Assembly (NCBI RefSeq): GCF_014191375.1 | Contig: NZ_JACHWN010000010.1 | Location: 1-64,000, forward strand | Length of the DNA: 64,000 nucleotides | Origin: Mesorhizobium sp. RMAD-H1 | GTDB lineage: Bacteria; Pseudomonadota; Alphaproteobacteria; Rhizobiales; Rhizobiaceae | Direction: 5' to 3' | In this document: piece by piece, positions 1-64,000 of the stretch | Layout: each line of letters begins with the position of its first letter | Position numbering within the stretch: the first letter of the stretch is position 1 | The notes under the pieces: generated by a model | Seen by the model: the letters and a program-made list of their open reading frames with translations, nothing else | The model's database searches: none | What the model was told of the DNA's origin: nothing | Position numbers and translations under genes: made by a program

Positions 1-54
1 CCGGCTGAAGTCTTCCGTAAGAAACTGCTCGCTCAGTTGAGACAGGCTGGTTAA
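1..54 (+). CDS. 3' end of an unidentified gene (partial)
   Basis: The first 17 codons of the window in frame 1 read open to a TAA at 52-54 and encode a basic, leucine-rich helical tail (…FRKKLLAQLRQAG). This could be the C-terminus of a gene that starts outside the window. The piece is too short to identify, and an open run of this length is not strong evidence by itself. The following 110 bases hold no recognisable element. Confidence 0.25.
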   Translation, partial: PAEVFRKKLLAQLRQAG

Positions 55-166
55 CTTGGCGCAGTTCGCAAGTCGCGCTTCGGCATGAACTCACAGAAAC
101 GAAGCCAGATTGGATGCGCCACGCAGATCTGCCCTCCTGCGGTATCGTCAGCCGGTGGACACGCAG

Positions 167-547
167 CTAGAGGCGGACAAAACCTGTCAGGCGCGGTGTC
201 ACCTTAGCGCGGCCGTCGTCAATCATCCCTTGCAGGCCCTTGAGCACGGCGTCATTGGGCTCTCCGTGGATCTGGAAATCCTCTACCGTGCAGTGCTCCA
301 TCACCTTGCTGATATAGGGATCGGCAAGCTGCCAATGGCGAAGAATGGATTCTGAATCGCGATAGAGCTGGTAACTGAAAGCCAGCATGCGCTCTTCGTC
401 GATAAAGGTCTGCACCATCAGCTGCGGGCCGTTCCGCTCAACGAAATCCACAGCCTCGCGGACAGCCTGTTTGAAGCCGTCCAGGTGACCTTCCTTAATT
501 CGCATGGTGTTGCGGAAAAGGATCATTTCGTCGGGTCTGAGTGGCAT
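167..547 (-). CDS. small ABM-like (dimeric alpha/beta barrel) hypothetical protein
   Basis: Encodes 126 residues starting MPLRPDEMILF. The ATG at 547 is chosen because a GAGGAG ribosome binding site lies just upstream; the frame stays open further upstream but with overlapping-frame composition. An alternating strand-helix pattern (MILFRNTMRIKEGHLDGFKQ, then a helix, then QLMVQTFIDEE and MLAFSYQLY) resembles antibiotic-biosynthesis-monooxygenase/EthD-like ferredoxin folds, which often act as small oxygenases or stress proteins. No catalytic residues can be named. It lies 52 bases downstream of the MBL hydrolase gene on the same strand and could be co-transcribed with it. The function is unknown; the fold assignment is an inference from sequence pattern. 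Confidence 0.6.
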   Translation of the reverse strand: MPLRPDEMILFRNTMRIKEGHLDGFKQAVREAVDFVERNGPQLMVQTFIDEERMLAFSYQLYRDSESILRHWQLADPYISKVMEHCTVEDFQIHGEPNDAVLKGLQGMIDDGRAKVTPRLTGFVRL

Positions 548-599
548 CGATCGACACTCCTCGTTAGTCAGGTTGGCTGGCCCTGGCGAATTCCGCCAG

Positions 600-1427
600 T
601 CAGCCGATTGTACCTTTCGGCACATCCACCTCAAAGCGCATGCCGTCATAGGCCGGCTCGACATGCTCCGGCGTCTCGCGCCTGACCGTCTCGTAATCGA
701 GCGGCACATGCATATGCGTCAGGATGGCGTGCCTGGGCTTGAGGCGCTCGATCCATTCCAGCGCTTCGCCGAGCGAGAAATGGCTGGGATGCGGACGGTA
801 CTGCAGCGCATCGATGATGAGCACGTCGAGGCCCTGGAGCCGCTCGACGGTCTTCTCCGGAAACGCGCTGACATCGGAGCAATAGGCGACATCGCCGATG
901 CGGTAGCCGAGAGACATGATGTCGCCATGCACCTGCGGCAGCGGCAGCAGCGGAATCGGGCCACCGGCGCCATCGATCTTGAACGGTGTGTCCTCATCGA
1001 TCTGGCGCGCCTGCACGATCGGCGGATATTTCGATCCGGGCGGCGTCTCGAAACAATAGCTGAACGCCTCGTCGAGCCGCGAGAGGGTCGCCCGGTCGGC
1101 ATAGATGTCCATCAGCCGCCGTTTCTCGACGACATAGGTGCGCAGATCGTCAAGGCCGTGAATATGGTCGGCGTGCGGGTGGGTATAGACCACCGCATCG
1201 AGCATCCCTGCCCCCGCGTCGATCATCTGCGCGCGGAAATCCGGCCCCGTATCGATGACGACGGTCGTCGTCGCGCCATTTTCGGTAATCCGCTCGACCA
1301 GCATCGCCGCTCGGCGGCGTTTGTTCCTGGGATTCTTCGGGTCGCAATTTCCCCAGTCGCCATTGATCCGCGGCACGCCGGGCGAAGAACCGCAGCCCAG
1401 AATGGTGAAGCGGAAGCGGTCAGCCAT
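600..1427 (-). CDS. MBL-fold metallohydrolase (PhnP-like)
   Basis: A 275-residue metallo-beta-lactamase-fold hydrolase. The metal-binding HPHADH signature is at residues 83-88, preceded by VIDTGPDFR. Later ligands appear in QVHGD, YCSDVS, a conserved LIIDALQYRPHPSHFS segment and a C-terminal LTHMH. This set is typical of the PhnP/RNase Z-like subgroup that hydrolyses phosphodiesters such as cyclic ribose phosphates; the actual substrate here is unknown. The ATG at 1427 lies inside the end of tatD (8-base overlap), which indicates translational coupling in a tatD-MBL pair that is common in Hyphomicrobiales. The N-terminus LGCGSSPGVPRINGDWG also fits the family. Confidence 0.85.
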   Translation of the reverse strand: MADRFRFTILGCGSSPGVPRINGDWGNCDPKNPRNKRRRAAMLVERITENGATTTVVIDTGPDFRAQMIDAGAGMLDAVVYTHPHADHIHGLDDLRTYVVEKRRLMDIYADRATLSRLDEAFSYCFETPPGSKYPPIVQARQIDEDTPFKIDGAGGPIPLLPLPQVHGDIMSLGYRIGDVAYCSDVSAFPEKTVERLQGLDVLIIDALQYRPHPSHFSLGEALEWIERLKPRHAILTHMHVPLDYETVRRETPEHVEPAYDGMRFEVDVPKGTIG

Positions 1428-2217
1428 TGTCGGCCTTTGCCGGCTTCGGCATCCTGGAGAACAGCCGGAAGACGTTTTGCGTCGTGATCCCAGCCAGTTC
1501 CGCTTCATCGAGGCCGATGGTTTCAGCAAGAACCGCAGCCGTATGGCGCACGAAGGACGGCTCGTTGCGTTTTCCGCGATACGGCACGGGCGCCAGATAT
1601 GGCGCATCGGTCTCGACCAGCAGGCGGTCGTGCGGCACGATGCGGGCAATATCGCGCAGTTCGGTCGAGTTCTTGAAGGTCAGAATGCCGGAGAAGGAGA
1701 CGTAGCCGCCAAGGGCTATCCCCGTTTCGGCAAGCGCCCTGCCCGAGGAGAAACAATGCAGGATGAAGGGGAAGGCCCCCTTCCCCGTTTCCTCGGTCAG
1801 GATCGCGGCCATGTCCGCGTCGGCGCTGCGCGCATGGATGACGAGCGGCAGCCCCGTCCGGCGCGCGGCCTCTATATGAACGCGGAAGCTGCGGGCCTGC
1901 ACCTCCGGTGGTGCGTAATCATAGTGATAGTCGAGACCGGCCTCGCCGATCGCCACCACCTTCGGATGTTCGGAGAGCCGGATCAGCTCCTCGGCGGTGA
2001 CGTCCGGCTCCTCATGCGCATTGTTGGGATGCGTGCCGACGGAGCAATAGACCTCGTCATAGCGCTCGGCGATTTCGCGGATCTGGTCAAAGCGGCGCAC
2101 GCGGGTTGATATCGTCACCATCCGGCGGACCCCGGCGTCGAGGGCGCGCTTCACGATAGCATCGCGCTCCTCGGCGAAATCCGGGAAATCCAGATGACAA
2201 TGGCTGTCGACAAGCAT
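1420..2217 (-). CDS. tatD: TatD family metal-dependent DNase/hydrolase
   Basis: A 265-residue TIM-barrel amidohydrolase-superfamily protein. The N-terminal metal motif DSHCHLD (His6, His8) is followed by GEAGLDYHYDYAP, the VIHAR strand, HCFSSG and the C-terminal ETDAPYLAPVPYRGKRNEP signature, all diagnostic for TatD/YcfH. Family members are Mg-dependent 3'-5' exonucleases or D-aminoacyl-tRNA deacylase-like hydrolases acting in DNA repair and quality control. The start at 2217 lies 13 bases after the metG stop, so the two genes are likely co-transcribed; linkage of tatD with metG and holB is widespread in bacteria. The length is normal for the family. Confidence 0.93.
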   Translation of the reverse strand: MLVDSHCHLDFPDFAEERDAIVKRALDAGVRRMVTISTRVRRFDQIREIAERYDEVYCSVGTHPNNAHEEPDVTAEELIRLSEHPKVVAIGEAGLDYHYDYAPPEVQARSFRVHIEAARRTGLPLVIHARSADADMAAILTEETGKGAFPFILHCFSSGRALAETGIALGGYVSFSGILTFKNSTELRDIARIVPHDRLLVETDAPYLAPVPYRGKRNEPSFVRHTAAVLAETIGLDEAELAGITTQNVFRLFSRMPKPAKADNG

Positions 2218-2230
2218 CGCCACGGCCCAC

Positions 2231-3787
2231 TCAGCCCTGTTTGTCGGCCTGCTTGTCGGCCTCCACATAGCGGGGGAAGATCGGCTGCGGCGCCGGCAGC
2301 GGCGCGCCGCCGACAAGCGCTCCACCTTCCAGATCGGCGAAATTGCGCCGATCCTCCGGAACTGCCAGAATGCCGAGCAGCTTGGCGGCCGAGCCCGGGA
2401 TGAAGGGCTGCGAGAGGATCGCAACGCGGCGCAGCACTTCCGCCGTGACATAAAGCACGGTCGCCATGCGCTCCGGATCGGATTTGCGCAGCGCCCAGGG
2501 TTCCTGCGCGGCGAAATAGCGGTTCGCCTCAGCAACGACCGCGAAGATGGCGGCGAGCGCATGATGCAGCGCCTGCTCGCCCATCGCCTTGCGCGCGGTC
2601 GTAAGCGCTGCCTTCGCCTGATCGAGAATGGCTTTATCGGCACCAGTGAAGGCGCCGGGCTGCGGCACCTTGCCATCGCAATTCTTGGCGATCATCGAGA
2701 GCGAGCGCTGCGCCAGATTGCCGAGATCATTGGCGAGATCGGCATTGGTGCGGTTGACGATCGCCTCATGGCTGTAGCTGCCGTCTTGGCCGAAAGGCAC
2801 CTCGCGCAGGAAGAAATAGCGCACCTGGTCGAGCCCGTAGTGGTCGACCATGGTGAAGGGATCGATCACATTGCCGACCGATTTCGACATCTTCTCGCCG
2901 CGGTTGAACAGAAAGCCGTGCGCGAAGACGCGGCGCGGCAGTTCGAGGCCCGCCGACATCAGGAAGGCCGGCCAGTAGACGGCATGGAAGCGCACGATGT
3001 CCTTGCCGATGATGTGGGTGGCAGGCCAGAAGCCCCACTTTTCGGCGTTCGTATCGGGATAGCCAACGGCTGTGAGATAGTTGGTGAGGGCGTCCACCCA
3101 GACATACATCACATGTTTCTCGTCGCCGGGAACGGGAACGCCCCAGTCGAAGGTCGTCCGCGAGATCGAGAGATCGCGCAGGCCGGACTTTACGAAGCTG
3201 ATCACCTCGTTGCGCCGCTCAGCCGGGCCGATGAATTCCGGATTGCTCTCATAGAGGGCCAGCAGCCGGTCCTGATAGGCGGAGAGGCGGAAGAAATAGC
3301 TCTCTTCCTCGTTCCACTCGACCGGCGATCCCAAGGGCTCGCGGCGCACGCCATCCTCGCCGACTGTCGTCTCGCTCTCGTCGAAATAAGCCTCCTGGCG
3401 CACCGAATACCAGCCGGCATAGCGGTCGAGATAGATGTCGCCATTATCGACCATGCGCTGCCAGATCGCCTGGCAGGCCTTGTAATGGCGTTCTTCGGTG
3501 GTCCGGATGAAATCGTCGTTCGAGCAGTTGAGCGTCTCGAGCATGGTCCGGAATATCGCCGAATTGCGGTCCGCCAGCGCCTTGGGCGTAACCCCTTCCT
3601 TCTCGGCCGTCTGCTGCATTTTGAGGCCGTGCTCATCAGTGCCGGACAGGAAAAAGACGTCCCTGCCGTCCAGCCGCTGGAAGCGGGCGAGCGCATCCGT
3701 GGCGATTGCCGTATAGGCATGGCCGATATGCGGCTGCCCGTTCGGATAGAAGATCGGGGTGGTGATATAGAATTTTTCGCGGCTCAT
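2231..3787 (-). CDS. metG: methionine--tRNA ligase
   Basis: Charges tRNA-Met and initiator tRNA with methionine. The 518-residue protein begins with a Rossmann fold carrying the HIGH motif (His20-His23, in [13 protein letters not shown]) and has KMSKS around residues 298-302 ([10 protein letters not shown]). The connective region lacks the zinc-binding Cys clusters found in the E. coli type ([14 protein letters not shown] in place of Cys knuckles), and there is no C-terminal EMAP/tRNA-binding extension. This makes it the short, zinc-free form usual in alphaproteobacteria. The ATG at 3787 is supported by the family N-terminus. It precedes tatD and follows holB after a 97-base gap. Confidence 0.97.
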
Positions 3788-3884
3788 GCGTGACCTGACT
3801 TTAAGTCGAATTTCCGTTCGAGCGGTGACATACCCCATGTCGGCGGCGAATGCTACGGGCGTACGGAATTGTGAGGGCGTTCGC

Positions 3885-4961
3885 CTATCCCGGAACGCCG
3901 TTCCGGAAGGCGCGCTGGGTCTTCTCCAGAAGGATAAGAACCGCCTGCTTCTTGTCGAGATTGAAAGCCTGTGTCTCGATCGCCTCCCGGCGAACCCTTT
4001 CCCAGAAGGCCGACCAGGCATTGGCAAGTGCCACGGCCCCCTCGCCCGCGTGAAGACGCGCGCGATCGGCGATGCGCTGGAGGACATGATCGAAGAAGAG
4101 ATCGTACTGGATCTCCGCCTCCCGCCCGCCGATGGCGGCGGCAAGCGCCTGCGCCTTCGGCAGATCGAAATGCGGGCTCGCCAGGATATTATCCGTCACC
4201 TCCGCGATCTCGAGGCCACCATGGGCAATCAGCAGGGCCGCCTTGCGCACGCTGCCTTCCGAGCGCTCGATCAGGGCCGCCGTTTCCTCCCCGTTGCTGG
4301 TATCGAAACCGATCCCTGCGCCGATGGCGGCCAATGCCCTTTGCATCGATGCCCTGTCCAGGGGCTTGAACTGCAGCGTCTGGCAGCGCGAGCGGATGGT
4401 TGGCAGCAGACGTCCGGCCGAATGCGATATCAGGATGAAGAGTGCGCGCGCCGGCGGTTCCTCCAGCGTCTTCAGAAGAGCGTTCGCCGCGTTGCGGTTC
4501 ATGTCGTCGGCGGGATCGACGATGACGATCCGCCAGGCGCCGTCATGCGACGTGCGGGTCAGGAAATGGGTTACCCGGCGGATTTCCTCCACCGTGATGC
4601 CGGTCTTGAACTTGGCCGTCTTCTGGTCGAGCGGACGATCCACATGCAGGATGGCGGGATGGATGCCGCCGGCGATCTGGCGGAAAAGCGGCTTCTCGAA
4701 ATCCGGAAAAGCGATCTCTTCCGGCGCCAGCGCGCTGTCGGGATATTTGAGCATGTGCCCGGCCAGATGAAATGCCAGCGTCGCCTTGCCCACGCCGCGC
4801 GGCCCTTCGAACAGCAGCGCATGATGCATTTTCCCCGTGCGATAGGTGCGGGCGAGAAAAGCGCGGATCTCCTCATGCCCCGCCAGAAAGGGGCTTGCCG
4901 ATGGCGCAGGCACGCCGTCGATCGCGTCATGGGTTTCCTGCGCGGCCAGTTCATCGATCAT
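3885..4961 (-). CDS. holB: DNA polymerase III subunit delta'
   Basis: Clamp-loader subunit delta prime, part of the gamma complex that opens and loads the beta clamp. The 358-residue protein shows an AAA+ module with the P-loop-like GPRGVGKAT (residues 53-61), [24 protein letters not shown] (the delta prime/tau signature region), [19 protein letters not shown] (SRC motif) and a C-terminal helical collar. Unlike the E. coli subunit, the Walker A sequence is nearly intact. Its ATG overlaps the tmk stop by 4 bases (ATGA), a standard translational coupling. The tmk-holB-metG-tatD order is conserved across many bacteria. Confidence 0.93.
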
Positions 4962-5659
4962 GCTGGTTTGGCCAATGTTCTTCCGGTTTTTGATGATGTT
5001 TCGGAGCGGCTTTCGATCAGTTTGTCGACGATTGCGCTGATTTCTTTACTGACTTCTTCCTTCGGCCGATCGGCGTCGACAACCCGGCAACGTTCCGGCT
5101 CGGCAGCGGCAATGGCGAGAAAAGCCTCGCGCCGCGCCTCATGGGTCGCCAGCGTCTCCTTCTCGAACCGGTCGGCGGCCGCCTCCCCTCGCCTGTGCAT
5201 CGCCCGCGCCAGCCCCGTCTCCGCCGGCAGGTCGAGGATGATGGTGAGGTCGGGCACCATTCCGTCGATCGCCACGCGCTCGATCGCGCGGATCAGGGAT
5301 GGGTCGAGGCCGCCCGTCACACCCTGATAGACGCGGCTCGAATCGATGAACCGGTCGCAGAGCACCGTCTTGCCCGCCATAATGGCCGGGCGGATGAGCT
5401 GCTCCACATGATCGCTGCGCGCGGCGGCGAAAAGCACGGCTTCCATCGCCGGACCGTAGGCTTCGGCCGCACCGCTCAGGATTACGTGGCGCACCGCTTC
5501 GGCACCGGCAGAGCCGCCCGGTTCGCGCGTAACCAGAACGTCCATGCCGTTCTCTGCCAGATGCGCGGCAAGGTGCCTGATCTGGGTCGATTTACCGGCC
5601 CCTTCCCCGCCCTCGAACGTGATGAACAGCCCTGCCACGGAACGCGCTTTCTCCTTCAT
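4958..5659 (-). CDS. tmk: thymidylate kinase (dTMP kinase)
   Basis: Phosphorylates dTMP to dTDP in dTTP synthesis. The 233-residue protein has the P-loop GGEGAGKST (residues 17-25), the DR(E)PGG-type motif VTREPGGS, the nucleoside-binding DRF(I)DSS-YQG segment and a lid region [13 protein letters not shown]. The length fits the bacterial family, with a somewhat long charged C-terminus. It is the first gene of a tmk-holB-metG-tatD-MBL run whose members are coupled or closely spaced. The ATG at 5659 directly precedes [18 protein letters not shown]. Confidence 0.95.
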
Positions 5660-5728
5660 GAAGCATGGCTTTTAGACCAACGGGATGCGAATAGCGAATA
5701 GGGAATTTCCACTCGCCACGCCACCTTT

Positions 5729-6898
5729 TCAGCGATATTGCCGGATCCAGCCGGTGGAGAGCTCGAGTGCGGCATCAAAAGCCTTCTTGCCGATGCCGCC
5801 CTCATTGACCGCCTCGGCAGTGAAGACCGGCTTTTCCTGGACGAGATCCTCGCCCATCCAGATCTTGAGCGTCCCCACCTGCTTGCCCGCCTCGACCGGT
5901 GCGATCAGCGGCCCGTTATAGACGATGCGGGCCTTGAGCGGTGGCCGGTCGCGCTTGGGCAAGAGCAGCTCCACCGCCTCCCCTGTCCGCAGCTTGGCCG
6001 CCGAATGTTCTCCTCCGTAGACGCTTGCCTCCCCCACGACATCATTTTCGGGAAACAGCAACACATCCTCGAAATTGTCCATGCCCCACTCGATGAGCTT
6101 GCGGGCCTCCTCGGCGCGCTCCTTGTCGCTGGCAAGGCCGCTCAGGCCCAGAAACAGCCTGCGCCCATTGCGCTCGGCCGAGGCGACGAGCGCAAACCCC
6201 GATTCCTGCGTGTAGCCGGTGCCGAGCCCGTCCGCCCCGATGTCGAGCCGCAAAAGCGGATTGCGGTTGCGCTGGAAGATATTGTTCCAGGTGAAGCTCT
6301 CCTGCGCGTAATATCTGTAGAACTGCGGGTAGGTCCGGTGAATGTGCCGGGCGAGGCTGACCAGCTCCGTTATCGATACCTTCTGGCCCGGCGCCGGCAA
6401 TCCGGTGGAATTGACGAAAGTGGATTTCTCGAGGCCCAGCGCGCGTGCGCGTTCGTTCATGCGCCGGGCGAATTGCTCCTCGCTGCCGGCCATGCCTTCT
6501 GCCAGCACGATGCAGCCGTCATTCGCCGACTGGACGATGACGCCCTGTACGAGATCCTCCACCCGCGGCGTCGACTTGATCTTGGCGAACATGGTGGACG
6601 TGCCGGATGGCGCGCCGCCGGTGCGCCAGGCATATTCGCTGACGGGAAACGTCCGGTCGAGCGACAACTCCCCTTTCGTCAGCGCATCGAACACCACTTC
6701 CATCGTCATCAGCTTGGCCAGCGAGGCAGGCGGGATGAGTTCATCGGCATTCTTGGCGAAAAGGACGGTACCGGTGGCGTCGTCGATCAGCAGCGCTTGC
6801 CGGGCCCTGGTTTCGACAGGCTGGGCCAGACAGACGGATGCGGCGATAACGCCCATCAGCCCACAAAGCACGCTTGCTGTATATCTGATCGACGGCAT
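5729..6898 (-). CDS. dacA: D-alanyl-D-alanine carboxypeptidase (class C/DacA-type PBP)
   Basis: A periplasmic low-molecular-weight penicillin-binding protein that trims terminal D-Ala from peptidoglycan pentapeptides. A signal peptide spans about residues 1-25 (cleavage near CLA-QPVE). The S11 peptidase domain carries the nucleophile motif SLAK (Ser59-Lys62) and SAN (Ser124-Asn126), and a C-terminal PBP5-like beta domain follows. The third catalytic box, normally KTG, reads GTG (Gly226-Gly228, in DGLGTGYTQESG): the codon at 6221-6223 clearly encodes Gly. The fold and family are certain, but activity with this substitution is an open question. Length 389 is normal. It lies downstream of rlpA in the same direction, separated by 181 bases. 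Confidence 0.92.
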   Translation of the reverse strand: MPSIRYTASVLCGLMGVIAASVCLAQPVETRARQALLIDDATGTVLFAKNADELIPPASLAKLMTMEVVFDALTKGELSLDRTFPVSEYAWRTGGAPSGTSTMFAKIKSTPRVEDLVQGVIVQSANDGCIVLAEGMAGSEEQFARRMNERARALGLEKSTFVNSTGLPAPGQKVSITELVSLARHIHRTYPQFYRYYAQESFTWNNIFQRNRNPLLRLDIGADGLGTGYTQESGFALVASAERNGRRLFLGLSGLASDKERAEEARKLIEWGMDNFEDVLLFPENDVVGEASVYGGEHSAAKLRTGEAVELLLPKRDRPPLKARIVYNGPLIAPVEAGKQVGTLKIWMGEDLVQEKPVFTAEAVNEGGIGKKAFDAALELSTGWIRQYR

Positions 6899-7079
6899 GT
6901 CAGCCCCTTACCTGCCCGTGATCTTCTTTCAAATTGTTCGATTTGCGGATCATGCGCCAATATCGCCACGCCGCATAGAGCTGCCGGGCATCAGTTCGGC
7001 GGGAACAAGCCTGATCTCCGATACTCGTGATAATAACATCGGCTACCGCCGATCGTTATCACATCGTGAAACGGCTATC

Positions 7080-8387
7080 TCACTCCGCCCGCACCACGAA
7101 TGCATCCGTGGCACCCGCCGCCCAGGCCGCCTTTAGGAGCGCATCGCTGCTGCCGGCAACCGTGACGCCGTAAAGTTCGCCATTCCCGGTGGGCACATTG
7201 GTGCGCTGAATCCTGCCGTAAGGAGCAAGCGCGGCGGCGATGCGATCGGCCTCCTCCTTGTCGCTGAAGAAGCCGGCATCCACATATTCGTGCTCCTCGC
7301 CCGCCCTCGCCTTTTCCATGCCGATCTTCTTCCATGCATCGGAAATCGCCGAAGACGACAGCACGCTGGCATAGGCCGCGACCTCGACGCCATTGGCGGC
7401 GGCGACACGCTGGTCTGCATAGCCGGCAAGCGCCGAGGGAGACGCTACCCCGCGAGCATGAGCAATGCCCATGAGAATGGCAGGCTTCTCGATCACGATC
7501 GGTCCGATGGCAGGCAGAACGGGATCCCCTTCACTGAGGCCGGCCGGGATTGCCACGGCTCCCGGTGGAGGCTGCAGCACGCCCTCCTCGGGCACGGGCG
7601 GCATCGGCATTGGCGCCGGCGGCAGAGCCTGCGCGGCGACCTCACCCGCCACCTCGGGGAATGGCCGGGGATCGGGCATCGGCGCCGTGGGCGTCGGCCC
7701 GTTCATCGCGATCATGACACCGCTCGCGGGCTGGCCGACCGGGTCGGAGCCGCGATGGAAGGAGGCCAGCAGGAAAGCGTCGTCGCGCCCCTCCAGCGGC
7801 GCGCGGCCGACATATTCGACCTTCACATTGGCTGTGCCGTGATGCTGATAATCGAGCAGTTCGGCGGCGCGCTGCGACAGGTCGATGACGCGATCATGCG
7901 CATAGGGGCCGCGGTCATTCACGCGGACAATGACGGAATTGCCGTTCGCCAGATTGGTGACACGGGCATAGCTTGGCAGGGGCATCGTCGGATGGGCGGC
8001 GGACAGATGGGTCATGTCGTAGACTTCGCCATTGGCCGTCAGCCGTCCATGGAAAGCCGAACCATACCAGGAAGCCTTGCCGACGCGCGCATAACCGGGC
8101 TCTTCCTTGGGGTAGTACCACTTGCCCTTGACCTTGTAGGGCTTGCCCAATTGGTCTCGCCCGCCGCCGCGCGGCATCTTCTTGACCGCGCCCGAGATCA
8201 CCCGCGGGCTCGCCTTCACCCCATATTCGGATTCGGCGAAATACTCCTTGGGGCGATGCTTGCCCTTCGATTTGGGCTGCGGCGTGGCGCAGGCGGCAAC
8301 CAGCGCGCCCAGAATGAGAACACCTGCCAGGCGCAGATTGAAAGGCCTGACCCGGCATCGGATCAACGAATAATTTTCAGCAGCCAA
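7080..8387 (-). CDS. rlpA: septal ring lytic transglycosylase RlpA family lipoprotein with SPOR domain
   Basis: The 435-residue protein has a lipoprotein signal with Cys33 in LVAAC, a double-psi beta-barrel RlpA domain at about residues 105-200 (GKASWYGSAFHGRLTANGEVYDM, then RVNDRGPYAHDRVIDLS), a proline/alanine-rich linker, and a C-terminal SPOR domain that binds denuded septal glycan. RlpA proteins cleave glycan strands lacking stem peptides and help daughter-cell separation. The start at 8387 is a TTG (MAAENYSL), the only well-placed candidate ahead of the signal sequence; a second TTG seven codons later is possible. Its position upstream of the carboxypeptidase gene dacA suggests a joint role in cell-wall remodelling. 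Confidence 0.9.
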   Translation of the reverse strand: MAAENYSLIRCRVRPFNLRLAGVLILGALVAACATPQPKSKGKHRPKEYFAESEYGVKASPRVISGAVKKMPRGGGRDQLGKPYKVKGKWYYPKEEPGYARVGKASWYGSAFHGRLTANGEVYDMTHLSAAHPTMPLPSYARVTNLANGNSVIVRVNDRGPYAHDRVIDLSQRAAELLDYQHHGTANVKVEYVGRAPLEGRDDAFLLASFHRGSDPVGQPASGVMIAMNGPTPTAPMPDPRPFPEVAGEVAAQALPPAPMPMPPVPEEGVLQPPPGAVAIPAGLSEGDPVLPAIGPIVIEKPAILMGIAHARGVASPSALAGYADQRVAAANGVEVAAYASVLSSSAISDAWKKIGMEKARAGEEHEYVDAGFFSDKEEADRIAAALAPYGRIQRTNVPTGNGELYGVTVAGSSDALLKAAWAAGATDAFVVRAE

Positions 8388-8727
8388 TTGGCCGTCCCCG
8401 TCTCAAATTCATTGTAGTACCGCTTTGTCTCACACAATGCAGCCATCGCGCGGCAACCGGCGGTGCGGATTGAGCCCAACTAAAACTCTAGCCACCGATT
8501 CGTTGACACGACCTTAAAAGAATGTGACCTTCCGGCGGCAAAATGAAGACGCCCGCCGGCAGGCAGTTTTGTATGACCAATGACGGCTTGGCAAGACCCG
8601 GATCGCGCTTTTCATGGAACGGTTGAAAAAATCCCTCCCGCTCATCCCGACATACGACTTCCTTTAACAGGCAAGCGCTCCACATTGTTTCGGTTGGTTG
8701 CATGAGTTGCATAGGGGCGGACTGGTT
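8388..8727. other. divergent intergenic region between rlpA and the GGDEF gene
   Basis: These 340 bases separate two divergent genes and must hold both promoters. A TTGACA hexamer is at 8503-8508, but no convincing -10 box follows at 16-18 bases. A 7-bp inverted repeat (CCGGCGG at 8532-8538, CCGCCGG at 8553-8559) is present without a T-tract. No gene or known RNA is recognised. Confidence 0.5.
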
Positions 8728-10128
8728 ATGATTACCCATACATCGCGCAACGACCTGTTCGCGGAAGAAGGTGAAGCCGGAGAAAAGCGTCTGCTACGGA
8801 TCGAAGCGATATATGACAGGGTTCCGGTCGGGCTGTGCTTCGTCAATCGCGCAGGCATCGTGCTGACCGCCAACGACTGCCTGTGCGAGATTTTCGGCGG
8901 TGAGATAAAGGGCATCGACCGCACGCGGATCGAGGGCAGCAGGATCGACAGCCTTCTGCCCGAGGATGTTCTTCCGCTGGACGAGCTTCTCGCATTGGCG
9001 GACCGGGAGGCGGTTCTCCCGGACCGGGAGATCTGGTGCCCAAGATCCGGCCGCTGCCATCTTGTCTCGGCTGCGCCGATCCCCAACGATCTGGGCGAGA
9101 TTGCCGGCCTCTCCCTCGTTTTCGTGGATATAACCGACAAGAAGCGCATCGCTGCAACGCTCGACCAGAGCGAGCTGCGTGCCGATTACGCATTGGAGAG
9201 CGCCGGCCAGTGGCTGTGGGATTATAATATCGTCGAAAACCGCGTCTGGCGCTCCCCGCAATATTACAGGATCCTTGGCCGGGAACACGAAGCGCAGGGA
9301 TATCGCGAAGGCTGGGACATCGTCCATCCCGATGACAAGCCAAGGGTCATCGCCGATTTCAAAGAGGTCGTCAGCGGGCGCAAGGAGACCTTCGAATCGA
9401 TCTACCGGGTGCCGAAGGACGATGGCAGCGATCTCTGGATCCTGAGCCGGGGCAAGATCGTCGAATATGCTGCTGACGGGACACCCTTGCGCCTGCTGGC
9501 GACGAGCGTCGACATCACCGCCCAGAAACGGGCAGAGGACGAACTCCTGAGGACGATCCGCAATCAGGCGGAACTGGAGCGGCAATTGCTGGAATCCAAC
9601 CGCCGGCTGCGGGAGCTTTCCGAAAGCGATCCCTTGACCGGACTGCCGAACCGCCGGAAGTTCGACGCGCTGCTGGCCGATGAATTTGCCCGGGCGCGGA
9701 CGGAAGGACATCCCCTCACCGTGATGATGATCGACGTCGACCATTTCAAGGCGTTCAACGATCTTTATGGCCATCTCGAAGGCGACGCATGCCTCTGCAG
9801 GATCGCCGCCGCCATCAGGCAGACGCTTGAATCCTCAGGTGAATTCGTGGCCCGCTACGGAGGGGAGGAGTTCGCGGTGATCGCCCGCGACGTCGATCAG
9901 GAGAGTGCAGAACGGCTTGCCGGCCGGATCCTTTCCGCCACCCGCTCATGCGAGCTCGACCATGCCGGAAGCCCGTATGGAAAGATATCCGTCAGCATCG
10001 GCTACTCCGTCCTGACGGAAGTCACGCGCGCCCTTACAGCCGCCGGCGACCTGCTCAAGCTCGCCGACAAGGCGCTCTACCGCTCCAAACGGCAGGGACG
10101 GAACACGATCTGCTGCGAATTGCCTTGA
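8728..10128 (+). CDS. PAS-PAS/PAC-GGDEF diguanylate cyclase
   Basis: A predicted cytosolic enzyme making cyclic di-GMP from two GTP. The 466 residues comprise an N-terminal PAS domain (about 25-145), a second PAS_3-type domain with PAC motif (about 155-275, WLWDYNIVENRVWRSPQYY… and RLLATSVDITAQKRAEDEL), a short coiled coil, and a GGDEF domain with GGEEF at residues 378-382 in the correct ARYGGEEFAV context. The allosteric I-site RxxD five residues upstream is absent (SSGE), so classic product inhibition is not expected. The ATG at 8728 follows an AGGGGCGG ribosome binding site; an upstream TTG is less likely. No transmembrane segments are seen, so the sensed signal is probably cytoplasmic. 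Confidence 0.92.
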   Translation: MITHTSRNDLFAEEGEAGEKRLLRIEAIYDRVPVGLCFVNRAGIVLTANDCLCEIFGGEIKGIDRTRIEGSRIDSLLPEDVLPLDELLALADREAVLPDREIWCPRSGRCHLVSAAPIPNDLGEIAGLSLVFVDITDKKRIAATLDQSELRADYALESAGQWLWDYNIVENRVWRSPQYYRILGREHEAQGYREGWDIVHPDDKPRVIADFKEVVSGRKETFESIYRVPKDDGSDLWILSRGKIVEYAADGTPLRLLATSVDITAQKRAEDELLRTIRNQAELERQLLESNRRLRELSESDPLTGLPNRRKFDALLADEFARARTEGHPLTVMMIDVDHFKAFNDLYGHLEGDACLCRIAAAIRQTLESSGEFVARYGGEEFAVIARDVDQESAERLAGRILSATRSCELDHAGSPYGKISVSIGYSVLTEVTRALTAAGDLLKLADKALYRSKRQGRNTICCELP

Positions 10129-10222
10129 GAAGGCCATGCCGCAATCAAAATTGTGTCCATCGCCCGCCGATTGATTTCCGGTTATATATTTCACCCAAAT
10201 GGACAATGAATGGGTGAACACT

Positions 10223-10576
10223 ATGGCTGCTCCCCGAATCTACACAACCAGCTTCGCAAGCGTCTATCCTCATTACGTTGCCAAGGCGGAGAAAAAGGGA
10301 CGCTCGAAAGCGGAAGTCGATGAAATCATCCGCTGGCTCACGGGGTATTCCCAGGAGGATCTGGATGTCCAACTGGAAAAGAAGACGGACTTCGAGAGCT
10401 TTATTGCGCAATCCCCTCGCCTGAACCCTTCGCGAGATTTGATCAAAGGTGTTGTTTGCGGCGTCCGGGTGGAAGACATCAAAGAACCGACCATGCGGGA
10501 AATTCGCTACCTGGACAAATTGATCGATGAGTTGGCCAAGGGAAAGGCGATGGAGAAGATTTTGCGGAAATCATAG
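10223..10576 (+). CDS. DUF2200 family protein
   Basis: A 117-residue protein matching the DUF2200 pattern nearly end to end: [22 protein letters not shown], then [36 protein letters not shown] and [22 protein letters not shown]. The family occurs widely in bacteria as a single-domain cytosolic protein; its function is unknown. The ATG at 10223 aligns with the usual family N-terminus. Another in-frame ATG at 10199 would add eight residues. It is monocistronic here, 94 bases after the cyclase gene and followed by a 284-base region in which I see no gene. Confidence 0.85.
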
Positions 10577-10860
10577 ATCTTCATAGAAGAACACCTACGA
10601 AGCCGCCAAGCGAACAAGAGCAACACCAGACCGTCATGTGAACGAATGTGGCCGGAGATTCTGCGAAATGTTGGCGGGCCGAAGCTATAGCCCTACAAAA
10701 TTGAGGTAATTGCGAAGGGCTACAATAGGGTGGGAACAGGACCGGCAGCTTTTCGGCTCTTAAGTCGGATAGCTGTCATTCGATATCAACGAAGCATGTT
10801 CTTCCGCTACCAAACGGAGCGACCACTCCCGAAAGTGATTGCTCCGAATGGTCTGTCCTG

Positions 10861-11604
10861 TCAGACAGCTGCGACGCCACCATCCACGAAGAGTTCGTGG
10901 CCAGCGACGAAGCTGCTATCTCTGGATGCTAAGAAGAGCACCGCCCGCGCCACTTCGTCCGGCTGTCCCAATCGCCGAAGCGGCACCCCCTGATTAAGGG
11001 CGTCTTCCGCTCCCGGTCGCGTGTCAAGATAGCTGCGAATAAGGCGTGTCTCAGTACCGCCAGGTGCCACGACGTTGACGCGAATGCCTCGCTCCTTGAG
11101 GTCGGTCGTCCAGCTTCGCGCGAACGAGCGAACCGCTGCCTTGCTGGCGTTGTAGAGCGACTGATCTGGTATTCCTTTAGAGCCGGCGATCGAGCCATTG
11201 AGGACGATCGCACCTCCGTCGGCCATTAGCGGCAGTGCTTTCTGCACGGTGAAGACCATAGCTTTGACGTTGATGCCGAAGATGGAGTCGAAGTGAGTTT
11301 CGTCGATCGCCTCGAGCGGAACAACCTCGTGAATTCCGGCATTGGCGAAAACAACATCGACTTTGTTGTGGTCACGCTCGATACGTTCGTAGAGCCTCGT
11401 CAGGTCGGCCAGGTTGGCGGCATCCCCTTGTACGCCGATAGCCCCGTGACCGATCTGGTTTACAGCTTCATCGAGCAGGTGCTGCCGACGCCCTGTGATG
11501 TACACATGACCACCCTCCTCTGCGAAGAGTTTTGCTGTTGCCAAGCCGATGCCATCGCTGCCGCCGGTAATTACCACGACCTTGTCTTCAAATCGCTTCG
11601 TCAT
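10861..11604 (-). CDS. SDR family NAD(P)-dependent oxidoreductase
   Basis: A 247-residue classical short-chain dehydrogenase/reductase. It has the cofactor motif TGGSDGIG (residues 13-20), NAG in the fourth strand (FANAGIHE), catalytic Ser in LNGSIAGSKG, and YNASK with Tyr151 and Lys155, ending with the usual FVAGHELFVDGGVAAV tail. The arginine-bearing segment after strand 2 (TGRR) suggests NADP preference. The substrate is unknown. It is divergent from a TetR gene with two matched operators in the 89 bases between them, so it is very probably repressed by that regulator. Such SDR/TetR pairs often respond to small hydrophobic or electrophilic compounds. Confidence 0.92.
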   Translation of the reverse strand: MTKRFEDKVVVITGGSDGIGLATAKLFAEEGGHVYITGRRQHLLDEAVNQIGHGAIGVQGDAANLADLTRLYERIERDHNKVDVVFANAGIHEVVPLEAIDETHFDSIFGINVKAMVFTVQKALPLMADGGAIVLNGSIAGSKGIPDQSLYNASKAAVRSFARSWTTDLKERGIRVNVVAPGGTETRLIRSYLDTRPGAEDALNQGVPLRRLGQPDEVARAVLFLASRDSSFVAGHELFVDGGVAAV

Positions 11605-11626
11605 CTGATTACCTTTAAAGAGAAAC

Positions 11627-11641
11627 TGGAGGGTTCCTCCA
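11627..11641. promoter_or_regulatory. putative TetR operator 1
   Basis: The palindrome TGGAGGGTTCCTCCA has arms TGGAG and CTCCA around five bases. It recurs with the same arms and spacing 24 bp to the right. It lies between the divergent SDR and TetR genes, overlapping the expected leader of the SDR gene. The binding assignment is inferred from context. Confidence 0.7.
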
Positions 11642-11650
11642 CTTTCAATA

Positions 11651-11665
11651 TGGAGATATCCTCCA
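11651..11665. promoter_or_regulatory. putative TetR operator 2
   Basis: The palindrome TGGAGATATCCTCCA has the same TGGAG-N5-CTCCA pattern as the site at 11627-11641. The two centres are 24 bp apart, a little over two helical turns, which would allow two dimers to bind on the same face. It is 29 bases ahead of the TetR start codon, so autoregulation is likely. Confidence 0.7.
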
Positions 11666-11693
11666 CTTAGCAAGGCTGCGAAGGGAAAAAATA

Positions 11694-12248
11694 TTGAGCG
11701 ATAAGTCTGGGCTGCGGGTCGACGCGGAACGAAACCGCCAACAGATCCTCGTTGCGGCGGAGGAATTATTTCTCGAACGAGGGGCCGGAGTGCCGCTGGA
11801 TGAGGTGGCGAAGCGCGCAAAAGTCGGGATTGGTACGCTTTATCGTCGATTTCCAACACGCGAAGAACTGTTAGCGGCCACCAGCAACGAGAGGTTCTTG
11901 TTGCTCGCGGAAGCCAGCCGGGCACGAGATGCAGATCATGATCCTGACGCCGCCATACGAGCGTATCTTGAAGAGCTGGCTTTGAACACAAGCACCTATC
12001 AGAGTCTGGCAGCTTCTCTGGGAACGGTGGTTGAATGCGGTACGCCCGGTTGCAATGCGATTACCGCCGAAGGCAATCGACTGCTTCGGCGCGCGCAAGA
12101 AGCCGGGGCGGTCCGCCCGGATGTCACTTTTGCCGACTTTATCTACGTGGTCAGCGCAATTTCCATCGCGCTCGAAAAGGACAGCTCACCGAAAACGCGC
12201 GTTATTCATCTGGTTAATCTTTTCCTTTCCGGCATTGCGGTGCGCTGA
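11694..12248 (+). CDS. TetR/AcrR family transcriptional regulator
   Basis: A 184-residue regulator with an N-terminal helix-turn-helix (RQQILVAAEELFLERGAG…DEVAKRAKVGIGTLYRRFPTREELL, about residues 15-60) and a C-terminal ligand domain of the TetR_C_33-like type common in regulators of SDR genes. No ATG is available near the N-terminus. The TTG at 11694 is preceded by AAGGG at a good distance and gives a normal N-terminal arm. Divergent from the SDR gene and flanking two TGGAG-N5-CTCCA palindromes, it is likely both an autorepressor and the repressor of the SDR gene. The inducer is unknown. Confidence 0.92.
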   Translation: MSDKSGLRVDAERNRQQILVAAEELFLERGAGVPLDEVAKRAKVGIGTLYRRFPTREELLAATSNERFLLLAEASRARDADHDPDAAIRAYLEELALNTSTYQSLAASLGTVVECGTPGCNAITAEGNRLLRRAQEAGAVRPDVTFADFIYVVSAISIALEKDSSPKTRVIHLVNLFLSGIAVR

Positions 12249-12650
12249 CGGACGTAAGCCCGCGAGCGGTTGGATTAATCGGTGACCTTGCCTGACTTTT
12301 TCAGTCGGTCGCTATCAAGTCCTTCAGGACGAGGACACAGACGGCCAGGTTTGGAATTCAGCGAAGTGACTCGCTCCGACCTGCTTGCGATAAGGTCGCC
12401 TTTGCTTTGCAAAACCATTTCCTTTCCGCCAACCGTCCAACGCCCTCCTGCAGAACCGACGGGACGCTGCCAAATGGAATGTCCGCTAATAAGGGATGAC
12501 CGGTGAGCCCTTAGTGACTGAAATGGGGTTTTAAGCTGCCGTTGCTGATCTATATCGGGCGGTAGCGTAGAATCGGCGGTTTACTTAACCGCTTGGTGGC
12601 GTGCGGTAATCGGCGGGAATATCGTGCCATCGGGGGCAATCGGCGGCTTA
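12249..12650. other. 402-base gene-free region before tRNA-Ser
   Basis: No credible gene is seen. Three direct copies of AATCGGCGG occur at 12571-12579, 12608-12616 and 12638-12646, just downstream of the leftward tRNA-Ser, and a short hairpin (GCGGTT/AACCGC) lies near 12576-12592. No duplicate of the tRNA 3' end was found, so there is no support for an integrated element. Confidence 0.4.
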
Positions 12651-12740
12651 TGGCGGAGGGGGTGGGATTCGAACCCACGGTACGGTCTCCCGCACGCCGG
12701 TTTTCAAGACCGGTGCCTTAAACCGCTCGGCCACCCCTCC
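12651..12740 (-). tRNA. tRNA-Ser (anticodon TGA)
   Basis: Read on the minus strand, a 90-nt tRNA with a class II long variable arm: acceptor GGAGGGG/CCCCTCC, anticodon stem CCGGT/ACCGG with loop CTTGAAA (anticodon TGA, reading UCA), T-loop GTTCGAATC, discriminator G and an encoded CCA at 12651-12653. Confidence 0.97.
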
Positions 12741-12751
12741 AACCAAAGAAA

Positions 12752-12827
<76 letters not shown>

Positions 12828-12948
12828 ACTGATGTCCGGTTAGCATAATCGATCGATCTGTAAAATGAAAATTCGCGAGGCAGAGGGAATGGCCATGGAG
12901 ATTTCTCTGTGTTAGCCATTGGCTCCGCCAACCTGCCGATGGAATCCC

Positions 12949-13722
12949 ATGAACCGGAAGATCAATTCCTTTTCCTTCATATCGTCGGATGCAGAGGAAT
13001 CGGTGGAAGCGGCGCACCGGCTGGCGGTGCTTTATGGCCAGGAGCGTCCCGAAAATGCCGACGTGATCGTGACGCTCGGCGGCGATGGCCTCATGCTGCA
13101 GACGCTGCACGATTTCATGAATTCGGGAAAGCCGATCTACGGCATGAACCGCGGCTCCGTCGGCTTCCTCATGAACGCCTATCACGAGGAAGGCCTGCGC
13201 GAGCGCATCGAGGCCGCCCATGCCGAAACCATCAGGCCGCTGATGATGCAGGCGGAATCGGAGCTCTGGGGCACCGTCATGGCCCTTGCGATCAACGAGG
13301 TGTCTCTGCTGCGGCAGTCCTATCAGGCATCGAAGATAAGGATCACCGTGGATGATACGGTCCGGCTGGAAGAACTGATCTGCGATGGCGTGATGGTGGC
13401 CACCCCCGCCGGATCGACCGCCTATAACCTCTCGGCGCAGGGCCCTATCCTGCCGCTCGATTCACCGCTTCTGGCACTGACGCCGGTGAGCCCCTTCCGC
13501 CCCCGGCGCTGGCGCGGCGCGCTCCTGCCCAAAGACGTGACGGTGCGCTTCGACATTCTGGAAGGCGACAAGCGGCCGGTGAATGCCGTCGCCGACCATA
13601 CGGAGGTCAAGTCCGTCACATCCGTCACCGTCAGCGAGGCGCCGGACAAGACGGCAACGATTCTCTTCGACAAGGACCACTCCTGGAACGAGCGGATTCT
13701 CACTGAGCAGTTCCTCTACTGA
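12949..13722 (+). CDS. nadK: NAD kinase
   Basis: ATP-dependent phosphorylation of NAD to NADP. The 257-residue protein shows the GGDG active-site motif (residues 44-47, VTLGGDGLML), the NMRGSVGFLMN-type strand (GMNRGSVGFLMN), the NE-containing AINEVSLLR, and the TPAGSTAYNLSAQGPILPLDSP signature. The length is typical of alphaproteobacterial NadK, which lacks the longer N-terminal domain. The ATG at 12949 (MNRKINSFSFISSDAEES) matches family N-termini; an upstream TTG would add ten non-conserved residues. An intrinsic terminator follows at 13795-13815, so it is probably a single-gene unit. Confidence 0.96.
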   Translation: MNRKINSFSFISSDAEESVEAAHRLAVLYGQERPENADVIVTLGGDGLMLQTLHDFMNSGKPIYGMNRGSVGFLMNAYHEEGLRERIEAAHAETIRPLMMQAESELWGTVMALAINEVSLLRQSYQASKIRITVDDTVRLEELICDGVMVATPAGSTAYNLSAQGPILPLDSPLLALTPVSPFRPRRWRGALLPKDVTVRFDILEGDKRPVNAVADHTEVKSVTSVTVSEAPDKTATILFDKDHSWNERILTEQFLY

Positions 13723-13794
13723 AGCGCGAAAACATCCCGACAATGGAATGTTTCCAAACTGCAACTGTGCTTTTACGTCTTGTTCGCCAATAGC

Positions 13795-13815
13795 CCCGCA
13801 TTTCGCGGGATTTTT
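13795..13815 (+). terminator. intrinsic terminator after nadK
   Basis: A 5-bp GC stem CCCGC/GCGGG around an ATTTC loop, followed by ATTTTT, 73 bases after the nadK stop. The stem is short but GC-rich and well placed between nadK and the helicase gene. Confidence 0.65.
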
Positions 13816-13988
13816 ACCCCATTTCGGTTGACTTTTGCGCTTCTGCGACGTAACGCGTTCCTGCAAGTAACGCTGAGCGTACTGATTGGCGCTTTTCTTG
13901 TCTTGCAGCAGCTCTGTCACTGCTTCTGACGTTGTCGCCTTGACAGGATTGGCGTGATAAAACTTCCAACGAGAGAGCTACGCCTCCA

Positions 13989-15476
13989 TTGACCACCTTT
14001 GCCGATCTGGGCCTGTCTCCGAAAGTGCTCGCCGCTGTCGAGGCCGCGGGCTATACCACACCGACTCCCATTCAGGCCGGAGCCATTCCCCACGCCCTGG
14101 AGCGCAAGGACGTTCTCGGCATCGCGCAGACGGGAACCGGCAAGACCGCCTCCTTCGTCCTGCCGATGCTGACGCTCCTGGAAAAGGGCCGCGCCCGCGC
14201 CCGGATGCCGCGCACGCTCATCCTTGAGCCGACGCGCGAGCTCGCCGCGCAGGTCGAGGAAAATTTCGTCAAATATGGCAAGAACCACCGCCTCAACGTG
14301 GCGCTCCTCATCGGCGGCGTCTCCTTCGAGGACCAGGAGCGCAAGCTGGAGCGTGGCGCGGATGTGCTGATCGCCACGCCGGGCCGCCTGCTCGACCATT
14401 TCGAGCGCGGCAAGCTGCTTCTGACCGGGGTCGAGATCCTCGTCATCGATGAGGCGGACCGCATGCTCGACATGGGTTTCATCCCCGATATCGAGCGCAT
14501 CTGCAAGCTGATCCCCTTTACGCGCCAGACGCTGTTCTTTTCGGCCACCATGCCGCCCGAGATCACCAAGCTGACGGAACAGTTCCTGCACTCCCCCGTC
14601 CGCATCGAGGTGGCGAAGGCCTCCTCGACAGCGGCGACGGTGACCCAGCGCCTGGTCAAATCCGGCAAGAAGGACTGGGAAAAACGCACCGTGCTGCGCG
14701 ATCTCATCCGCGCCGAGCTGGACCAACTGAAGAACGCCATCATCTTCTGCAACCGGAAGAAGGATGTGTCGGAGCTCTTCCGCTCGCTGGTTAGGCACGA
14801 ATTCGATGCCGGCGCGCTGCATGGCGACATGGACCAGCGCGCGCGCATGGCGATGCTTGCCAGTTTCAGGGAAGGCAAATTGAAGCTGCTGGTCGCCTCC
14901 GACGTCGCTGCGCGCGGTCTCGACATCCCGGATGTCAGCCACGTCTTCAATTTCGACGTGCCCATTCATGCGGAAGATTATGTCCATCGGATCGGCCGCA
15001 CCGGCCGCGCCGGCCGTTCGGGCAAGGCGTTCACCATCGTCACGCCAGCCGATGTAAAATATCTCGCATCGATCGAGAAGCTGATCGGCAATGACATTGA
15101 ATGGCTCGATGGCGATCTTTCCACCCTCGTGCCTTCAGCCGACACCGAGGAACGGCCGCGCCGCGGCCGCGATGCTCGGGCCAAGGGCGGTGAACGCAAG
15201 GAGAAAGGCGGGCGTGCACGCAAGGCCAGCCTGCCGGACGATCAGGCGGCGCTGCCACAGGTGGAAGCCCCGAGCATGTCCGATGACGAGGCGCCCGTGC
15301 ACCGAGCGGTAAAGCCCCATCGCGAGGCGATCAAAAAGAGCAATGAGGAACGCCGCGGCAAGCCGCTGCAGGAGCAGGACCGCCGCAAGCGCGATCGTGA
15401 CCGCGACGACGAGCCTACGCCCGTCGGCTTCGGCGACGATATCCCGGCCTTCATGCTGATCGACGCCAAGATCTAA
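13989..15476 (+). CDS. DEAD-box ATP-dependent RNA helicase (RhlE-type)
   Basis: The 495-residue protein carries all core DEAD-box motifs: Q motif with PTPIQ, Walker A QTGTGKT (residues 47-53), PTRELAAQ, DEAD (154-157), SAT, and the second RecA-like domain with DVAARGLDIPDV and HRIGRTGRAGRSG. About 120 C-terminal residues form a highly charged, disordered tail that likely binds RNA. The family acts in ribosome assembly, RNA decay and cold adaptation, and is often paired with RNase E, which is also in this window. It begins with TTG at 13989, as no ATG or GTG is available before the Q motif. The 170-base leader after the nadK terminator may hold regulatory structure. Confidence 0.93.
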   Translation: MTTFADLGLSPKVLAAVEAAGYTTPTPIQAGAIPHALERKDVLGIAQTGTGKTASFVLPMLTLLEKGRARARMPRTLILEPTRELAAQVEENFVKYGKNHRLNVALLIGGVSFEDQERKLERGADVLIATPGRLLDHFERGKLLLTGVEILVIDEADRMLDMGFIPDIERICKLIPFTRQTLFFSATMPPEITKLTEQFLHSPVRIEVAKASSTAATVTQRLVKSGKKDWEKRTVLRDLIRAELDQLKNAIIFCNRKKDVSELFRSLVRHEFDAGALHGDMDQRARMAMLASFREGKLKLLVASDVAARGLDIPDVSHVFNFDVPIHAEDYVHRIGRTGRAGRSGKAFTIVTPADVKYLASIEKLIGNDIEWLDGDLSTLVPSADTEERPRRGRDARAKGGERKEKGGRARKASLPDDQAALPQVEAPSMSDDEAPVHRAVKPHREAIKKSNEERRGKPLQEQDRRKRDRDRDDEPTPVGFGDDIPAFMLIDAKI

Positions 15477-15488
15477 GGGCGGTTGTCC

Positions 15489-15896
15489 ATGCGGCAGCCC
15501 GGGGTCGGATGCGGCGTCGTCTTCCTTAAGAAAGGCTCTATCCTTCTGCTTCAGCGCAGGAAGGCTCCGGAAGCGGGCGCGTGGGGTATTCCGGGCGGCA
15601 AGGTCGATTTCCTGGAACCGACGGAAACGGCTGCCCGCCGCGAGGCGCTGGAGGAAACCGGCCTCGACGCCATTTCCTTGTCCGTCATCGGCATCAGCGA
15701 GCAGCTCTTCCATGAAGAGCAGCAGCATTGGTTTTCGCCCATATTCCACGCAGACCGCTTCACCGGCGAGCCGAAATTGCTGGAACCTGAAAAACACGGC
15801 GGCATAGGCTGGTTCAGCCTGTCGCAACTGCCGGAACGCCTGACGCTGCCGACGCGCCATGCCGTCAAGTTCCTGTCCGAATGCGGATTGGGCTGA
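15489..15896 (+). CDS. Nudix hydrolase
   Basis: A 135-residue Nudix-fold pyrophosphohydrolase. The Nudix box is complete, from GGKVDFLEPTE to REALEETGL, with the catalytic glutamates in REALEE. The N-terminal half (VGCGVVFLKKGSILLLQRRKAPEAGAWGIPGG) resembles ADP-ribose or nucleotide-sugar/mutator-type members; the substrate cannot be fixed from sequence. The ATG at 15489 has an AAGGGCGG ribosome binding site and follows the helicase stop by 12 bases, so the genes are likely co-transcribed. It ends one base before the stop of the convergent TfoX-like gene. Confidence 0.92.
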   Translation: MRQPGVGCGVVFLKKGSILLLQRRKAPEAGAWGIPGGKVDFLEPTETAARREALEETGLDAISLSVIGISEQLFHEEQQHWFSPIFHADRFTGEPKLLEPEKHGGIGWFSLSQLPERLTLPTRHAVKFLSECGLG

Positions 15897-15897
15897 G

Positions 15898-16221
15898 CTA
15901 TTTCCGGCTTCTCAGCGCTGCCTCATAGGCCCGCCGCGCCCACTCCGCCATGATGTCGGGATCATCGAGCGCGTCGCCGGGAATGCTCCAATAGGGCATG
16001 GCGACCGGCTTCGATCTGTTCTTGCCCGTATAGGTCCATTGGTCGCAGCCCGCTTCCTCGAAGAAAGGGGCGCTGATCTCGTCGGCCTTCAGAAGGATCT
16101 CGTCGCGATATTCGATGGCGACGATCAGGCCATCATGATAGATGCCCTTGCCCCCAAAGAGCCGCTTGATGGCAATCGGCCCGAGCGCGGAGAAGAGATC
16201 GCGGATATCGTCATTATCCAT
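15898..16221 (-). CDS. TfoX/Sxy N-terminal domain protein
   Basis: A 107-residue protein with the TfoX N-terminal domain pattern: DLFSALGPIAIKRLFGGKGIYHDGLIVAIEYRDEILLKAD, then FEEAGCDQWTYTG and a helical C-terminus. In Haemophilus and Vibrio, Sxy/TfoX proteins co-activate competence genes with CRP. Stand-alone N-terminal domains like this one are common in Hyphomicrobiales, and their role is not established. It is 34 bases downstream of sufA on the same strand and could be read through from it. Its stop faces the Nudix stop with one base between. Confidence 0.88.
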   Translation of the reverse strand: MDNDDIRDLFSALGPIAIKRLFGGKGIYHDGLIVAIEYRDEILLKADEISAPFFEEAGCDQWTYTGKNRSKPVAMPYWSIPGDALDDPDIMAEWARRAYEAALRSRK

Positions 16222-16255
16222 CGGCTTGCGTGACCCGCAACAGGAGAAGTACGCG

Positions 16256-16636
16256 TCAGGCCGCGTTCTGCGCCTGCCGCAGGGCCTCGGGCGAAGCGGG
16301 CTTCAGTTCCACCGATTCGCCGCAGCCGCAGGCGGAGGTCTGGTTGGGATTGTTGAAGACGAAGCCGGTGCGCAGCGTGGTCACCTCGAAATCCATCTGC
16401 GTGCCGAGCAGGAAAAGGGCTGCCTCAGGCGCAACGAACACCTTCGCACCGTCCTTTTCGACCACATCGTCACCGGGATTGGGCTGCGTCACCAGGTCGA
16501 TGGTGTATTCCATGCCGGCGCAGCCGCCCTTCTTTACGCCGACGCGGATGCCTTGCGCACCCTCGCGGCTTCCTACGATTTCGCGCACGCGGGCGGCGGC
16601 GGTATCGGAAACGGTGATGACTGCAAAACGGCCCAT
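16256..16636 (-). CDS. sufA: SufA/IscA-type Fe-S carrier protein
   Basis: An A-type carrier that receives Fe-S clusters from the SUF scaffold and delivers them to apoproteins. The 126-residue protein has the family core ITVSDTAAARVREIV, KKGGCAGMEY (first Cys) and SACGCGES with the paired C-terminal Cys. The ATG at 16636 follows GAGGCAGAT. It lies in the same direction as the sufBCDST genes but is separated from sufT by an opposite-strand gene (16763-17341), so it must use its own promoter in 16637-16762, where a GTGTT/AACAC inverted repeat is seen at 16705-16716. Confidence 0.94.
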   Translation of the reverse strand: MGRFAVITVSDTAAARVREIVGSREGAQGIRVGVKKGGCAGMEYTIDLVTQPNPGDDVVEKDGAKVFVAPEAALFLLGTQMDFEVTTLRTGFVFNNPNQTSACGCGESVELKPASPEALRQAQNAA

Positions 16637-16704
16637 ATCTGCCTCGTTCGTCTGTCCACGGGCATGCCTTGAAAAGATCATCGGCCTGCCTTGAATTATA
16701 GGTA

Positions 16705-16716
16705 GTGTTGTAACAC
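16705..16716. promoter_or_regulatory. short inverted repeat in the sufA control region
   Basis: GTGTT-GT-AACAC lies between the divergent sufA and secreted-protein genes, 69 bases ahead of the sufA start. It might be an iron- or Fe-S-responsive operator (IscR/RirA type is conceivable) but matches no consensus I can state with certainty. Confidence 0.3.
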
Positions 16717-16762
16717 CATCCCCGCAATAGACCAACCGTACCGGTTTGCTCCGGAGGAAGAA

Positions 16763-17341
16763 ATGGCACAACGCATCAATGCCGGCATTTCGCGGCTTCC
16801 GGCTTTGGGTTCCGCCGCCATTCTGCTCATGCTCCTGCAGGGCCTGGCCCTGGCACAGGACGCGCCGCAACCCAGTCTTGAAAAGCAGGAGACGGCGGTT
16901 CCGGAACAGCCGGCCGGCCCGCTTTCCGGCTATCTCGACGACCGCAGCTCGCCGGAAGCTCTCATCCGCTCCTATTACAACGCCATCAACCGCCAGGAAT
17001 ATGCCCGCGCCTACAGCTATTATTCGGAGGAAGGGCGCGAGCCCGACTTCGAAAAATACGCCAAGGGTTACGAGAACACCAAATCCGTGACCATCGCCCT
17101 CGGCAAGACGGAACCGGAAGGCGCCGCTGGCTCGATCTACTGGAGCCTGCCGCTTGCCATCAGGTCGGCGACGAACGATGGCAAGGAAGAGGTGTTCACC
17201 GGCTGCTATACGATCCGGATTGCCAATCCGACGATGCAGGAGGCCCCGCCCTTCCAGCCCATGTCCATCATGACCGGATCGCTGACCCCTTCGGAGAAGC
17301 CACTGGAGGAAAGCGTCCCGGAACGTTGCGAGTCGCCGTAA
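16763..17341 (+). CDS. secreted hypothetical protein inserted in the SUF cluster
   Basis: Encodes 192 residues with a clear signal peptide (about 1-31, AAILLMLLQGLALAQ-DAPQ), a Pro/Glu-rich linker, and a soluble domain (about 60-190) with RSYYNAINRQEYARAYSYY, reminiscent of NTF2-like or DUF-type periplasmic domains in which a helix bearing YYNAIN leads the fold. The function is unknown. It is transcribed against the SUF genes: its stop is 4 bases from the sufT stop and its start is divergent from sufA. The ATG at 16763 is preceded by GGAGGAAGAA, a strong ribosome binding site. It splits an otherwise collinear SUF gene order. Confidence 0.85.
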   Translation: MAQRINAGISRLPALGSAAILLMLLQGLALAQDAPQPSLEKQETAVPEQPAGPLSGYLDDRSSPEALIRSYYNAINRQEYARAYSYYSEEGREPDFEKYAKGYENTKSVTIALGKTEPEGAAGSIYWSLPLAIRSATNDGKEEVFTGCYTIRIANPTMQEAPPFQPMSIMTGSLTPSEKPLEESVPERCESP

Positions 17342-17345
17342 TTTC

Positions 17346-17777
17346 TCAATACCAGCCGACGGCTATCTGCGCCTCTTCCGACATCCGGTCGGGCGTCCAT
17401 GGCGGATCGAAGGTCATGTTGACCTCCACATGCGAAACGCCTTCGACGGCGCCCACGGCATTCTGTACCCATCCCGGCATTTCGCCGGCGACGGGGCAGC
17501 CGGGGGCGGTCAGGGTCATGTCGATCTTGACCGTGCGGTCGTCCTCGATGTCGATCTTGTAGACGAGGCCGAGTTCGTAGATGTCGGCCGGGATTTCCGG
17601 GTCGTAGACCGTCTTCAGCGCCGCGATGATGTCGTCGGTCATCCGCGCCAGCTCGTCCTGCGGGATCGCGGAGGCGGAAAAGACAGCTCCCGTCTCGCTT
17701 GCCGCTTCCGTAGTCTGCGCGTCGGCCGCAACCGTATCGGGCTCTGTCGTCTCGGGCTTGTTTTCCATGCTCATCAT
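17346..17777 (-). CDS. sufT: SUF system Fe-S assembly protein SufT (DUF59/MIP18-like)
   Basis: The 143-residue protein has a disordered acidic N-terminus (about 1-35) and a C-terminal DUF59/MIP18 domain with VYDPEIPADIYELGLVY, MTLTAPGCPVAGEMP (the conserved TxPGCP Cys) and VEVNMTFDPPWTPDRMS. SufT proteins aid maturation of Fe-S proteins under high Fe-S demand. Its ATG overlaps the sufS stop by 4 bases, showing operon coupling. The extended low-complexity N-terminus is usual in Hyphomicrobiales. Confidence 0.93.
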   Translation of the reverse strand: MMSMENKPETTEPDTVAADAQTTEAASETGAVFSASAIPQDELARMTDDIIAALKTVYDPEIPADIYELGLVYKIDIEDDRTVKIDMTLTAPGCPVAGEMPGWVQNAVGAVEGVSHVEVNMTFDPPWTPDRMSEEAQIAVGWY

Positions 17778-19018
17778 CCAAAAAATTTTCTGGCCTTTTC
17801 CAGCGCTTCCGCCAGTGCATCCACCTCGGCCCTGGTATTATACATGGCGAAGGAAGCGCGGCATGTCGAGGTGACGCCGAAGCGTTTCAGGAGCGGCTGC
17901 GCGCAATGGGTGCCGGCGCGTACCGCCACCCCTGCCCTGTCGATCACCATCGACACGTCATGGGCATGGATGCCCTCGAGTTCGAAGGAAATGATCGCCC
18001 CCTTGTCCGGCGCATTGCCGAAGATGCGCAGGCTGTTGATCTTGCGGAGCTGCTCATGAGCGTAATCGCGCAAGGATTCCTCATGCGTGAAAATCGCCTG
18101 CCGTCCGACCCCCTCCATATAGTCGAGCGCGGCGCCGAGCCCGATCGCCTGGACGATCGGCGGCGTGCCCGCTTCGAAACGGTGCGGCGGGTGGTTATAG
18201 GTGACGTTCTCCTCCGTCACCTCCTCGATCATCTCGCCGCCGCCCTGGAACGGGCGCATTTTCTCCAGCATCTCGGCCCGGCCATAGAGGACGCCGATGC
18301 CCGAGGGGCCATAGACCTTGTGGCCGGTGAAGACATACCAGTCGCAGCCGAGATCCTGCACGTCCACGGGCAGATGGACCGCGCCCTGACTGCCGTCGAT
18401 GAGCACCGGTATGCCGCGCGCATGAGCGATCTCGACGATGCGCTTTACCGGCGTCACCGTTCCCAGCATGTTCGACATGTGGGTGATGGCGACGAGTTTG
18501 GTACGCTCCGTCAGCCGCTTCTCGAATTCCTCGATGTGGAAGACGCCTTCGTCGTCGACCGGAACGAAGACAAGCTTGGCTCCCTGCCGCTCGCGGATGA
18601 AATGCCAGGGCACGATGTTGGAATGATGCTCCATGATCGAGAGGACGATCTCGTCGCCCTCGCCGATATTGGGCATGCCATAGCCATAGGCGACGGTATT
18701 GATCGCCTCCGTCGCCGATTTGGTGAAGACGATCTCGTCCACCGAAGCAGCATTGAGGAACCGCCGCACTGTCCCGCGCGCCTTCTCATAAGCATCCGTC
18801 GCGGCATTCGACAGGAAGTGCAGGCCGCGATGGACATTGGCGTATTCGTGGGAATAGGCGTAGGTCACCGCATCGATAACGGCCTGCGGCTTCTGCGCCG
18901 ACGCGCCATTGTCGAGATAGACGAGCGGCTTGCCGTGCACTTCCCGCGACAGAATGGGGAAGTCGCGGCGGATTGCCTCGACGTCGAAGGCCGGAGCCGT
19001 ATGTGTTTTCTGGTCCAT
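17774..19018 (-). CDS. sufS: cysteine desulfurase SufS
   Basis: A class II PLP-dependent desulfurase that provides persulfide sulfur for cluster assembly. The 414-residue protein has YLDNGASAQKP near the N-terminus, the PLP lysine in FTGHKVYGPSGIGVLYG, and the catalytic Cys372 in RAGTHCAQPLL, in the short RxGxHCA context of SufS rather than the IscS loop. The ATG at 19018 (MDQKTHTAP) is preferred over a TTG nine bases upstream. It is followed by sufT with a 4-base overlap. The 132-base gap to sufD contains a long palindromic repeat element, unusual inside an operon. Confidence 0.95.
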   Translation of the reverse strand: MDQKTHTAPAFDVEAIRRDFPILSREVHGKPLVYLDNGASAQKPQAVIDAVTYAYSHEYANVHRGLHFLSNAATDAYEKARGTVRRFLNAASVDEIVFTKSATEAINTVAYGYGMPNIGEGDEIVLSIMEHHSNIVPWHFIRERQGAKLVFVPVDDEGVFHIEEFEKRLTERTKLVAITHMSNMLGTVTPVKRIVEIAHARGIPVLIDGSQGAVHLPVDVQDLGCDWYVFTGHKVYGPSGIGVLYGRAEMLEKMRPFQGGGEMIEEVTEENVTYNHPPHRFEAGTPPIVQAIGLGAALDYMEGVGRQAIFTHEESLRDYAHEQLRKINSLRIFGNAPDKGAIISFELEGIHAHDVSMVIDRAGVAVRAGTHCAQPLLKRFGVTSTCRASFAMYNTRAEVDALAEALEKARKFFG

Positions 19019-19038
19019 GTTTCCCAACCTGGCCTCAC

Positions 19039-19142
19039 ACCGTCATCCTCGGGCTCGTCCCGAAGATCTACGGCGATAGAGGGCTTGACGCGACCTAACC
19101 TCATCCGTGGCAGATCCTCGGGACAAGCCCGAGGATGACGGT
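19039..19142. repeat. imperfect 31-bp inverted repeat element between sufD and sufS
   Basis: The left arm (19039-19069) and right arm (19112-19142) are inverted copies matching at 29 of 31 positions, separated by 42 bases. The core reads CCGTCATCCTCGGGCT and its complement. This resembles the rhizobial intergenic palindromic repeats (RIME/RPE-like) that carry CGTCATCCTCGGGC-type cores and often sit within operons. In the sufD-sufS transcript it would fold into a long hairpin that may affect mRNA stability or partially terminate. The family assignment is from memory of the core sequence. Confidence 0.8.
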
Positions 19143-19150
19143 GACGGTAA

Positions 19151-20425
19151 TCACCCGTGCGCCGAGAGCCAGTCTTCCAATATGCCTTCCAGCACATCGA
19201 CCAGTGGCTCGTCTTCGAGTTCCTCGATGATCTCGGCCACGAAAGCCTTCACCAGAAGCCCGCGAGCCTCCTTTTCCGGAATGCCGCGTGCCATCAGATA
19301 GAAGAGATGGTCCTGGTCGATTTCCGCCACCGTCGCGCCATGGCCGCAAGCCACGTCGTCGGCGAAGATTTCGAGCTCCGGCTTGGCGTCGAACTCGCTA
19401 TCGTCGGAAAGAAGCAGCGAGTTGCAGGCCATGCGGGCATCGGTCTTCTGCGCAATCTGCGCGACGCGGATCATGCCCTGGAAGGCACCGCGCGCCCGGC
19501 CGGTGACGACATTGCGCACGATCTCGGTCGAGGTGGTGTTTTCGACGAGATGGCCGACCGTCATGGTGACGTCGGTGTGGGTTGCGCCGCCGAGCAGGTT
19601 GATGCCGCGAAGCTGGAAATCCGAGCCTTCGCCCCTCGCCTGCACATGCACTTCCTGGCGCACCAGCTTGCCGCCGGCATTGACGATGAAAAGCGTGAGC
19701 CTGGCATCCTTGCCGAGCGAGGCATTGAACTGGGCGAGCTGAACCGAAGACGTGTCGCTGTGCTGGCGCAGGATGATCCAGACGACCTCGGCACCGTCGG
19801 CCAGCGTCAGCTGGCTGATGGAGGAGGAGAACGCCTCATCCTCACCGCCATATTGGCGCTCGACGATGGTCGCCTTGGCCTGTCTGCCCACACGGACGGG
19901 GAAGCGCACGTGGCCTTGGCCCCACTTCTGCAAATTCTGCAGCTCGATCGGCGCTCCGAGTTGCGTGCCTTCAGCAATATCGACGGACCAGCCGTCGGTC
20001 ACATAGGCCGCGTTGATCTGGCCGATCAGATCGTCCGTGCTGCGCGTTGCAAGCGACGGCGCGAAAGTGCCATCGGCGAGCTTGTCGCTTAATTTCCCGA
20101 ATGTCACGCCATCGGCCTGCCCGGCCGAAATGGTCGCACCGTTGGAAACGGCGGCGACCGTCGAGCCGGCGATCAGCGGCGCGATCGGCTGCGAGCCGGC
20201 AGCCGCATCGAAGGGCGCGACCGACCGCAGCAATGTACGGAAATCGGTATAATGCCAGCTTTCGATGCGTCGCGACGGAAGCCCCTGGATCTTCAGCGCT
20301 TCGAGTGCCGTGTCGCGCGCAATGGCGACATCGGCATTGCCCGGCAGATCACCGACGCGCTCGCTGAAGGCTTCGATCAGCGCCGTTTCCGCCGGTGTTC
20401 TGGGTTGTGAGGTGTGAACGTTCAT
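19151..20425 (-). CDS. sufD: Fe-S cluster assembly protein SufD
   Basis: A scaffold partner that forms the SufBC2D complex. The 424-residue protein has the SufBD-family beta-helix core, including HTDVTMTVGHLVENTTS, GRARGAFQGMIRVAQIAQKTDARMACN and the family C-terminus with CGHGATVAEIDQDHLFYLMARGIPEKEARGLLVKAFV. It follows sufC by 11 bases. The ATG at 20425 has a strong GAGGGGAG ribosome binding site, preferred over an upstream TTG. Length is normal for the subunit. Confidence 0.95.
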   Translation of the reverse strand: MNVHTSQPRTPAETALIEAFSERVGDLPGNADVAIARDTALEALKIQGLPSRRIESWHYTDFRTLLRSVAPFDAAAGSQPIAPLIAGSTVAAVSNGATISAGQADGVTFGKLSDKLADGTFAPSLATRSTDDLIGQINAAYVTDGWSVDIAEGTQLGAPIELQNLQKWGQGHVRFPVRVGRQAKATIVERQYGGEDEAFSSSISQLTLADGAEVVWIILRQHSDTSSVQLAQFNASLGKDARLTLFIVNAGGKLVRQEVHVQARGEGSDFQLRGINLLGGATHTDVTMTVGHLVENTTSTEIVRNVVTGRARGAFQGMIRVAQIAQKTDARMACNSLLLSDDSEFDAKPELEIFADDVACGHGATVAEIDQDHLFYLMARGIPEKEARGLLVKAFVAEIIEELEDEPLVDVLEGILEDWLSAHG

Positions 20426-20436
20426 TGCCGCTCCCC

Positions 20437-21192
20437 TCAAGCCGCTTCGCCGATGATTTCGGCATAACCGTTTTCTTCCAGCTGCCGCGCCAGCATCTTG
20501 TCGCCCGACTTGATCACCCGGCCCTTGTAGAGCACATGCACGCTATCCGGCACGATATAGTCGAGCAGGCGCTGATAGTGGGTGATGACGACGATGGCGC
20601 GGTCGGGCGAGCGCAGCGCGTTGACGCCTTCCGAAACGATCTTCAGCGCGTCAATGTCGAGGCCGGAATCGGTCTCGTCCAGCACGCAGAGGCTTGGCTC
20701 CAGCAGCTTCATCTGCAGGATCTCGGCGCGCTTCTTCTCGCCGCCGGAGAAGCCGACATTGAGCGGGCGCTTCAGCATCGCCATGTCCATCGACAACAGA
20801 TTGGCGGCGTCCTTCACCCGTTTCATGAATTCCGGAATCTTCAGTTCCTCCTCGCCGCGCGCCTTGCGCTGCGAGTTCATGGCGACTTTCAGAAATTCCA
20901 TGGTGGCGACGCCCGGTATCTCCATCGGATACTGGAAGGCGAGGAAGATGCCCTTCGCCGCGCGTTCCGCCGGGTCGAGGTCGAGGATCGACTCGCCATT
21001 ATAGAGAATGTCGCCTTCCGTCACCTCATAGTCCTCGCGCCCGGCGAGGATGTAGGAGAGCGTCGACTTGCCCGAGCCGTTCGGGCCCATGATCGCAGTG
21101 ACTTCGCCCGCCTTCACGGTCAGGTTCAGACCGCGGATGATCTCGGTGCCGTCTTCGGCGATGCGGGCGTGCAGGTTCTTGATCTCAAGCAT
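20437..21192 (-). CDS. sufC: Fe-S cluster assembly ATPase SufC
   Basis: A soluble ABC-type ATPase that drives SufBCD. The 251-residue protein has Walker A GPNGSGKST, the SufC-typical Q-loop AFQYPMEIPGV, signature SGGEKKR, Walker B CVLDETDSGLD (DET instead of DEP, as usual in SufC) and H-loop ITHYQR. The ATG at 21192 has an AAGGTTGG element upstream; a TTG three codons earlier is less likely. It lies between sufB and sufD in the standard sufBCDS order. Confidence 0.96.
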   Translation of the reverse strand: MLEIKNLHARIAEDGTEIIRGLNLTVKAGEVTAIMGPNGSGKSTLSYILAGREDYEVTEGDILYNGESILDLDPAERAAKGIFLAFQYPMEIPGVATMEFLKVAMNSQRKARGEEELKIPEFMKRVKDAANLLSMDMAMLKRPLNVGFSGGEKKRAEILQMKLLEPSLCVLDETDSGLDIDALKIVSEGVNALRSPDRAIVVITHYQRLLDYIVPDSVHVLYKGRVIKSGDKMLARQLEENGYAEIIGEAA

Positions 21193-21277
21193 TTCATCCA
21201 ACCTTGTTTACGGACCGGAGCGGTCTGGCTCCGGAAAAAGGGAAAATCATCTGGCAGCGGTGAGAGGCACGCCGGGA

Positions 21278-22801
<1,524 letters not shown>

Positions 22802-22927
22802 TGGCGTTCTCCATCCAGGTCGGGGTCAAGGCCCGACAGTTCAAAACGTCAAGACAGCAAATTTACTGCCTATATGTAGTTACGCTTTCGCGCGTTTAAA
22901 ACCGGACGTACCGGAATTTCAAGGCAA

Positions 22928-22948
22928 GCCGCGCGGTTTTCCCGCGGC
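22928..22948. terminator. GC-rich hairpin between desulfurase gene and sufB
   Basis: GCCGCGCGG (22928-22936) pairs with CCCGCGGC (22941-22948) across a TTTT/AAAA loop, 12 bases past the desulfurase stop on the minus strand. No T-tract follows directly, so termination is likely partial; it could instead be an mRNA stabiliser between two SUF genes. Confidence 0.4.
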
Positions 22949-22960
22949 ATGCTTATCATT

Positions 22961-24136
22961 TCACGCCGCGTCGGCGGCCTTCACTTTTGCGCGATCCCGC
23001 CGCTCGGCGATCATGCGCAGGACATCAAGGAAGCGGTTGACCGCGCCTGCATCCGCCTCCGGCGCCGTCGATACCCGCAACGCACCGACATTCTCCTCAT
23101 GTCCCATGGCGGCCAGCACGTGGCTGGAACTGACCTTTCCCGACGAGCAGGCGGAGCCGGCCGACAGCGCAACACCAGCGAGATCGAAGGCGATCTGCGC
23201 CGTCTCCGCCTTCATGCCGGCAAGCGAGAAGAAGGTCGTGTTGGGCAGGCGGGGAGCCTCGGCGCCGTAAATGATCGCATCGGGGGCGATACGCCTAATG
23301 CCGGCTTCCATCATGTCCCGCGCATCCGCAGGCCAGCCGCCGGCGTCGAGCCGCTCTTTCGCCACCCTCGCCGCCGCGCCGAAGCCGGCGATCAGCGGCA
23401 GGGCCTCCGTGCCGGCACGGTGGCCCTTCTCCTGCCCGCCGCCGCGGATCAGCGCCCGCGGCATGACCAGATCGGAATGAGCGATGATCGCGCCGACACC
23501 CTTCGGGCCGCCGATCTTGTGCGAGGAAAGGATGAAATAATCGCCGTAAGAATTTGTAATATCGAGCGGAATACGCCCGGCAGCCTGCACCGCATCGACC
23601 AGGAGGAGCCCGCCCGCATCCTTGACGATGGCAGCCACATCGGCAATCGGCTGGATCACGCCCGTCTCATTGTTGGCTGCCTGCACGGCGACGAGCGGCA
23701 GCCCCTCGGATTTATCATGCATCGAAAGCGCGGTCCTGAGCGCGGCGAGATCCAGCAAGCCATCGGCATCCACGGGGACGATGCAGACCCGCTCGGCAGG
23801 AAACTGCCCGCCCGAGAGAATGCAGGGGTGTTCCGTCGCTCCGACATAAGCGCGAGAAAGCCGCATGGCGGCCCGCCCCATCGTGTAATGCGGCGTCAGC
23901 AGCGTCGATGCCGCCTCGGTGGCGCCTGACGTGAAGAACACATGATCCGGCCGCGCGTTCACCAGGGCGGCGACGTTCCGGCGCGCCGCCTCGACAAGCG
24001 CCCGCGCCGCCCGCCCTTCCTGATGCACGGAGGACGGGTTTCCGGCGAGGGCAAGAGCCGCCACAATCGCTTCGCGCGCTGCATCGATGAGCGGCGCGCT
24101 TGCATTATAGTCAAGATAGATGCGGCTGGCGCTCAT
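22961..24136 (-). CDS. cysteine desulfurase, IscS/NifS-like
   Basis: A class I PLP-dependent desulfurase of 391 residues: YLDYNASAPL at the N-terminus, FTSGATEAAS, ANNETGV, the PLP lysine in ILSSHKIGGPKGVGA, and the mobile catalytic Cys in LSAGSACSSGKV. It heads the SUF cluster, which therefore encodes two desulfurases (this one and SufS), as in other Hyphomicrobiales. It may also serve tRNA thiolation, but that is inference. The ATG at 24136 has GCAGGAT just upstream; an in-frame TTG 12 codons earlier gives a charged, non-conserved extension. Confidence 0.93.
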   Translation of the reverse strand: MSASRIYLDYNASAPLIDAAREAIVAALALAGNPSSVHQEGRAARALVEAARRNVAALVNARPDHVFFTSGATEAASTLLTPHYTMGRAAMRLSRAYVGATEHPCILSGGQFPAERVCIVPVDADGLLDLAALRTALSMHDKSEGLPLVAVQAANNETGVIQPIADVAAIVKDAGGLLLVDAVQAAGRIPLDITNSYGDYFILSSHKIGGPKGVGAIIAHSDLVMPRALIRGGGQEKGHRAGTEALPLIAGFGAAARVAKERLDAGGWPADARDMMEAGIRRIAPDAIIYGAEAPRLPNTTFFSLAGMKAETAQIAFDLAGVALSAGSACSSGKVSSSHVLAAMGHEENVGALRVSTAPEADAGAVNRFLDVLRMIAERRDRAKVKAADAA

Positions 24137-24193
24137 ATCCTGCGGCTCTTTCTCTTCATTCCTCGTTAACACGCCAAGATAAGCGCAATTTTC

Positions 24194-24223
24194 TTGAAAT
24201 TCGAACCCGGAACAGCCTATTTA
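24194..24223 (+). promoter_or_regulatory. putative promoter of the alpha/beta hydrolase gene
   Basis: TTGAAA (24194-24199) and TATTTA (24218-24223) are separated by 18 bases, a good housekeeping-like arrangement on the plus strand in the gap between divergent genes. Transcription would begin near 24230 and run straight into the hairpin at 24235-24253. Confidence 0.5.
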
Positions 24224-24234
24224 ACCGCTCCTGC

Positions 24235-24257
24235 ACTGGACATCGCGTCCAGTTTTT
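24235..24257 (+). terminator. terminator-like hairpin in the 5' leader of the hydrolase gene
   Basis: A perfect 7-bp stem ACTGGAC/GTCCAGT with loop ATCGC is followed by TTTT. It has the form of an intrinsic terminator but lies upstream of the hydrolase gene, with no plus-strand gene before it. It may attenuate the hydrolase transcript or end a very short RNA. Confidence 0.5.
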
Positions 24258-24352
24258 AAGAGTTCTAAAGTCAAGATTTACGAGCAATGCGCCGACCCGT
24301 CAAGGCCGCATCGCCGAAATCGCCCGAATGGCGAGCAGAGAGTGGAGTACAC

Positions 24353-25027
24353 ATGCCTGAAGTGATTTTCAACGGACCAGCCGGGCGTCTCGAGGGCCGC
24401 TATCAGCCGTCGAAGGAAAAGAACGCGCCGATCGCGATCGTCCTTCACCCGCATCCGCAGTTCGGCGGTACGATGAACAACAAGATCGTCTACGATCTGT
24501 TCTACATGTTCCAGCAGCGCGGTTTCACCACCCTGCGCTTCAATTTCCGCGGCATCGGCCGCAGCCAGGGCGAGTTCGACCACGGTTCGGGCGAGTTGTC
24601 GGATGCGGCCGGCGCGCTCGACTGGGTCCAGTCGCTGCACCCCGATTCCAAGACCTGCTGGGTCGCCGGCTATTCCTTCGGCGCCTGGATCGGCATGCAG
24701 CTCCTCATGCGCCGCCCGGAAATCGAGGGCTTCATCTCGGTCGCGCCGCAGCCCAACACCTATGATTTCTCCTTCCTGGCACCCTGCCCGTCCTCCGGCC
24801 TCATCATCCATGGCGATCAGGACAAGGTGGCGCCGCCCAAGGATGTGCAGGGCCTGGTCGACAAGCTGAAGACCCAGAAGGGCATCACCATCACGCAGAA
24901 GACCATCCCCGGCGCCAACCACTTCTTCTCCGGCAAGGTGGACGAACTCATTACCGAATGCGCAGATTATCTCGATCGCCGCCTGAACGGGGAACTGGTC
25001 GAGGCGAAGCCGAAGAGGCTGCGCTGA
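24353..25027 (+). CDS. alpha/beta hydrolase family protein
   Basis: A 224-residue serine hydrolase-fold protein. It shows HPHPQFGGTMNNKIV (oxyanion-side HPHP motif), TLRFNFRGIGRSQGEFDHG, the nucleophile elbow GYSFGA with Ser108, the acid in HGDQDKVAPP and the catalytic His in GANHFFSG. This HPHPxFGGxMxN subgroup (COG2945-like) is widespread and of unknown substrate. The ATG at 24353 has AGTGGAG at proper spacing. The leader carries a terminator-like hairpin (24235-24257). It is transcribed toward the convergent anmK gene. Confidence 0.92.
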   Translation: MPEVIFNGPAGRLEGRYQPSKEKNAPIAIVLHPHPQFGGTMNNKIVYDLFYMFQQRGFTTLRFNFRGIGRSQGEFDHGSGELSDAAGALDWVQSLHPDSKTCWVAGYSFGAWIGMQLLMRRPEIEGFISVAPQPNTYDFSFLAPCPSSGLIIHGDQDKVAPPKDVQGLVDKLKTQKGITITQKTIPGANHFFSGKVDELITECADYLDRRLNGELVEAKPKRLR

Positions 25028-25114
25028 TACCGCACATCAGCGAGCTTGACGAATGCTCGCAATAATTTCTGCAAGATATTGAATTTGCATATTTTCTCCG
25101 TAAATTGAGAAAAA

Positions 25115-26242
25115 TCATGCACCGGGACGAGCAAGGATGCCCCCGCTGACGGGGGCATCGCAGCCCGTCGTCGCGGGGTAGCTCAACGGCAATCCTTCAA
25201 GCGAGCGCACCGCCAGATAAGCCCAGGCTTCCGCTTCCATGGAATCGCCATCGAGCCCCAGGACATCCGCGCTCAATACGCCTGCGTCCTGCCTTGCCAC
25301 GAGTTCCTCGAGCGCCTGCATGATGGCGGCGTTCTTGCGCCCGCCGCCGCTCACCACATACGTCTTCGGCCTCTGCGGCAGATGCGCGGCGGATTTGAGA
25401 ATCGCTGCGGCGCTGACAAAAGCCAGCGTCCGCGCCCCGTCGGCAAGCGATATCTCTCCTTTTTCCGGCGGCAGGAAGTCGTTCCGGTCGAGCGAGCGGC
25501 GGATATTGCCGGTGAAAAAGGAATGCGCGAGGTAACGTTGCGCCAGTGCCTCGTCGACGGTGCCGCCTGCGGCGATCGCGCCGCCGGCATCGAAGGCCGC
25601 ACCCGTATGCGCCTCCACCCATTGATCGATCAGCATGTTGCCGGGGCCGCTGTCGAAGGCAGCCAACGTCCCATCCGTTCCCACATAGGTGAGGTTCGAA
25701 ATACCACCTATATTGACGAACACCACCGGCATCTTACACCGCCCCGCCAGCCCGGCGGCGAGAGCGGCATGATAGGCCGGGATCAACGGCGCGCCCTGCC
25801 CGCCATGCGCCATGTCATTGGCACGCATGTCGTAAACGACCGGAATGCGGGTCTCGGCAGCGAGCAGAGGGCCGTCACCGATCTGCACCGTCACCCCCTC
25901 ATCGGGACGATGGAGCACCGTCTGGCCATGAAAGCCGATGAGGTCGATCGTTTCGCGATCAATTCCATGGACATGCAGAAAATCATTGACGGCGATGGCG
26001 TGGTGCAGCGTCAAATCCCGCTCGAGCCGCGCCAGTATGCCCGGCCGCTCGTCGCGCGAACGAATAGAGCGGGCGTCTGCAAGGCCCTGCTTCAGCCGGG
26101 CGCGGAAACCGTCGGGATAGGTGATGCTCAATGACGGCCCTCGCTCCACGAAAGAACGCCCATCCGTCCTGACAAGCGCGATGTCGATGCCGTCCATCGA
26201 CGTGCCGCTCATCAGCCCGATCGCCTGTTTTATCTCCGTCAC
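25115..26242 (-). CDS. anmK: anhydro-N-acetylmuramic acid kinase
   Basis: Phosphorylates and opens 1,6-anhydro-MurNAc during cell-wall recycling, giving MurNAc-6-phosphate. The protein has the diagnostic N-terminal [12 protein letters not shown], the DFHGQTV-type [37 protein letters not shown] and the C-terminal VSGGGRKN. The start is uncertain: a GTG at 26242 gives about 375 residues with the expected short N-terminus, while a TTG at 26299 would add 19 residues. It is divergent from tyrS, with which it is commonly paired in Hyphomicrobiales. Confidence 0.93.
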
Positions 26243-26365
26243 GACGCTGCTTTCTTGTGATTCGACCCTGAATGATGTTAAAGCGCCACGTCCATTCAAT
26301 ACAGCTTGTGCGGCGGTGAACTCACGACCGGACGAGCCATTTCAGACAAGACAGGAAAAGGGACG

Positions 26366-27619
26366 ATGCCCGGCTTCAAATCCGATTTTCTTCGCACGCT
26401 TTCCGAGCGCGGTTTCATTCATCAGATATCTGATGAAACCGGCCTCGACACGCTGTTCCAGAAGGAGATCGTGACGGGGTATATCGGCTTCGACCCGACG
26501 GCGCCAAGCCTGCATGCGGGCGGTCTCATCCAGATCATGATGCTCCATTGGATGCAGCAGACAGGCCACCGGCCGATCGCCCTGATGGGCGGCGGCACCG
26601 GCATGGTCGGCGACCCGTCCTTCAAGGACGAGGCGCGCAAGCTGATGACCGAGGAGACCATCGCCAGCAACATGGAAGGCATCAAAAAGGTCTTCAGCAA
26701 TTATCTCACCTTCGGCGAGGGTAAGACCGATGCGATCATGGTCAACAATGCCGACTGGCTGCGCGACCTGAACTACCTCGAATTCCTGCGCGATGTCGGC
26801 CGCCATTTCTCGGTCAACCGCATGTTGTCCTTCGATTCGGTCAAGCTCCGGCTCGAGCGCGAGCAGTCGCTTTCCTTCCTCGAATTCAACTACATGATCC
26901 TGCAGGCCTATGATTACGTGGAGCTTTACAAGCGCTACGGGGTCAAGCTGCAGATGGGCGGCTCGGATCAGTGGGGTAATATCATCAATGGCGTCGATCT
27001 CGGCCACCGCATGCTCGACACCCAGTTCTATGCGCTCACCTCGCCGCTGCTGACCACCGCCTCCGGCGCTAAGATGGGCAAGTCCCTCTCCGGCGCGGTC
27101 TGGCTCAATGCCGACATGCTGAGCCCCTATGAGTTCTGGCAATACTGGCGCAACACCGAGGACGCCGACGTCGAGCGTTTCCTGAAGCTCTACACCACAT
27201 TGCCGCTCGACGAGATCGCCCGGCTGGCGAGCCTTGGCGGCGCAGAGATAAACGAGACGAAGAAGATCCTCGCCACCGAGGTGACGGCGCTTCTGCATGG
27301 GCGCAAGGCTGCCGAAGAAGCCGCCGAGACGGCGCGTAAGACCTTTGAGGAAGGCGCGCTGGCGGAAAACCTTCCTTCCGTTGAAATCCCCCGTGATGCG
27401 CTCCAGGCCGGCATGGGCGTGCAGGCGCTGCTCGTAACGGCGGGCCTCGCGAGCTCGAATGGTGAGGCGCGGCGCCACATCCAGGGCGGCGCCGTCCGCA
27501 TCAATGACGAGGCCGTCAAGGATGAACGCGCGACGATCGGCGCGGATCAGCTGACTGCCGATGGCGTGATCAAGCTGTCGCTGGGCAAAAAGAAGCACGT
27601 CCTCGTCCGGCCGGCCTGA
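26366..27619 (+). CDS. tyrS: tyrosine--tRNA ligase
   Basis: Charges tRNA-Tyr. The 417-residue class I synthetase has [13 protein letters not shown] (residues 50-53, HAGG in place of HIGH), the tyrosine-binding [10 protein letters not shown], and KMGKS (236-240) instead of KMSKS. The C-terminal S4 RNA-binding domain is complete ([20 protein letters not shown]). The HAGG form is, to my recollection, usual in alphaproteobacterial TyrRS. The ATG at 26366 has a strong AGGAAAAGGGA ribosome binding site, preferred over a start 20 codons upstream. A terminator follows at 27650-27684. Confidence 0.97.
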
Positions 27620-27649
27620 TCCTGGCCTGTCGCGATTCACGCATTAGGG

Positions 27650-27684
27650 CGCCGTGTATCCTCAGGATGCACGGCGTTCCTTTT
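27650..27684 (+). terminator. intrinsic terminator after tyrS
   Basis: The stem CGCCGTG/CACGGCG (27650-27656 and 27670-27676) is extended inward by ATCC/GGAT around a TCA loop and followed by TTCCTTTT. It sits 30 bases past the tyrS stop and overlaps the end of the convergent AsmA-like gene. Confidence 0.8.
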
Positions 27685-30600
27685 ACTGGAACTCGAAGAT
27701 CGAGCGGAAGATGCCCGGCGCCATGACGGAGATCGGGTTGACGATGATCTGTGGCTGCTTGGCGCTGCCGGTGAGCTTATAGGTGATGCCGATCAGCCCG
27801 CGATCGCGGCCGTTGCCGAGCAGTGCGCCGAGAATGGGCAACTCACCGAAGATCCGGTTGAGCCCATAGGCCGGCATGAAGGTTCCGGTGATCGACATGT
27901 TGCCGTTCTGGTCATAGAGCATGCCCTGGAACGTAGTGCCGATCAGCGGACCGCGGACGACGCCGCGCTGCAGGGAGACATAGCCCTTTCCCTTTTCGAT
28001 CTGTGCATAACCACGGTCGAACTGGACGCGCGAGACGTCGATATCCTTGCGCACTGCCTCGTTGAGGCTGGTGCCGCCGTTCGGCGGCGGACTGGAAACG
28101 ATCTTGGAAAGGCGCGGCTCGTCGACGATGGCGAAGTCTCGGGCGGCAACCTGCCCGCGCAGCGGCCCGTCGCCCTGCGCCGTCAGGCTGACATTGATCG
28201 CTCCGCCCCGCATCCTGTCGTAATAGTCGAAAAAGCGCAGCACGGCGCCTGCATCGGACGACTGCAACGCAACCGATTTGGCGCCGCTCTGGGTGCTGGT
28301 CGTCGCGGTGAAGGCCTTGCCCGAAGCGGTCTTGGCATTGATGGACAGGCTCGAAACGGTCTGGCCCACCCCTTCATAGGATACAGCGACGTTCTGCAGC
28401 GTCTCGGAATTGAAGCCCATGACCTGATCGAGTTCGGCATTGACCACGAGACGCGTCTTGCTGCTGCCGCCGCCTCCCGTGCCGCTTCCGCTCGCGGTGA
28501 TCTGCTTGATGAGCGCCCGGGCATCGAAGGACGCCCCATTGACGTCGGCGCGGTAGCCGCCGCCGATCCGGCTGATCTTGACCTTCACATCGTCGGTGCG
28601 GTTGAAACGGATCTGGCTGAAAGTCGCCGACCGCAGTTCCCCGTCTGAAATCGTGAGATCGCCATGCAGGCGGAAGGCCTCCCCGGACAGATCGAGGTTC
28701 CGGATCTCGAAATCGCTGTCATCCAGGCGGCTGGCGGTCAGCGTCATCCTGGCCTTGGCCGGAACGCCCGCGCCTTTCTTCCAGCCGATCCAGGGGATGT
28801 TGATTTCCGTCTTGGTGAGATCGGCGGTGACGGTGCGCTCATCGCCGACAGCTATCCCGAGATCGACGGCCATCGGGCCCGAGAGGATGTCGTTCAGTGC
28901 GGGGAGCACCTTGGCTCTCACCTTGTCGTCCAGTTCCAGTTTGATCGTCTGCTGCTTCTTGGCGGTGGAATCCCCGATCGGCTCGGTCAGGTCCAGGGTC
29001 GCCGGGATGCCGTTCAGCTGGGCATCCGCCTCGATCTGCGCGACATCGGGCGTGATCCGCAGGGTGCCGTTGGCATCCGTCACCTTCTGGTCACTGATCG
29101 GCTTTGTGATGTCGAGGCCGGTAAAATCGATATCCGCGTTCCATTTGAGGCTGCCCTCAGGCGCATCGCGCGTCACCGGGAAGGTTACGAAGATGCGCGA
29201 CGAGACATCGCCGGATACTTCCTCCGGCGTGAACGGCGCATGTTTAAGCGCATCGATCGGCCTGTAGCTGATGATCTCGGCGATTGCCGCCGCATCCCCC
29301 TTCACGGTGATGTCGAGATCGGCCAGCACAGGCCGCTGCGGCCCCCACGGGATGATCAGCGTGCCATTGGAGACATCCGCGCGCCGGTTGCTCGGCGTAT
29401 AGGCGGTGCCTTTTTCGAGCGTCACCGTCGTATGCGAGCCGCGTACGTTGACGGCACCGGTCGCATCGCGCACCGGCGGCAGGTCGCCGACCACATCGAA
29501 GCGCGTATCGGTGATGAAGAAATCCGCCTTGATCTCGTCCGCGGTCAAAGGCGCCGGCTTGCCCGGCCCGTTGAATCGCCCGCCTGGAAAGGCGATATCG
29601 ATCCGGCTGTTGGTCAGCTTTCCGCCGTAGAGATTGGTGAGCACCCACAGCCGGGCGCCATCCGCCACATCGATCGGCCAGAGCTGCTTGGCATGGGCAA
29701 CAGGCATTTCGGGAATACGCAGGAGGAAGATCGTCTCCGGCGTGCCATTGCCGAAGGTCATCCGGCCCTGCCCGTAGAGCTCGCCGCCGGCGGTCTTGAC
29801 GCTCAGCTCGTTGAAATCGATCTGGTCCTTTGTGTTGAGATAGCGTCCCGCGATGCGCACTGCGAACGGCAATGCCGGTTCCGTCGATTCCTTTGGCGCG
29901 GAAACCGCGGAACTGGTGACGATCTCAAACCGGTAGGCAGGATCCGCCGCAGCCGCTTCCGGCTCCGGTCCGATGGCGCCGTTGAACTGCGCCTCCACGC
30001 CGCCGAGCGACAGGGTCGATGGTTGGAGCTCGATTTTTCCGGTGCCCACCACCTGCTCGAAATTCAGGACCACCGCCGCCGGCACATCCGAATTGCGGCC
30101 GAGATCCATCCTGCCTTGCGCAATGTTCAGCTGCCCGGTGATCTGAGCCGGCTTTTCGGCGGTAGGCGCCTTGCCCGCGAGCCGCAGATGCGCATCGCCG
30201 CGAAACCGGAAATGCGCCGGATTGACCCGCCCGCCGGCAATCTCCTCCGTGATCTCCGGCGGCGGATCGATGTTGATCGGAATGCCGTCAATGCTGGCCG
30301 TGAAGGCAGACACGCCGCCATCCTCGCCGTGCTCCACCTCGCCGGTCATGGCGATCGTCTTGCCGTCCCAGCCGAAGGTCCCTTCCAGCGCGATCCTGCC
30401 GTTCTTTTCAGTCAGGCTCGCCTTCTGGACCTCCAGTGTCTTCTCCTCGTCCATCAGCTTGAAGCGGATCGAGGTGTTCAACATGACGATCGAGCGGGTC
30501 GAGCGTTGATCCAGAAGCGCGACGCGGCGCGCGATCCCATCGAACAGCAATTGCGAAACCGCGCCGAAATCAATGAGTCCTCTGGAATCACGAGGCAGCG

Positions 30601-31114
30601 AGGCGAGCAGCCCTTGCGTTTCCCCTGCCTCGGACAATCGGATGTCGGCGCCGTCGACCTCCACCCTGGCGATGCGCACCTCCCCCGCCAGGAGCGCCAT
30701 CGGCGCAAGCCCCAGGCGAACCGAGCGTATCCCGTCGACGGAAAGGCCGTCGGCGCGATTCGTCACCGACACGTCCTTGGCTTCGAGCGCTATGTGGTAT
30801 CTCTGATCGAGGGAAATGCTGGCGCCGGAAAGCGAGGTCACCGCATCATCGCCCGCCACCGACTGGAGCGCGTTGCGCGCCTCGCGGGTCAGCGCCTCGC
30901 CGCTGATGCCGCCGCGCAGGACCACGAAAGCCCCGATGGCGAGAAGACCGAAGAGGATCAGGATCGAAAGCAGGCTGCGGCAGGTCAGCCAGACAAGCGA
31001 ACGCCTGCGTGGACAGTGAACGGGCGGCACCGCCTGTTCGCAAGCCGAGGGATAGAGATGCAGTTCTCTTATATCGCGCTTTCGGAAGCGGATTTTTTCG
31101 GGCTTCGCAGTCAA
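27683..31114 (-). CDS. AsmA-like/DUF3971 family large membrane-anchored protein (YhdP/TamB-like)
   Basis: The 1143-residue protein has one N-terminal transmembrane segment (about residues 43-68, LLSILILFGLLAIGAFVVLRGG) and a long periplasmic region of repeated beta-strand/Asp-Gly turns. These include ARVEVDGADIRLSEAG near the start, DUF3971-type repeats in the middle and a C-terminal AsmA-like segment (ITGTFMPAYGLNRIFGELPILGALLG). The family forms long beta-helical grooves implicated in phospholipid transport to the outer membrane; that role here is inference. The start appears to be TTG at 31114, with GTGGGAAT upstream; a GTG 28 codons later is the alternative. No ATG precedes the membrane segment. 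Confidence 0.85.
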   Translation of the reverse strand: MTAKPEKIRFRKRDIRELHLYPSACEQAVPPVHCPRRRSLVWLTCRSLLSILILFGLLAIGAFVVLRGGISGEALTREARNALQSVAGDDAVTSLSGASISLDQRYHIALEAKDVSVTNRADGLSVDGIRSVRLGLAPMALLAGEVRIARVEVDGADIRLSEAGETQGLLASLPRDSRGLIDFGAVSQLLFDGIARRVALLDQRSTRSIVMLNTSIRFKLMDEEKTLEVQKASLTEKNGRIALEGTFGWDGKTIAMTGEVEHGEDGGVSAFTASIDGIPINIDPPPEITEEIAGGRVNPAHFRFRGDAHLRLAGKAPTAEKPAQITGQLNIAQGRMDLGRNSDVPAAVVLNFEQVVGTGKIELQPSTLSLGGVEAQFNGAIGPEPEAAAADPAYRFEIVTSSAVSAPKESTEPALPFAVRIAGRYLNTKDQIDFNELSVKTAGGELYGQGRMTFGNGTPETIFLLRIPEMPVAHAKQLWPIDVADGARLWVLTNLYGGKLTNSRIDIAFPGGRFNGPGKPAPLTADEIKADFFITDTRFDVVGDLPPVRDATGAVNVRGSHTTVTLEKGTAYTPSNRRADVSNGTLIIPWGPQRPVLADLDITVKGDAAAIAEIISYRPIDALKHAPFTPEEVSGDVSSRIFVTFPVTRDAPEGSLKWNADIDFTGLDITKPISDQKVTDANGTLRITPDVAQIEADAQLNGIPATLDLTEPIGDSTAKKQQTIKLELDDKVRAKVLPALNDILSGPMAVDLGIAVGDERTVTADLTKTEINIPWIGWKKGAGVPAKARMTLTASRLDDSDFEIRNLDLSGEAFRLHGDLTISDGELRSATFSQIRFNRTDDVKVKISRIGGGYRADVNGASFDARALIKQITASGSGTGGGGSSKTRLVVNAELDQVMGFNSETLQNVAVSYEGVGQTVSSLSINAKTASGKAFTATTSTQSGAKSVALQSSDAGAVLRFFDYYDRMRGGAINVSLTAQGDGPLRGQVAARDFAIVDEPRLSKIVSSPPPNGGTSLNEAVRKDIDVSRVQFDRGYAQIEKGKGYVSLQRGVVRGPLIGTTFQGMLYDQNGNMSITGTFMPAYGLNRIFGELPILGALLGNGRDRGLIGITYKLTGSAKQPQIIVNPISVMAPGIFRSIFEFQ

Positions 31115-31186
31115 ATTCCCACGCCGATAAGTCAGAACCTCGCCGGAACGCCATGGACGATTCCTGCAATCGTCATTATTGCATCA

Positions 31187-31340
31187 GTGTCGCTTTGATT
31201 TCGAAGTTCGCTCTGGACTGATAGCCAAATTGGGCGAAACTCCGAAATCAAAACGACACGAGAGTCCAAAAATGCGGTGTCGTTTCGATTCTGGAATTCA
31301 TCTCAAGGCCGATATCATCCGATATCGAATTTCAGAATCG
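31187..31340. repeat. nested inverted repeats upstream of the peroxiredoxin gene
   Basis: This lies within the 320-base divergent gap between the AsmA-like gene and the peroxiredoxin gene. A 17-bp word around GTGTCGYTTTGATTTCG occurs at 31187-31203 and, inverted with one mismatch, at 31243-31259. The inner part pairs again with 31277-31290 (13 of 14 bp). A further arm CGATTCTGGAATTC (31286-31299) is inverted at 31327-31340 with one mismatch and encloses two GATATC boxes (31311-31316, 31321-31326). These could form alternative hairpins or serve as operator arrays. The function is unknown. Confidence 0.7.
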
Positions 31341-31434
31341 CAACACCCGTTTTGTAAGATAGACCCTGCCGGCGCCCCGCCGTCGGCAAACATCATCCAA
31401 TATGCACGCACATCCACAAAAGAAAGGCATTGAT

Positions 31435-31902
31435 ATGGCTGCTCCGGATATTGGCGACATCGCGCCGGATTTTTCCCTCCCTCGCGACGGCGGCGGAACG
31501 CTTTCGCTCTCCGCACTCCGGGGCAAGCCCGTCATTCTCTTTTTCTATCCCAAGGATGATACCAGCGGTTGCACGCAGGAGGCCATAGAATTCTCCGGAT
31601 TGAAGGGCGAATTCGACAGGATCGGCGCAGCCGTCATCGGCATGTCGCCCGACAGCGTCAAGAAGCACGACAAATTCAAGTCAAAGCACGACCTGAACGT
31701 CGATCTTGCTGCGGATGAGGAAAAGAACATTCTCCAGGCCTATGGCGTCTGGGTGGAGAAAAGCATGTACGGGCGCAAATATATGGGCGTCGAGCGGACC
31801 ACCTACCTGATCGGCCCGGACGGCAGGATCGTGCGCGTCTGGCGCAAGGTGAAGGTCCCCGGTCACGCCGCCGAGGTTCTGGAAGCCGCAAAGGCGCTTT
31901 GA
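31435..31902 (+). CDS. bcp: thioredoxin-dependent thiol peroxidase (PrxQ/BCP-type)
   Basis: Reduces hydrogen peroxide and organic hydroperoxides. The 155-residue AhpC/TSA-fold protein has PDFSLPRDGGGTLSLSALRGKPVILFFYPKDDTSGCTQEA, with the peroxidatic Cys46 in the TSGCT context. No other cysteine exists in the protein, and the usual resolving Cys five residues later is replaced (EAIEF), so it is a 1-Cys type. The ATG at 31435 matches the family start. Its stop overlaps the start of the DUF455 gene (TGATG), so the two are co-translated. The upstream gap is rich in inverted repeats that may be regulatory. Confidence 0.93.
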   Translation: MAAPDIGDIAPDFSLPRDGGGTLSLSALRGKPVILFFYPKDDTSGCTQEAIEFSGLKGEFDRIGAAVIGMSPDSVKKHDKFKSKHDLNVDLAADEEKNILQAYGVWVEKSMYGRKYMGVERTTYLIGPDGRIVRVWRKVKVPGHAAEVLEAAKAL

Positions 31903-32735
31903 TGCAGATGACCTCCACGGCAACAGTCGAGGCAAGCCTGCGTGGCGGCGCCGTACGGGCCATCCTCGCCGACGATCTCGACCTCAAGGTCCGCCTGACG
32001 CGCGAAACGGCTGCCCGCTGGTTCGCGCGCACGCTTTCGGTGCGCAGCCCCCTCGATCTGCCGATTCCGGAAAGGCCGGGCCGGCCGGAAAAGCCGGAGC
32101 TCGTGCCGCCCCGCATGCTCAAGAAGCGCTCGCTCGCCACCGAGGCCGGCCGCATCGCGCTCATGCATGCGCTGGCCCATATCGAGCTCAACGCCATCGA
32201 TCTCGCGCTCGACATCGTCGCGCGTTTTGCGGCGCAGCCGGTGCCGCGCAGCTTCTTCGACGGCTGGATGAAGGTGGCTGACGACGAGGCGCGCCATTTC
32301 ACGCTCTTGCGTAACCGCCTGCGCGCGCTCAACGCCGATTACGGTGATCTGCCGGCCCATGACGGGCTGTGGCAGGCAGCGCATCAGACCCGAAACGACC
32401 TTCAGGCGCGGCTGGCGGTCGTGCCGCTGATCCTGGAAGCACGCGGCCTCGACGTCACGCCGTCGCTGATCGAAAAGATGCTGGAGACGGGCGATACCGA
32501 AACGGCCGCCATTCTCGATACGATCTACAATGACGAGAAACGGCATGTCGCCGTCGGCGCCAAATGGTTCCGCTTCTTCTGCGCCCGCAACAGGATCGAT
32601 CCCGTCGCGCGTTTTCAGGAGCTCGTGCGTCTCAATTTCCGCGGCGAGCTGAAGCCGCCCTTCAACGATCTGGCCCGCGCCGAGGCTGGCCTTACCCCCT
32701 CATTCTATCGCGCGCTTTCTCCGCTTTCCACCTGA
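31902..32735 (+). CDS. DUF455 ferritin-like domain protein
   Basis: The 277-residue all-helical protein matches DUF455. It has metal-ligand-like motifs at HALAHIELNAIDLALD (E/H pair), DDEARHFTLL, LILEARGLDVTPSLIEKM and NDEKRHVAVGAKWF, the spaced Glu/His set of a ferritin-like di-metal site. Enzymatic function in bacteria is unknown. The ATG at 31902 overlaps the peroxiredoxin stop by one base, and coupling with a peroxidase suggests a role in metal or oxidative-stress handling (inference). A second ATG two codons later is possible. Confidence 0.85.
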   Translation: MQMTSTATVEASLRGGAVRAILADDLDLKVRLTRETAARWFARTLSVRSPLDLPIPERPGRPEKPELVPPRMLKKRSLATEAGRIALMHALAHIELNAIDLALDIVARFAAQPVPRSFFDGWMKVADDEARHFTLLRNRLRALNADYGDLPAHDGLWQAAHQTRNDLQARLAVVPLILEARGLDVTPSLIEKMLETGDTETAAILDTIYNDEKRHVAVGAKWFRFFCARNRIDPVARFQELVRLNFRGELKPPFNDLARAEAGLTPSFYRALSPLST

Positions 32736-32830
32736 TATGGACTGCATTTCGGGGGCGACGGCATCCCCTTCAATGCTTTGTTAACCCTAACGGAGTGTAA
32801 TCGGCGCATCGATTTGTCGTCCCATACCGA

Positions 32831-34150
32831 ATGGCCAGGCCCGTGACCGATCAAAGCCGTCCCTCCCTTTTCGGAAAGCGAAAAGAGCCGCATACGATCA
32901 TCATAGCGCGCGGCGATGCGATCAGCCATTTCACCATTCGCCCCTGGATGCTCGCCATCGGCGGCTCGCTCTGCGCCGCGGCTGCGATCGGCTATCTGCT
33001 GGCGACCTCCTATCTTGTCATGCGCGATGATCTGATCGGCGCGAGCATCGCCCGCCAGGCGCGGACGCAGCAGCTCTATGAGGATCGGATCTCGGCCTTG
33101 CGCGCGCAGGTGGACAGGATCACCAGCCGACAGCTGCTGGACCAGCGGGTGATGGAGGACAAGGTCGCCGAGCTCATCGAGCGGCAGAAGACGCTGACGC
33201 GGCGCAGCGGCCGCCTCACCCCGCTCCTGAAACGCGCCAATGGCGGTATTCCCCTCCCCGAAGCCAGGCCGGAAATGCTGGAGCAGCAGACGCAGCTCCT
33301 GTCGATCGACGATCCGTCCGACGCGGCTTTTGCCGGAATCGACCCCATCATTACCGGACCGGTTCCCCGGACCGGGACGGACAGGGCGGGAAGCGACGGA
33401 CTGCGCCCCTCAGAAGGACTTTCCGGCGAATCGGCCACCGAAAAAGCCGAGGAGATATTCCAGACGATCAATCGCTCGCTGCAGCAGATCGAGACCGAAC
33501 AGATCCACAAGGTGCGCGATCTGACCGAAAGCGCCTTCGAGACCGCCGACAACATCACCGAGACGCTCAACGCCGCGGGGCTGAAGATCGAGAAACAGGA
33601 CGACGAGACGGGCATGGGCGGCCCGCTCATCACACCCGATTCGCCGACGGACGATGTCGCTGATTTCGACATGCAGTTGCAGGACCTCGATACGGCGCTT
33701 GATCGGCTCGAACGGCTCAAGAAGGCGGTCCGCACCATCCCGCTCGCCAACCCGGCGCCCGGAATGCCGGTCACCAGCCTCTTCGGCGTGCGGCGTGATC
33801 CGCTGCTTGGAACTCCCGCTTTCCATGCCGGCATCGATTTTCGCGCCCATAAGGGGCAGCAGATCACCGCGACGGCCGGCGGCATCGTCACAAAGGCCGG
33901 GCGCAATGGCGGCTATGGCAATATGGTGGAGATCGATCACGGTAACGGCTTCACCAGCCGCTACGCCCATCTCAGCAGGGTCCTGGTCAGCGAGAACCAG
34001 AAGATCTCGTTCGGCACGGTCATCGGCGAAGCCGGCAGCACCGGGCGTTCCACGGGACCGCATCTGCACTATGAAGTCCGCCGCAACGGAAAGGCGATCA
34101 ATCCCGCGACTTTCCTGAAAACGGGCCGCCAGATCGAAAAGTTGCTCTAA
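32831..34150 (+). CDS. M23 family metallopeptidase (LytM-domain, membrane anchored)
   Basis: A probable cell-wall endopeptidase or amidase activator. The 439-residue protein has an N-terminal transmembrane segment (about 37-60), a coiled-coil region (about 70-125 and around 200-310), and a C-terminal Peptidase_M23/LytM domain with H332AGID336 and HLH (His411, His413), so the zinc-site residues are intact and activity is plausible. The SRPSLFGKRKEPHTIIIARG N-terminus is typical of Hyphomicrobiales homologues. It is followed by a perfect terminator shared with convergent prfB. Confidence 0.92.
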   Translation: MARPVTDQSRPSLFGKRKEPHTIIIARGDAISHFTIRPWMLAIGGSLCAAAAIGYLLATSYLVMRDDLIGASIARQARTQQLYEDRISALRAQVDRITSRQLLDQRVMEDKVAELIERQKTLTRRSGRLTPLLKRANGGIPLPEARPEMLEQQTQLLSIDDPSDAAFAGIDPIITGPVPRTGTDRAGSDGLRPSEGLSGESATEKAEEIFQTINRSLQQIETEQIHKVRDLTESAFETADNITETLNAAGLKIEKQDDETGMGGPLITPDSPTDDVADFDMQLQDLDTALDRLERLKKAVRTIPLANPAPGMPVTSLFGVRRDPLLGTPAFHAGIDFRAHKGQQITATAGGIVTKAGRNGGYGNMVEIDHGNGFTSRYAHLSRVLVSENQKISFGTVIGEAGSTGRSTGPHLHYEVRRNGKAINPATFLKTGRQIEKLL

Positions 34151-34161
34151 GCCGGAAAAAC

Positions 34162-34188
34162 AGAAAGCCCGGCATCGCCGGGCTTTCT
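34162..34188. terminator. bidirectional terminator between M23 peptidase gene and prfB
   Basis: A perfect 12-bp stem AGAAAGCCCGGC/GCCGGGCTTTCT around ATC. It is flanked by A-rich sequence on one side and T-rich on the other, between convergent genes, and so can serve both strands. Confidence 0.88.
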
Positions 34189-34210
34189 TCATCACTTGGG
34201 AGCGCCTTCA

Positions 34211-35339
34211 TCAGGCGATGTCTTCCACCTGCACGTCCCCGCCATGGACGCGATGGGCGAGCGCGGCTTCCATGAAGGGATCGAGCGCACCGTCGAGAAC
34301 GTCCTGCGGGCTGGTGCTTTCCACGCCCGTGCGCAGATCCTTCACCAGCTGGTAGGGCTGCAGCACGTAGGAGCGGATCTGATGGCCCCAGCCGATATCC
34401 GTCTTGGATGCGGCAGCGGCGTCGGCCGCCTCTTCGCGCTTCTTCAGCTCTTCCTCATAGAGGCGCGCCCGCAGCATCGCCCAGGCCGTGGCCCGGTTCT
34501 TGTGCTGCGACCGCTCGGCCTGGCACTGCACCACGATGCCGGTCGGGATATGCGTGATGCGGACCGCCGAATCGGTTGTGTTGACGTGCTGGCCGCCGGC
34601 CCCGGAAGCCCGGTAGGTATCGATGCGGACATCCGATTCCGATACTTCCACCTCGATGTTCTCATCGATGACCGGATAGACCCATATGCTGGCGAATGAC
34701 GTATGGCGCCGCGCGTTCGAATCGTAGGGCGAGATGCGCACGAGCCTGTGCACGCCCGATTCGGTCTTCAGCATGCCATAGGCATTGTGCCCCTTGACCA
34801 GAATGGTCGCGGACTTGATGCCTGCCTCTTCGCCCTCATGCACTTCGAGCACTTCGACCTTCTTGCCGCTGCGCTCGGCCCAGCGGGTATACATGCGCAG
34901 AAGCATCGACGCCCAGTCCTGGCTCTCGGTGCCGCCGGCCCCGGCATGCACTTCGAGATAGGTGTCGTTGGCATCGGCCTCGCCCGAAAGCAGCGTATCG
35001 ATCTGGCGCTTGTCGATGTCGCGCTTCAGTTCGCGGATGGTTTCCTCAGCCTCAGCGATGATCGATTTGTCGCCTTCCTCCTCGCCAAGGGCGATGAGCT
35101 CGACGCTCTCGTCGAGGGTCTGGGTCAGGCGACGGATTTCCGCGATTGCGTCCTCGAGTTGCTGGCGCTCGCGCATCAGCTTCTGGGCTTCCTGCGCATC
35201 ATTCCACAGAGTGGGATCTTCGGCTCTCTGATTGAGATATTCCAGCCTCTTCAGTGACTGATCCCAGTCAAAGATGCCTCCTCAGCAGGCCTACGCCCTG
35301 CTGGATTTCGTCGACCAAGGACTCGATTTCGGCTCGCAT
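34211..35339 (-). CDS. prfB: peptide chain release factor 2, with programmed +1 frameshift
   Basis: Recognises UGA and UAA stops and releases the peptide. The zero frame starts at ATG 35339 and runs 23 codons to an in-frame TGA at 35268-35270. A +1 shift at CTTTGAC joins the main frame (35269 to 34211), giving about 375 residues, normal for RF2. The shift site has the AGGAGG stimulator three bases before CTT, as in the E. coli autoregulatory site. The main frame has the peptidyl-transfer motif [18 protein letters not shown] (GGQ) and the stop-recognition loop, here SPY ([14 protein letters not shown]) instead of SPF. It lies downstream of the PBP1a gene in the same direction. Confidence 0.95.
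35267..35282 (-). promoter_or_regulatory. prfB programmed frameshift site
   Basis: On the minus strand it reads AGG AGG CAT CTT TGA C: a Shine-Dalgarno-like AGGAGG, a 3-base spacer, the slippery CTT and the in-frame UGA followed by C. Low RF2 slows termination at UGA and favours the +1 shift, raising RF2 output. All known elements are present. Confidence 0.95.
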
Positions 35340-35484
35340 TCGCTATCCGTTCCTTCGTGTTTTTTTCACATCATCCCGTGGGAAAAGTCCGCATTTTTCG
35401 GGATCATGCTCTAGCGGATTGAGATCGCGGCGGAACATAGTGACCGCTCCGCCGCGTGTAAAGGCTTCAGCCTGTGTTAATTGA

Positions 35485-37950
35485 TCAATAAAGCCCGCCG
35501 GAACCCGAGGTGATCGCGCGCGTGGCCTGTGGTGATTGCGGCCTTATCGGCGCACCCTCGCGGAAGCTGTCCATGCCGATGACCGAATAGGAATCGGCAG
35601 GCCCCGTTCCAGGCTTGAAGGCTTCCATGATCACGTCAGGCCCACCCGGCTCGGCCTGCATGCCGCTGCGGCGGTTGATGGCGATCAGCTTCATGCCCTC
35701 CGGCACACGGAAGTCGGTCTTCGGCTTGCCGACCAGCGCATGGTCCATGAAATCCTTGAAGACCGGCGCGGCAAGCCCGCCGCCCGTGAAGCCATGACCG
35801 AGCGGCGTCGGCGTATCGAAGCCCATGAAGACGCCGACCACGAGATCGGGCGTGAAACCGACGAACCAGGCATCCTTTTCGTCGTTCGTGGTGCCGGTCT
35901 TGCCGGCGATCGGACGGTCGAGGCTTTTCAGGATCTGCGCGGTGCCGCGCTGGACCACGCCCTCCATCATCGATGTGATCTGATAGGCGGTCATCGGATC
36001 GAGAACCTGGTCGCGGTCATCGATCAGCTCCGGCTCCGGCTGGTTGACCCAGGCGGTAGCCGTGCAGCCATCGCATTTGCGCTGATCATGCTTGAAGATG
36101 GTCTTGCCGTAGCGGTCCTGGATGCGGTCGATCATCGAGGGCACGATGCTGCGCCCGCCATTGGCGATGATCGAATAGGCCGTGACCATGCGCAGCACCG
36201 TCGTCTCGCCAGAGCCGAGCGACATGGCCAGAACCGGCAGCATCTTGTCGTAGATTCCGAACCGCTCGGCATATTCGGCCACGAGCTTCATGCCCATGTC
36301 CTTGGCAAGACGCACGGTCATCAGATTGCGCGACTGCTCGATGCCGTAGCGCAGCGTCGACGGACCGGCGAATTTCCCCGAATAGTTCTTCGGCGCCCAG
36401 ATGCCGAGCGAACCGCCCTGATCCACCTCGATGGGGCCGTCCAGCACGACCGAGGCGGGCGTATAGCCATTGTCGAGCGCCGCGGCGTAGACAAACGGCT
36501 TGAAGGACGAACCGGGCTGGCGATAAGCCTGCGTGGCACGGTTGAATTCCGATTCGGCATAGGAGAAGCCGCCGACCATCGCCAGCACGCGCCCGGTGTG
36601 CGGATCCATCGCCACTACCGCGCCCTCGACCTTGGGCGGCTGGCGCAGGATATAGGCGCTGTCGCTCCCCTCCTTCTTCTCGACATAGATGACATCGCCG
36701 ACCTTCAGCACCCCCTCCGGGGATTTGACGGAGGTCCGGTTGTCCTTCTCGTCCAGAAGCCGCATGGCCCATTTCATGTCGGCGGCCGCGATGAAGCCCT
36801 GCTTGCGCTCCTTCGAGCGCGCACCGGAGATCTCGCGCGGCGGCTGCAGGCCGATATCGGCGCCTTCATTGCTGACGTCGAGCACGACCGCCAGCTGCCA
36901 CTCAGGCACATCCGAGAAGGCCTCGATCTCGCCCAGCGGCACACCCCAGTCGCTGCCAAGCTCGATATGCTTTACCGGGCCGCGATACCCCTTGGCCTGG
37001 TCGTATTTGATCAGGCCCCTGTGCAGCGCGCTGCGCGCCATGACCTGAAGCTTCGGATCGAGCGTGGTGCGCACGGACAGGCCACCCTCATAAAGGGCAT
37101 CCGTGCCGTATTTCCCGATGATCTGGCGGCGCACCTCCTCGGTAAAATATTCCGAGGCGAAAAGATAATTGCCGTTGGCGCGCGGCGTGACGCCGAGCGG
37201 CTCCGCCTTGGCCGCGGCCCCTTCCTCCTCGGTCACATAGCCGTTCTCCACCATGCGGTCGATGACCCAGTTGCGGCGCTCGATGGCGCGCTCGGTCTGG
37301 CGGAAGGGATGATAGTTCGACGGGCCTTTCGGCAGTGCGGCGAGGTAGGCCGCTTCGGCGACGCTGAGTTCGGTCACCGACTTGTCGAAATATGTGAGCG
37401 CCGCCCCGGCCACGCCATAGGCGCCGAGGCCGAGATAGATCTCGTTCAAATAGAGCTCAAGGATGCGGTCCTTCGAATAGGCCTGCTCGATGCGCAGCGC
37501 CAGGATGGCTTCCTTGATCTTGCGGTCATAGGTCTGCTTGGAGGAAAGCAGGAAATTCTTCGCCACCTGCTGGGTGATCGTCGAGGCGCCGACCGGACGC
37601 CTGCCCGTGCCGATGTTGCGCAGATTGGTGATCACAGCGCGCGTAAGGCCGGAGACATCGATGCCCGGATGCTCGTAGAAATTCTTGTCTTCGGCGGAAA
37701 TGAAGGCTGCCTTGACGCGATCCGGAATGACCTGGATCGGCAGGTAGAGACGCCGCTCCCTGGCAAACTCGGCCATCAGGCTGCCGTCGGCGGCATGGAT
37801 ACGGGTCGTCACCGGCGGCTCGTATTGCGCAAGCACCTCATAATTCGGCAGTTCCTGGCTGAGATTGCCGACATAGAGGGCTATCCCGCCTGCAACGAGG
37901 AGAAACAGCACCGCGCCGATTCCGAAGAAATATCCGATGAGTCTTACCAT
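35485..37950 (-). CDS. mrcA: penicillin-binding protein 1A (bifunctional transglycosylase/transpeptidase)
   Basis: Polymerises and crosslinks peptidoglycan. The 821-residue protein has an N-terminal membrane anchor (about 7-27), a GT51 domain (about 60-235: EDKNFYEHPGID, GASTITQQVAKN, RKIKEAILALRIE, EIYLGLGAYG), an OB-like insertion, and a class A transpeptidase domain with SSFK (near residue 481, RQPGSSFKPF), SRN and KTGTTND (near 683). All catalytic motifs are intact. The ATG at 37950 has AGGAAT upstream. It follows the AmiC amidase gene, a common mrcA-amiC neighbourhood in Hyphomicrobiales. Confidence 0.97.
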   Translation of the reverse strand: MVRLIGYFFGIGAVLFLLVAGGIALYVGNLSQELPNYEVLAQYEPPVTTRIHAADGSLMAEFARERRLYLPIQVIPDRVKAAFISAEDKNFYEHPGIDVSGLTRAVITNLRNIGTGRRPVGASTITQQVAKNFLLSSKQTYDRKIKEAILALRIEQAYSKDRILELYLNEIYLGLGAYGVAGAALTYFDKSVTELSVAEAAYLAALPKGPSNYHPFRQTERAIERRNWVIDRMVENGYVTEEEGAAAKAEPLGVTPRANGNYLFASEYFTEEVRRQIIGKYGTDALYEGGLSVRTTLDPKLQVMARSALHRGLIKYDQAKGYRGPVKHIELGSDWGVPLGEIEAFSDVPEWQLAVVLDVSNEGADIGLQPPREISGARSKERKQGFIAAADMKWAMRLLDEKDNRTSVKSPEGVLKVGDVIYVEKKEGSDSAYILRQPPKVEGAVVAMDPHTGRVLAMVGGFSYAESEFNRATQAYRQPGSSFKPFVYAAALDNGYTPASVVLDGPIEVDQGGSLGIWAPKNYSGKFAGPSTLRYGIEQSRNLMTVRLAKDMGMKLVAEYAERFGIYDKMLPVLAMSLGSGETTVLRMVTAYSIIANGGRSIVPSMIDRIQDRYGKTIFKHDQRKCDGCTATAWVNQPEPELIDDRDQVLDPMTAYQITSMMEGVVQRGTAQILKSLDRPIAGKTGTTNDEKDAWFVGFTPDLVVGVFMGFDTPTPLGHGFTGGGLAAPVFKDFMDHALVGKPKTDFRVPEGMKLIAINRRSGMQAEPGGPDVIMEAFKPGTGPADSYSVIGMDSFREGAPIRPQSPQATRAITSGSGGLY

Positions 37951-38206
37951 ATGTATTCGGATTCCTGCCTTCAGATTACCCGTAAGTCAAATCGCGCGCC
38001 GAAACGATTACCGTTGCGGCATGTCAACAGGAGCGCCTTCTACGAAACACGCCATATGCCGCCGCGCATATCGCCTCCCCCGCACTACAAATTGCTAGTG
38101 ACCAGCAAATGCGTCAAAGGCAAGGTCATTTCATCACAATTCAGGATTTAAGCACGATAACAAGGGATTCGCCATGCGAAATAGGTAATTGTGTTGCAGA
38201 GTAACC

Positions 38207-39445
38207 TCACCCTTTGCTGAAAGTTCCGCCTGATTTGAGCGCGGAGAACCGCTTGACCGCCTCGGCCAGAAGACCCGCCACGCGTGCCCTCCAGCCCGGG
38301 TCGGTCATCAGCTTTTCGTCCTCGGCATTGGAGAGATAGCCGATCTCCACCAGCACCGACGGCACGTCGGGCGCCCGCAGGACCTGGAATCCGGCATAGC
38401 GATGCGGGTTGTTGATCAGGGTCGTCTCCCCTTCCAGGGCCTGGACCACCTTGTTGGCGAAGTTGAGCGAGAAGGCATGGGTCTCGCGGCGCGTCAGGTC
38501 CATGAGGATATCGGTGACTTCCGGCGGCTCCTCATGCGTCACGCCCGCGGCGGCATCCGCCTTGTTCTCGCGTTCGGCCATGGCGCGGGCCATGCTGTCC
38601 GACGCCTTGTCAGAGATGGTATAGACCGTGGCGCCACGGATATTGCGCAGGTTGATCGTGTCGGCATGGACCGAGATGAACAGATCGGCCTCATGCTGGC
38701 GTGCGATGCGCACCCGTTCGTTCAGCCGCAGGAACCTATCGTCGTCGCGGGTCATCAGCACCCGTATATTCGCATTTTCCTTGAGGACATCGCGCAGTTC
38801 CCGCGCAAAGGCCAGCGTCACATCCTTCTCCTTGACCCCGCGCGGGCTCTCGGCACCCGCATCGATGCCGCCATGTCCCGGATCGATCATGACGGTGAAG
38901 ACATGCGGCGGTACCGGGTCCTCGGCTTTGCCGATGCGGTCGCCTTTCGACCCGGCCTCCGTCGAGCCCGTGCTGGCGTTCTGCGTCTGGATGGCTTCCG
39001 CGAACTCACGGTCGGATGTCGCCACCATGTCGGCCACCAGGCGGTAACCCGGCGCGTTCTCGTTCTTCAGGACACGCAAACCCTCGACCTTGAAGGGGCC
39101 GCGCAGCGTCAGGATCATCCGCGAGCGGTGCTCGTCCATCAGGCCGTAGCGAACGTTCGTGACGAGGCCGCGCGGCTCCAGCGACGTCTTGTCGAAGCCG
39201 AAACTGGCCTTCGGCAGGTCGATCACCAGCCGATGCGGATGCTGCAGGAGAAGCGTCGACAACTCCGGCTCGCGGTCGAACATGATGACGATGCGCGTGC
39301 GCAACTCATCGCCCGCCATGCGGAATGTGAGGGCTGAAAGCGTATCGACAGCCCGCGCGACCGTCGTCAGGGCAAGCAGTAGCAGGAAGAAGCAGGCCAG
39401 CCGATAGCCGGTGCGGCTATGAAAATTCCTATTTTCCAATCTCAT
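38207..39445 (-). CDS. N-acetylmuramoyl-L-alanine amidase (AmiC-type, AMIN plus Amidase_3)
   Basis: A periplasmic zinc amidase that splits septal peptidoglycan during cell separation. It has a signal peptide (about 15-32), an AMIN domain (about 35-135, RTRIVIMFDREPELSTLLLQHPHRLVIDLP) that targets the septum, a linker, and a C-terminal Amidase_3 domain with IDPGHGGIDAGAES (His and acidic zinc ligands), the SVHAD motif and VEIGYLSN. The start is uncertain: the ATG at 39445 gives a 412-residue protein with a standard signal sequence, while an ATG at 39502 adds 19 residues. Neither has an ideal ribosome binding site. Confidence 0.92.
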   Translation of the reverse strand: MRLENRNFHSRTGYRLACFFLLLLALTTVARAVDTLSALTFRMAGDELRTRIVIMFDREPELSTLLLQHPHRLVIDLPKASFGFDKTSLEPRGLVTNVRYGLMDEHRSRMILTLRGPFKVEGLRVLKNENAPGYRLVADMVATSDREFAEAIQTQNASTGSTEAGSKGDRIGKAEDPVPPHVFTVMIDPGHGGIDAGAESPRGVKEKDVTLAFARELRDVLKENANIRVLMTRDDDRFLRLNERVRIARQHEADLFISVHADTINLRNIRGATVYTISDKASDSMARAMAERENKADAAAGVTHEEPPEVTDILMDLTRRETHAFSLNFANKVVQALEGETTLINNPHRYAGFQVLRAPDVPSVLVEIGYLSNAEDEKLMTDPGWRARVAGLLAEAVKRFSALKSGGTFSKG

Positions 39446-40092
39446 GGAAATGCCGACATATTCCCTTTTGTCCGGAAGGCTCAGGTCTGAATCGCCCCGC
39501 ATCCTATGCAATCGTAAACGAGAAGTAACGCCCCGTGGTTAACAAAACACTTCGGGGCTTGAGACCGGCTCCCTGTCCCGTCTCTGCACATTCTGTCTTG
39601 TCATTGCACATGTCAGGTCATAAAAGCAAAGTCGGGTTACAAACTTGCCGCCGCGATCAATTCCGGCCACGCCCGCACTATCGGGGTCCGTTGCAGGGGA
39701 TTTGCGAGGGAGCGGCAAGGGCGGTCTCAAACACCGCCCGGTAACCGGCACAGAATTTGGCGGAAGGTGAAACGCTTTCATTTCCGCTCAGTAAAAGGAT
39801 GAAGAGCGCCGATCAGACGCCTTCATCTGCTCCGTGCGAGCATAAAGGTCGGTCCGGCGTTTCCGGGCCATATATGAGGTCGTTTCGTTTGGAACAGATA
39901 TGGGTCATGCAGAATTGACCAGTACCAGCCTGAATATCGCGATCGCCGGCAGGCAGTTGCGCGTGAAGGCTGACCTAGCTGTCCCGGCGAACCTTGAATT
40001 ATCCGGCAAGCGCAGAGTTACGCGGTCGAACGCTGTGGAAGCGTCCCCCCGACCTTTCGTCATGCGCCAGGACGCCGGAGGGAAAAACAATA
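39446..40092. other. 647-base divergent region with the rne leader
   Basis: No convincing gene is found in this gap between amiC and rne. It must hold both promoters and probably a long 5' untranslated leader of rne. A small inverted repeat GGTCA/TGACC lies at 39903-39920. In E. coli the rne leader mediates RNase E autoregulation; whether this leader does so is inference. Confidence 0.5.
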
Positions 40093-42939
40093 ATGTCAAA
40101 CAAAATGCTTATCGATGCCTCCCACCAGGAGGAGACCCGTGTCGTCGTGGTTCGGGGCAACCGGATTGAAGAATTCGACTTCGAATCGGAACACAAGAAG
40201 CAACTGAAGGGAAACATCTACCTCGCGCGCGTGACACGCGTCGAACCCTCGCTTCAGGCCGCTTTCGTCGAATATGGCGGCAACCGCCACGGCTTTCTCG
40301 CTTTCAGCGAAATTCATCCCGACTATTACCAGATACCGGTCGCCGACCGTATCGCCCTCCTCGAAGCGGAGGCTCAGGCCGCCAGCGAAGAGGACGAGGA
40401 TGACGAGGGCAACGGCAATGGCCGCAGCGAGAAGCCGCGCCGCGGCAAGCGTCGGGGCAAGCGCGGACGGGCGGAAGACGAGAGCCTGAAGGCCGAAGGC
40501 GAGGACAACGAGGCCGCAGACGAGCAGGCCGGGGATGATCAGGGTGAGGATCCGGACGGCGCGGCGATGGCCGCCGCCGTCGAGGGCGACGTCATTTCCG
40601 AGGAAATTGCCGACGCGGCCGAATCGGCGGATGACGCCGACGAAGGCTCAAGGCGCCCGTCCTCGCGAAGGCGCCGCAACAGGGATGCCGATGACGACAA
40701 TGACGGCCCGCAGGATGAAGCCGATATCGTCGAATCGGTCGGTGCCGAGGACGCTCTGGAAGAGGTGCCGACGCATCAGCGCTTCCAGCGCCGTCAGTAC
40801 AAAATCCAGGAAGTCATCAAGCGGCGCCAGATCCTGCTGGTCCAGGTGGTCAAGGAAGAGCGCGGCAACAAGGGCGCGGCGCTGACGACCTATCTCTCGC
40901 TCGCCGGACGCTATTCGGTGCTGATGCCCAATACGGCGCGCGGCGGCGGCATTTCCCGGAAGATCACCAATCCGGCTGACCGCAAGCGCCTGAAGGAGAT
41001 CGTCAAGGAACTCGAAGTGCCGAAGGGCATGGGCGTGATCCTGCGCACGGCCGGCGCCAACCGCACCAAGGCGGAGGTCAAGCGCGATTATGAATATCTC
41101 ATGCGGCTTTGGGAGAATGTCCGCACGCTGACGCTGCAATCGACGGCCCCTGCCCTCGTCTATGAGGAAGGCAGCCTGATCAAGCGCTCGATCCGCGACC
41201 TCTACAACAAGGACATCGGCGAAATCCTCGTCGCCGGCGAGGACGGCTATCGCGAGGCCAAGGATTTCATGCGCATGCTCATGCCGAGCCATGCCAAGGT
41301 GGTGCAGCCCTATCGCGATCAGGTGCCGATCTTCGCCCGCAACGGCATCGAGGCACAGCTCGATCGCATGCTGCAGCCGCAGGTGACGCTGAAATCCGGC
41401 GGCTACATCATCATCAACCAGACGGAAGCGCTGGTCGCCATCGACGTCAACTCCGGCCGCTCGACGCGCGAGCACTCCATCGAGGACACCGCGCTCCAGA
41501 CCAATCTGGAAGCGGCCGAGGAAGTCGCGCGGCAATTGCGCCTGCGCGATCTTGCGGGCCTGATCGTCATCGACTTCATCGACATGGAGGAGAAGCGCAA
41601 CAATCGGGCCGTCGAGAAAAAGCTGAAGGAGTGCCTGAAGGACGATCGTGCGCGCATCCAGGTCGGGCGCATCTCGCATTTCGGCCTCCTGGAGATGTCG
41701 CGCCAGCGCATCCGCGCGTCGGTTCTCGAAAGCACGATGCAGGTCTGCGCCCATTGCGGCGGAACGGGCTATATCCGCTCCGCCTCTTCCGTCGCGCTGC
41801 ATGTCATGCGTTCGATCGAGGAATATCTGCTGCGTCACTCCACGCACAACATCATCGTGCGCACGCCGGTCGCGACCGCGCTTTACGTGCTCAACCACAA
41901 GCGCAAGAACCTCGCTGATCTGGAGACGCGCTTCGGCCTGACGATCGATATCGAGGCCGATGAAAGCGTCGGCTCGCAGCATCTTGCCATCGAAAAGGGA
42001 ACGCCGGCGCTCGGGCCGGTCACCCCTGCCCCCGTTTCCACACCCTCTCTCGATTTCACCATCGAGGAGGAGCCGGACGAGCCGGAAATCCCCTCCGAGG
42101 AGGAGGAAGTCGAGGCGGAGGACACCGTCTCCGCCAGGGAACAACGTTCCGACGAGGGCGGACGCAAGCGCCGCCGCCGCCGGCGCCGCCGTGGTGGACG
42201 CGACCGCGACGGCCAGGAAGCTGCAGCCGCCGAAGTCTCGTCCGATGACGCCGGCATCGCAGACGAATCGCCCGAAGATGGCGAACAGGCCGAAGCCTCA
42301 ACGGCAACCGATGCGAGCGAGGAAGAACGCCGGAAGAAACGTCGCCGCGGCCGCCGTGGCGGACGCAAGAATCGCCGTCCTGAGGATGAGGCGAACGGCA
42401 CCACCGAAGCAGTGGCCGGCGAGGAAGCCCCAGCCGAGGCCGAAGAAGGCGAAGCCGCTCCCATTGGCGAACAGACGCCGGAGCCGGAGGAAGTTCCGAC
42501 CGCTCCTGTGCCTGCCCCTGCCCCGGAAGATGCCGAAGCCGCCGCAAGCATCGAAGGCAAGCCTGTGAAGAAGCCGGCGCGCCGCCGTGCGGCCAAGGCG
42601 AAGCCGGCGGAAGAAGCGGTTGCCGAAGCGGTCGAGGATCTCGACGCGCGGCCTGCCGAAGAAGCGGCTCCGCAGGAAAAGCCTGCCAAGCCCGCCCGCA
42701 GGAGCCGGAAGAAGGCCGCCCCTGCAGCGGAGGCCGAACCCGAAGTGACGGCGGAAGCACCTCAGCCCCAGGCTGAAGAAAAGACCGAGGAAGCAGCAGA
42801 GGAAGCCCCGGCTCCGGAAAAGCCGGACGTCGCGCCGCCGGAGGCAAGCAAGCCGGTTGTCACCTCGAACTCGACCGACGAGAATGGCCAGACAAAGCCG
42901 AAGCGTGCCGGCTGGTGGCAGAAGAAGGGTTTCTTCTGA
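40093..42939 (+). CDS. rne: ribonuclease E
   Basis: The endonuclease core of the RNA degradosome. Of 948 residues, the catalytic half has an S1 domain, the DNase I-like site with Asp451 (VAIDVNSGRSTREH) and Asp494 (VIDFIDM), and the Zn-link Cys552-x2-Cys555 (CAHCGG). These match E. coli Asp303, Asp346, Cys404 and Cys407 with identical internal spacing. The offset of 148 residues comes from a highly acidic/basic insertion in the S1 domain (about residues 100-250), a trait of alphaproteobacterial RNase E. The C-terminal ~290 residues are a disordered, charged scaffold with Arg-rich RNA-binding blocks. The ATG at 40093 follows GGAGGG. A terminator lies at 42965-42990. Confidence 0.97.
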   Translation: MSNKMLIDASHQEETRVVVVRGNRIEEFDFESEHKKQLKGNIYLARVTRVEPSLQAAFVEYGGNRHGFLAFSEIHPDYYQIPVADRIALLEAEAQAASEEDEDDEGNGNGRSEKPRRGKRRGKRGRAEDESLKAEGEDNEAADEQAGDDQGEDPDGAAMAAAVEGDVISEEIADAAESADDADEGSRRPSSRRRRNRDADDDNDGPQDEADIVESVGAEDALEEVPTHQRFQRRQYKIQEVIKRRQILLVQVVKEERGNKGAALTTYLSLAGRYSVLMPNTARGGGISRKITNPADRKRLKEIVKELEVPKGMGVILRTAGANRTKAEVKRDYEYLMRLWENVRTLTLQSTAPALVYEEGSLIKRSIRDLYNKDIGEILVAGEDGYREAKDFMRMLMPSHAKVVQPYRDQVPIFARNGIEAQLDRMLQPQVTLKSGGYIIINQTEALVAIDVNSGRSTREHSIEDTALQTNLEAAEEVARQLRLRDLAGLIVIDFIDMEEKRNNRAVEKKLKECLKDDRARIQVGRISHFGLLEMSRQRIRASVLESTMQVCAHCGGTGYIRSASSVALHVMRSIEEYLLRHSTHNIIVRTPVATALYVLNHKRKNLADLETRFGLTIDIEADESVGSQHLAIEKGTPALGPVTPAPVSTPSLDFTIEEEPDEPEIPSEEEEVEAEDTVSAREQRSDEGGRKRRRRRRRRGGRDRDGQEAAAAEVSSDDAGIADESPEDGEQAEASTATDASEEERRKKRRRGRRGGRKNRRPEDEANGTTEAVAGEEAPAEAEEGEAAPIGEQTPEPEEVPTAPVPAPAPEDAEAAASIEGKPVKKPARRRAAKAKPAEEAVAEAVEDLDARPAEEAAPQEKPAKPARRSRKKAAPAAEAEPEVTAEAPQPQAEEKTEEAAEEAPAPEKPDVAPPEASKPVVTSNSTDENGQTKPKRAGWWQKKGFF

Positions 42940-42964
42940 AAGCTCCTGTATGGATAGAAAATGC

Positions 42965-42990
42965 AAAAACCGGCGGAAATGCCGGTTTTT
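42965..42990 (+). terminator. intrinsic terminator after rne
   Basis: A perfect 10-bp stem AAAAACCGGC/GCCGGTTTTT around GGAAAT, with its T-tract, lies 26 bases past the rne stop. The A-rich left side would let it work in reverse for the convergent aminotransferase gene. Confidence 0.9.
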
Positions 42991-43105
42991 GTTAATCTTT
43001 TCACCGTGCATGGAAACCGGGTTGGGATTCTATCCCGGCGTGGCTGCGGCGGAATTGAAACAGAACCGCCCATGTGACAGCTCCGTCGACGGTGAACGTT
43101 TGTAC

Positions 43106-44263
43106 TTAGGACCGCGCTAGCCAGCCGGCGAGCCGTTCCATGGCCTCTTCCATGTCCTCGACCTTGCCCGCATAGGAAAACCGCATCGTGCGGTGGCCCT
43201 CGACCGGATCGAAGTCATGGCCGGGCGTCGCGGCGACATTCGTCTCCGCGATCATGCGCCGGGCGAAGTCCATGCTGTCATTGGTGAAGCGCGAGACGTC
43301 GCAATAGGCGTAGAAGGCGCCGTCCATCGGTGCGGCCAGCGTCAAGCCGATCTCCGGCAGGCGCTGCATCAATATCTCCCGGCTGCGGCGATAGCGCGAT
43401 TTGACCGCCTCCAGCTCCGCCGTCGCGCCGAAAGCCTCGATCGCCGCGATCTGGGAGAGTTCGGGCGCCGAAATATAGAGGCTCTGCGCCACCCGCTCGA
43501 CGGGGCGCACCGCATCCTTCGGCAGCACCATCCAGCCGATGCGCCAGCCCGTCATGCAGTAATATTTCGAGAAGGAATTGATGATGGTGAGATCGTCGGC
43601 AAAGGAGAGCGCGGTCACGTCCTCGTGGTCATAGGAAAGCCGGTGATAGATCTCGTCCGAAATGACCCGGATGCCGAGTTCCCGCGCCGTACCGACGATG
43701 TCGCGCAACGCTTCAGGCGCGATGACAGCTCCCGTCGGATTGGCTGGGCTGGCGAACAGCACCCCCTTCAGCGGCTTTTCCGCATGCGCCGCGCGCAACG
43801 CATCCGCCGTCAGCGATGCATCGGTGCCGCCTCCGGCGGCGATTTCCACGACTTCCAGCCCGAGAGCGCGCAGGATATTGCGGTAGGCGGGATAGCCCGG
43901 ACGGGTGATCGCCACCCGGTCCCCCGGATCGAAATAGACGAGGAATGCGAGGTTGAAGGCGGCCGATGATCCCGTCGTGACCGCAATGCGCGCCGGGTCG
44001 ACGGAGACGCCATAGTGCTCGCCATAATGCGCTGCGATCGCCTCGCGCAAGGAAGCCAGCCCGAGCGCATCCGTATAGCCGATCCTCCCGTCGCGCAAGG
44101 CGCGCTCGGCGGCCGCCCGCACCGCGGCTGGTGCAGGATCGGCCGGCTGTCCGACCGCCATCGAGATCATGGGGTGGCCTGCCGCGCGCCGGCGGTTTGC
44201 TTCCGCCAGAACATCCATCGCATGGAACGGTTCGACGGCGCTGCGGCGTGAGAAAACAGTCAA
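43106..44263 (-). CDS. pyridoxal phosphate-dependent aminotransferase (class I/II)
   Basis: A 385-residue fold-type I aminotransferase: GQPADPAP near the N-terminus, YTDALGLASLREAIAAHYGEHYG, TTGSSAAFNLAFL, the ASPANPTGAV substrate loop, SDEIYHRL, and the PLP lysine in INSFSKYYCMTGWRIGWM. It resembles aspartate/tyrosine-type family I-gamma enzymes of broad or unknown specificity. The start is TTG at 44263: an AGAGGT ribosome binding site seven bases upstream supports it, and the next ATG would cut into the conserved FHAMDVLAEA helix. It is divergent from the M48 protease gene, with a 14-bp tandem repeat between them. Confidence 0.92.
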   Translation of the reverse strand: MTVFSRRSAVEPFHAMDVLAEANRRRAAGHPMISMAVGQPADPAPAAVRAAAERALRDGRIGYTDALGLASLREAIAAHYGEHYGVSVDPARIAVTTGSSAAFNLAFLVYFDPGDRVAITRPGYPAYRNILRALGLEVVEIAAGGGTDASLTADALRAAHAEKPLKGVLFASPANPTGAVIAPEALRDIVGTARELGIRVISDEIYHRLSYDHEDVTALSFADDLTIINSFSKYYCMTGWRIGWMVLPKDAVRPVERVAQSLYISAPELSQIAAIEAFGATAELEAVKSRYRRSREILMQRLPEIGLTLAAPMDGAFYAYCDVSRFTNDSMDFARRMIAETNVAATPGHDFDPVEGHRTMRFSYAGKVEDMEEAMERLAGWLARS

Positions 44264-44325
44264 AATCTACCTCTGGAAAAAACAACCGGAATGAGCGAAT
44301 CGCAGCGGGCCGGTCCGCGCCGCAT

Positions 44326-44352
44326 AATTGCCCCATTAGAATTGCCCCATTA
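44326..44352. repeat. tandem 14-bp repeat in a divergent promoter region
   Basis: AATTGCCCCATTA occurs at 44326-44338 and again at 44340-44352 with one base between (period 14). It lies in the 206-base gap between the divergent aminotransferase and M48 genes. It could be a paired regulator site or a replication-slippage duplication. Confidence 0.75.
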
Positions 44353-44469
44353 CTATGGGCTTCCCAATATTTCACGCTATAAGATGCCCTACCTATTCCA
44401 AGATCAAGATCTGAACCCATGGGCCTTGCTGCTGTTTTTCCACGTCCCGGTTTCGTCCGGCCTTTGATC

Positions 44470-45831
44470 ATGCTGCGAAAACTCGCCGTCGCCGCGACCG
44501 CCTTCGCCGTCGGATTGATGCCGACGCTTCAGGCATCCGCACAGTCCCGGTCGGTGCCCATTGTCCGCGATGCTGAGATCGAGGCGCTCGTGTCCGATTA
44601 TGCCACGCCGATCCTAAAGGCGGCGGGCCTGGGCAGTCGCGGTATTCGCATCGTCCTGGTCAACAACAACAGCTTCAACGCCTTCGTCGACGGCAGGCGC
44701 ATCTTCATCAATACCGGTACGCTGATGCAGGCCGAAACGCCGAACGAGGTGATCGGCGTCATCGCGCATGAATCCGGCCATCTGGCCGGCGCCCATCAGC
44801 AGCGTCTGCGTGAGCAGTTGCGGCGCGCGCAGACCATGGCCGTCATCGGAATGCTTCTGGGCATGGGTGCGACGGCGGCGGGCGCGGCCGCGGGAAACAG
44901 CTCCGTTGCCGGTGCGGGCGGCGGCCTCGCCCTCGGCGGCACGGAAATGGCGATGCGCAACCTTCTGAGCTATCAGCGCGGCGAGGAGATGACCGCCGAC
45001 CGCTCCGCCATCACCTATCTCGAACGCACCGGCCAGTCGGCCAAGGGTATGCTGACGACCTTCGAGCGCTTCGCCAATGCGCTGTCGTTGACCGGGACAC
45101 GGGCCGATCCCTATCGCATCAGCCATCCGATGCCGCGCGAGCGTATCGCCAATCTGGAAACGCTGGCGCGCCAGAGCCGCTATTTCGACAAGAAGGATCC
45201 GGAAGCGCTGCAATTGCGCCACGACATGATGCGGGCGAAGATCGCCGCCTATACCGGCGCCGGCGGCGGCGCCATGCGCCTCTTCCGCAACAATCCGCGC
45301 GGCATCGCCGCCCGCTATGGCGATGCGATCTCCACCTATCTCAACGGGTCTCCCAAAGCCGCCCTGGCGAAAATCGACGCGCTTATCAAGGAGCAGCCGA
45401 AAAACCCTTATTTCCAGGAAATGCGCGGTGAAATCCTCCTCAAAGCCAATGATTCGGCGGACGCGGCCAAGGCGTTCGAGCGCGCCGTCGCGCTCGACCC
45501 GAAGAAATCCAGCCTGATCCGCATGAGCTATGGCCGCGCGCTGATGCTGACCGGATCGAAAGGCAGCATGCCAGCCGCCATCCGCGAGCTGAAGGCGGGA
45601 ATCGCCCGCGATCCGGAGTTTCCGGCCGGCTACGGCTATCTCGCGCAAGCCTACGGGCAGATGGGCGACATCGCAGAGGCGGAGCTCGCGACGGCTGACA
45701 TGCACTATTATTCTGGTAACATACAGGAGGCTAGAATCTTCGCCACGAGAGCACAGCAGAAGCTCAAGCGTGGCTCACCGGAATGGATTCGCGCCCAGGA
45801 CATCATCAACAGCAAAAAGCCACGTTCCTGA
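44470..45831 (+). CDS. M48 family metalloprotease with TPR repeats (BepA-like)
   Basis: A periplasmic zinc protease and chaperone-like protein for outer-membrane protein quality control. The 453-residue protein has a signal peptide (about 1-25, AVGLMPTLQASAQ), an M48 domain with zinc motif H100ESGH104 and the third ligand Glu in GEEMTADRSA, a Gly/Ala-rich membrane-proximal segment, and C-terminal TPR-like repeats (about 290-440). The ATG at 44470 gives the best signal peptide; an ATG 17 codons upstream is possible. It is followed by a DsbA-like gene after 79 bases, so both may act in envelope protein folding. Confidence 0.92.
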   Translation: MLRKLAVAATAFAVGLMPTLQASAQSRSVPIVRDAEIEALVSDYATPILKAAGLGSRGIRIVLVNNNSFNAFVDGRRIFINTGTLMQAETPNEVIGVIAHESGHLAGAHQQRLREQLRRAQTMAVIGMLLGMGATAAGAAAGNSSVAGAGGGLALGGTEMAMRNLLSYQRGEEMTADRSAITYLERTGQSAKGMLTTFERFANALSLTGTRADPYRISHPMPRERIANLETLARQSRYFDKKDPEALQLRHDMMRAKIAAYTGAGGGAMRLFRNNPRGIAARYGDAISTYLNGSPKAALAKIDALIKEQPKNPYFQEMRGEILLKANDSADAAKAFERAVALDPKKSSLIRMSYGRALMLTGSKGSMPAAIRELKAGIARDPEFPAGYGYLAQAYGQMGDIAEAELATADMHYYSGNIQEARIFATRAQQKLKRGSPEWIRAQDIINSKKPRS

Positions 45832-45910
45832 GTTCTTGTCTGGCATCACACCCATTTAACCCATAAACAGGCGGATATTCCCCAGGAAAATCAGCCCGGA
45901 ACGGAAAACG

Positions 45911-46708
45911 ATGAAGAACGCAATCACCATCACCCTCGCCAGCGGCGTCGTCGGGCTTGCCGCCCTTTTCCTGGGTTATCACGCGGGCGCCGCGCGCACC
46001 TCCCCGGAGGCCTCCGTTCCGGTCGAGATGGCCAGCGCCGCCCCCGACCGTTCCGCGATCGAGGCGATCGTCAAGGACTACCTGATCAAGAATCCGGAGA
46101 TCATGCTCGACGTGCAGAATGCGCTCGAAACCAAGCAGGCGGCCGCCGCCCGGGTCGGGCAGCGCGAGGCGATCACGGCCAATGCCGACAAGCTGTTCAA
46201 CTCGCCCATGGATGCGGTTTTCGGTAATCCCAATGGCGATGTGACGGTCGTCGAATTCTTCGATTACAATTGCGGCTACTGCAAGCACGCCCTGCCCGAC
46301 ATGGATGCGCTCCTCAAAAGCGATCCCAATGTGCGCTTCGTGATGAAGGAATTCCCCATACTGGGGCCGGATTCGGTGCGCGCGCATATGGTCGCGAAAG
46401 CCTTCAGGTCGTTGATGCCCGACAAATATCTCGAGTTCCACCGCGCGCTTCTCGGCCAGCAGGGCCGCGCAACGGAACAATCGGCGATCGACGTGGCGGT
46501 GAAGCTCGGCGCCGACGAGGCGCAGTTGCGCGAGAAGATGAAGGCGCCCGAAATCGCGACTGCCTTCCAGGACAATTATCAGATCGCCAACGCGCTCAAT
46601 ATCACGGGCACGCCGTCCTACATCATCGGTGAAGAAGTGGTCCCCGGGGCGATCGGTCTCGAGGGGCTTGCCCAGAAAATCGCCGACCAGCGCGACGCCA
46701 ATGGATGA
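45911..46708 (+). CDS. DsbA family thiol-disulfide oxidoreductase (ScsC/BdbD-like)
   Basis: A periplasmic disulfide exchange protein. The 265-residue protein has an N-terminal signal/anchor (about 5-27), a helical region before the thioredoxin domain (about 45-95, IEAIVKDYLIKNPEIMLDVQNALE) like the oligomerisation stalk of ScsC proteins, and a thioredoxin-fold domain with active site C121GYC124 (FFDYNCGYCKHALP) and cis-Pro loop GTPSYIIG. The stalk suggests isomerase-like multimers rather than monomeric DsbA (inference). The ATG at 45911 follows GGAACGGAA. Confidence 0.93.
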   Translation: MKNAITITLASGVVGLAALFLGYHAGAARTSPEASVPVEMASAAPDRSAIEAIVKDYLIKNPEIMLDVQNALETKQAAAARVGQREAITANADKLFNSPMDAVFGNPNGDVTVVEFFDYNCGYCKHALPDMDALLKSDPNVRFVMKEFPILGPDSVRAHMVAKAFRSLMPDKYLEFHRALLGQQGRATEQSAIDVAVKLGADEAQLREKMKAPEIATAFQDNYQIANALNITGTPSYIIGEEVVPGAIGLEGLAQKIADQRDANG

Positions 46709-46873
46709 GATCGCTGAAAATTCCGTGGAGAAATCGGGCGGCAACCTGCTTTCTCCGCCATTTTCAGGCTTTTACCTTGCCTGCATCCCCTCTATATGGA
46801 ATGCGCATCTCAAGCGACATTCCGGAATGTCAGCAGTCCTTCAAAGGCAGATCAGGCCATATAGTAACCAGGA

Positions 46874-47323
46874 ATGACACAGACCATTTTTGTCCTCAAT
46901 GGCCCCAATCTCAACATGCTGGGAAAGCGTGAGCCTGGGATCTATGGGGCAGCGACGCTGGCCGATATCGAGGCCGCCTGCCGCCGCGAGGCGGAGGCGC
47001 TCGGCTTCGCCATCGAGTTCCGGCAGTCCAATCATGAGGGCGATCTCGTCACCTGGATACAGGAAGCCGGAGAACGCGGCGCCCTGGTCCTGATCAATCC
47101 GGCCGCCTATACGCATACGTCGGTCGCGCTTCAGGATGCGATCCGCGCCGCGAAGGTCACGGTCGTCGAGGTTCATCTTTCAAACATTCATGCACGGGAA
47201 GCCTTCCGTCATCATTCGTTCGTCTCGCCTGTCGCAAAGGGCGTTCTCTGCGGCTTCGGCGCGGACGGATATGTGATGGGGCTGCGCGCCCTTGCGGCGT
47301 TCGCCGGGCATGACAAACAATAA
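46874..47323 (+). CDS. aroQ: type II 3-dehydroquinate dehydratase
   Basis: Third step of the shikimate pathway: dehydration of 3-dehydroquinate. The 149-residue protein has the family hallmarks [18 protein letters not shown] (catalytic Tyr24), [19 protein letters not shown] (catalytic His near 102) and [18 protein letters not shown]. It belongs to an aroQ-accB-accC-aat run with close spacing (28 bases to accB). The ATG at 46874 is the expected start. Confidence 0.97.
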
Positions 47324-47351
47324 CGGGCAAAGCGGTAAAGGGGCCAGCAAC

Positions 47352-47813
47352 ATGGCAAGCAGAAACGCAGGTATCGACAAGGAGATCATCCGTGATCTTG
47401 CGGAGATACTGAACCAGACAGACCTGACCGACATCGAAATCGAGCAGGGCGATCTGCGCATTCGCGTTTCGCGGCAGATCACCGTCCACGCGACGGTTCC
47501 GCAGGCGCCGATGATGGCCGCTCCGGCGGCAGCTGCGCCGGCGCCCGCGGCGGAAGCGGCCAAGCCTGCCGACGTATCGAAGAATGCCGTCCCCTCGCCC
47601 ATGGTCGGCACGGCCTATCTTGCTCCCGCCCCCGGCGCCCGGGCTTTCATCGAAGTCGGCCAGCAGGTCAAGGAAGGCCAGACGCTGATGATCATCGAGG
47701 CGATGAAGACGATGAACCAGATCCCGGCTCCCCGCGCGGGAACCGTGACGGCCATCCTTGTCGAAGACGCCCAGCCCGTCGAATATGGCGAGCCGCTGGT
47801 AGTCATCGAGTAA
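47352..47813 (+). CDS. accB: acetyl-CoA carboxylase biotin carboxyl carrier protein
   Basis: Carries biotin in acetyl-CoA carboxylase, the first committed step of fatty acid synthesis. The 153-residue protein has an N-terminal dimerisation segment ([33 protein letters not shown]), a Pro/Ala linker, and the biotinyl domain with the modified Lys119 in EAMKTMN. The thumb insertion ([19 protein letters not shown]) is typical. The ATG at 47352 has AAAGGGG upstream; the frame is open earlier but overlaps aroQ. accC follows after 18 bases. Confidence 0.97.
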
Positions 47814-47831
47814 GGGTGGATAGGACGCACG

Positions 47832-49193
47832 ATGTTTCAGAAGATCCTCATCGCCAATCGCGGCGAAATCGCTCTCCGGGTGCTGCGTGCCTGTAAGGAA
47901 CTCGGCATCAAGACGGTGGCGGTGCATTCGACCGCCGATGCCGACGCGATGCATGTGCGCCTTGCCGACGAAAGCGTGTGCATCGGCCCGCCGCCTTCGC
48001 GCGAAAGCTATCTGAACATCCATCAGATCGTCGCCGCCTGCGAGATCACCGGCGCGGATGCCATCCATCCCGGCTACGGCTTTCTCTCGGAGAATGCCAA
48101 ATTCGCCGAAATCCTGGAGGCTCACGGCATCACCTTCATCGGCCCGACGGCCGAGCATATCCGTATCATGGGCGACAAGATCGAGGCGAAGAAGACCGCC
48201 AAGCGCCTGGGGATTCCGGTCGTTCCGGGGTCCGAGGGCGGCGTCACCGACGACGCGGAGGCCGCCCGCATCGCCGCCGAGATAGGCTATCCTGTCATCA
48301 TCAAGGCTGCCGCCGGCGGTGGCGGCCGCGGCATGAAGGTGGCCCGCTCTCCCGAAGACCTTTCCATCGCACTCTCGACGGCCCGTTCCGAAGCAGGTGC
48401 CGCATTCGGCGACGATGCCGTCTACATCGAAAAATACCTTGAAAAGCCGCGCCATATCGAGGTGCAGGTGATGGGCGACGGTGCCGGAAAGGCCGTGCAT
48501 CTGGGCGAGCGCGACTGCTCGCTGCAGCGCCGCCATCAGAAGGTATGGGAAGAAGCGAACTCACCGGCGCTCAATGCCGAGGAACGCGACAGGATCGGCA
48601 TGATCGTCGCCAATGCCTGCGCCAAGCTCGGCTATCGCGGTGCGGGCACGGTCGAGTTCCTCTATGAGGATGGCGAGTTCTATTTCATCGAGATGAACAC
48701 GCGCCTGCAGGTCGAGCATCCCGTGACGGAGGCGATCACCGGCATCGATCTCGTGCATGAGCAGATCCGCATCGCTTCCGGCGGCGGGCTGTCCGTAACG
48801 CAGAAGGATATCCGCTTCTCGGGCCATGCCATCGAGTGCCGCATCAATGCCGAGGACCCGCGCACCTTCACCCCGTCGCCCGGCGTCATCACCCATTTCC
48901 ACACCCCGGGCGGTCTCGGCATTCGTGTCGATTCGGGCGTCTATAGCGGCTACAAGATCCCGCCCTATTATGACAGCCTGATCGGCAAGCTGATCGTGCA
49001 CGGCCGCAACCGCGTGGAATGCATGATGCGGCTGCGACGCGCGCTGGACGAATTCGTCGTGGACGGCATCAAGACGACGCTGCCGCTGTTCCAGGACCTG
49101 ATCAGCAACCCCGATATCGCCAATGGCGATTATGACATCCACTGGCTGGAGAAATATCTCGCCAGTCAGGCTGCCGACAATTTGGGAGATTGA
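47832..49193 (+). CDS. accC: acetyl-CoA carboxylase biotin carboxylase subunit
   Basis: ATP-dependent carboxylation of biotin on AccB. The 453-residue ATP-grasp protein has [21 protein letters not shown], the Gly-rich ATP loop [13 protein letters not shown], the [12 protein letters not shown] segment, the [16 protein letters not shown] active-site region and the C-terminal biotin carboxylase domain [22 protein letters not shown] replaces the more common KLVEEAPSP, a mild variation near the active site. Its stop overlaps the aat start. Confidence 0.98.
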
Positions 49194-49813
49194 CGGGAGT
49201 GGCGCAAGGAAGCCAGGCGGATGATCATCATATTTCGCCTGATCTTCTTTTGCGTGCCTATGCTTCGGGCGTCTTCCCGATGGCCGAGGATGCCGATGAT
49301 CCGGAAGTCTTCTGGGTCAGGCCGCAGAAGCGCGGCATCATTCCGCTGGACCGCTATCATGTTCCACGCAGCCTGAGGAAGGTCATCCGCCAGCGCCGTT
49401 TCGAGATCAGGCTGGATACGGATTTCGAAGGCGTCATCGAGGGCTGCGCCACCGGCACGGGCAAGCGTGCCCGCACCTGGATCAACCAGCCGATCCGCGA
49501 GGTCTATGCCGCCCTCTTCCAGCGCGGCCACTGCCACACGGTCGAAGCCTGGCGCGAGGGCAACCTGGTCGGCGGCCTCTACGGCGTGACGCTCGGCCGG
49601 GCCTTTTTCGGGGAAAGCATGTTCTCTAGGGAGGTGGATGCCTCCAAGGTCTGCCTGGTCCACCTGATCGAGCATCTCAACGAGCGCGGTTTCATCCTGC
49701 TCGACACGCAGTTCACGACCCCGCATCTCGAGCGATTCGGCGCAATCGAAGTGCCGCGAAAGCGGTACGAGCAGATGCTGGAGGAGGCGCTGCTTGGTTT
49801 GGCGCGATTCTGA
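49190..49813 (+). CDS. aat: leucyl/phenylalanyl-tRNA--protein transferase
   Basis: Adds Leu or Phe from charged tRNA to N-terminal Arg/Lys of proteins, creating ClpAPS degrons. The 207-residue protein has the family landmarks [55 protein letters not shown] and [16 protein letters not shown]. It starts with TTG at 49190, overlapping the accC TGA in a TTGA coupling; a GTG nine bases later is an alternative. It is collinear with accC, as commonly found in Hyphomicrobiales. Confidence 0.95.
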
Positions 49814-49841
49814 TCGGCCGAAAATTAAGTCGTTACCCGGC

Positions 49842-50279
49842 TCAATGCGTCTGTTCGGGCGCGGGTACTTCCGAGCTCTGCTTGCAATCCTTCAGCCAGA
49901 TATCATAGACCGGGTGCTCGACGGCATTGAGGCCGGGACTGTCGGCAAACATCCAGCCTGAAAAAATGCGGCGGATCTTTCTGTTCAGCGTGATCTCATC
50001 GACTTCGATGAAGCTGTCGGTCTTCGGCGCCTCGTTATCAGTGCGCGAATAACAGACCCGCGGCGTCACCTGCAAAGCCCCGAACTGCACCGTTTCGTTG
50101 ATGTAGACGTCGAAGGTGGTTATCCGTCCCGTGATTTTGTCCAGGCCTGAAAATTCGGCGATCGGGTTCGATACGCGTTCGGCGGCGGCAGGAGCAGCCA
50201 TAGCAACCACAAAGCATAAGGCCGAGACAAACCCGGTGAAAAACCGTCCAGCGAAGCTTCTGGGCATATGGGTGATCAT
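49842..50279 (-). CDS. DUF2155 domain-containing exported protein
   Basis: The 145-residue protein has a signal peptide (about 1-33, VSALCFVVAMAAPAAA-ER) and a DUF2155 core with LDKITGRITTFDVYINETVQFGALQVTPRVCYSR, then IRRIFSGWMFADSPGLNAVEHPVYDIWLKDC. The family is nearly confined to alphaproteobacteria. Two conserved cysteines may form a disulfide. Function is unknown. The neighbourhood with aat and the NDUFA12-like gene is conserved. The ATG at 50279 has GGAAG upstream; a TTG two codons earlier is possible. Confidence 0.9.
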   Translation of the reverse strand: MITHMPRSFAGRFFTGFVSALCFVVAMAAPAAAERVSNPIAEFSGLDKITGRITTFDVYINETVQFGALQVTPRVCYSRTDNEAPKTDSFIEVDEITLNRKIRRIFSGWMFADSPGLNAVEHPVYDIWLKDCKQSSEVPAPEQTH

Positions 50280-50420
50280 TGTCAATTCGGCTTCCGCATA
50301 TCTCGATCGGCTGGTCTTGCAAAAGCCCTCGCCAATACTTCATTAAACCAGACCACATTCATACCCGATGAATGTGGCCGATCAAGCGGTCGGCCGACAA
50401 AATCTTCCCGCCAGCAGGAA

Positions 50421-50819
50421 TCAGCTGCCAGGCGTCCAGGCGTCGTAGTCGCCCGTCACCTTCGGACGCTCGCCGAGATTGGCGATCGAGCCCTTCGGCC
50501 TGTAGGCATAGGGCGTGCCGGTCAGGTTCGGCTGGTGCGGCTTCTGCCACTCGCGCGGCTTGTAGCTCTCCTGGCTCGGCGGCGTATCGACCCGGTGATG
50601 CATCCAGCCGTGCCAGCCGGACGGGATGGCCGAGGCCTCGGCATAGCCGTTATAGATCACCCAGCGCCGCGTGCGGCCTTCCGAATCGGTGCCGCCTTGA
50701 TAATAGACATTGCCGAACTCGTCCTCGCCCACGCGCTGGCCCTTGCGCCAGGTGTGAAAGCGCGTGCCGATCGTCTGGCTGTTCCACCAGGTGAAAATCT
50801 GAAGCAGAAGGGTCTTCAT
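50421..50819 (-). CDS. NADH:ubiquinone oxidoreductase subunit NDUFA12 family protein
   Basis: A 132-residue accessory subunit of complex I shared between alphaproteobacteria and mitochondria. The core GTRFHTWRKGQRVGEDEFGNVYYQGG, then RRWVIYNGYAEASAIPSGWHGWMHH and PREWQKPHQPNLTGTPYAYRP, is diagnostic. In Paracoccus and mitochondria it sits on the peripheral arm. The ATG at 50819 follows AGGAATGCC. It is upstream of the DUF2155 gene in the same direction. Confidence 0.95.
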   Translation of the reverse strand: MKTLLLQIFTWWNSQTIGTRFHTWRKGQRVGEDEFGNVYYQGGTDSEGRTRRWVIYNGYAEASAIPSGWHGWMHHRVDTPPSQESYKPREWQKPHQPNLTGTPYAYRPKGSIANLGERPKVTGDYDAWTPGS

Positions 50820-50947
50820 GGCATTCCTAGGTCCAAGCCTCATCTCTCGTGAAACCGTGATCGGCGGCCATGAGAGATCGATAGAAGAATACCCTGCTTA
50901 TGGCCGCATCGTCCGGTCAAGGCAAGGGTCAAGTTGACGCTGACACA

Positions 50948-51448
50948 CTACAGTGACCAGTCGGCCAGCGCCTTTTCGAGCGTCAGCACGGCGATCCCCG
51001 AATCGGGCTCACCCCAGTTCTCCGTGCGTCCCGTCCGGGCATATCCCTTCGATTCGTAGAACTGGAGGGCCTTGCCGTTCTTCTCGATCACATCCAGCCG
51101 CAGCCGGCGCACATTCGGGAAGGCGCTTTCGATCTCCACAAGAAGCAGCGTGCCAACGCCCTGCGCCTGCTTCTCCGGCCGCACATAGAGCTGATGCAGA
51201 TTGGCGAGCGTCTGGTCCGCCTGGCTGGCAAAGGCCATTCCATGAAGATCCGACCCGTCATCGGCGAGGATGAACTCCGAATAGGGCTTGGACAATTGCT
51301 TCTTCAGGGCGTCGATCGAATGCCATTTGCCGGTGACGGCGTTCACCGTCTCCACGCCCAGGACATCGTCGAATGTCGCATGCCAGGTCTCGACCAGAAG
51401 ATCCCGAACGGCGGGAATATCTTCCTTGGTAGCAGTCCTCAGCCACAT
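50948..51448 (-). CDS. GNAT family N-acetyltransferase
   Basis: The 166-residue GNAT-fold protein has the acetyl-CoA-binding motif in LYVRPEKQAQGVGTLLL (Q/RxxGxG/A) and the C-terminal ALQFYESKGYARTGR. The substrate is unknown; the RimI/YjaB-like layout would suit small-molecule or protein N-acetylation. It begins at ATG 51448, one base after the gatB stop, so it is probably translated with gatB. Confidence 0.9.
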   Translation of the reverse strand: MWLRTATKEDIPAVRDLLVETWHATFDDVLGVETVNAVTGKWHSIDALKKQLSKPYSEFILADDGSDLHGMAFASQADQTLANLHQLYVRPEKQAQGVGTLLLVEIESAFPNVRRLRLDVIEKNGKALQFYESKGYARTGRTENWGEPDSGIAVLTLEKALADWSL

Positions 51449-51449
51449 C

Positions 51450-52949
51450 TTACTCGATACCCAGCTTCGCCTTCACCAGTTCGTTGACGGCCTGCGGGTT
51501 GGCCTTGCCGCCGGTCGCCTTCATCACCTGGCCGACGAACCAGCCGGCAAGCGTCGGCTTTGCCTTGGCCTGCTCGACCTTGTCCGGATTGGCGGCGATC
51601 ACCTCGTCCACCGCCTTTTCGATGGCGCCGGTGTCGGTGACCTGCTTCATGCCCCGCTCTTCGACGAGCACCTTCGGGTCGCCGCCCTCGTTCCAGATGA
51701 TCTCGAAGAGATCCTTGGCGATCTTGCCGGAGATGGTGCCTTCCTTGATCAAATCGATGATGGCGCCGAGCTGGTCGGGTGAAACAGGCGATTCCTCGAT
51801 ATCCTTGCCCGCCTTGTTGAGCGCGCCCAAGAGATCGTTGATCACCCAGTTGGCGGCGGCCTTGCCGTCCCGCCCCCTGGCGACCGCCTCGTAATAGTCG
51901 GCGATGGCCTTCTCGGTGACGAGAATGGACGCATCATAGGCCGAAAGCCCCTGCGTCCTGATCAGCCGCTCCTTCTTGTCGTCGGGCAGCTCCGGCAGAT
52001 CGGCCGCGAGGCTATCGACGAAAGCCTGGTCAAATTCGAGCGGCAGCAGATCGGGATCGGGGAAATAGCGGTAATCATGCGCCTCCTCCTTGGAGCGCAT
52101 CGACCGCGTCTCGCCCTTGACCGGATCGAACAGGCGCGTCTCCTGCTCGATCGTGCCGCCATCCTCCAGAATGGCGATCTGCCGGCGCGCCTCATATTCG
52201 ATCGCCTGACCGACGAAGCGGATGGAATTGACGTTCTTGATCTCGCAGCGCGTGCCGAAGGGCTCGCCGGGACGGCGCACCGAGACATTGACGTCGGCGC
52301 GCATCGAGCCTTCGTCCATGTTGCCGTCGCAGGTGCCGAGATAACGCACGATGGTGCGCAGCTTGGTCAGATACGCCCTCGCCTCTTCCGACGAGCGGAT
52401 ATCGGGCTTGGAGACGATCTCCATCAGCGCCACGCCGGAGCGGTTCAAATCCACATAGGACATGGTGGGATGCTGGTCGTGCATCGACTTGCCGGCATCC
52501 TGCTCCAGATGCAGCCGCTCGATGCCCACCTCGATATCCTCGAACTGGCCCTTGGAATCCGGCCCGACCGAGACAGTCACGACACCCTCGCCGACGATGG
52601 GCTGCTTGAACTGCGAAATCTGGTAGCCCTGCGGCAGGTCGGGATAGAAATAGTTCTTCCGGTCGAAGACCGATTTCAGGTTGATCTGCGCCTTGAGACC
52701 GAGCCCGGTGCGGATGGCCTGCTTCACACACTCCATGTTGATGACGGGCAGCATGCCGGGCATCGCCGCATCGACGAGCGACACGTTGGAATTGGGCTCC
52801 GAGCCGAAAGAAGTCGAAGCGCCGGAGAACAGCTTCGAATTCGACGTCACCTGGGCATGGACCTCCATGCCGACAATCACTTCCCATTCGCCGGTCGCAC
52901 CGGAAATGAGACGTTTGGGTTCAGGCGTGCGGGTATCGATGATGGTCAT
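51450..52949 (-). CDS. gatB: Asp-tRNA(Asn)/Glu-tRNA(Gln) amidotransferase subunit B
   Basis: Amidates mischarged Glu-tRNA(Gln) or Asp-tRNA(Asn) with GatA and GatC. The 499-residue protein has the N-terminal [26 protein letters not shown], the metal/ATP cradle region [45 protein letters not shown], and the C-terminal YqeY-like tail domain. gatA and gatC are not in the window. The ATG at 52949 gives the family-length N-terminus. Confidence 0.97.
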
Positions 52950-53105
52950 ACTGGCTCGTCATTTCTGGATTATGTCCACCTATTCGCTAGTGCAAAGCAC
53001 AGGATGAGGCAAGAGCGAAACGGGAATCGGATGGGTTGCGAAGCGATCCGTTGGCGCGATGGCGCTTCTTCACCCCGCTCCCTGCCCTTTCCTATTATGG
53101 ATACG

Positions 53106-53132
53106 AAAAAGGCCGCGCTTGCGCACGGCCTT
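53106..53132 (-). terminator. intrinsic terminator after tig
   Basis: On the minus strand, AAGGCCG pairs with CGGCCTT around ten bases and is followed by TTTTTC, 28 bases past the tig stop. It separates tig from gatB. Confidence 0.8.
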
Positions 53133-53159
53133 CTCAGCAATCAATCTATCCGAACCGGA

Positions 53160-54593
53160 TCAAGCCTCTTCGGACTTGTCCTCATCCGCCTTCTTCTTGG
53201 CAGCGGCCTTCTTCTTCGGCGCGGCCTTCTTGGCGGGCTTGGCTTCGCTCTCGCCCGCCTCGTCCTCGGCCATCAGCTCTTCCTTGCTGACCTTCTTGTC
53301 GGTCACCTTGATCGATCCGAGCAGATGATCGACGACCTTCTCCTCGAAGATCGGCGCGCGCAGATTGGCGACGGCATCCGGCGTCCGGCGGAAGAATTCG
53401 TAAATCTGCTGCTCCTGGCCGGGATAGCGGCGCACCTGGTCGTAAAGGGCGCGCTGCAGTTCCTCTTCCGTCACCTCGATGCCGGCTTTCTCGCCGATCT
53501 CGGAGAGAACCAGGCCAAGGCGCACGCGGCGCTCGGCCAGCTTGCGGTATTCCTCGCGGGCGGCTTCCTCGGTCGTCTCTTCATCCTCGAAGGTACGGCC
53601 GGCTTCCTGCAGGTCGTTGTTGATCTGCGCCCAGATATTGTTGAACTCCGCGTCGACAAGCTTCTGCGGCGCCTCGAACTGATACTGGCCGTCCAGCACG
53701 TCGAGGATCTGCCGCTTCACCTTCTGTCGGGTGAAGGAGCCGTACTGGTTCTCGATCTGCTCGCGGATGACCTGGCGCAGGCGGTCCATCGATTCGATGC
53801 CGAGCTTCTTGGCGGTCTCGTCATTGAGTTCGAGCTCGCCGGGCTTCGCCACTTCCTTGACGGTGATGTCGAAGGTGGCTTCCTTGCCGGCCAGATGCTC
53901 AGCGCCGTAATTCTCGGGGAAGGTCACCTTGATCTGCTTCTCGTCGCCGGCCTTGACGCCGATGAGCTGCTCCTCGAAGCCGGGGATGAACTGGCCGGAG
54001 CCCAGCACCAGCTGCGCATCCGTGTCGGCGCCGCCGTCGAACGGCACGCCATCGAGCTTGCCGAGATAGTCGATGGTGACGCGGTCGCCATCCTCGGCCT
54101 TGCCCTTCTTGGTCTCGAAGGAGCGGGTGGAGGAAGCGACGCGCTTGACCTGCTCGTCGACCTCTTCGTCAGTGACGTCGACGATCTCGCGCGTGACGGA
54201 GATATCCGAGACGTCCTTGACCTCGATCTTCGGCAGGACTTCGTAATTCAGCGAGAAGACGAAATCGGCTTTCCCCTCAAGGACCTTCTCAGCCTCTTTC
54301 TCGTCCTCGGTCATGACGATCTCGGGCTGCGTGGCCGACTTCTCGTTGCGCTCCGAGAGGACCGAGCGGGGCGTCTCGTTGAGGATTTCGTTGACCACTT
54401 CGGCCATGAAGGACTTGCCATAGACCTTGCGCAGGTGGGCTGACGGCACCTTGCCGGGGCGGAAGCCGTTGATGCGCACCCGCGACCGGGCATTCTCGAG
54501 GCGCTCGGAAAGCTTCGCTTCGAGATCCTTGGCCGGAACCACGACTTTGATCTCGCGCTTCAGCCCTTCATTGAGCGTTTCGGTAACCTGCAT
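53160..54593 (-). CDS. tig: trigger factor (ribosome-associated chaperone and prolyl isomerase)
   Basis: Binds nascent chains at the ribosome exit tunnel. The 477-residue protein has an N-terminal ribosome-binding domain with the signature GFRPGKVP (residues about 46-53), a central FKBP-type isomerase domain (about 155-250, [20 protein letters not shown]), and a helical C-terminal chaperone domain. It ends in a Lys/Ala-rich tail (about 445-477) often seen in Hyphomicrobiales homologues. The ATG at 54593 ([14 protein letters not shown]) follows GAAGG. A tRNA-Leu gene lies just upstream on the same strand. Confidence 0.97.
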
Positions 54594-54687
54594 GTCCAAA
54601 CCTTCACTTCGTTGCATTGTCCCGCCGTCACCGGCTTTTCTGCCTTAGGCGAAGCGGGAGGGAAACTGTTCCTTCGTGGCCTTTCGC

Positions 54688-54770
54688 TGGTGCGGATGGA
54701 GGGACTCGAACCCCCACGGTCTCCCGCCAGAACCTAAATCTGGTGCGTCTACCAATTTCGCCACATCCGC
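54688..54770 (-). tRNA. tRNA-Leu (anticodon TAG)
   Basis: Read on the minus strand, an 83-nt class II tRNA: acceptor GCGGATG/CATCCGC, anticodon stem CCAGA/TCTGG with loop TTTAGGT (anticodon TAG, reading CUA/CUG), a variable arm GGCGGGAGACC-type, T-loop GTTCGAGTC, discriminator A and encoded CCA at 54688-54690. Confidence 0.97.
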
Positions 54771-54898
54771 TTCTGGGCCTGAACCGCCCCGAAAGCGCGC
54801 GTCTCTATATCACCCAATTTTCGTCGTTCAAAGGAAAAAAGCCGACGATTCCAGCGAGAATGAACCCTCGCCTACCGTTTTCGGTCAAATGCGCGCTT

Positions 54899-55474
54899 TC
54901 AGTAGAGCGGCTCTTCGTAAAGCGGCTTCCCGTTCTCCTTCAGCGCCTTGATCTGCGCTTCGCCGGAGGCGGAAACGGCGACGACCGCCTGAATGTTCTG
55001 CTGGCGTTGCGCATCCTCGATGGCGCCGCCTTCGCCCTCCGGAACATAATAGCGTTCGATACCGTAATCAACGCTGACGAGGGCATCGGGTTGCGCCGGC
55101 ACGATGTAGCGGGTCCGTCCCCTGAACATCACCTCGTCCGGCGCGACATCGCTTATTGGCTGGAACGATGCGCGAGAGAGCTGCCAGTTGCCATCCGCCC
55201 CCGGCTTCACCGTCACGTAAATGTCGGCACTCTGCGTCCTGGCGTCGGGCGTGCCGGTGATTTCGGAGCGCGGGATCGACGAAATGCCATAGCCGAGATT
55301 GACATAGTCGCCGCGCATCAGGTCGCGCGGATCCACCGGCTGGGTGAGGAGCACCACCTCCCTGCCGTCACGCAGGATCGAAGCGCGCCTTTCGATGCCG
55401 GCATAGAGGATGCTGGTCTGGAACAGCGCGACGAGCACCGCCATGGCGAAGAGCCAGATGTTCTTCTCTCTCAT
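54899..55474 (-). CDS. GDYXXLXY domain-containing exported protein
   Basis: The 191-residue protein has an N-terminal signal/anchor (about 6-25, IWLFAMAVLVALFQTSILYA) followed by a periplasmic domain with the naming motif RGDYVNLGY (about 54-62). Other conserved features are VDPRDLMRGDY, FRGRTRYIVP and VDYGIERYYVPEGEG. Proteins of this family occur next to DUF2157 membrane proteins, as here: its ATG overlaps the end of the DUF2157 gene by 4 bases. Function is unknown; co-translation suggests the two form a unit. Confidence 0.9.
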   Translation of the reverse strand: MREKNIWLFAMAVLVALFQTSILYAGIERRASILRDGREVVLLTQPVDPRDLMRGDYVNLGYGISSIPRSEITGTPDARTQSADIYVTVKPGADGNWQLSRASFQPISDVAPDEVMFRGRTRYIVPAQPDALVSVDYGIERYYVPEGEGGAIEDAQRQQNIQAVVAVSASGEAQIKALKENGKPLYEEPLY

Positions 55475-56586
55475 GCGCTTGCTCCCGCCTTCGGACTCTT
55501 TTCATGAAGGCGCCGCTCCATGCGCGCCACGAAGGCCGCCAGAAGCAGCACCAGGATGCCGGCCGTGAGGAAAAAGCCCGATGTTCCGACCAGCGTGCCG
55601 ACGGTGACGAAGGCGAGATAGAGCACTTCGAGCGAGAAGGCGACATAGGCGATCCAGCGCACCGAAGGGTTTCTGCGTCCGGAAAGCGCCAGGGCACCGA
55701 CGGAAAGCCCGAGAATGATGATGCCGAACACCACCCGCCCGCCGGTGTCGCGCATGATGTCCTCGAACTGCATCACGGCAAACGCCAGGAGACCGGCCGC
55801 CAGGCCATAGGCGGCAAGCGCCGGACCGAAGCCGCCGACGCGGCCCGACAGATCGGGACGGAGGCCATCGGCCAGGAAAAGCGCCAGGCCGACGGCAGCG
55901 GCGAGCCAGAGCACCGACAGCCGGTCGATATCGAAATAGGCGACGAGGAAATAGGCGATCAGGAACAGAGCCGTGAGATGCGCCGCCGCGCGGCTCTTCG
56001 TATACCAGGCGAGCCCTGCCCCGAGCAGCGCCAGCAGGGGCGCGATCCAGAGATATTGCCTGCCCTCGGGGAAGAAGCCGCCGCCCAGGAAGGAAAAGAG
56101 ATAGAAGACGGCAATCGCCATGCTCGCGGCCGCCAGAGCGCCCGATCCAAGCAATGCGGCCGCGACCATGACGCCGGCCGTCCAGAGGAGTGCGGCGGAT
56201 GCCGCATCGCCGGAGAGATGGTACATCTGCCCGATCAGCGCGATCCCCGCGCCGAAGGCGATCGCCGCCACGATATAGAGCGCCTGCGAGAATGCCTTAT
56301 CGCCCAGGCTCTGCCGCCAGGCGCCGCCGAGATAGCCTGCCCAGATCACCGCAAAAATCAGCCCGACCCGAAGCAAGCGCGGCATCGCCTCCCAATTGGC
56401 GGCAATCAGCGTGACAATGGCGACGCCGAGAAGCACGGCGCCAAGAACCGCCAGCGTATTGCCCAGGCCGAAACCATTGCCCTGGCCCTTGAGATCAGAG
56501 AGAAGCGCCTCGGCCGTTTCCTCGTCGATCAGGCCTTTCTTTTGCCAGCGGGCGATATAGGCCCGGACAGAGATGGGAAATGCCAC
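55471..56586 (-). CDS. DUF2157 domain-containing multi-spanning membrane protein
   Basis: The 371-residue protein has a short N-terminal cytosolic helix-turn-helix-like segment typical of DUF2157 (ISVRAYIARWQKKGLIDEETAEALLSDL, residues about 5-33), followed by about ten to eleven hydrophobic membrane spans. It has a short positively charged C-terminus. Function is unknown. It starts with GTG at 56586, supported by an AGGAG ribosome binding site six to seven bases upstream. It is divergent from the DUF1127/hairpin-array locus and translationally coupled to the downstream GDYXXLXY gene. Confidence 0.9.
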   Translation of the reverse strand: MAFPISVRAYIARWQKKGLIDEETAEALLSDLKGQGNGFGLGNTLAVLGAVLLGVAIVTLIAANWEAMPRLLRVGLIFAVIWAGYLGGAWRQSLGDKAFSQALYIVAAIAFGAGIALIGQMYHLSGDAASAALLWTAGVMVAAALLGSGALAAASMAIAVFYLFSFLGGGFFPEGRQYLWIAPLLALLGAGLAWYTKSRAAAHLTALFLIAYFLVAYFDIDRLSVLWLAAAVGLALFLADGLRPDLSGRVGGFGPALAAYGLAAGLLAFAVMQFEDIMRDTGGRVVFGIIILGLSVGALALSGRRNPSVRWIAYVAFSLEVLYLAFVTVGTLVGTSGFFLTAGILVLLLAAFVARMERRLHEKSPKAGASA

Positions 56587-56688
56587 GCTGTGCTCCTGAT
56601 TCCCTGCGGTGCGGATGACGTCAGCCTACCTCAACTCGGTCGGATCAAAAACGCCCAAGAATCGCGGGTGGGAAGCATGGCGATTTTG

Positions 56689-56730
56689 TGCAATGCAACA
56701 GAAAATAAAATCGATTAATGACGCATTGCA
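56689..56730. promoter_or_regulatory. inverted repeat TGCAATGC/GCATTGCA upstream of the DUF1127 gene
   Basis: TGCAATGC (56689-56696) and its complement GCATTGCA (56723-56730) flank 26 AT-rich bases, about 120 bases ahead of the DUF1127 start codon and 103 bases from the divergent DUF2157 start. It could be a regulator site. In Brucella, DUF1127 genes are activated by the LysR-type protein VtlR; linking this repeat to such a regulator is speculation. Confidence 0.45.
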
Positions 56731-56849
56731 GCAATTGCAGGCCAGCTATGCAATCTTGGGCCTGCAACCCCGGGAAAACCTGGATTATATCATGGCCAAC
56801 GATCGAGACAGCGATCACCGAGACAAGCACCGAATAGAGGTTGACTGAG

Positions 56850-56996
56850 ATGAACCTGATCCGCTCCTACAACAACTGGCGCCGTTACCGCGAGACCGTC
56901 GGCGAGCTGAACCGCCTTTCGAACCGCGAGCTGAGCGACCTCGGCATTTCCCGCGCCGACATTCCTTACGTCGCTCGCCAGTCCGGCGCCCGCTAA
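56850..56996 (+). CDS. DUF1127 small protein
   Basis: A 48-codon gene beginning MNLIRSYNNWRRYRETVGEL and ending VARQSGAR. It has the YjiS/DUF1127 pattern: a basic N-terminal helix with YNNWRRYRET, the NRLSNRELSDLGISRADI core and the IPYVAR tail. The ATG at 56850 has AGAGG nine bases upstream. In Rhodobacter a DUF1127 protein (CcaF1) is encoded directly upstream of the CcsR anti-SD RNAs and binds RNA. The same layout here, with a six-hairpin CCTCCTCCC array starting 29 bases after the stop, points to the same kind of unit. Brucella DUF1127 proteins are linked to fucose uptake. Confidence 0.93.
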   Translation: MNLIRSYNNWRRYRETVGELNRLSNRELSDLGISRADIPYVARQSGAR

Positions 56997-57024
56997 GGAA
57001 CCAAAGGACGCGCTGCGTCTTAAC

Positions 57025-57147
57025 GAATGTCGCAAGAGCTTATCCTCCTCCCGAGCTCATGCGATCGAAGGTCGGCCCTCCTCCTCCCGGCCGACCTTAC
57101 CTAAAGGCGCTCGCTGTCCTCCTCCCCAGCGAGTGCCGCAGTTTCAG
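57025..57147 (+). repeat. hairpin array unit 1 (three hairpins)
   Basis: Begins GAATGTCGCAAG and contains hairpins 1-3, with linkers GCGATC and TTACCTAA conserved against unit 2. The offset to the matching motifs of unit 2 is 123, 124 and 126 bases. It ends in GCAGTTTCAG instead of a T-tract. Confidence 0.85.
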
Positions 57148-57271
57148 GAATGTCGCAAGGGCCTCTCCTCCTCCCGAGGCTTGAGCGATCAAAGGCTGAC
57201 ACTCCTCCTCCCGGTCAGCCTTTACCTAACGACACCCGCCGCTCCTCCTCCCGCGGCGGGTGTTGTTTTTT
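57148..57271 (+). repeat. hairpin array unit 2 (three hairpins)
   Basis: A diverged tandem copy of unit 1: the same GAATGTCGCAAG start, the same GCGATC and TTTACCTAA linkers, and three CCTCCTCCC loops, but different stem sequences with compensating changes. Its last hairpin doubles as the transcript terminator. Confidence 0.85.
57232..57271 (+). terminator. intrinsic terminator ending the hairpin array
   Basis: An 11-bp perfect stem ACACCCGCCGC/GCGGCGGGTGT, whose loop is the sixth CCTCCTCCC copy, is followed by TGTTTTTT. It ends ten bases before the stop of the convergent hypothetical gene. Confidence 0.9.
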
Positions 57272-57280
57272 GAGCTCCGC

Positions 57281-57835
57281 TCAGCGCTCTCCCCCGACGC
57301 CTCTCCGCTTCCAGTCCGAAAGCCTCTTGACGTCAGGCAGGCCGCCGCCGGGCTCGTACCAGGAATCGACCACCCACAGCACGCCGTGCTCATCCTTCAC
57401 GACCGCCGTCCAGTGCGGATATCGCCCGTCGAGGAAGAAGCCGCGCGACGTCCTGCGCGCCACGCGGTGATGCCGGAGCCATCCCCTGGCCTGCAGGAAT
57501 TTCAGGAAGTGGTCGGTGTTGATGGATTCATCGATGCAATCCATCTGGCCCCTGATGCGCGCCCTGCCGAACTCCATCCTCGGCTTGTCGCGCACGCCGA
57601 TAACGGCCGTGCTCCGCTCTTCGAAGAGCGCTACGGCCCGGCGCACCGCGGCGCGTTCGGCTTCCGCCGATTGCCGGCCCTGTGCCATTATGATGGCAAT
57701 TTTCTTCAGGTCGCCGGGGGTGAGGATCACGCGGGTCTTGTAATAACAGTCATAGCCATGGCAGATCATGAAGCTTGGCGCCTGCGCCTGCCCGATGTTC
57801 ACGCCGCCGGCAAAAATCGCCGCTGCGGCAAACAA
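57281..57835 (-). CDS. exported hypothetical protein
   Basis: At least 184 residues with a hydrophobic N-terminal signal (AAAAIFAGGVNIGQAQA) and a soluble domain containing MICHGYDCYYKTRVILTPGDLKKI and a C-terminal part with GRYPHWTAVVKDEHGVLWVVDSWYEPGGG. The HWTAVV…VVDSWY pattern recalls transglutaminase/NlpC-like or similar periplasmic folds, but I cannot assign it. The TTG at 57835 is taken as start. However, an in-frame CTG at 57859 has an AGGGGG Shine-Dalgarno seven bases ahead and would add SGRAWIR, giving a proper positively charged signal peptide. A stop closes the frame just upstream of that. It faces the hairpin array. Confidence 0.75.
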   Translation of the reverse strand: MFAAAAIFAGGVNIGQAQAPSFMICHGYDCYYKTRVILTPGDLKKIAIIMAQGRQSAEAERAAVRRAVALFEERSTAVIGVRDKPRMEFGRARIRGQMDCIDESINTDHFLKFLQARGWLRHHRVARRTSRGFFLDGRYPHWTAVVKDEHGVLWVVDSWYEPGGGLPDVKRLSDWKRRGVGGER

Positions 57836-57948
57836 TCTGATCCATGCCCGCCCAGACAGTATTCATCCCCCTTTGTTCGGGTGGACGGCGAAGCCGAACG
57901 TGCGGCTTCGCCGTTGAAGCCTGAGAGATAAGAGGCTAAGTGAAGCCC

Positions 57949-59370
57949 ATGTCGAATTCAAACGCTAAACAGCCTATCCACATCATTGGCGGCGGCCTCG
58001 CCGGCTCCGAGGCCGCGTGGCAGATCGCGCAGGCCGGAATTCCTGTCGTCCTGCACGAGATGCGGCCCGTCCGGGGAACCGATGCGCACAAGACGGACGG
58101 ACTGGCGGAACTCGTCTGCTCCAACTCGTTCCGATCCGACGATGCCGAGACCAACGCCGTCGGCGTGCTCCATGCCGAAATGCGGCTGGCCGGGTCGCTG
58201 ATCATGGCAAGTGCGGACGCGCATCAGGTTCCCGCCGGCGGTGCGCTAGCGGTCGATCGCGATGGCTTCTCGCAGGCCGTCACCGCAAAACTCGAAGCTC
58301 ATCCGCTGATTTCCATCGAACGCGGGGAGATCACCGGCCTGCCGCCCGCTGAATGGGGCACCACCATCATCGCTACCGGTCCCCTCACCGCGCCTTCGCT
58401 GGCCGAGGCCATCCGGGCCGAGACTGGCGCCGAGGCGCTCGCCTTCTTCGACGCCATCGCGCCGATCGTCCATTTCGACAGCATCGACATGAATGTCTGC
58501 TGGTTCCAGTCGCGTTACGACAAGGTGGGACCGGGCGGCACGGGCAAGGATTACATCAACTGCCCGATGGCGAAAGAGCAGTACGAAGCCTTCGTCCAGG
58601 CGCTGATCGACGGCGAGAAGACCGAGTTCCGGGAATGGGAAGGCACGCCCTATTTCGACGGCTGCCTGCCGATCGAGGTGATGGCCGAGCGCGGGCCGGA
58701 GACGCTGCGCCACGGGCCGATGAAGCCGATGGGGCTCACCAATGCGCATAATCCGACGGTCAAGCCCTATGCCGTGGTGCAGCTGCGCCAGGACAATGCG
58801 CTCGGCACGCTCTACAACATGGTCGGCTTCCAGACGAAGCTGAAATATGGGGCGCAGACTGCGATCTTCCGGCTGATTCCGGGCCTGGAAAATGCGGAAT
58901 TCGCGCGGCTCGGCGGCCTGCACCGCAATACCTATCTGAACTCCCCTGTGCTGCTCGACCGCTCGCTGCAACTGAAATCGCGGCCGGGCCTGCGCTTCGC
59001 CGGGCAGATCACCGGCTGCGAAGGCTATGTGGAATCAGCGGCCATCGGTCTTCTCGCCGGCCGTTTCGCCGCCGCCGAACATCTGGGCGGTGAGCCGTCC
59101 TTGCCGCCCGCGACCACAGCGTTCGGCGCGCTGCTCGGCCATATCACCGGCGGCCATCTGGTTTCCGAGGACGAACCCGGCAAGCGCTCCTTCCAGCCGA
59201 TGAACGTCAATTTCGGCCTGTTCCCGCCGATCGAGACGCCGAAGGTCGAGGGAAAGCGCCTGCGCGGCAAGGAAAAGACCAACGCCAAGAAGCGGGCGCT
59301 CAGCGCCCGGGCGCTGGCCGATTGCCGCGCCTGGCTCGGCCTGCCGCCGGTTGCGGCGGCAGCGGAATAG
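57949..59370 (+). CDS. trmFO: methylenetetrahydrofolate--tRNA-(uracil-5-)-methyltransferase
   Basis: A folate- and FAD-dependent enzyme making m5U54 in the T-loop of tRNAs. The 473-residue flavoprotein begins with the dinucleotide-binding [18 protein letters not shown], and has [14 protein letters not shown] (conserved Cys), [26 protein letters not shown] and the [23 protein letters not shown]-terminal motif of the GidA/TrmFO family. The length matches TrmFO, shorter than MnmG. The ATG at 57949 is chosen; a GTG at 57940, five bases after AGAGG, would add three residues. Its stop lies one base from that of the convergent gene. Confidence 0.96.
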
Positions 59371-59371
59371 G

Positions 59372-60220
59372 TCAGGATTGCTTCCAGCCCGCCGCTGCCC
59401 GGAACATGATCCACTGGCGGCGCAGCGGCGAAATTTCGGCGATCCCGCTTGCCGCGTCACCACCCTTGCGCATGATCGCCTTGAGATAGGCCGGCACCAG
59501 CGCGACGGGCAGATAGGCCGGCCTGAGCGTCCCCGGCAGCGTGCCCCTGGCCTTGTCGAATGCGCTGAGGTGATCCCGTGCCAGTGCCGCCATCGCCGCG
59601 ACGACGCGGTCGAGCGCATCCTTCTCCGTGCCTGCAAGCAGCGTCTCCCGGCTCACGCCGACGGCTTTCAGGATGTCCGCCGGCACGAAGACCTGCCCTC
59701 GCCTGCGATGCAGCGGCAGGAGCCGCAGGAGCCCCGTTACGCCCTGGGCAACGCCGGCGTGGCCGGCGAGCTCGGCAAAGCGCGGCGCCGCCTCGCCATC
59801 AAGAATAAGGCTTGCAAGCTGGATCAGAGCCGATGCGGTCTCGCCGCAATAGCCCTCCAGATCGTTGCGGCTCGGCATGGGATCATCATAGAGATCGAAG
59901 ATCCGGGCCTCGCAATAATTGTCGAGTGCCGCGCGCGGCAAGCGATGCTGTTCGATCGTCTTCAACAGTGCGGCGGCAACCGGATGCCCGGCCACAGCGC
60001 CATGCTCCGTGCCGTTGACGAGGTCGCGCCACCATTGCAGCCGCACCTCGCCGGGCAGCGGGTCGTGTACGAGATCACGGATGCGCGCCACCTCGGCATT
60101 GAAGGCATAGAGCGCGGCAAGCCCACCCCGCTTCTCCTCCGGCGCATAGAGCACGGAGAGATAACGGTCGCGGTCTGCATCGCGCAGAAAGTCCATGCAG
60201 TGAGCTTCGTTGGCGTCCAT
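59372..60220 (-). CDS. squalene/phytoene synthase family protein
   Basis: The 282-residue all-helical protein of the SQS/PSY fold has YAPEEKRGGLAALYAFNAEVARIRDLVHDPLPGEVRLQWWRD at the N-terminus, aligning with the first substrate-binding region. The usual DDxxD-type Asp motifs are weak or absent: the second region reads CGETASALIQLASL. It is therefore likely the COG1562-type member found near secDF in Hyphomicrobiales and related to mitochondrial NDUFAF6, an assembly factor for complex I, rather than a carotenoid enzyme (inference). The neighbouring Mth938/NDUFAF3-like gene supports that view. The ATG at 60220 lacks a clear ribosome binding site; a second ATG eight codons later is possible. 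Confidence 0.87.
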   Translation of the reverse strand: MDANEAHCMDFLRDADRDRYLSVLYAPEEKRGGLAALYAFNAEVARIRDLVHDPLPGEVRLQWWRDLVNGTEHGAVAGHPVAAALLKTIEQHRLPRAALDNYCEARIFDLYDDPMPSRNDLEGYCGETASALIQLASLILDGEAAPRFAELAGHAGVAQGVTGLLRLLPLHRRRGQVFVPADILKAVGVSRETLLAGTEKDALDRVVAAMAALARDHLSAFDKARGTLPGTLRPAYLPVALVPAYLKAIMRKGGDAASGIAEISPLRRQWIMFRAAAGWKQS

Positions 60221-60233
60221 GGGAAAGCTTGTC

Positions 60234-60623
60234 TTAATCGACAGCGATCAGGGCGGCGGCCACGGCCCGGTCTTCGGCCAGCAGCACGTTATAGGTACGC
60301 ACCGCCGCGCCCGTGCTCATCGGATCGGCCGAGATGCAGTGCTGGCGCAGCGCCGCGCGCAGGTTTTCCGGCAGCCTGCGCAGCTCGGTCCCCGTCCCCA
60401 CCAGCAGGATTTCGATCTCGTCCGCCTCCTCGATGATCCTGCCGATATCCAGGAGCGTCGGCAATGGCGGCGCCTTCGGCTCCCAACCATAGATGCCGGA
60501 AGGCAGGCAGAGGATCGAGCCGCGATGCGACATGTCCGCGAAGCGAAACCCACCATTGCCATAGGCATCGATGGGCGCGCGGCCCGGAAAATGCGCGTTG
60601 CGGATTTCGATACCCTTGGCCAT
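60234..60623 (-). CDS. Mth938-like domain protein (NDUFAF3 family)
   Basis: The 129-residue protein has the Mth938/DUF498 fold: IEIRNAHFPGRAPIDAYGNGGFRF, GSILCLPSGIYGW, EILLVGTGTELRRLPENLRAALRQ and a C-terminal TYNVLLAEDRAVAAALIAV. Relatives include human NDUFAF3 (complex I assembly) and bacterial homologues linked to secDF. It lies 3 bases after the secDF stop and 13 bases before the SQS/PSY-like gene, so the run secDF-Mth938-SQS/PSY is probably one operon. Confidence 0.92.
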   Translation of the reverse strand: MAKGIEIRNAHFPGRAPIDAYGNGGFRFADMSHRGSILCLPSGIYGWEPKAPPLPTLLDIGRIIEEADEIEILLVGTGTELRRLPENLRAALRQHCISADPMSTGAAVRTYNVLLAEDRAVAAALIAVD

Positions 60624-60626
60624 GGA

Positions 60627-62882
60627 TCAGACTTTCGCGGCTGGTTGCGTCATGCCGCCCGTCGGGCCTGCGCGCGTCTTCATGCCCAGAACGACCAGGA
60701 GCGGCCCTGCAATGAAGATAGACGAATAGGTCGCAACGACAATGCCGATGGCGAGCGTCAGGGCAAAGGACCGCATGTCGGGGCTGCCGAAGATGCAGAG
60801 CGCCAGCAGCGCCAGCAGCGTCACGAGAGAGGTGAGAATGGTGCGCGAGAGGGTCTGGTTGATCGCGCTGTCCACGAGCGCGGTTCGCGATATCGCACTG
60901 TTCTGCTTCAGGTTTTCGCGCACGCGATCATAGACCACGACCGTATCGTTCAGCGAATAGCCGATCACGATCAGGATTGCGGCAATGCTCCACAGGTTGA
61001 ACTGGAGCCCGAATACGATGAAAACGCCGCCGAGGAGAATGACGTCGTGGATCGTCGCCAGCACGGCGCCGAGTGCGAACTGCCATTGGAAACGCAGCCA
61101 GACATAGGCGAAGATCGCAAGCAGCGACAGGACGACGGCAAGGATACCCGCCCGCGACAATTGCGACGAGACGGTCGGCCCGACCACGTCGACACGCTGG
61201 AAGCTGTAATCGTTCTCCAGCTCGCCACGCAGCTTGACCGCAACGGTCTGCTCGGCATCCTCGCCCCCTTCCTGGCTGCCGACCGTGACCAGTACCGAGC
61301 GGGAATTCAACGGCTCGACCTTGAAGTCGCCGATATTGAGCTCTGCGAGCCGGCTTTCGATATCGGGAATATCGGCATCTCCCTGCCGGGCCTGGAGCTC
61401 GATCAAGGCCCCGCCGCGGAAATCGATGCCGTAATTCATGCCGAATATGGCGAAAAGCGCAATCACCGCCGCACTTGCCAGCGTCGAGATCCCAAGCGTC
61501 AGGCGGCGCAGCCGCATGAACGGAATGTTCGTGCGCGAAGGCACGAGCTTGAGGAGCCGACCCGGGATCCGAGTCGGCCTTGCCATCCGGATCCACTCCC
61601 AGACCATCAGGCGGGTGAAGGTGAATGTCGTGAAGATGGTCGTGACGATGCCGATGGCGACCGTCAGCGCGAAGCCATGCACCGCATCGCTGCCCAGGAC
61701 GAACAGGACCAGGGCGGCGATCAGTGTCGTGAGATTGGCATCGATGATGGTGCCGAAGGCCCGGAAGAAACCGGATTCGATCGCCTGCAGCACCGGCGCG
61801 CCATTGCGGCTGTCCTCGCGGATGCGCTCATAGATCAATATGTTGGAATCGACAGCCATGCCGATGGTCAGCACGATGCCGGCAATGCCGGCCAGACCGA
61901 GCGGCGCGCCGATGAACGCCAGCGCCGCCATGATCAGTGCGACATTGACCGCCAGGGCGATATCGGCAATCAGCCCGAGAAGGCCGTAGGACAGCACCAT
62001 GAACACGGCGACGAGCAGCGCGGCGATGAGGATGGCGATCCTGCCGGTGCTGGCCTGGTTCTCGCCGAGGGAGGAGCCGATGGTACGCTCTTCAAGAACC
62101 GTGACGGGAGCCGGGAGCGCACCCGCGCGCAGCACCACGGCAAGATTGCTCGTGCTCTGCAGGTCGAACCCGCCGGAGATCTGAAGCTCCCCTCCGCCTA
62201 TCGGCTCGCGGATGACCGGCGCAGCGATCACCTGATTGTCGATCAGGAGGGCGAGCGGCTTGCCGATATTGGCCGCCGTCGCTTCCGCCAGGCGCTGTTT
62301 GCCCGCGGCATCGAGCGTGATGGTGATAATGGGCTCCTGCGAGCCAGTGTCGACGCCAGCCTCGGCATTGATGATGTTCCTGCTGGAAACGATCGCCTCA
62401 TTCCGCACGAGATAGCCGACCGGCGGATCATCGGCTGAATAGACGACTTCGGACCCCGCCGGCGGCGTACCGGCGATCGCCTGGTCCACCGGCATGGAGT
62501 CGTCGACCAGGTGGAAGGACAGATCGCCCCCCACGCTGAGGATGTCCTTGAGGAGCTGGGCGTCGTAAAGCCCCGGCACCTCGACCTCGATCTTGTCCCT
62601 GCCCCGTTTCTCGACGAGCGGATTGTCGTAGCCGAGTTCGGCGAGGCGCCGCTTCATGATCGCGACGGCGGCGTCGGTCTTGGCGGTTTCTTCAGGGGGC
62701 AATTGCAGGAGCAACCGCGATCCGCCGGCCAGGTCGAGCCCCAGCGCCACCTGGCGCTTCGGCAGCCAGTCCGGCAAGCCGGCGAGCTGTTTCTGCGACA
62801 GCAGGCTGGGAAGCGCCAGAAGCACCCCCGCCGCCACGATCAACCAGATGAGAACCGACTTCCAGCGCGAGAAATAGAGCAT
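60627..62882 (-). CDS. secDF: protein translocase SecDF fusion
   Basis: The proton-driven part of the Sec translocon, pulling secreted proteins across the membrane. The 751-residue protein fuses SecD (about 1-440: [14 protein letters not shown], periplasmic P1 domain, [12 protein letters not shown]) and SecF (about 450-740: [32 protein letters not shown]), with 12 predicted membrane segments. The P1 domain is shorter than in E. coli SecD. Fusion in one chain is usual for Hyphomicrobiales. The ATG at 62882 starts [13 protein letters not shown]. yajC precedes it by 83 bases. Confidence 0.97.
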
Positions 62883-62965
62883 CGGGTGCCAATCAGTCCG
62901 GCCGTGCCGCGTCGGATGGATGATCCGGCGGCGGCACGTGCCTCAAGGAGAAGAAACCGCTGTGG

Positions 62966-63301
62966 TTACTTCTTGTTGTCGGCGATGGGCTCGCCCTTCA
63001 CCCGCACGTCGGTGACCAGTCCGCGCAGCACGCGCACCTTGACGCCGTCGGCGATCTCGACTTCAAGCTCATTGTCGTCGACGACCTTCGTCACCTTGGC
63101 GACCATGCCGCCGGCAATGATGGTATCACCGCGGCGGATCGCCTTCAGCATCTCCTCGCGCTTCTTCATCTGGTTGCGCTGGGGACGGATGATGAGGAAA
63201 TACATGATCACGAAGATCAGGATGAAAGGCAGGATGCTCATCAGGACATCCGGGCCGAACGGCGCGCCGCCGGGGGCCTGAGCGAAAGCCGGGGTAACCA
63301 T
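62966..63301 (-). CDS. yajC: preprotein translocase subunit YajC
   Basis: A small single-span partner of SecDF. The 111-residue protein has one transmembrane helix (about 20-39, MSILPFILIFVIMYFLIIRP), the family motif RPQRNQMKKREEMLKAIRRGD, and a soluble domain with GGMVAKVTKV. The ATG at 63301 sits at the start of MVTPAFAQAPGG. It is first in the yajC-secDF-Mth938 order, and divergent from the DUF815 ATPase gene across 208 bases. Confidence 0.96.
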   Translation of the reverse strand: MVTPAFAQAPGGAPFGPDVLMSILPFILIFVIMYFLIIRPQRNQMKKREEMLKAIRRGDTIIAGGMVAKVTKVVDDNELEVEIADGVKVRVLRGLVTDVRVKGEPIADNKK

Positions 63302-63509
63302 GCGAAAACTCCTCTAGAAATTCATCGTGCAGGCATAATTAGTCCAGCGCAATACAATGGTTATCGCCTCAAAAGCAACCGGACAAAAAACTGCCGCACA
63401 CTTTTCGCGCTCCGGTCCGCATGATAAGCCATCGCCGCCGGCGCATGGAATGACAGGCATTTACGTGCCCCGGCCCGTGAATATCTCAAGCATAAGGCTA
63501 GGCATCGAG

Positions 63510-64000
63510 ATGACGACTGAAGATTTGCTGTCGCAGAAGCTGGACCGGTTGATCGCTGTCCTGGAGCGCATCGCGCCGCCTGCGGCCAAGCCTGCCGACC
63601 TGACGGCTGCCGATTGCTTCGTCTGGGATCCCGCCCGCCTGACGCTCGATCCCGTCACCCGGGTCAATCGTGTCGACATCTCGCTCATCCAGGGCGTCGA
63701 CAATGTGCGCGATATCCTCCTCGACAACACCCGCCGCTTCGCCGACGGGCTGCCGGCCAACAACGTGCTCCTCTGGGGTGCGCGCGGCATGGGCAAATCC
63801 TCCCTGGTGAAGGCCGTCCAGGCCACCGTCAACGAGGAAAAACCTGCTCAGCCACCGCTCAAGCTGATCGAGATCCACCGCGAGGACATCAACAGCCTGC
63901 CCACGCTGATGAACAGCATCAAGGAGAGCGAATACCGCTTCATCCTGTTCTGCGACGATCTCTCCTTCGACCATGACGACACTTCCTACAAGTCGCTGAA
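63510..64000 (+). CDS. DUF815 family ATP-binding protein (AAA-like), partial
   Basis: The first ~163 residues of a protein that runs off the window: an N-terminal helix MTTEDLLSQKLDRLIAVLER, then LTAADCFVWDP, a Walker A GARGMGKSS near residues 90-98, the IEIHREDINSLP segment and a Walker B-like FCDDLSFD. This order matches DUF815 (COG2607) AAA-family ATPases, often found near yajC/secDF in alphaproteobacteria; function is unknown. The ATG at 63510 has TAGG upstream; a GTG at 63477 is an alternative start. Confidence 0.9.
   Translation, partial: MTTEDLLSQKLDRLIAVLERIAPPAAKPADLTAADCFVWDPARLTLDPVTRVNRVDISLIQGVDNVRDILLDNTRRFADGLPANNVLLWGARGMGKSSLVKAVQATVNEEKPAQPPLKLIEIHREDINSLPTLMNSIKESEYRFILFCDDLSFDHDDTSYKSL

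What the first reader, a model, noticed from the sequence alone, without database searches (positions are those of the whole stretch)
57025..57271. Six-hairpin anti-Shine-Dalgarno array downstream of a DUF1127 gene
Seen: six consecutive hairpins each display CCTCCTCCC in the loop, with stems that differ in sequence but keep pairing, 29 bases after a 48-codon DUF1127 gene and ended by a terminator. Known: CcsR1-4 of Rhodobacter and the cuckoo RNA family carry the same loop motif next to DUF1127 genes and accumulate under stress. Inference: the array makes several sRNAs or one long RNA with six sites that can pair with Shine-Dalgarno sequences or sequester an SD-binding protein. A six-site, single-locus version may be undescribed.
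Basis: partly seen in the sequence, partly recalled or inferred. Interest (0 to 1): 0.9.

Follow-up and report, generated by a model that had tools for sequence, protein, structure and literature searches.

The report
Tandem αr14 sRNAs after DUF1127 gene
The six-hairpin array is two side-by-side copies of an already known family of small regulatory RNAs that carry a mimic of the ribosome's mRNA-binding sequence, set behind a small-protein gene; it is real and well conserved, but of a known kind.

Summary
Six CCTCCTCCC motifs lie in the loops of six stable hairpins at 57029-57267, 28 nt after a 48-codon DUF1127 gene; the last hairpin is followed by a run of T. Rfam resolves the array into two head-to-tail copies of the known sRNA family αr14 (RF02344): 57025-57142 (79.3 bits) and 57148-57268 (104.9 bits), gathering score 58.8. 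αr14 is the NfeR1 family, close to the "cuckoo" RNAs. Four of six genus genomes, the window's own included, keep six hairpins at this place (one with a variant motif); a fifth has three. Of 80 named DUF1127 loci, 78 carry αr14, 13 have two to four units, 8 have six to nine exact motifs. Rhodobacter CcsR1-4 is already a multi-unit array behind a DUF1127 gene. Six sites in one locus is therefore not a new kind. What I add: U-tracts follow 0 of 18 internal but 10 of 14 last units, and a LsrB/VtlR-type box lies upstream in 49 of 81 regions, in 43 exactly 33 nt before YTATAT. Most likely: a LsrB-class-regulated DUF1127 mRNA whose 3' part yields two redundant Shine-Dalgarno-blocking sRNAs.

The parts
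56739..56751 (+). LsrB/VtlR-type operator, A-N3-CA-N3-ATGC (reverse complement of GCAT-N3-TG-N3-T)
   Evidence: Only match in 56587-57150 on either strand; its fixed letters are invariant in the 5 genomes of the upstream alignment; present in 49 of 81 DUF1127 upstream regions against 60 of 1600 random 300-nt windows. Consensus from PMC8844928 (passage).
56762..56790 (+). putative promoter: CTGCAA (56762-56767), 17 nt, TTATAT (56785-56790)
   Evidence: 8 of 12 matches to CTTGAC-N17-CTATAT; CTGCAA and the last five letters of the -10 are invariant in 5 genomes; YTATAT stands 33 nt after the box in 43 of 49 regions that have the box. No E. coli-type sigma-70 site found.
56850..56996 (+). DUF1127 small protein gene (48 codons)
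   Evidence: PF06568, E 4.7e-16; 94-100% identical in the three other six-hairpin genomes, 90% in L074
57025..57142 (+). αr14 unit 1, three hairpins (57029-57065, 57068-57098, 57106-57137), no U-tract after it
   Evidence: RF02344, 79.3 bits; fold; tail
57138..57151 (+). linker between the units, with GTTTCAGGAAT (57141-57151); possible processing point (inferred)
   Evidence: The same word precedes the single unit of L074, but the linkers of G001, G004 and G005 do not keep it; no promoter-like site here
57148..57268 (+). αr14 unit 2, three hairpins (57152-57189, 57191-57223, 57228-57267)
   Evidence: RF02344, 104.9 bits; fold
57228..57271 (+). hairpin 6 plus U-tract: aSD hairpin that doubles as the intrinsic terminator
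   Evidence: 15 pairs unchanged in 4 genomes; U-tract 57266-57271

Best explanation
The array is the 3' part of a DUF1127 mRNA and holds two tandem αr14 (NfeR1/cuckoo-type) sRNA units. One promoter in front of DUF1127, with a LsrB/VtlR-type operator, makes one transcript (inferred from the lack of a promoter or terminator between the parts). The transcript is probably cut, as the ccaF1-CcsR transcript is by RNase E, into the DUF1127 mRNA and one or two three-hairpin sRNAs (inferred from relatives). Each hairpin offers CCUCCUCCC in its loop; it pairs with Shine-Dalgarno regions of mRNAs, most likely for transporters and metabolic enzymes, and lowers their translation, as shown for S. meliloti NfeR1, whose three motifs are redundant. 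Doubling the unit would raise the dose of sRNA per transcript. Shown here: anatomy, family, conservation, pairing, synteny, operator-like box. Inferred: transcription, cutting, regulator, targets, dose.
For: Two full-length RF02344 hits. Fold z -8.46. Covariation over 4 six-hairpin orthologues: 98.2% of 277 cells paired and 6 of 70 pairs changed on both sides, each reached by 0 of 500 shuffles; slid controls give at most 40.6% and 2 pairs. Synteny tig / DUF2157 / DUF1127-array / trmFO. U-tract after 0 of 18 internal units against 10 of 14 last units. Only one promoter-like site and one operator-like box between 56587 and 57150, both before DUF1127. αr14 in 78 of 80 DUF1127 loci, downstream on the same strand in 72. 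Function of the loop motif, LsrB activation of NfeR1 and processing of CcsR: PMC10746234, PMC7143759, PMC8844928, PMC10253847, PMC8625941 (passages). VtlR activation of three DUF1127 genes: PMC12595884 (passages).
Against: No RNA data for this organism, and I did not check that the genome encodes LsrB. The four arrays are close kin, 54 of 70 pairs never vary, one pair of helix 1 is broken in 3 of 4, and the measure 'further pair types' is no better than shuffles (229 of 500). Unit 1 scores lower and has a longer tree branch (0.16), so it may be under weaker constraint; one motif of unit 1 is altered in G001. In S. meliloti only one of six NfeR1-type copies was reliably seen on Northern blots (PMC7143759 passage). 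The operator form has only 7 fixed letters; 32 of 81 regions lack it in that orientation, and among 43 trmFO-linked loci 20 have it. The -35 match is weak. Four of 14 last units lack a U-tract (L099, L107, L114, L118). Loci were fetched by their DUF1127 gene, so the 78 of 80 does not measure how often αr14 occurs without DUF1127.
Confidence: 0.78

Rival explanations
1. The array works as one uncut RNA with six sites, a multivalent sponge that holds ribosomes or an SD-binding protein rather than single target mRNAs.
For: No U-tract between units and only 5 nt between the two family matches; arrays of up to 9 exact motifs or 4 units exist.
Against: Each of the window's units keeps its own 5' element and hairpin order, shared with single units elsewhere; one unit is the commonest state (65 of the 78 loci with αr14); processed forms are reported for CcsR and SmelA075 (PMC8625941 passages, PMC3927594 section 2.7).
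Confidence: 0.1
2. The hairpins serve mainly in cis: they end transcription and protect the DUF1127 mRNA, and the loop motif regulates DUF1127 itself.
For: αr14 lies downstream of DUF1127 on the same strand in 72 of 80 loci fetched by DUF1127; hairpin 6 looks like a terminator.
Against: A terminator needs no identical loop word in six hairpins; in this genome an αr14 copy at C3:94888-95006 was matched where no DUF1127 gene was; NfeR1 acts in trans (PMC10746234 passages).
Confidence: 0.07
3. It is a CcsR-type operon in regulation too, driven by RpoH sigma factors.
For: Same layout as ccaF1-CcsR1-4, which has an RpoHI/RpoHII promoter (PMC10253847, figure legend).
Against: The conserved upstream block matches a LsrB/VtlR box plus a sigma-70-like -10; no RpoH model was run, so this is not excluded.
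Confidence: 0.1

Closest known systems
αr14 sRNA family (Rfam RF02344), founder S. meliloti NfeR1/Smr14C2
   Same: Three hairpins, CCUCCUCCC in every loop, variable stems; both units pass the gathering score.
   Different: Two units head to tail, 5 nt apart by the family matches; no promoter-like site of their own found; they follow a DUF1127 gene. NfeR1 has its own sigma-70 promoter with LsrB and NtrC sites (PMC10746234 passages).
cuckoo RNA family / CIN1 locus (Reinkensmeier and Giegerich 2015; not held; seen only as cited in PMC4504443 and PMC10253847)
   Same: Hairpin modules with a conserved loop and free stems; association with short DUF1127 proteins.
   Different: The cuckoo motif is described as 2-4 hairpins; here 6 as 3+3. 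Whether that paper lists this arrangement I could not check.
ccaF1-CcsR1-4 operon of Rhodobacter sphaeroides
   Same: DUF1127 gene followed by several related sRNAs in one transcript with a terminator at the end (PMC10253847, figure legend).
   Different: Four sRNAs instead of two, RpoHI/RpoHII promoter, CcaF1 of 71 aa instead of 48. That such an sRNA has two aSD hairpins rests on what PMC3927594 says of RS0680a; that RS0680a and CcsR are the same locus is my recollection.
AbcR sRNAs (αr15)
   Same: aSD motifs, LsrB control of AbcR1, tandem pair in S. meliloti (PMC8844928, PMC7143759 passages).
   Different: Different family (RF02345); no match in this window at the gathering score.

Membership tests
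αr14 (RF02344) | covariance-model score above the gathering score | tested here: met
   79.3 and 104.9 bits against 58.8, full model 1-123
αr14 (RF02344) | three hairpins, each with CCUCCUCCC unpaired | tested here: met
   both units
αr14 (RF02344) | variable but paired stems | tested here: met
NfeR1 orthologue (in regulation) | own sigma-70 promoter (CTTAGAC-N17-CTATAT) directly before the sRNA | tested here: not met
   best match in 56791-57150 is 8 of 13 for CTTAGAC-N16-18-CTATAT and 7 of 12 for the CTTGAC form
cuckoo / CIN1 | 2-4 hairpins with a common loop motif | tested here: met
   3 per unit; definition from a PMC4504443 passage
cuckoo / CIN1 | short DUF1127 gene next to it | tested here: met
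CcsR operon | RpoHI/RpoHII promoter | tested here: inconclusive
   LsrB-type box and sigma-70-like -10 seen instead; RpoH model not run
CcsR operon | RNase E and DUF1127-protein dependent maturation | not testable with these tools
   needs RNA from mutants
any aSD sRNA | represses mRNAs by pairing at the Shine-Dalgarno region | not tested
   no target prediction run here; shown for NfeR1 (PMC10746234 passages)

The most novel reading that the evidence does not exclude
The tig-trmFO interval of Hyphomicrobiales is a site where αr14 units multiply again and again into terminator-free, polycistronic sRNA arrays (2, 3 or 4 units; up to 9 exact loops) behind one DUF1127 gene, so that unit number sets the dose or the valency of a general Shine-Dalgarno blocker, in the window's group under a LsrB-class operator.
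Probability: 0.35. Interest if true: 0.5.

Novelty: new member of a known kind. Interest (0 to 1): 0.3.

Why it matters
It gives a natural series (1 to 4 units, many at the same place in the genome) for asking why cells repeat the same Shine-Dalgarno-blocking loop. It also ties a DUF1127 gene, its 3' sRNAs and a LsrB/VtlR-type operator into one likely operon. If the units are cut from the DUF1127 mRNA, phenotypes ascribed to DUF1127 genes in other species may partly belong to the RNA behind them; that is an inference, not tested here.

Tried and rejected
Rejected: chance clustering of the word; a novel RNA family; promoters directly in front of the units; separate terminators per unit. The E. 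coli-type promoter scan found nothing, and its only terminator-like hit (minus strand, 57007-57019) is within the shuffle expectation of 0.8.

Limits. Alignment A1 sets the window's loop motif in hairpin 3 one column off; the stem columns agree, so I kept it. Before counting I left out the three long-range pairs of the centroid fold that join the 5' end to the U-tract. In the arm-swap control over 7 arrays (43 hairpins) cognate pairs average -20.6 and non-cognate -9.5 kcal/mol, but some non-cognate pairs reach -28.1 where stems of different units are copies (L117). The U-tract count takes αr14 units above the gathering score: in L114 two exact motifs lie beyond its 'last' unit, and L107 and L118 have motifs outside their two units, so sub-threshold units exist. 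The unit tree rests on 123 columns; 11 of 33 inner branches are well supported. The copy from C3 of the own genome falls among the unit 2 rows, and L106/L111 group by position, not by array. So only 'grew more than once' is claimed, and gene conversion could mimic that.

Print. Eight library searches were made. In what was listed (10 of 26: 15 of 46, others whole or nearly so) I saw no title or abstract that describes a tandem αr14. One search found 0 papers, but its term ar14 cannot match the Greek-letter spelling. The papers most likely to describe it are not held, so I make no claim that the tandem form is unpublished.

Full report
What was claimed.

The six motifs start at 57044, 57080, 57118, 57167, 57204 and 57244 and are the only ones in the window on either strand. 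The RNA of 57020-57272 folds at -117.3 kcal/mol against -74.9 for shuffles (z -8.46, 0 of 200 as good), with all six motifs in loops. The word is not enriched in the genome: 38 + 42 copies against 48 + 59 for the reversed word. It is its packing here that is extreme (about 3e-20 by a Poisson estimate for a given 209-nt stretch). Each left arm of the window's array pairs best with its own right arm in 6 of 6 cases.

What it is. Rfam finds two full-length copies of αr14 (RF02344), 57025-57142 (79.3 bits) and 57148-57268 (104.9 bits), gathering score 58.8. So the six hairpins are 3 + 3. In the window's units hairpin 1 has an outer stem, UCGC with GCGA, around an inner variable stem. Only hairpin 6 is followed by a U-tract. 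The DUF1127 gene is PF06568. The genome has six αr14 matches, five above the cut-off, at four separate places, and six DUF1127 genes.

Conservation. Six genomes of the genus, the own one included, were searched and all have αr14; three besides the window have a closely spaced tandem pair. These three (G001, G004, G005) keep the whole block gatB - tig - GDYXXLXY - DUF2157 - DUF1127 - array - 184-aa ORF - trmFO - phytoene synthase. G001 has five exact motifs and one variant, and its gap between DUF1127 and the array is 153 nt instead of 28. B. endophytica (L074) keeps tig, GDYXXLXY, DUF2157, DUF1127 and trmFO in order with a single unit; the 184-aa ORF gave no hit, phytoene synthase lies further off, and gatB was not within the fetched stretch. 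G003 was not checked at this place. On the alignment of the four six-hairpin arrays 98.2% of 277 cells pair and 6 of 70 pairs show changes on both sides (shuffles 2.4 on average, 0 of 500 as high; slid structures 0 to 2). Against: the four are close kin, 54 of the 70 pairs never vary, one pair of helix 1 is broken in 3 of 4, and the number of further pair types is no better than in shuffles (229 of 500).

How wide. In a sample of 151 genomes of the family, 146 have αr14 at E <= 0.001 and 137 above the cut-off. Thirteen of 80 have two or more units: four in L094 (Aurantimonas), three in L099 and L117, two in ten others. Eight of 80 have six to nine exact motifs within 700 nt of the stop codon. 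The window's six is thus a middle value.

One transcript, several units. After internal units there is a U-tract in 0 of 18; after last units in 10 of 14 (13 loci plus the window; the four without are L099, L107, L114, L118). The best promoter-like site between 56791 and 57150 scores 7 of 12 for CTTGAC-N16-18-CTATAT and 8 of 13 for the CTTAGAC form of NfeR1. This fits one transcript through DUF1127 and both units. The linker word GTTTCAGGAAT before unit 2 also stands before the lone unit of B. endophytica, though the linkers of G001, G004 and G005 differ. In the unit tree the four unit 1 copies of the genus form a clade (99/100) nested among unit 2 copies and the B. endophytica unit, which suggests that unit 2 is the older. 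The four units of L094 also form their own clade (99/92), so arrays probably grew at least twice. Mesorhizobium rows are mixed: M. soli units group together with weak support (90/69), while L106 and L111 units group by position (100/99 and 100/98), which points to an older duplication there. Short sequences and gene conversion limit all of this.

Regulation. The alignment upstream of DUF1127 in five genomes shows a conserved block. It contains A-N3-CA-N3-ATGC at 56739-56751, the reverse complement of the LsrB consensus GCAT-N3-TG-N3-T (PMC8844928, passage), and the VtlR motif quoted in PMC12595884 fits the same form. It is found in 49 of 81 upstream regions in that orientation, against 60 of 1600 random 300-nt windows of the same loci and 0-1 of 81 for five control words; the other orientation is found in 15 of 81 against 53 of 1600. 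In 44 of the 49 a YTATAT follows 28-38 nt after the box, in 43 of them exactly 33 nt after it, against 3 of 1600 random places. Among 43 trmFO-linked loci 20 have the box, so the Mesorhizobium and Aurantimonas arrays largely lack this exact form. VtlR activates three DUF1127 genes in Brucella (PMC12595884 passages) and LsrB activates NfeR1 (PMC10746234 passages). I infer LsrB-class control of this operon. The regions are related by descent, so 49 is not 49 independent events, and the lsrB gene itself was not looked for.

How it most likely works. By NfeR1 (PMC10746234, PMC7143759, PMC8844928; passages): the loops pair with Shine-Dalgarno regions, repress translation, and are redundant. By CcsR (PMC10253847, PMC8625941; passages): sRNAs are cut by RNase E, helped by the DUF1127 protein, from the 3' part of its own mRNA. 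For the window both steps are inference. How DUF1127 proteins act is disputed: PMC12501420 (passages) reports action through the sensor kinase PhoR in Agrobacterium and cites a lack of evidence for RNA binding by Salmonella YjiS.

Comparison with the known. It is a member of αr14 by score, hairpin number and loop. It resembles CcsR1-4 in layout. sRNAs with three and four aSD hairpins, and a two-hairpin form, were proposed as one family with a varying number of modules in 2011 (PMC3927594, section 2.7 read). The 2015 cuckoo paper, the 2012 αr14 paper, the 2021 CcaF1 paper, the 2015 CcsR paper and the 2020 Agrobacterium DUF1127 paper are not held. So I cannot say whether this tandem form is already in print, and I rate it a new member of a known kind.

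Verdict. Real, conserved, explained by a known family; interest 0.3. The part worth keeping is the growth of terminator-free αr14 arrays behind DUF1127 at one syntenic site, and the fixed spacing of a LsrB/VtlR-type box to the likely promoter.

Noticed in passing
L156:5883-6573 (own genome C1:452882-453572, minus strand); also L162, L163, L164: A second locus has an AbcR-type sRNA (αr15, RF02345), then a DUF1127 gene, then a single αr14, all on one strand; seen in four genomes of the genus, with a LsrB-type box before DUF1127 in the own genome.
   Followed up: partly
L158:5056-5168 (own genome C1:217055-217167): A weak αr14-like match (54.9 bits, below the cut-off) starts 22 nt after the stop codon of a phasin gene (PF09361, E 1.1e-14; distance).
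   Followed up: partly
L157:5495-5612 (+) and 5889-6007 (-): Two αr14 copies face each other (convergent) 276 nt apart; opposed pairs also occur in L159 (about 2 kb apart) and L160.
   Followed up: no
L104, L126, L127, L129, L131, L132, L138-L142, L145-L147, L149, L151: A glycine riboswitch lies on the opposite strand about 310-575 nt upstream of the DUF1127 gene in 16 loci of the Falsochrobactrum/Ochrobactrum/Brucella group and unnamed Rhizobiales.
   Followed up: no
L097: A record titled Bacillus subtilis strain SK6B4 carries the same DUF1127-αr14 locus with the same αr14 score (75.1) as Pseudochrobactrum; probably a mislabelled or contaminated assembly.
   Followed up: no
L089, L106, L111, L117, L143, L148, L152: In these Mesorhizobium-like, trmFO-linked loci the search with the window's proteins finds two DUF1127 genes.
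   Followed up: no
L153:7011-7163: In G001 the gap between DUF1127 and the array is 153 nt instead of 28, with the array otherwise in place; the origin of the extra stretch was not studied.
   Followed up: no
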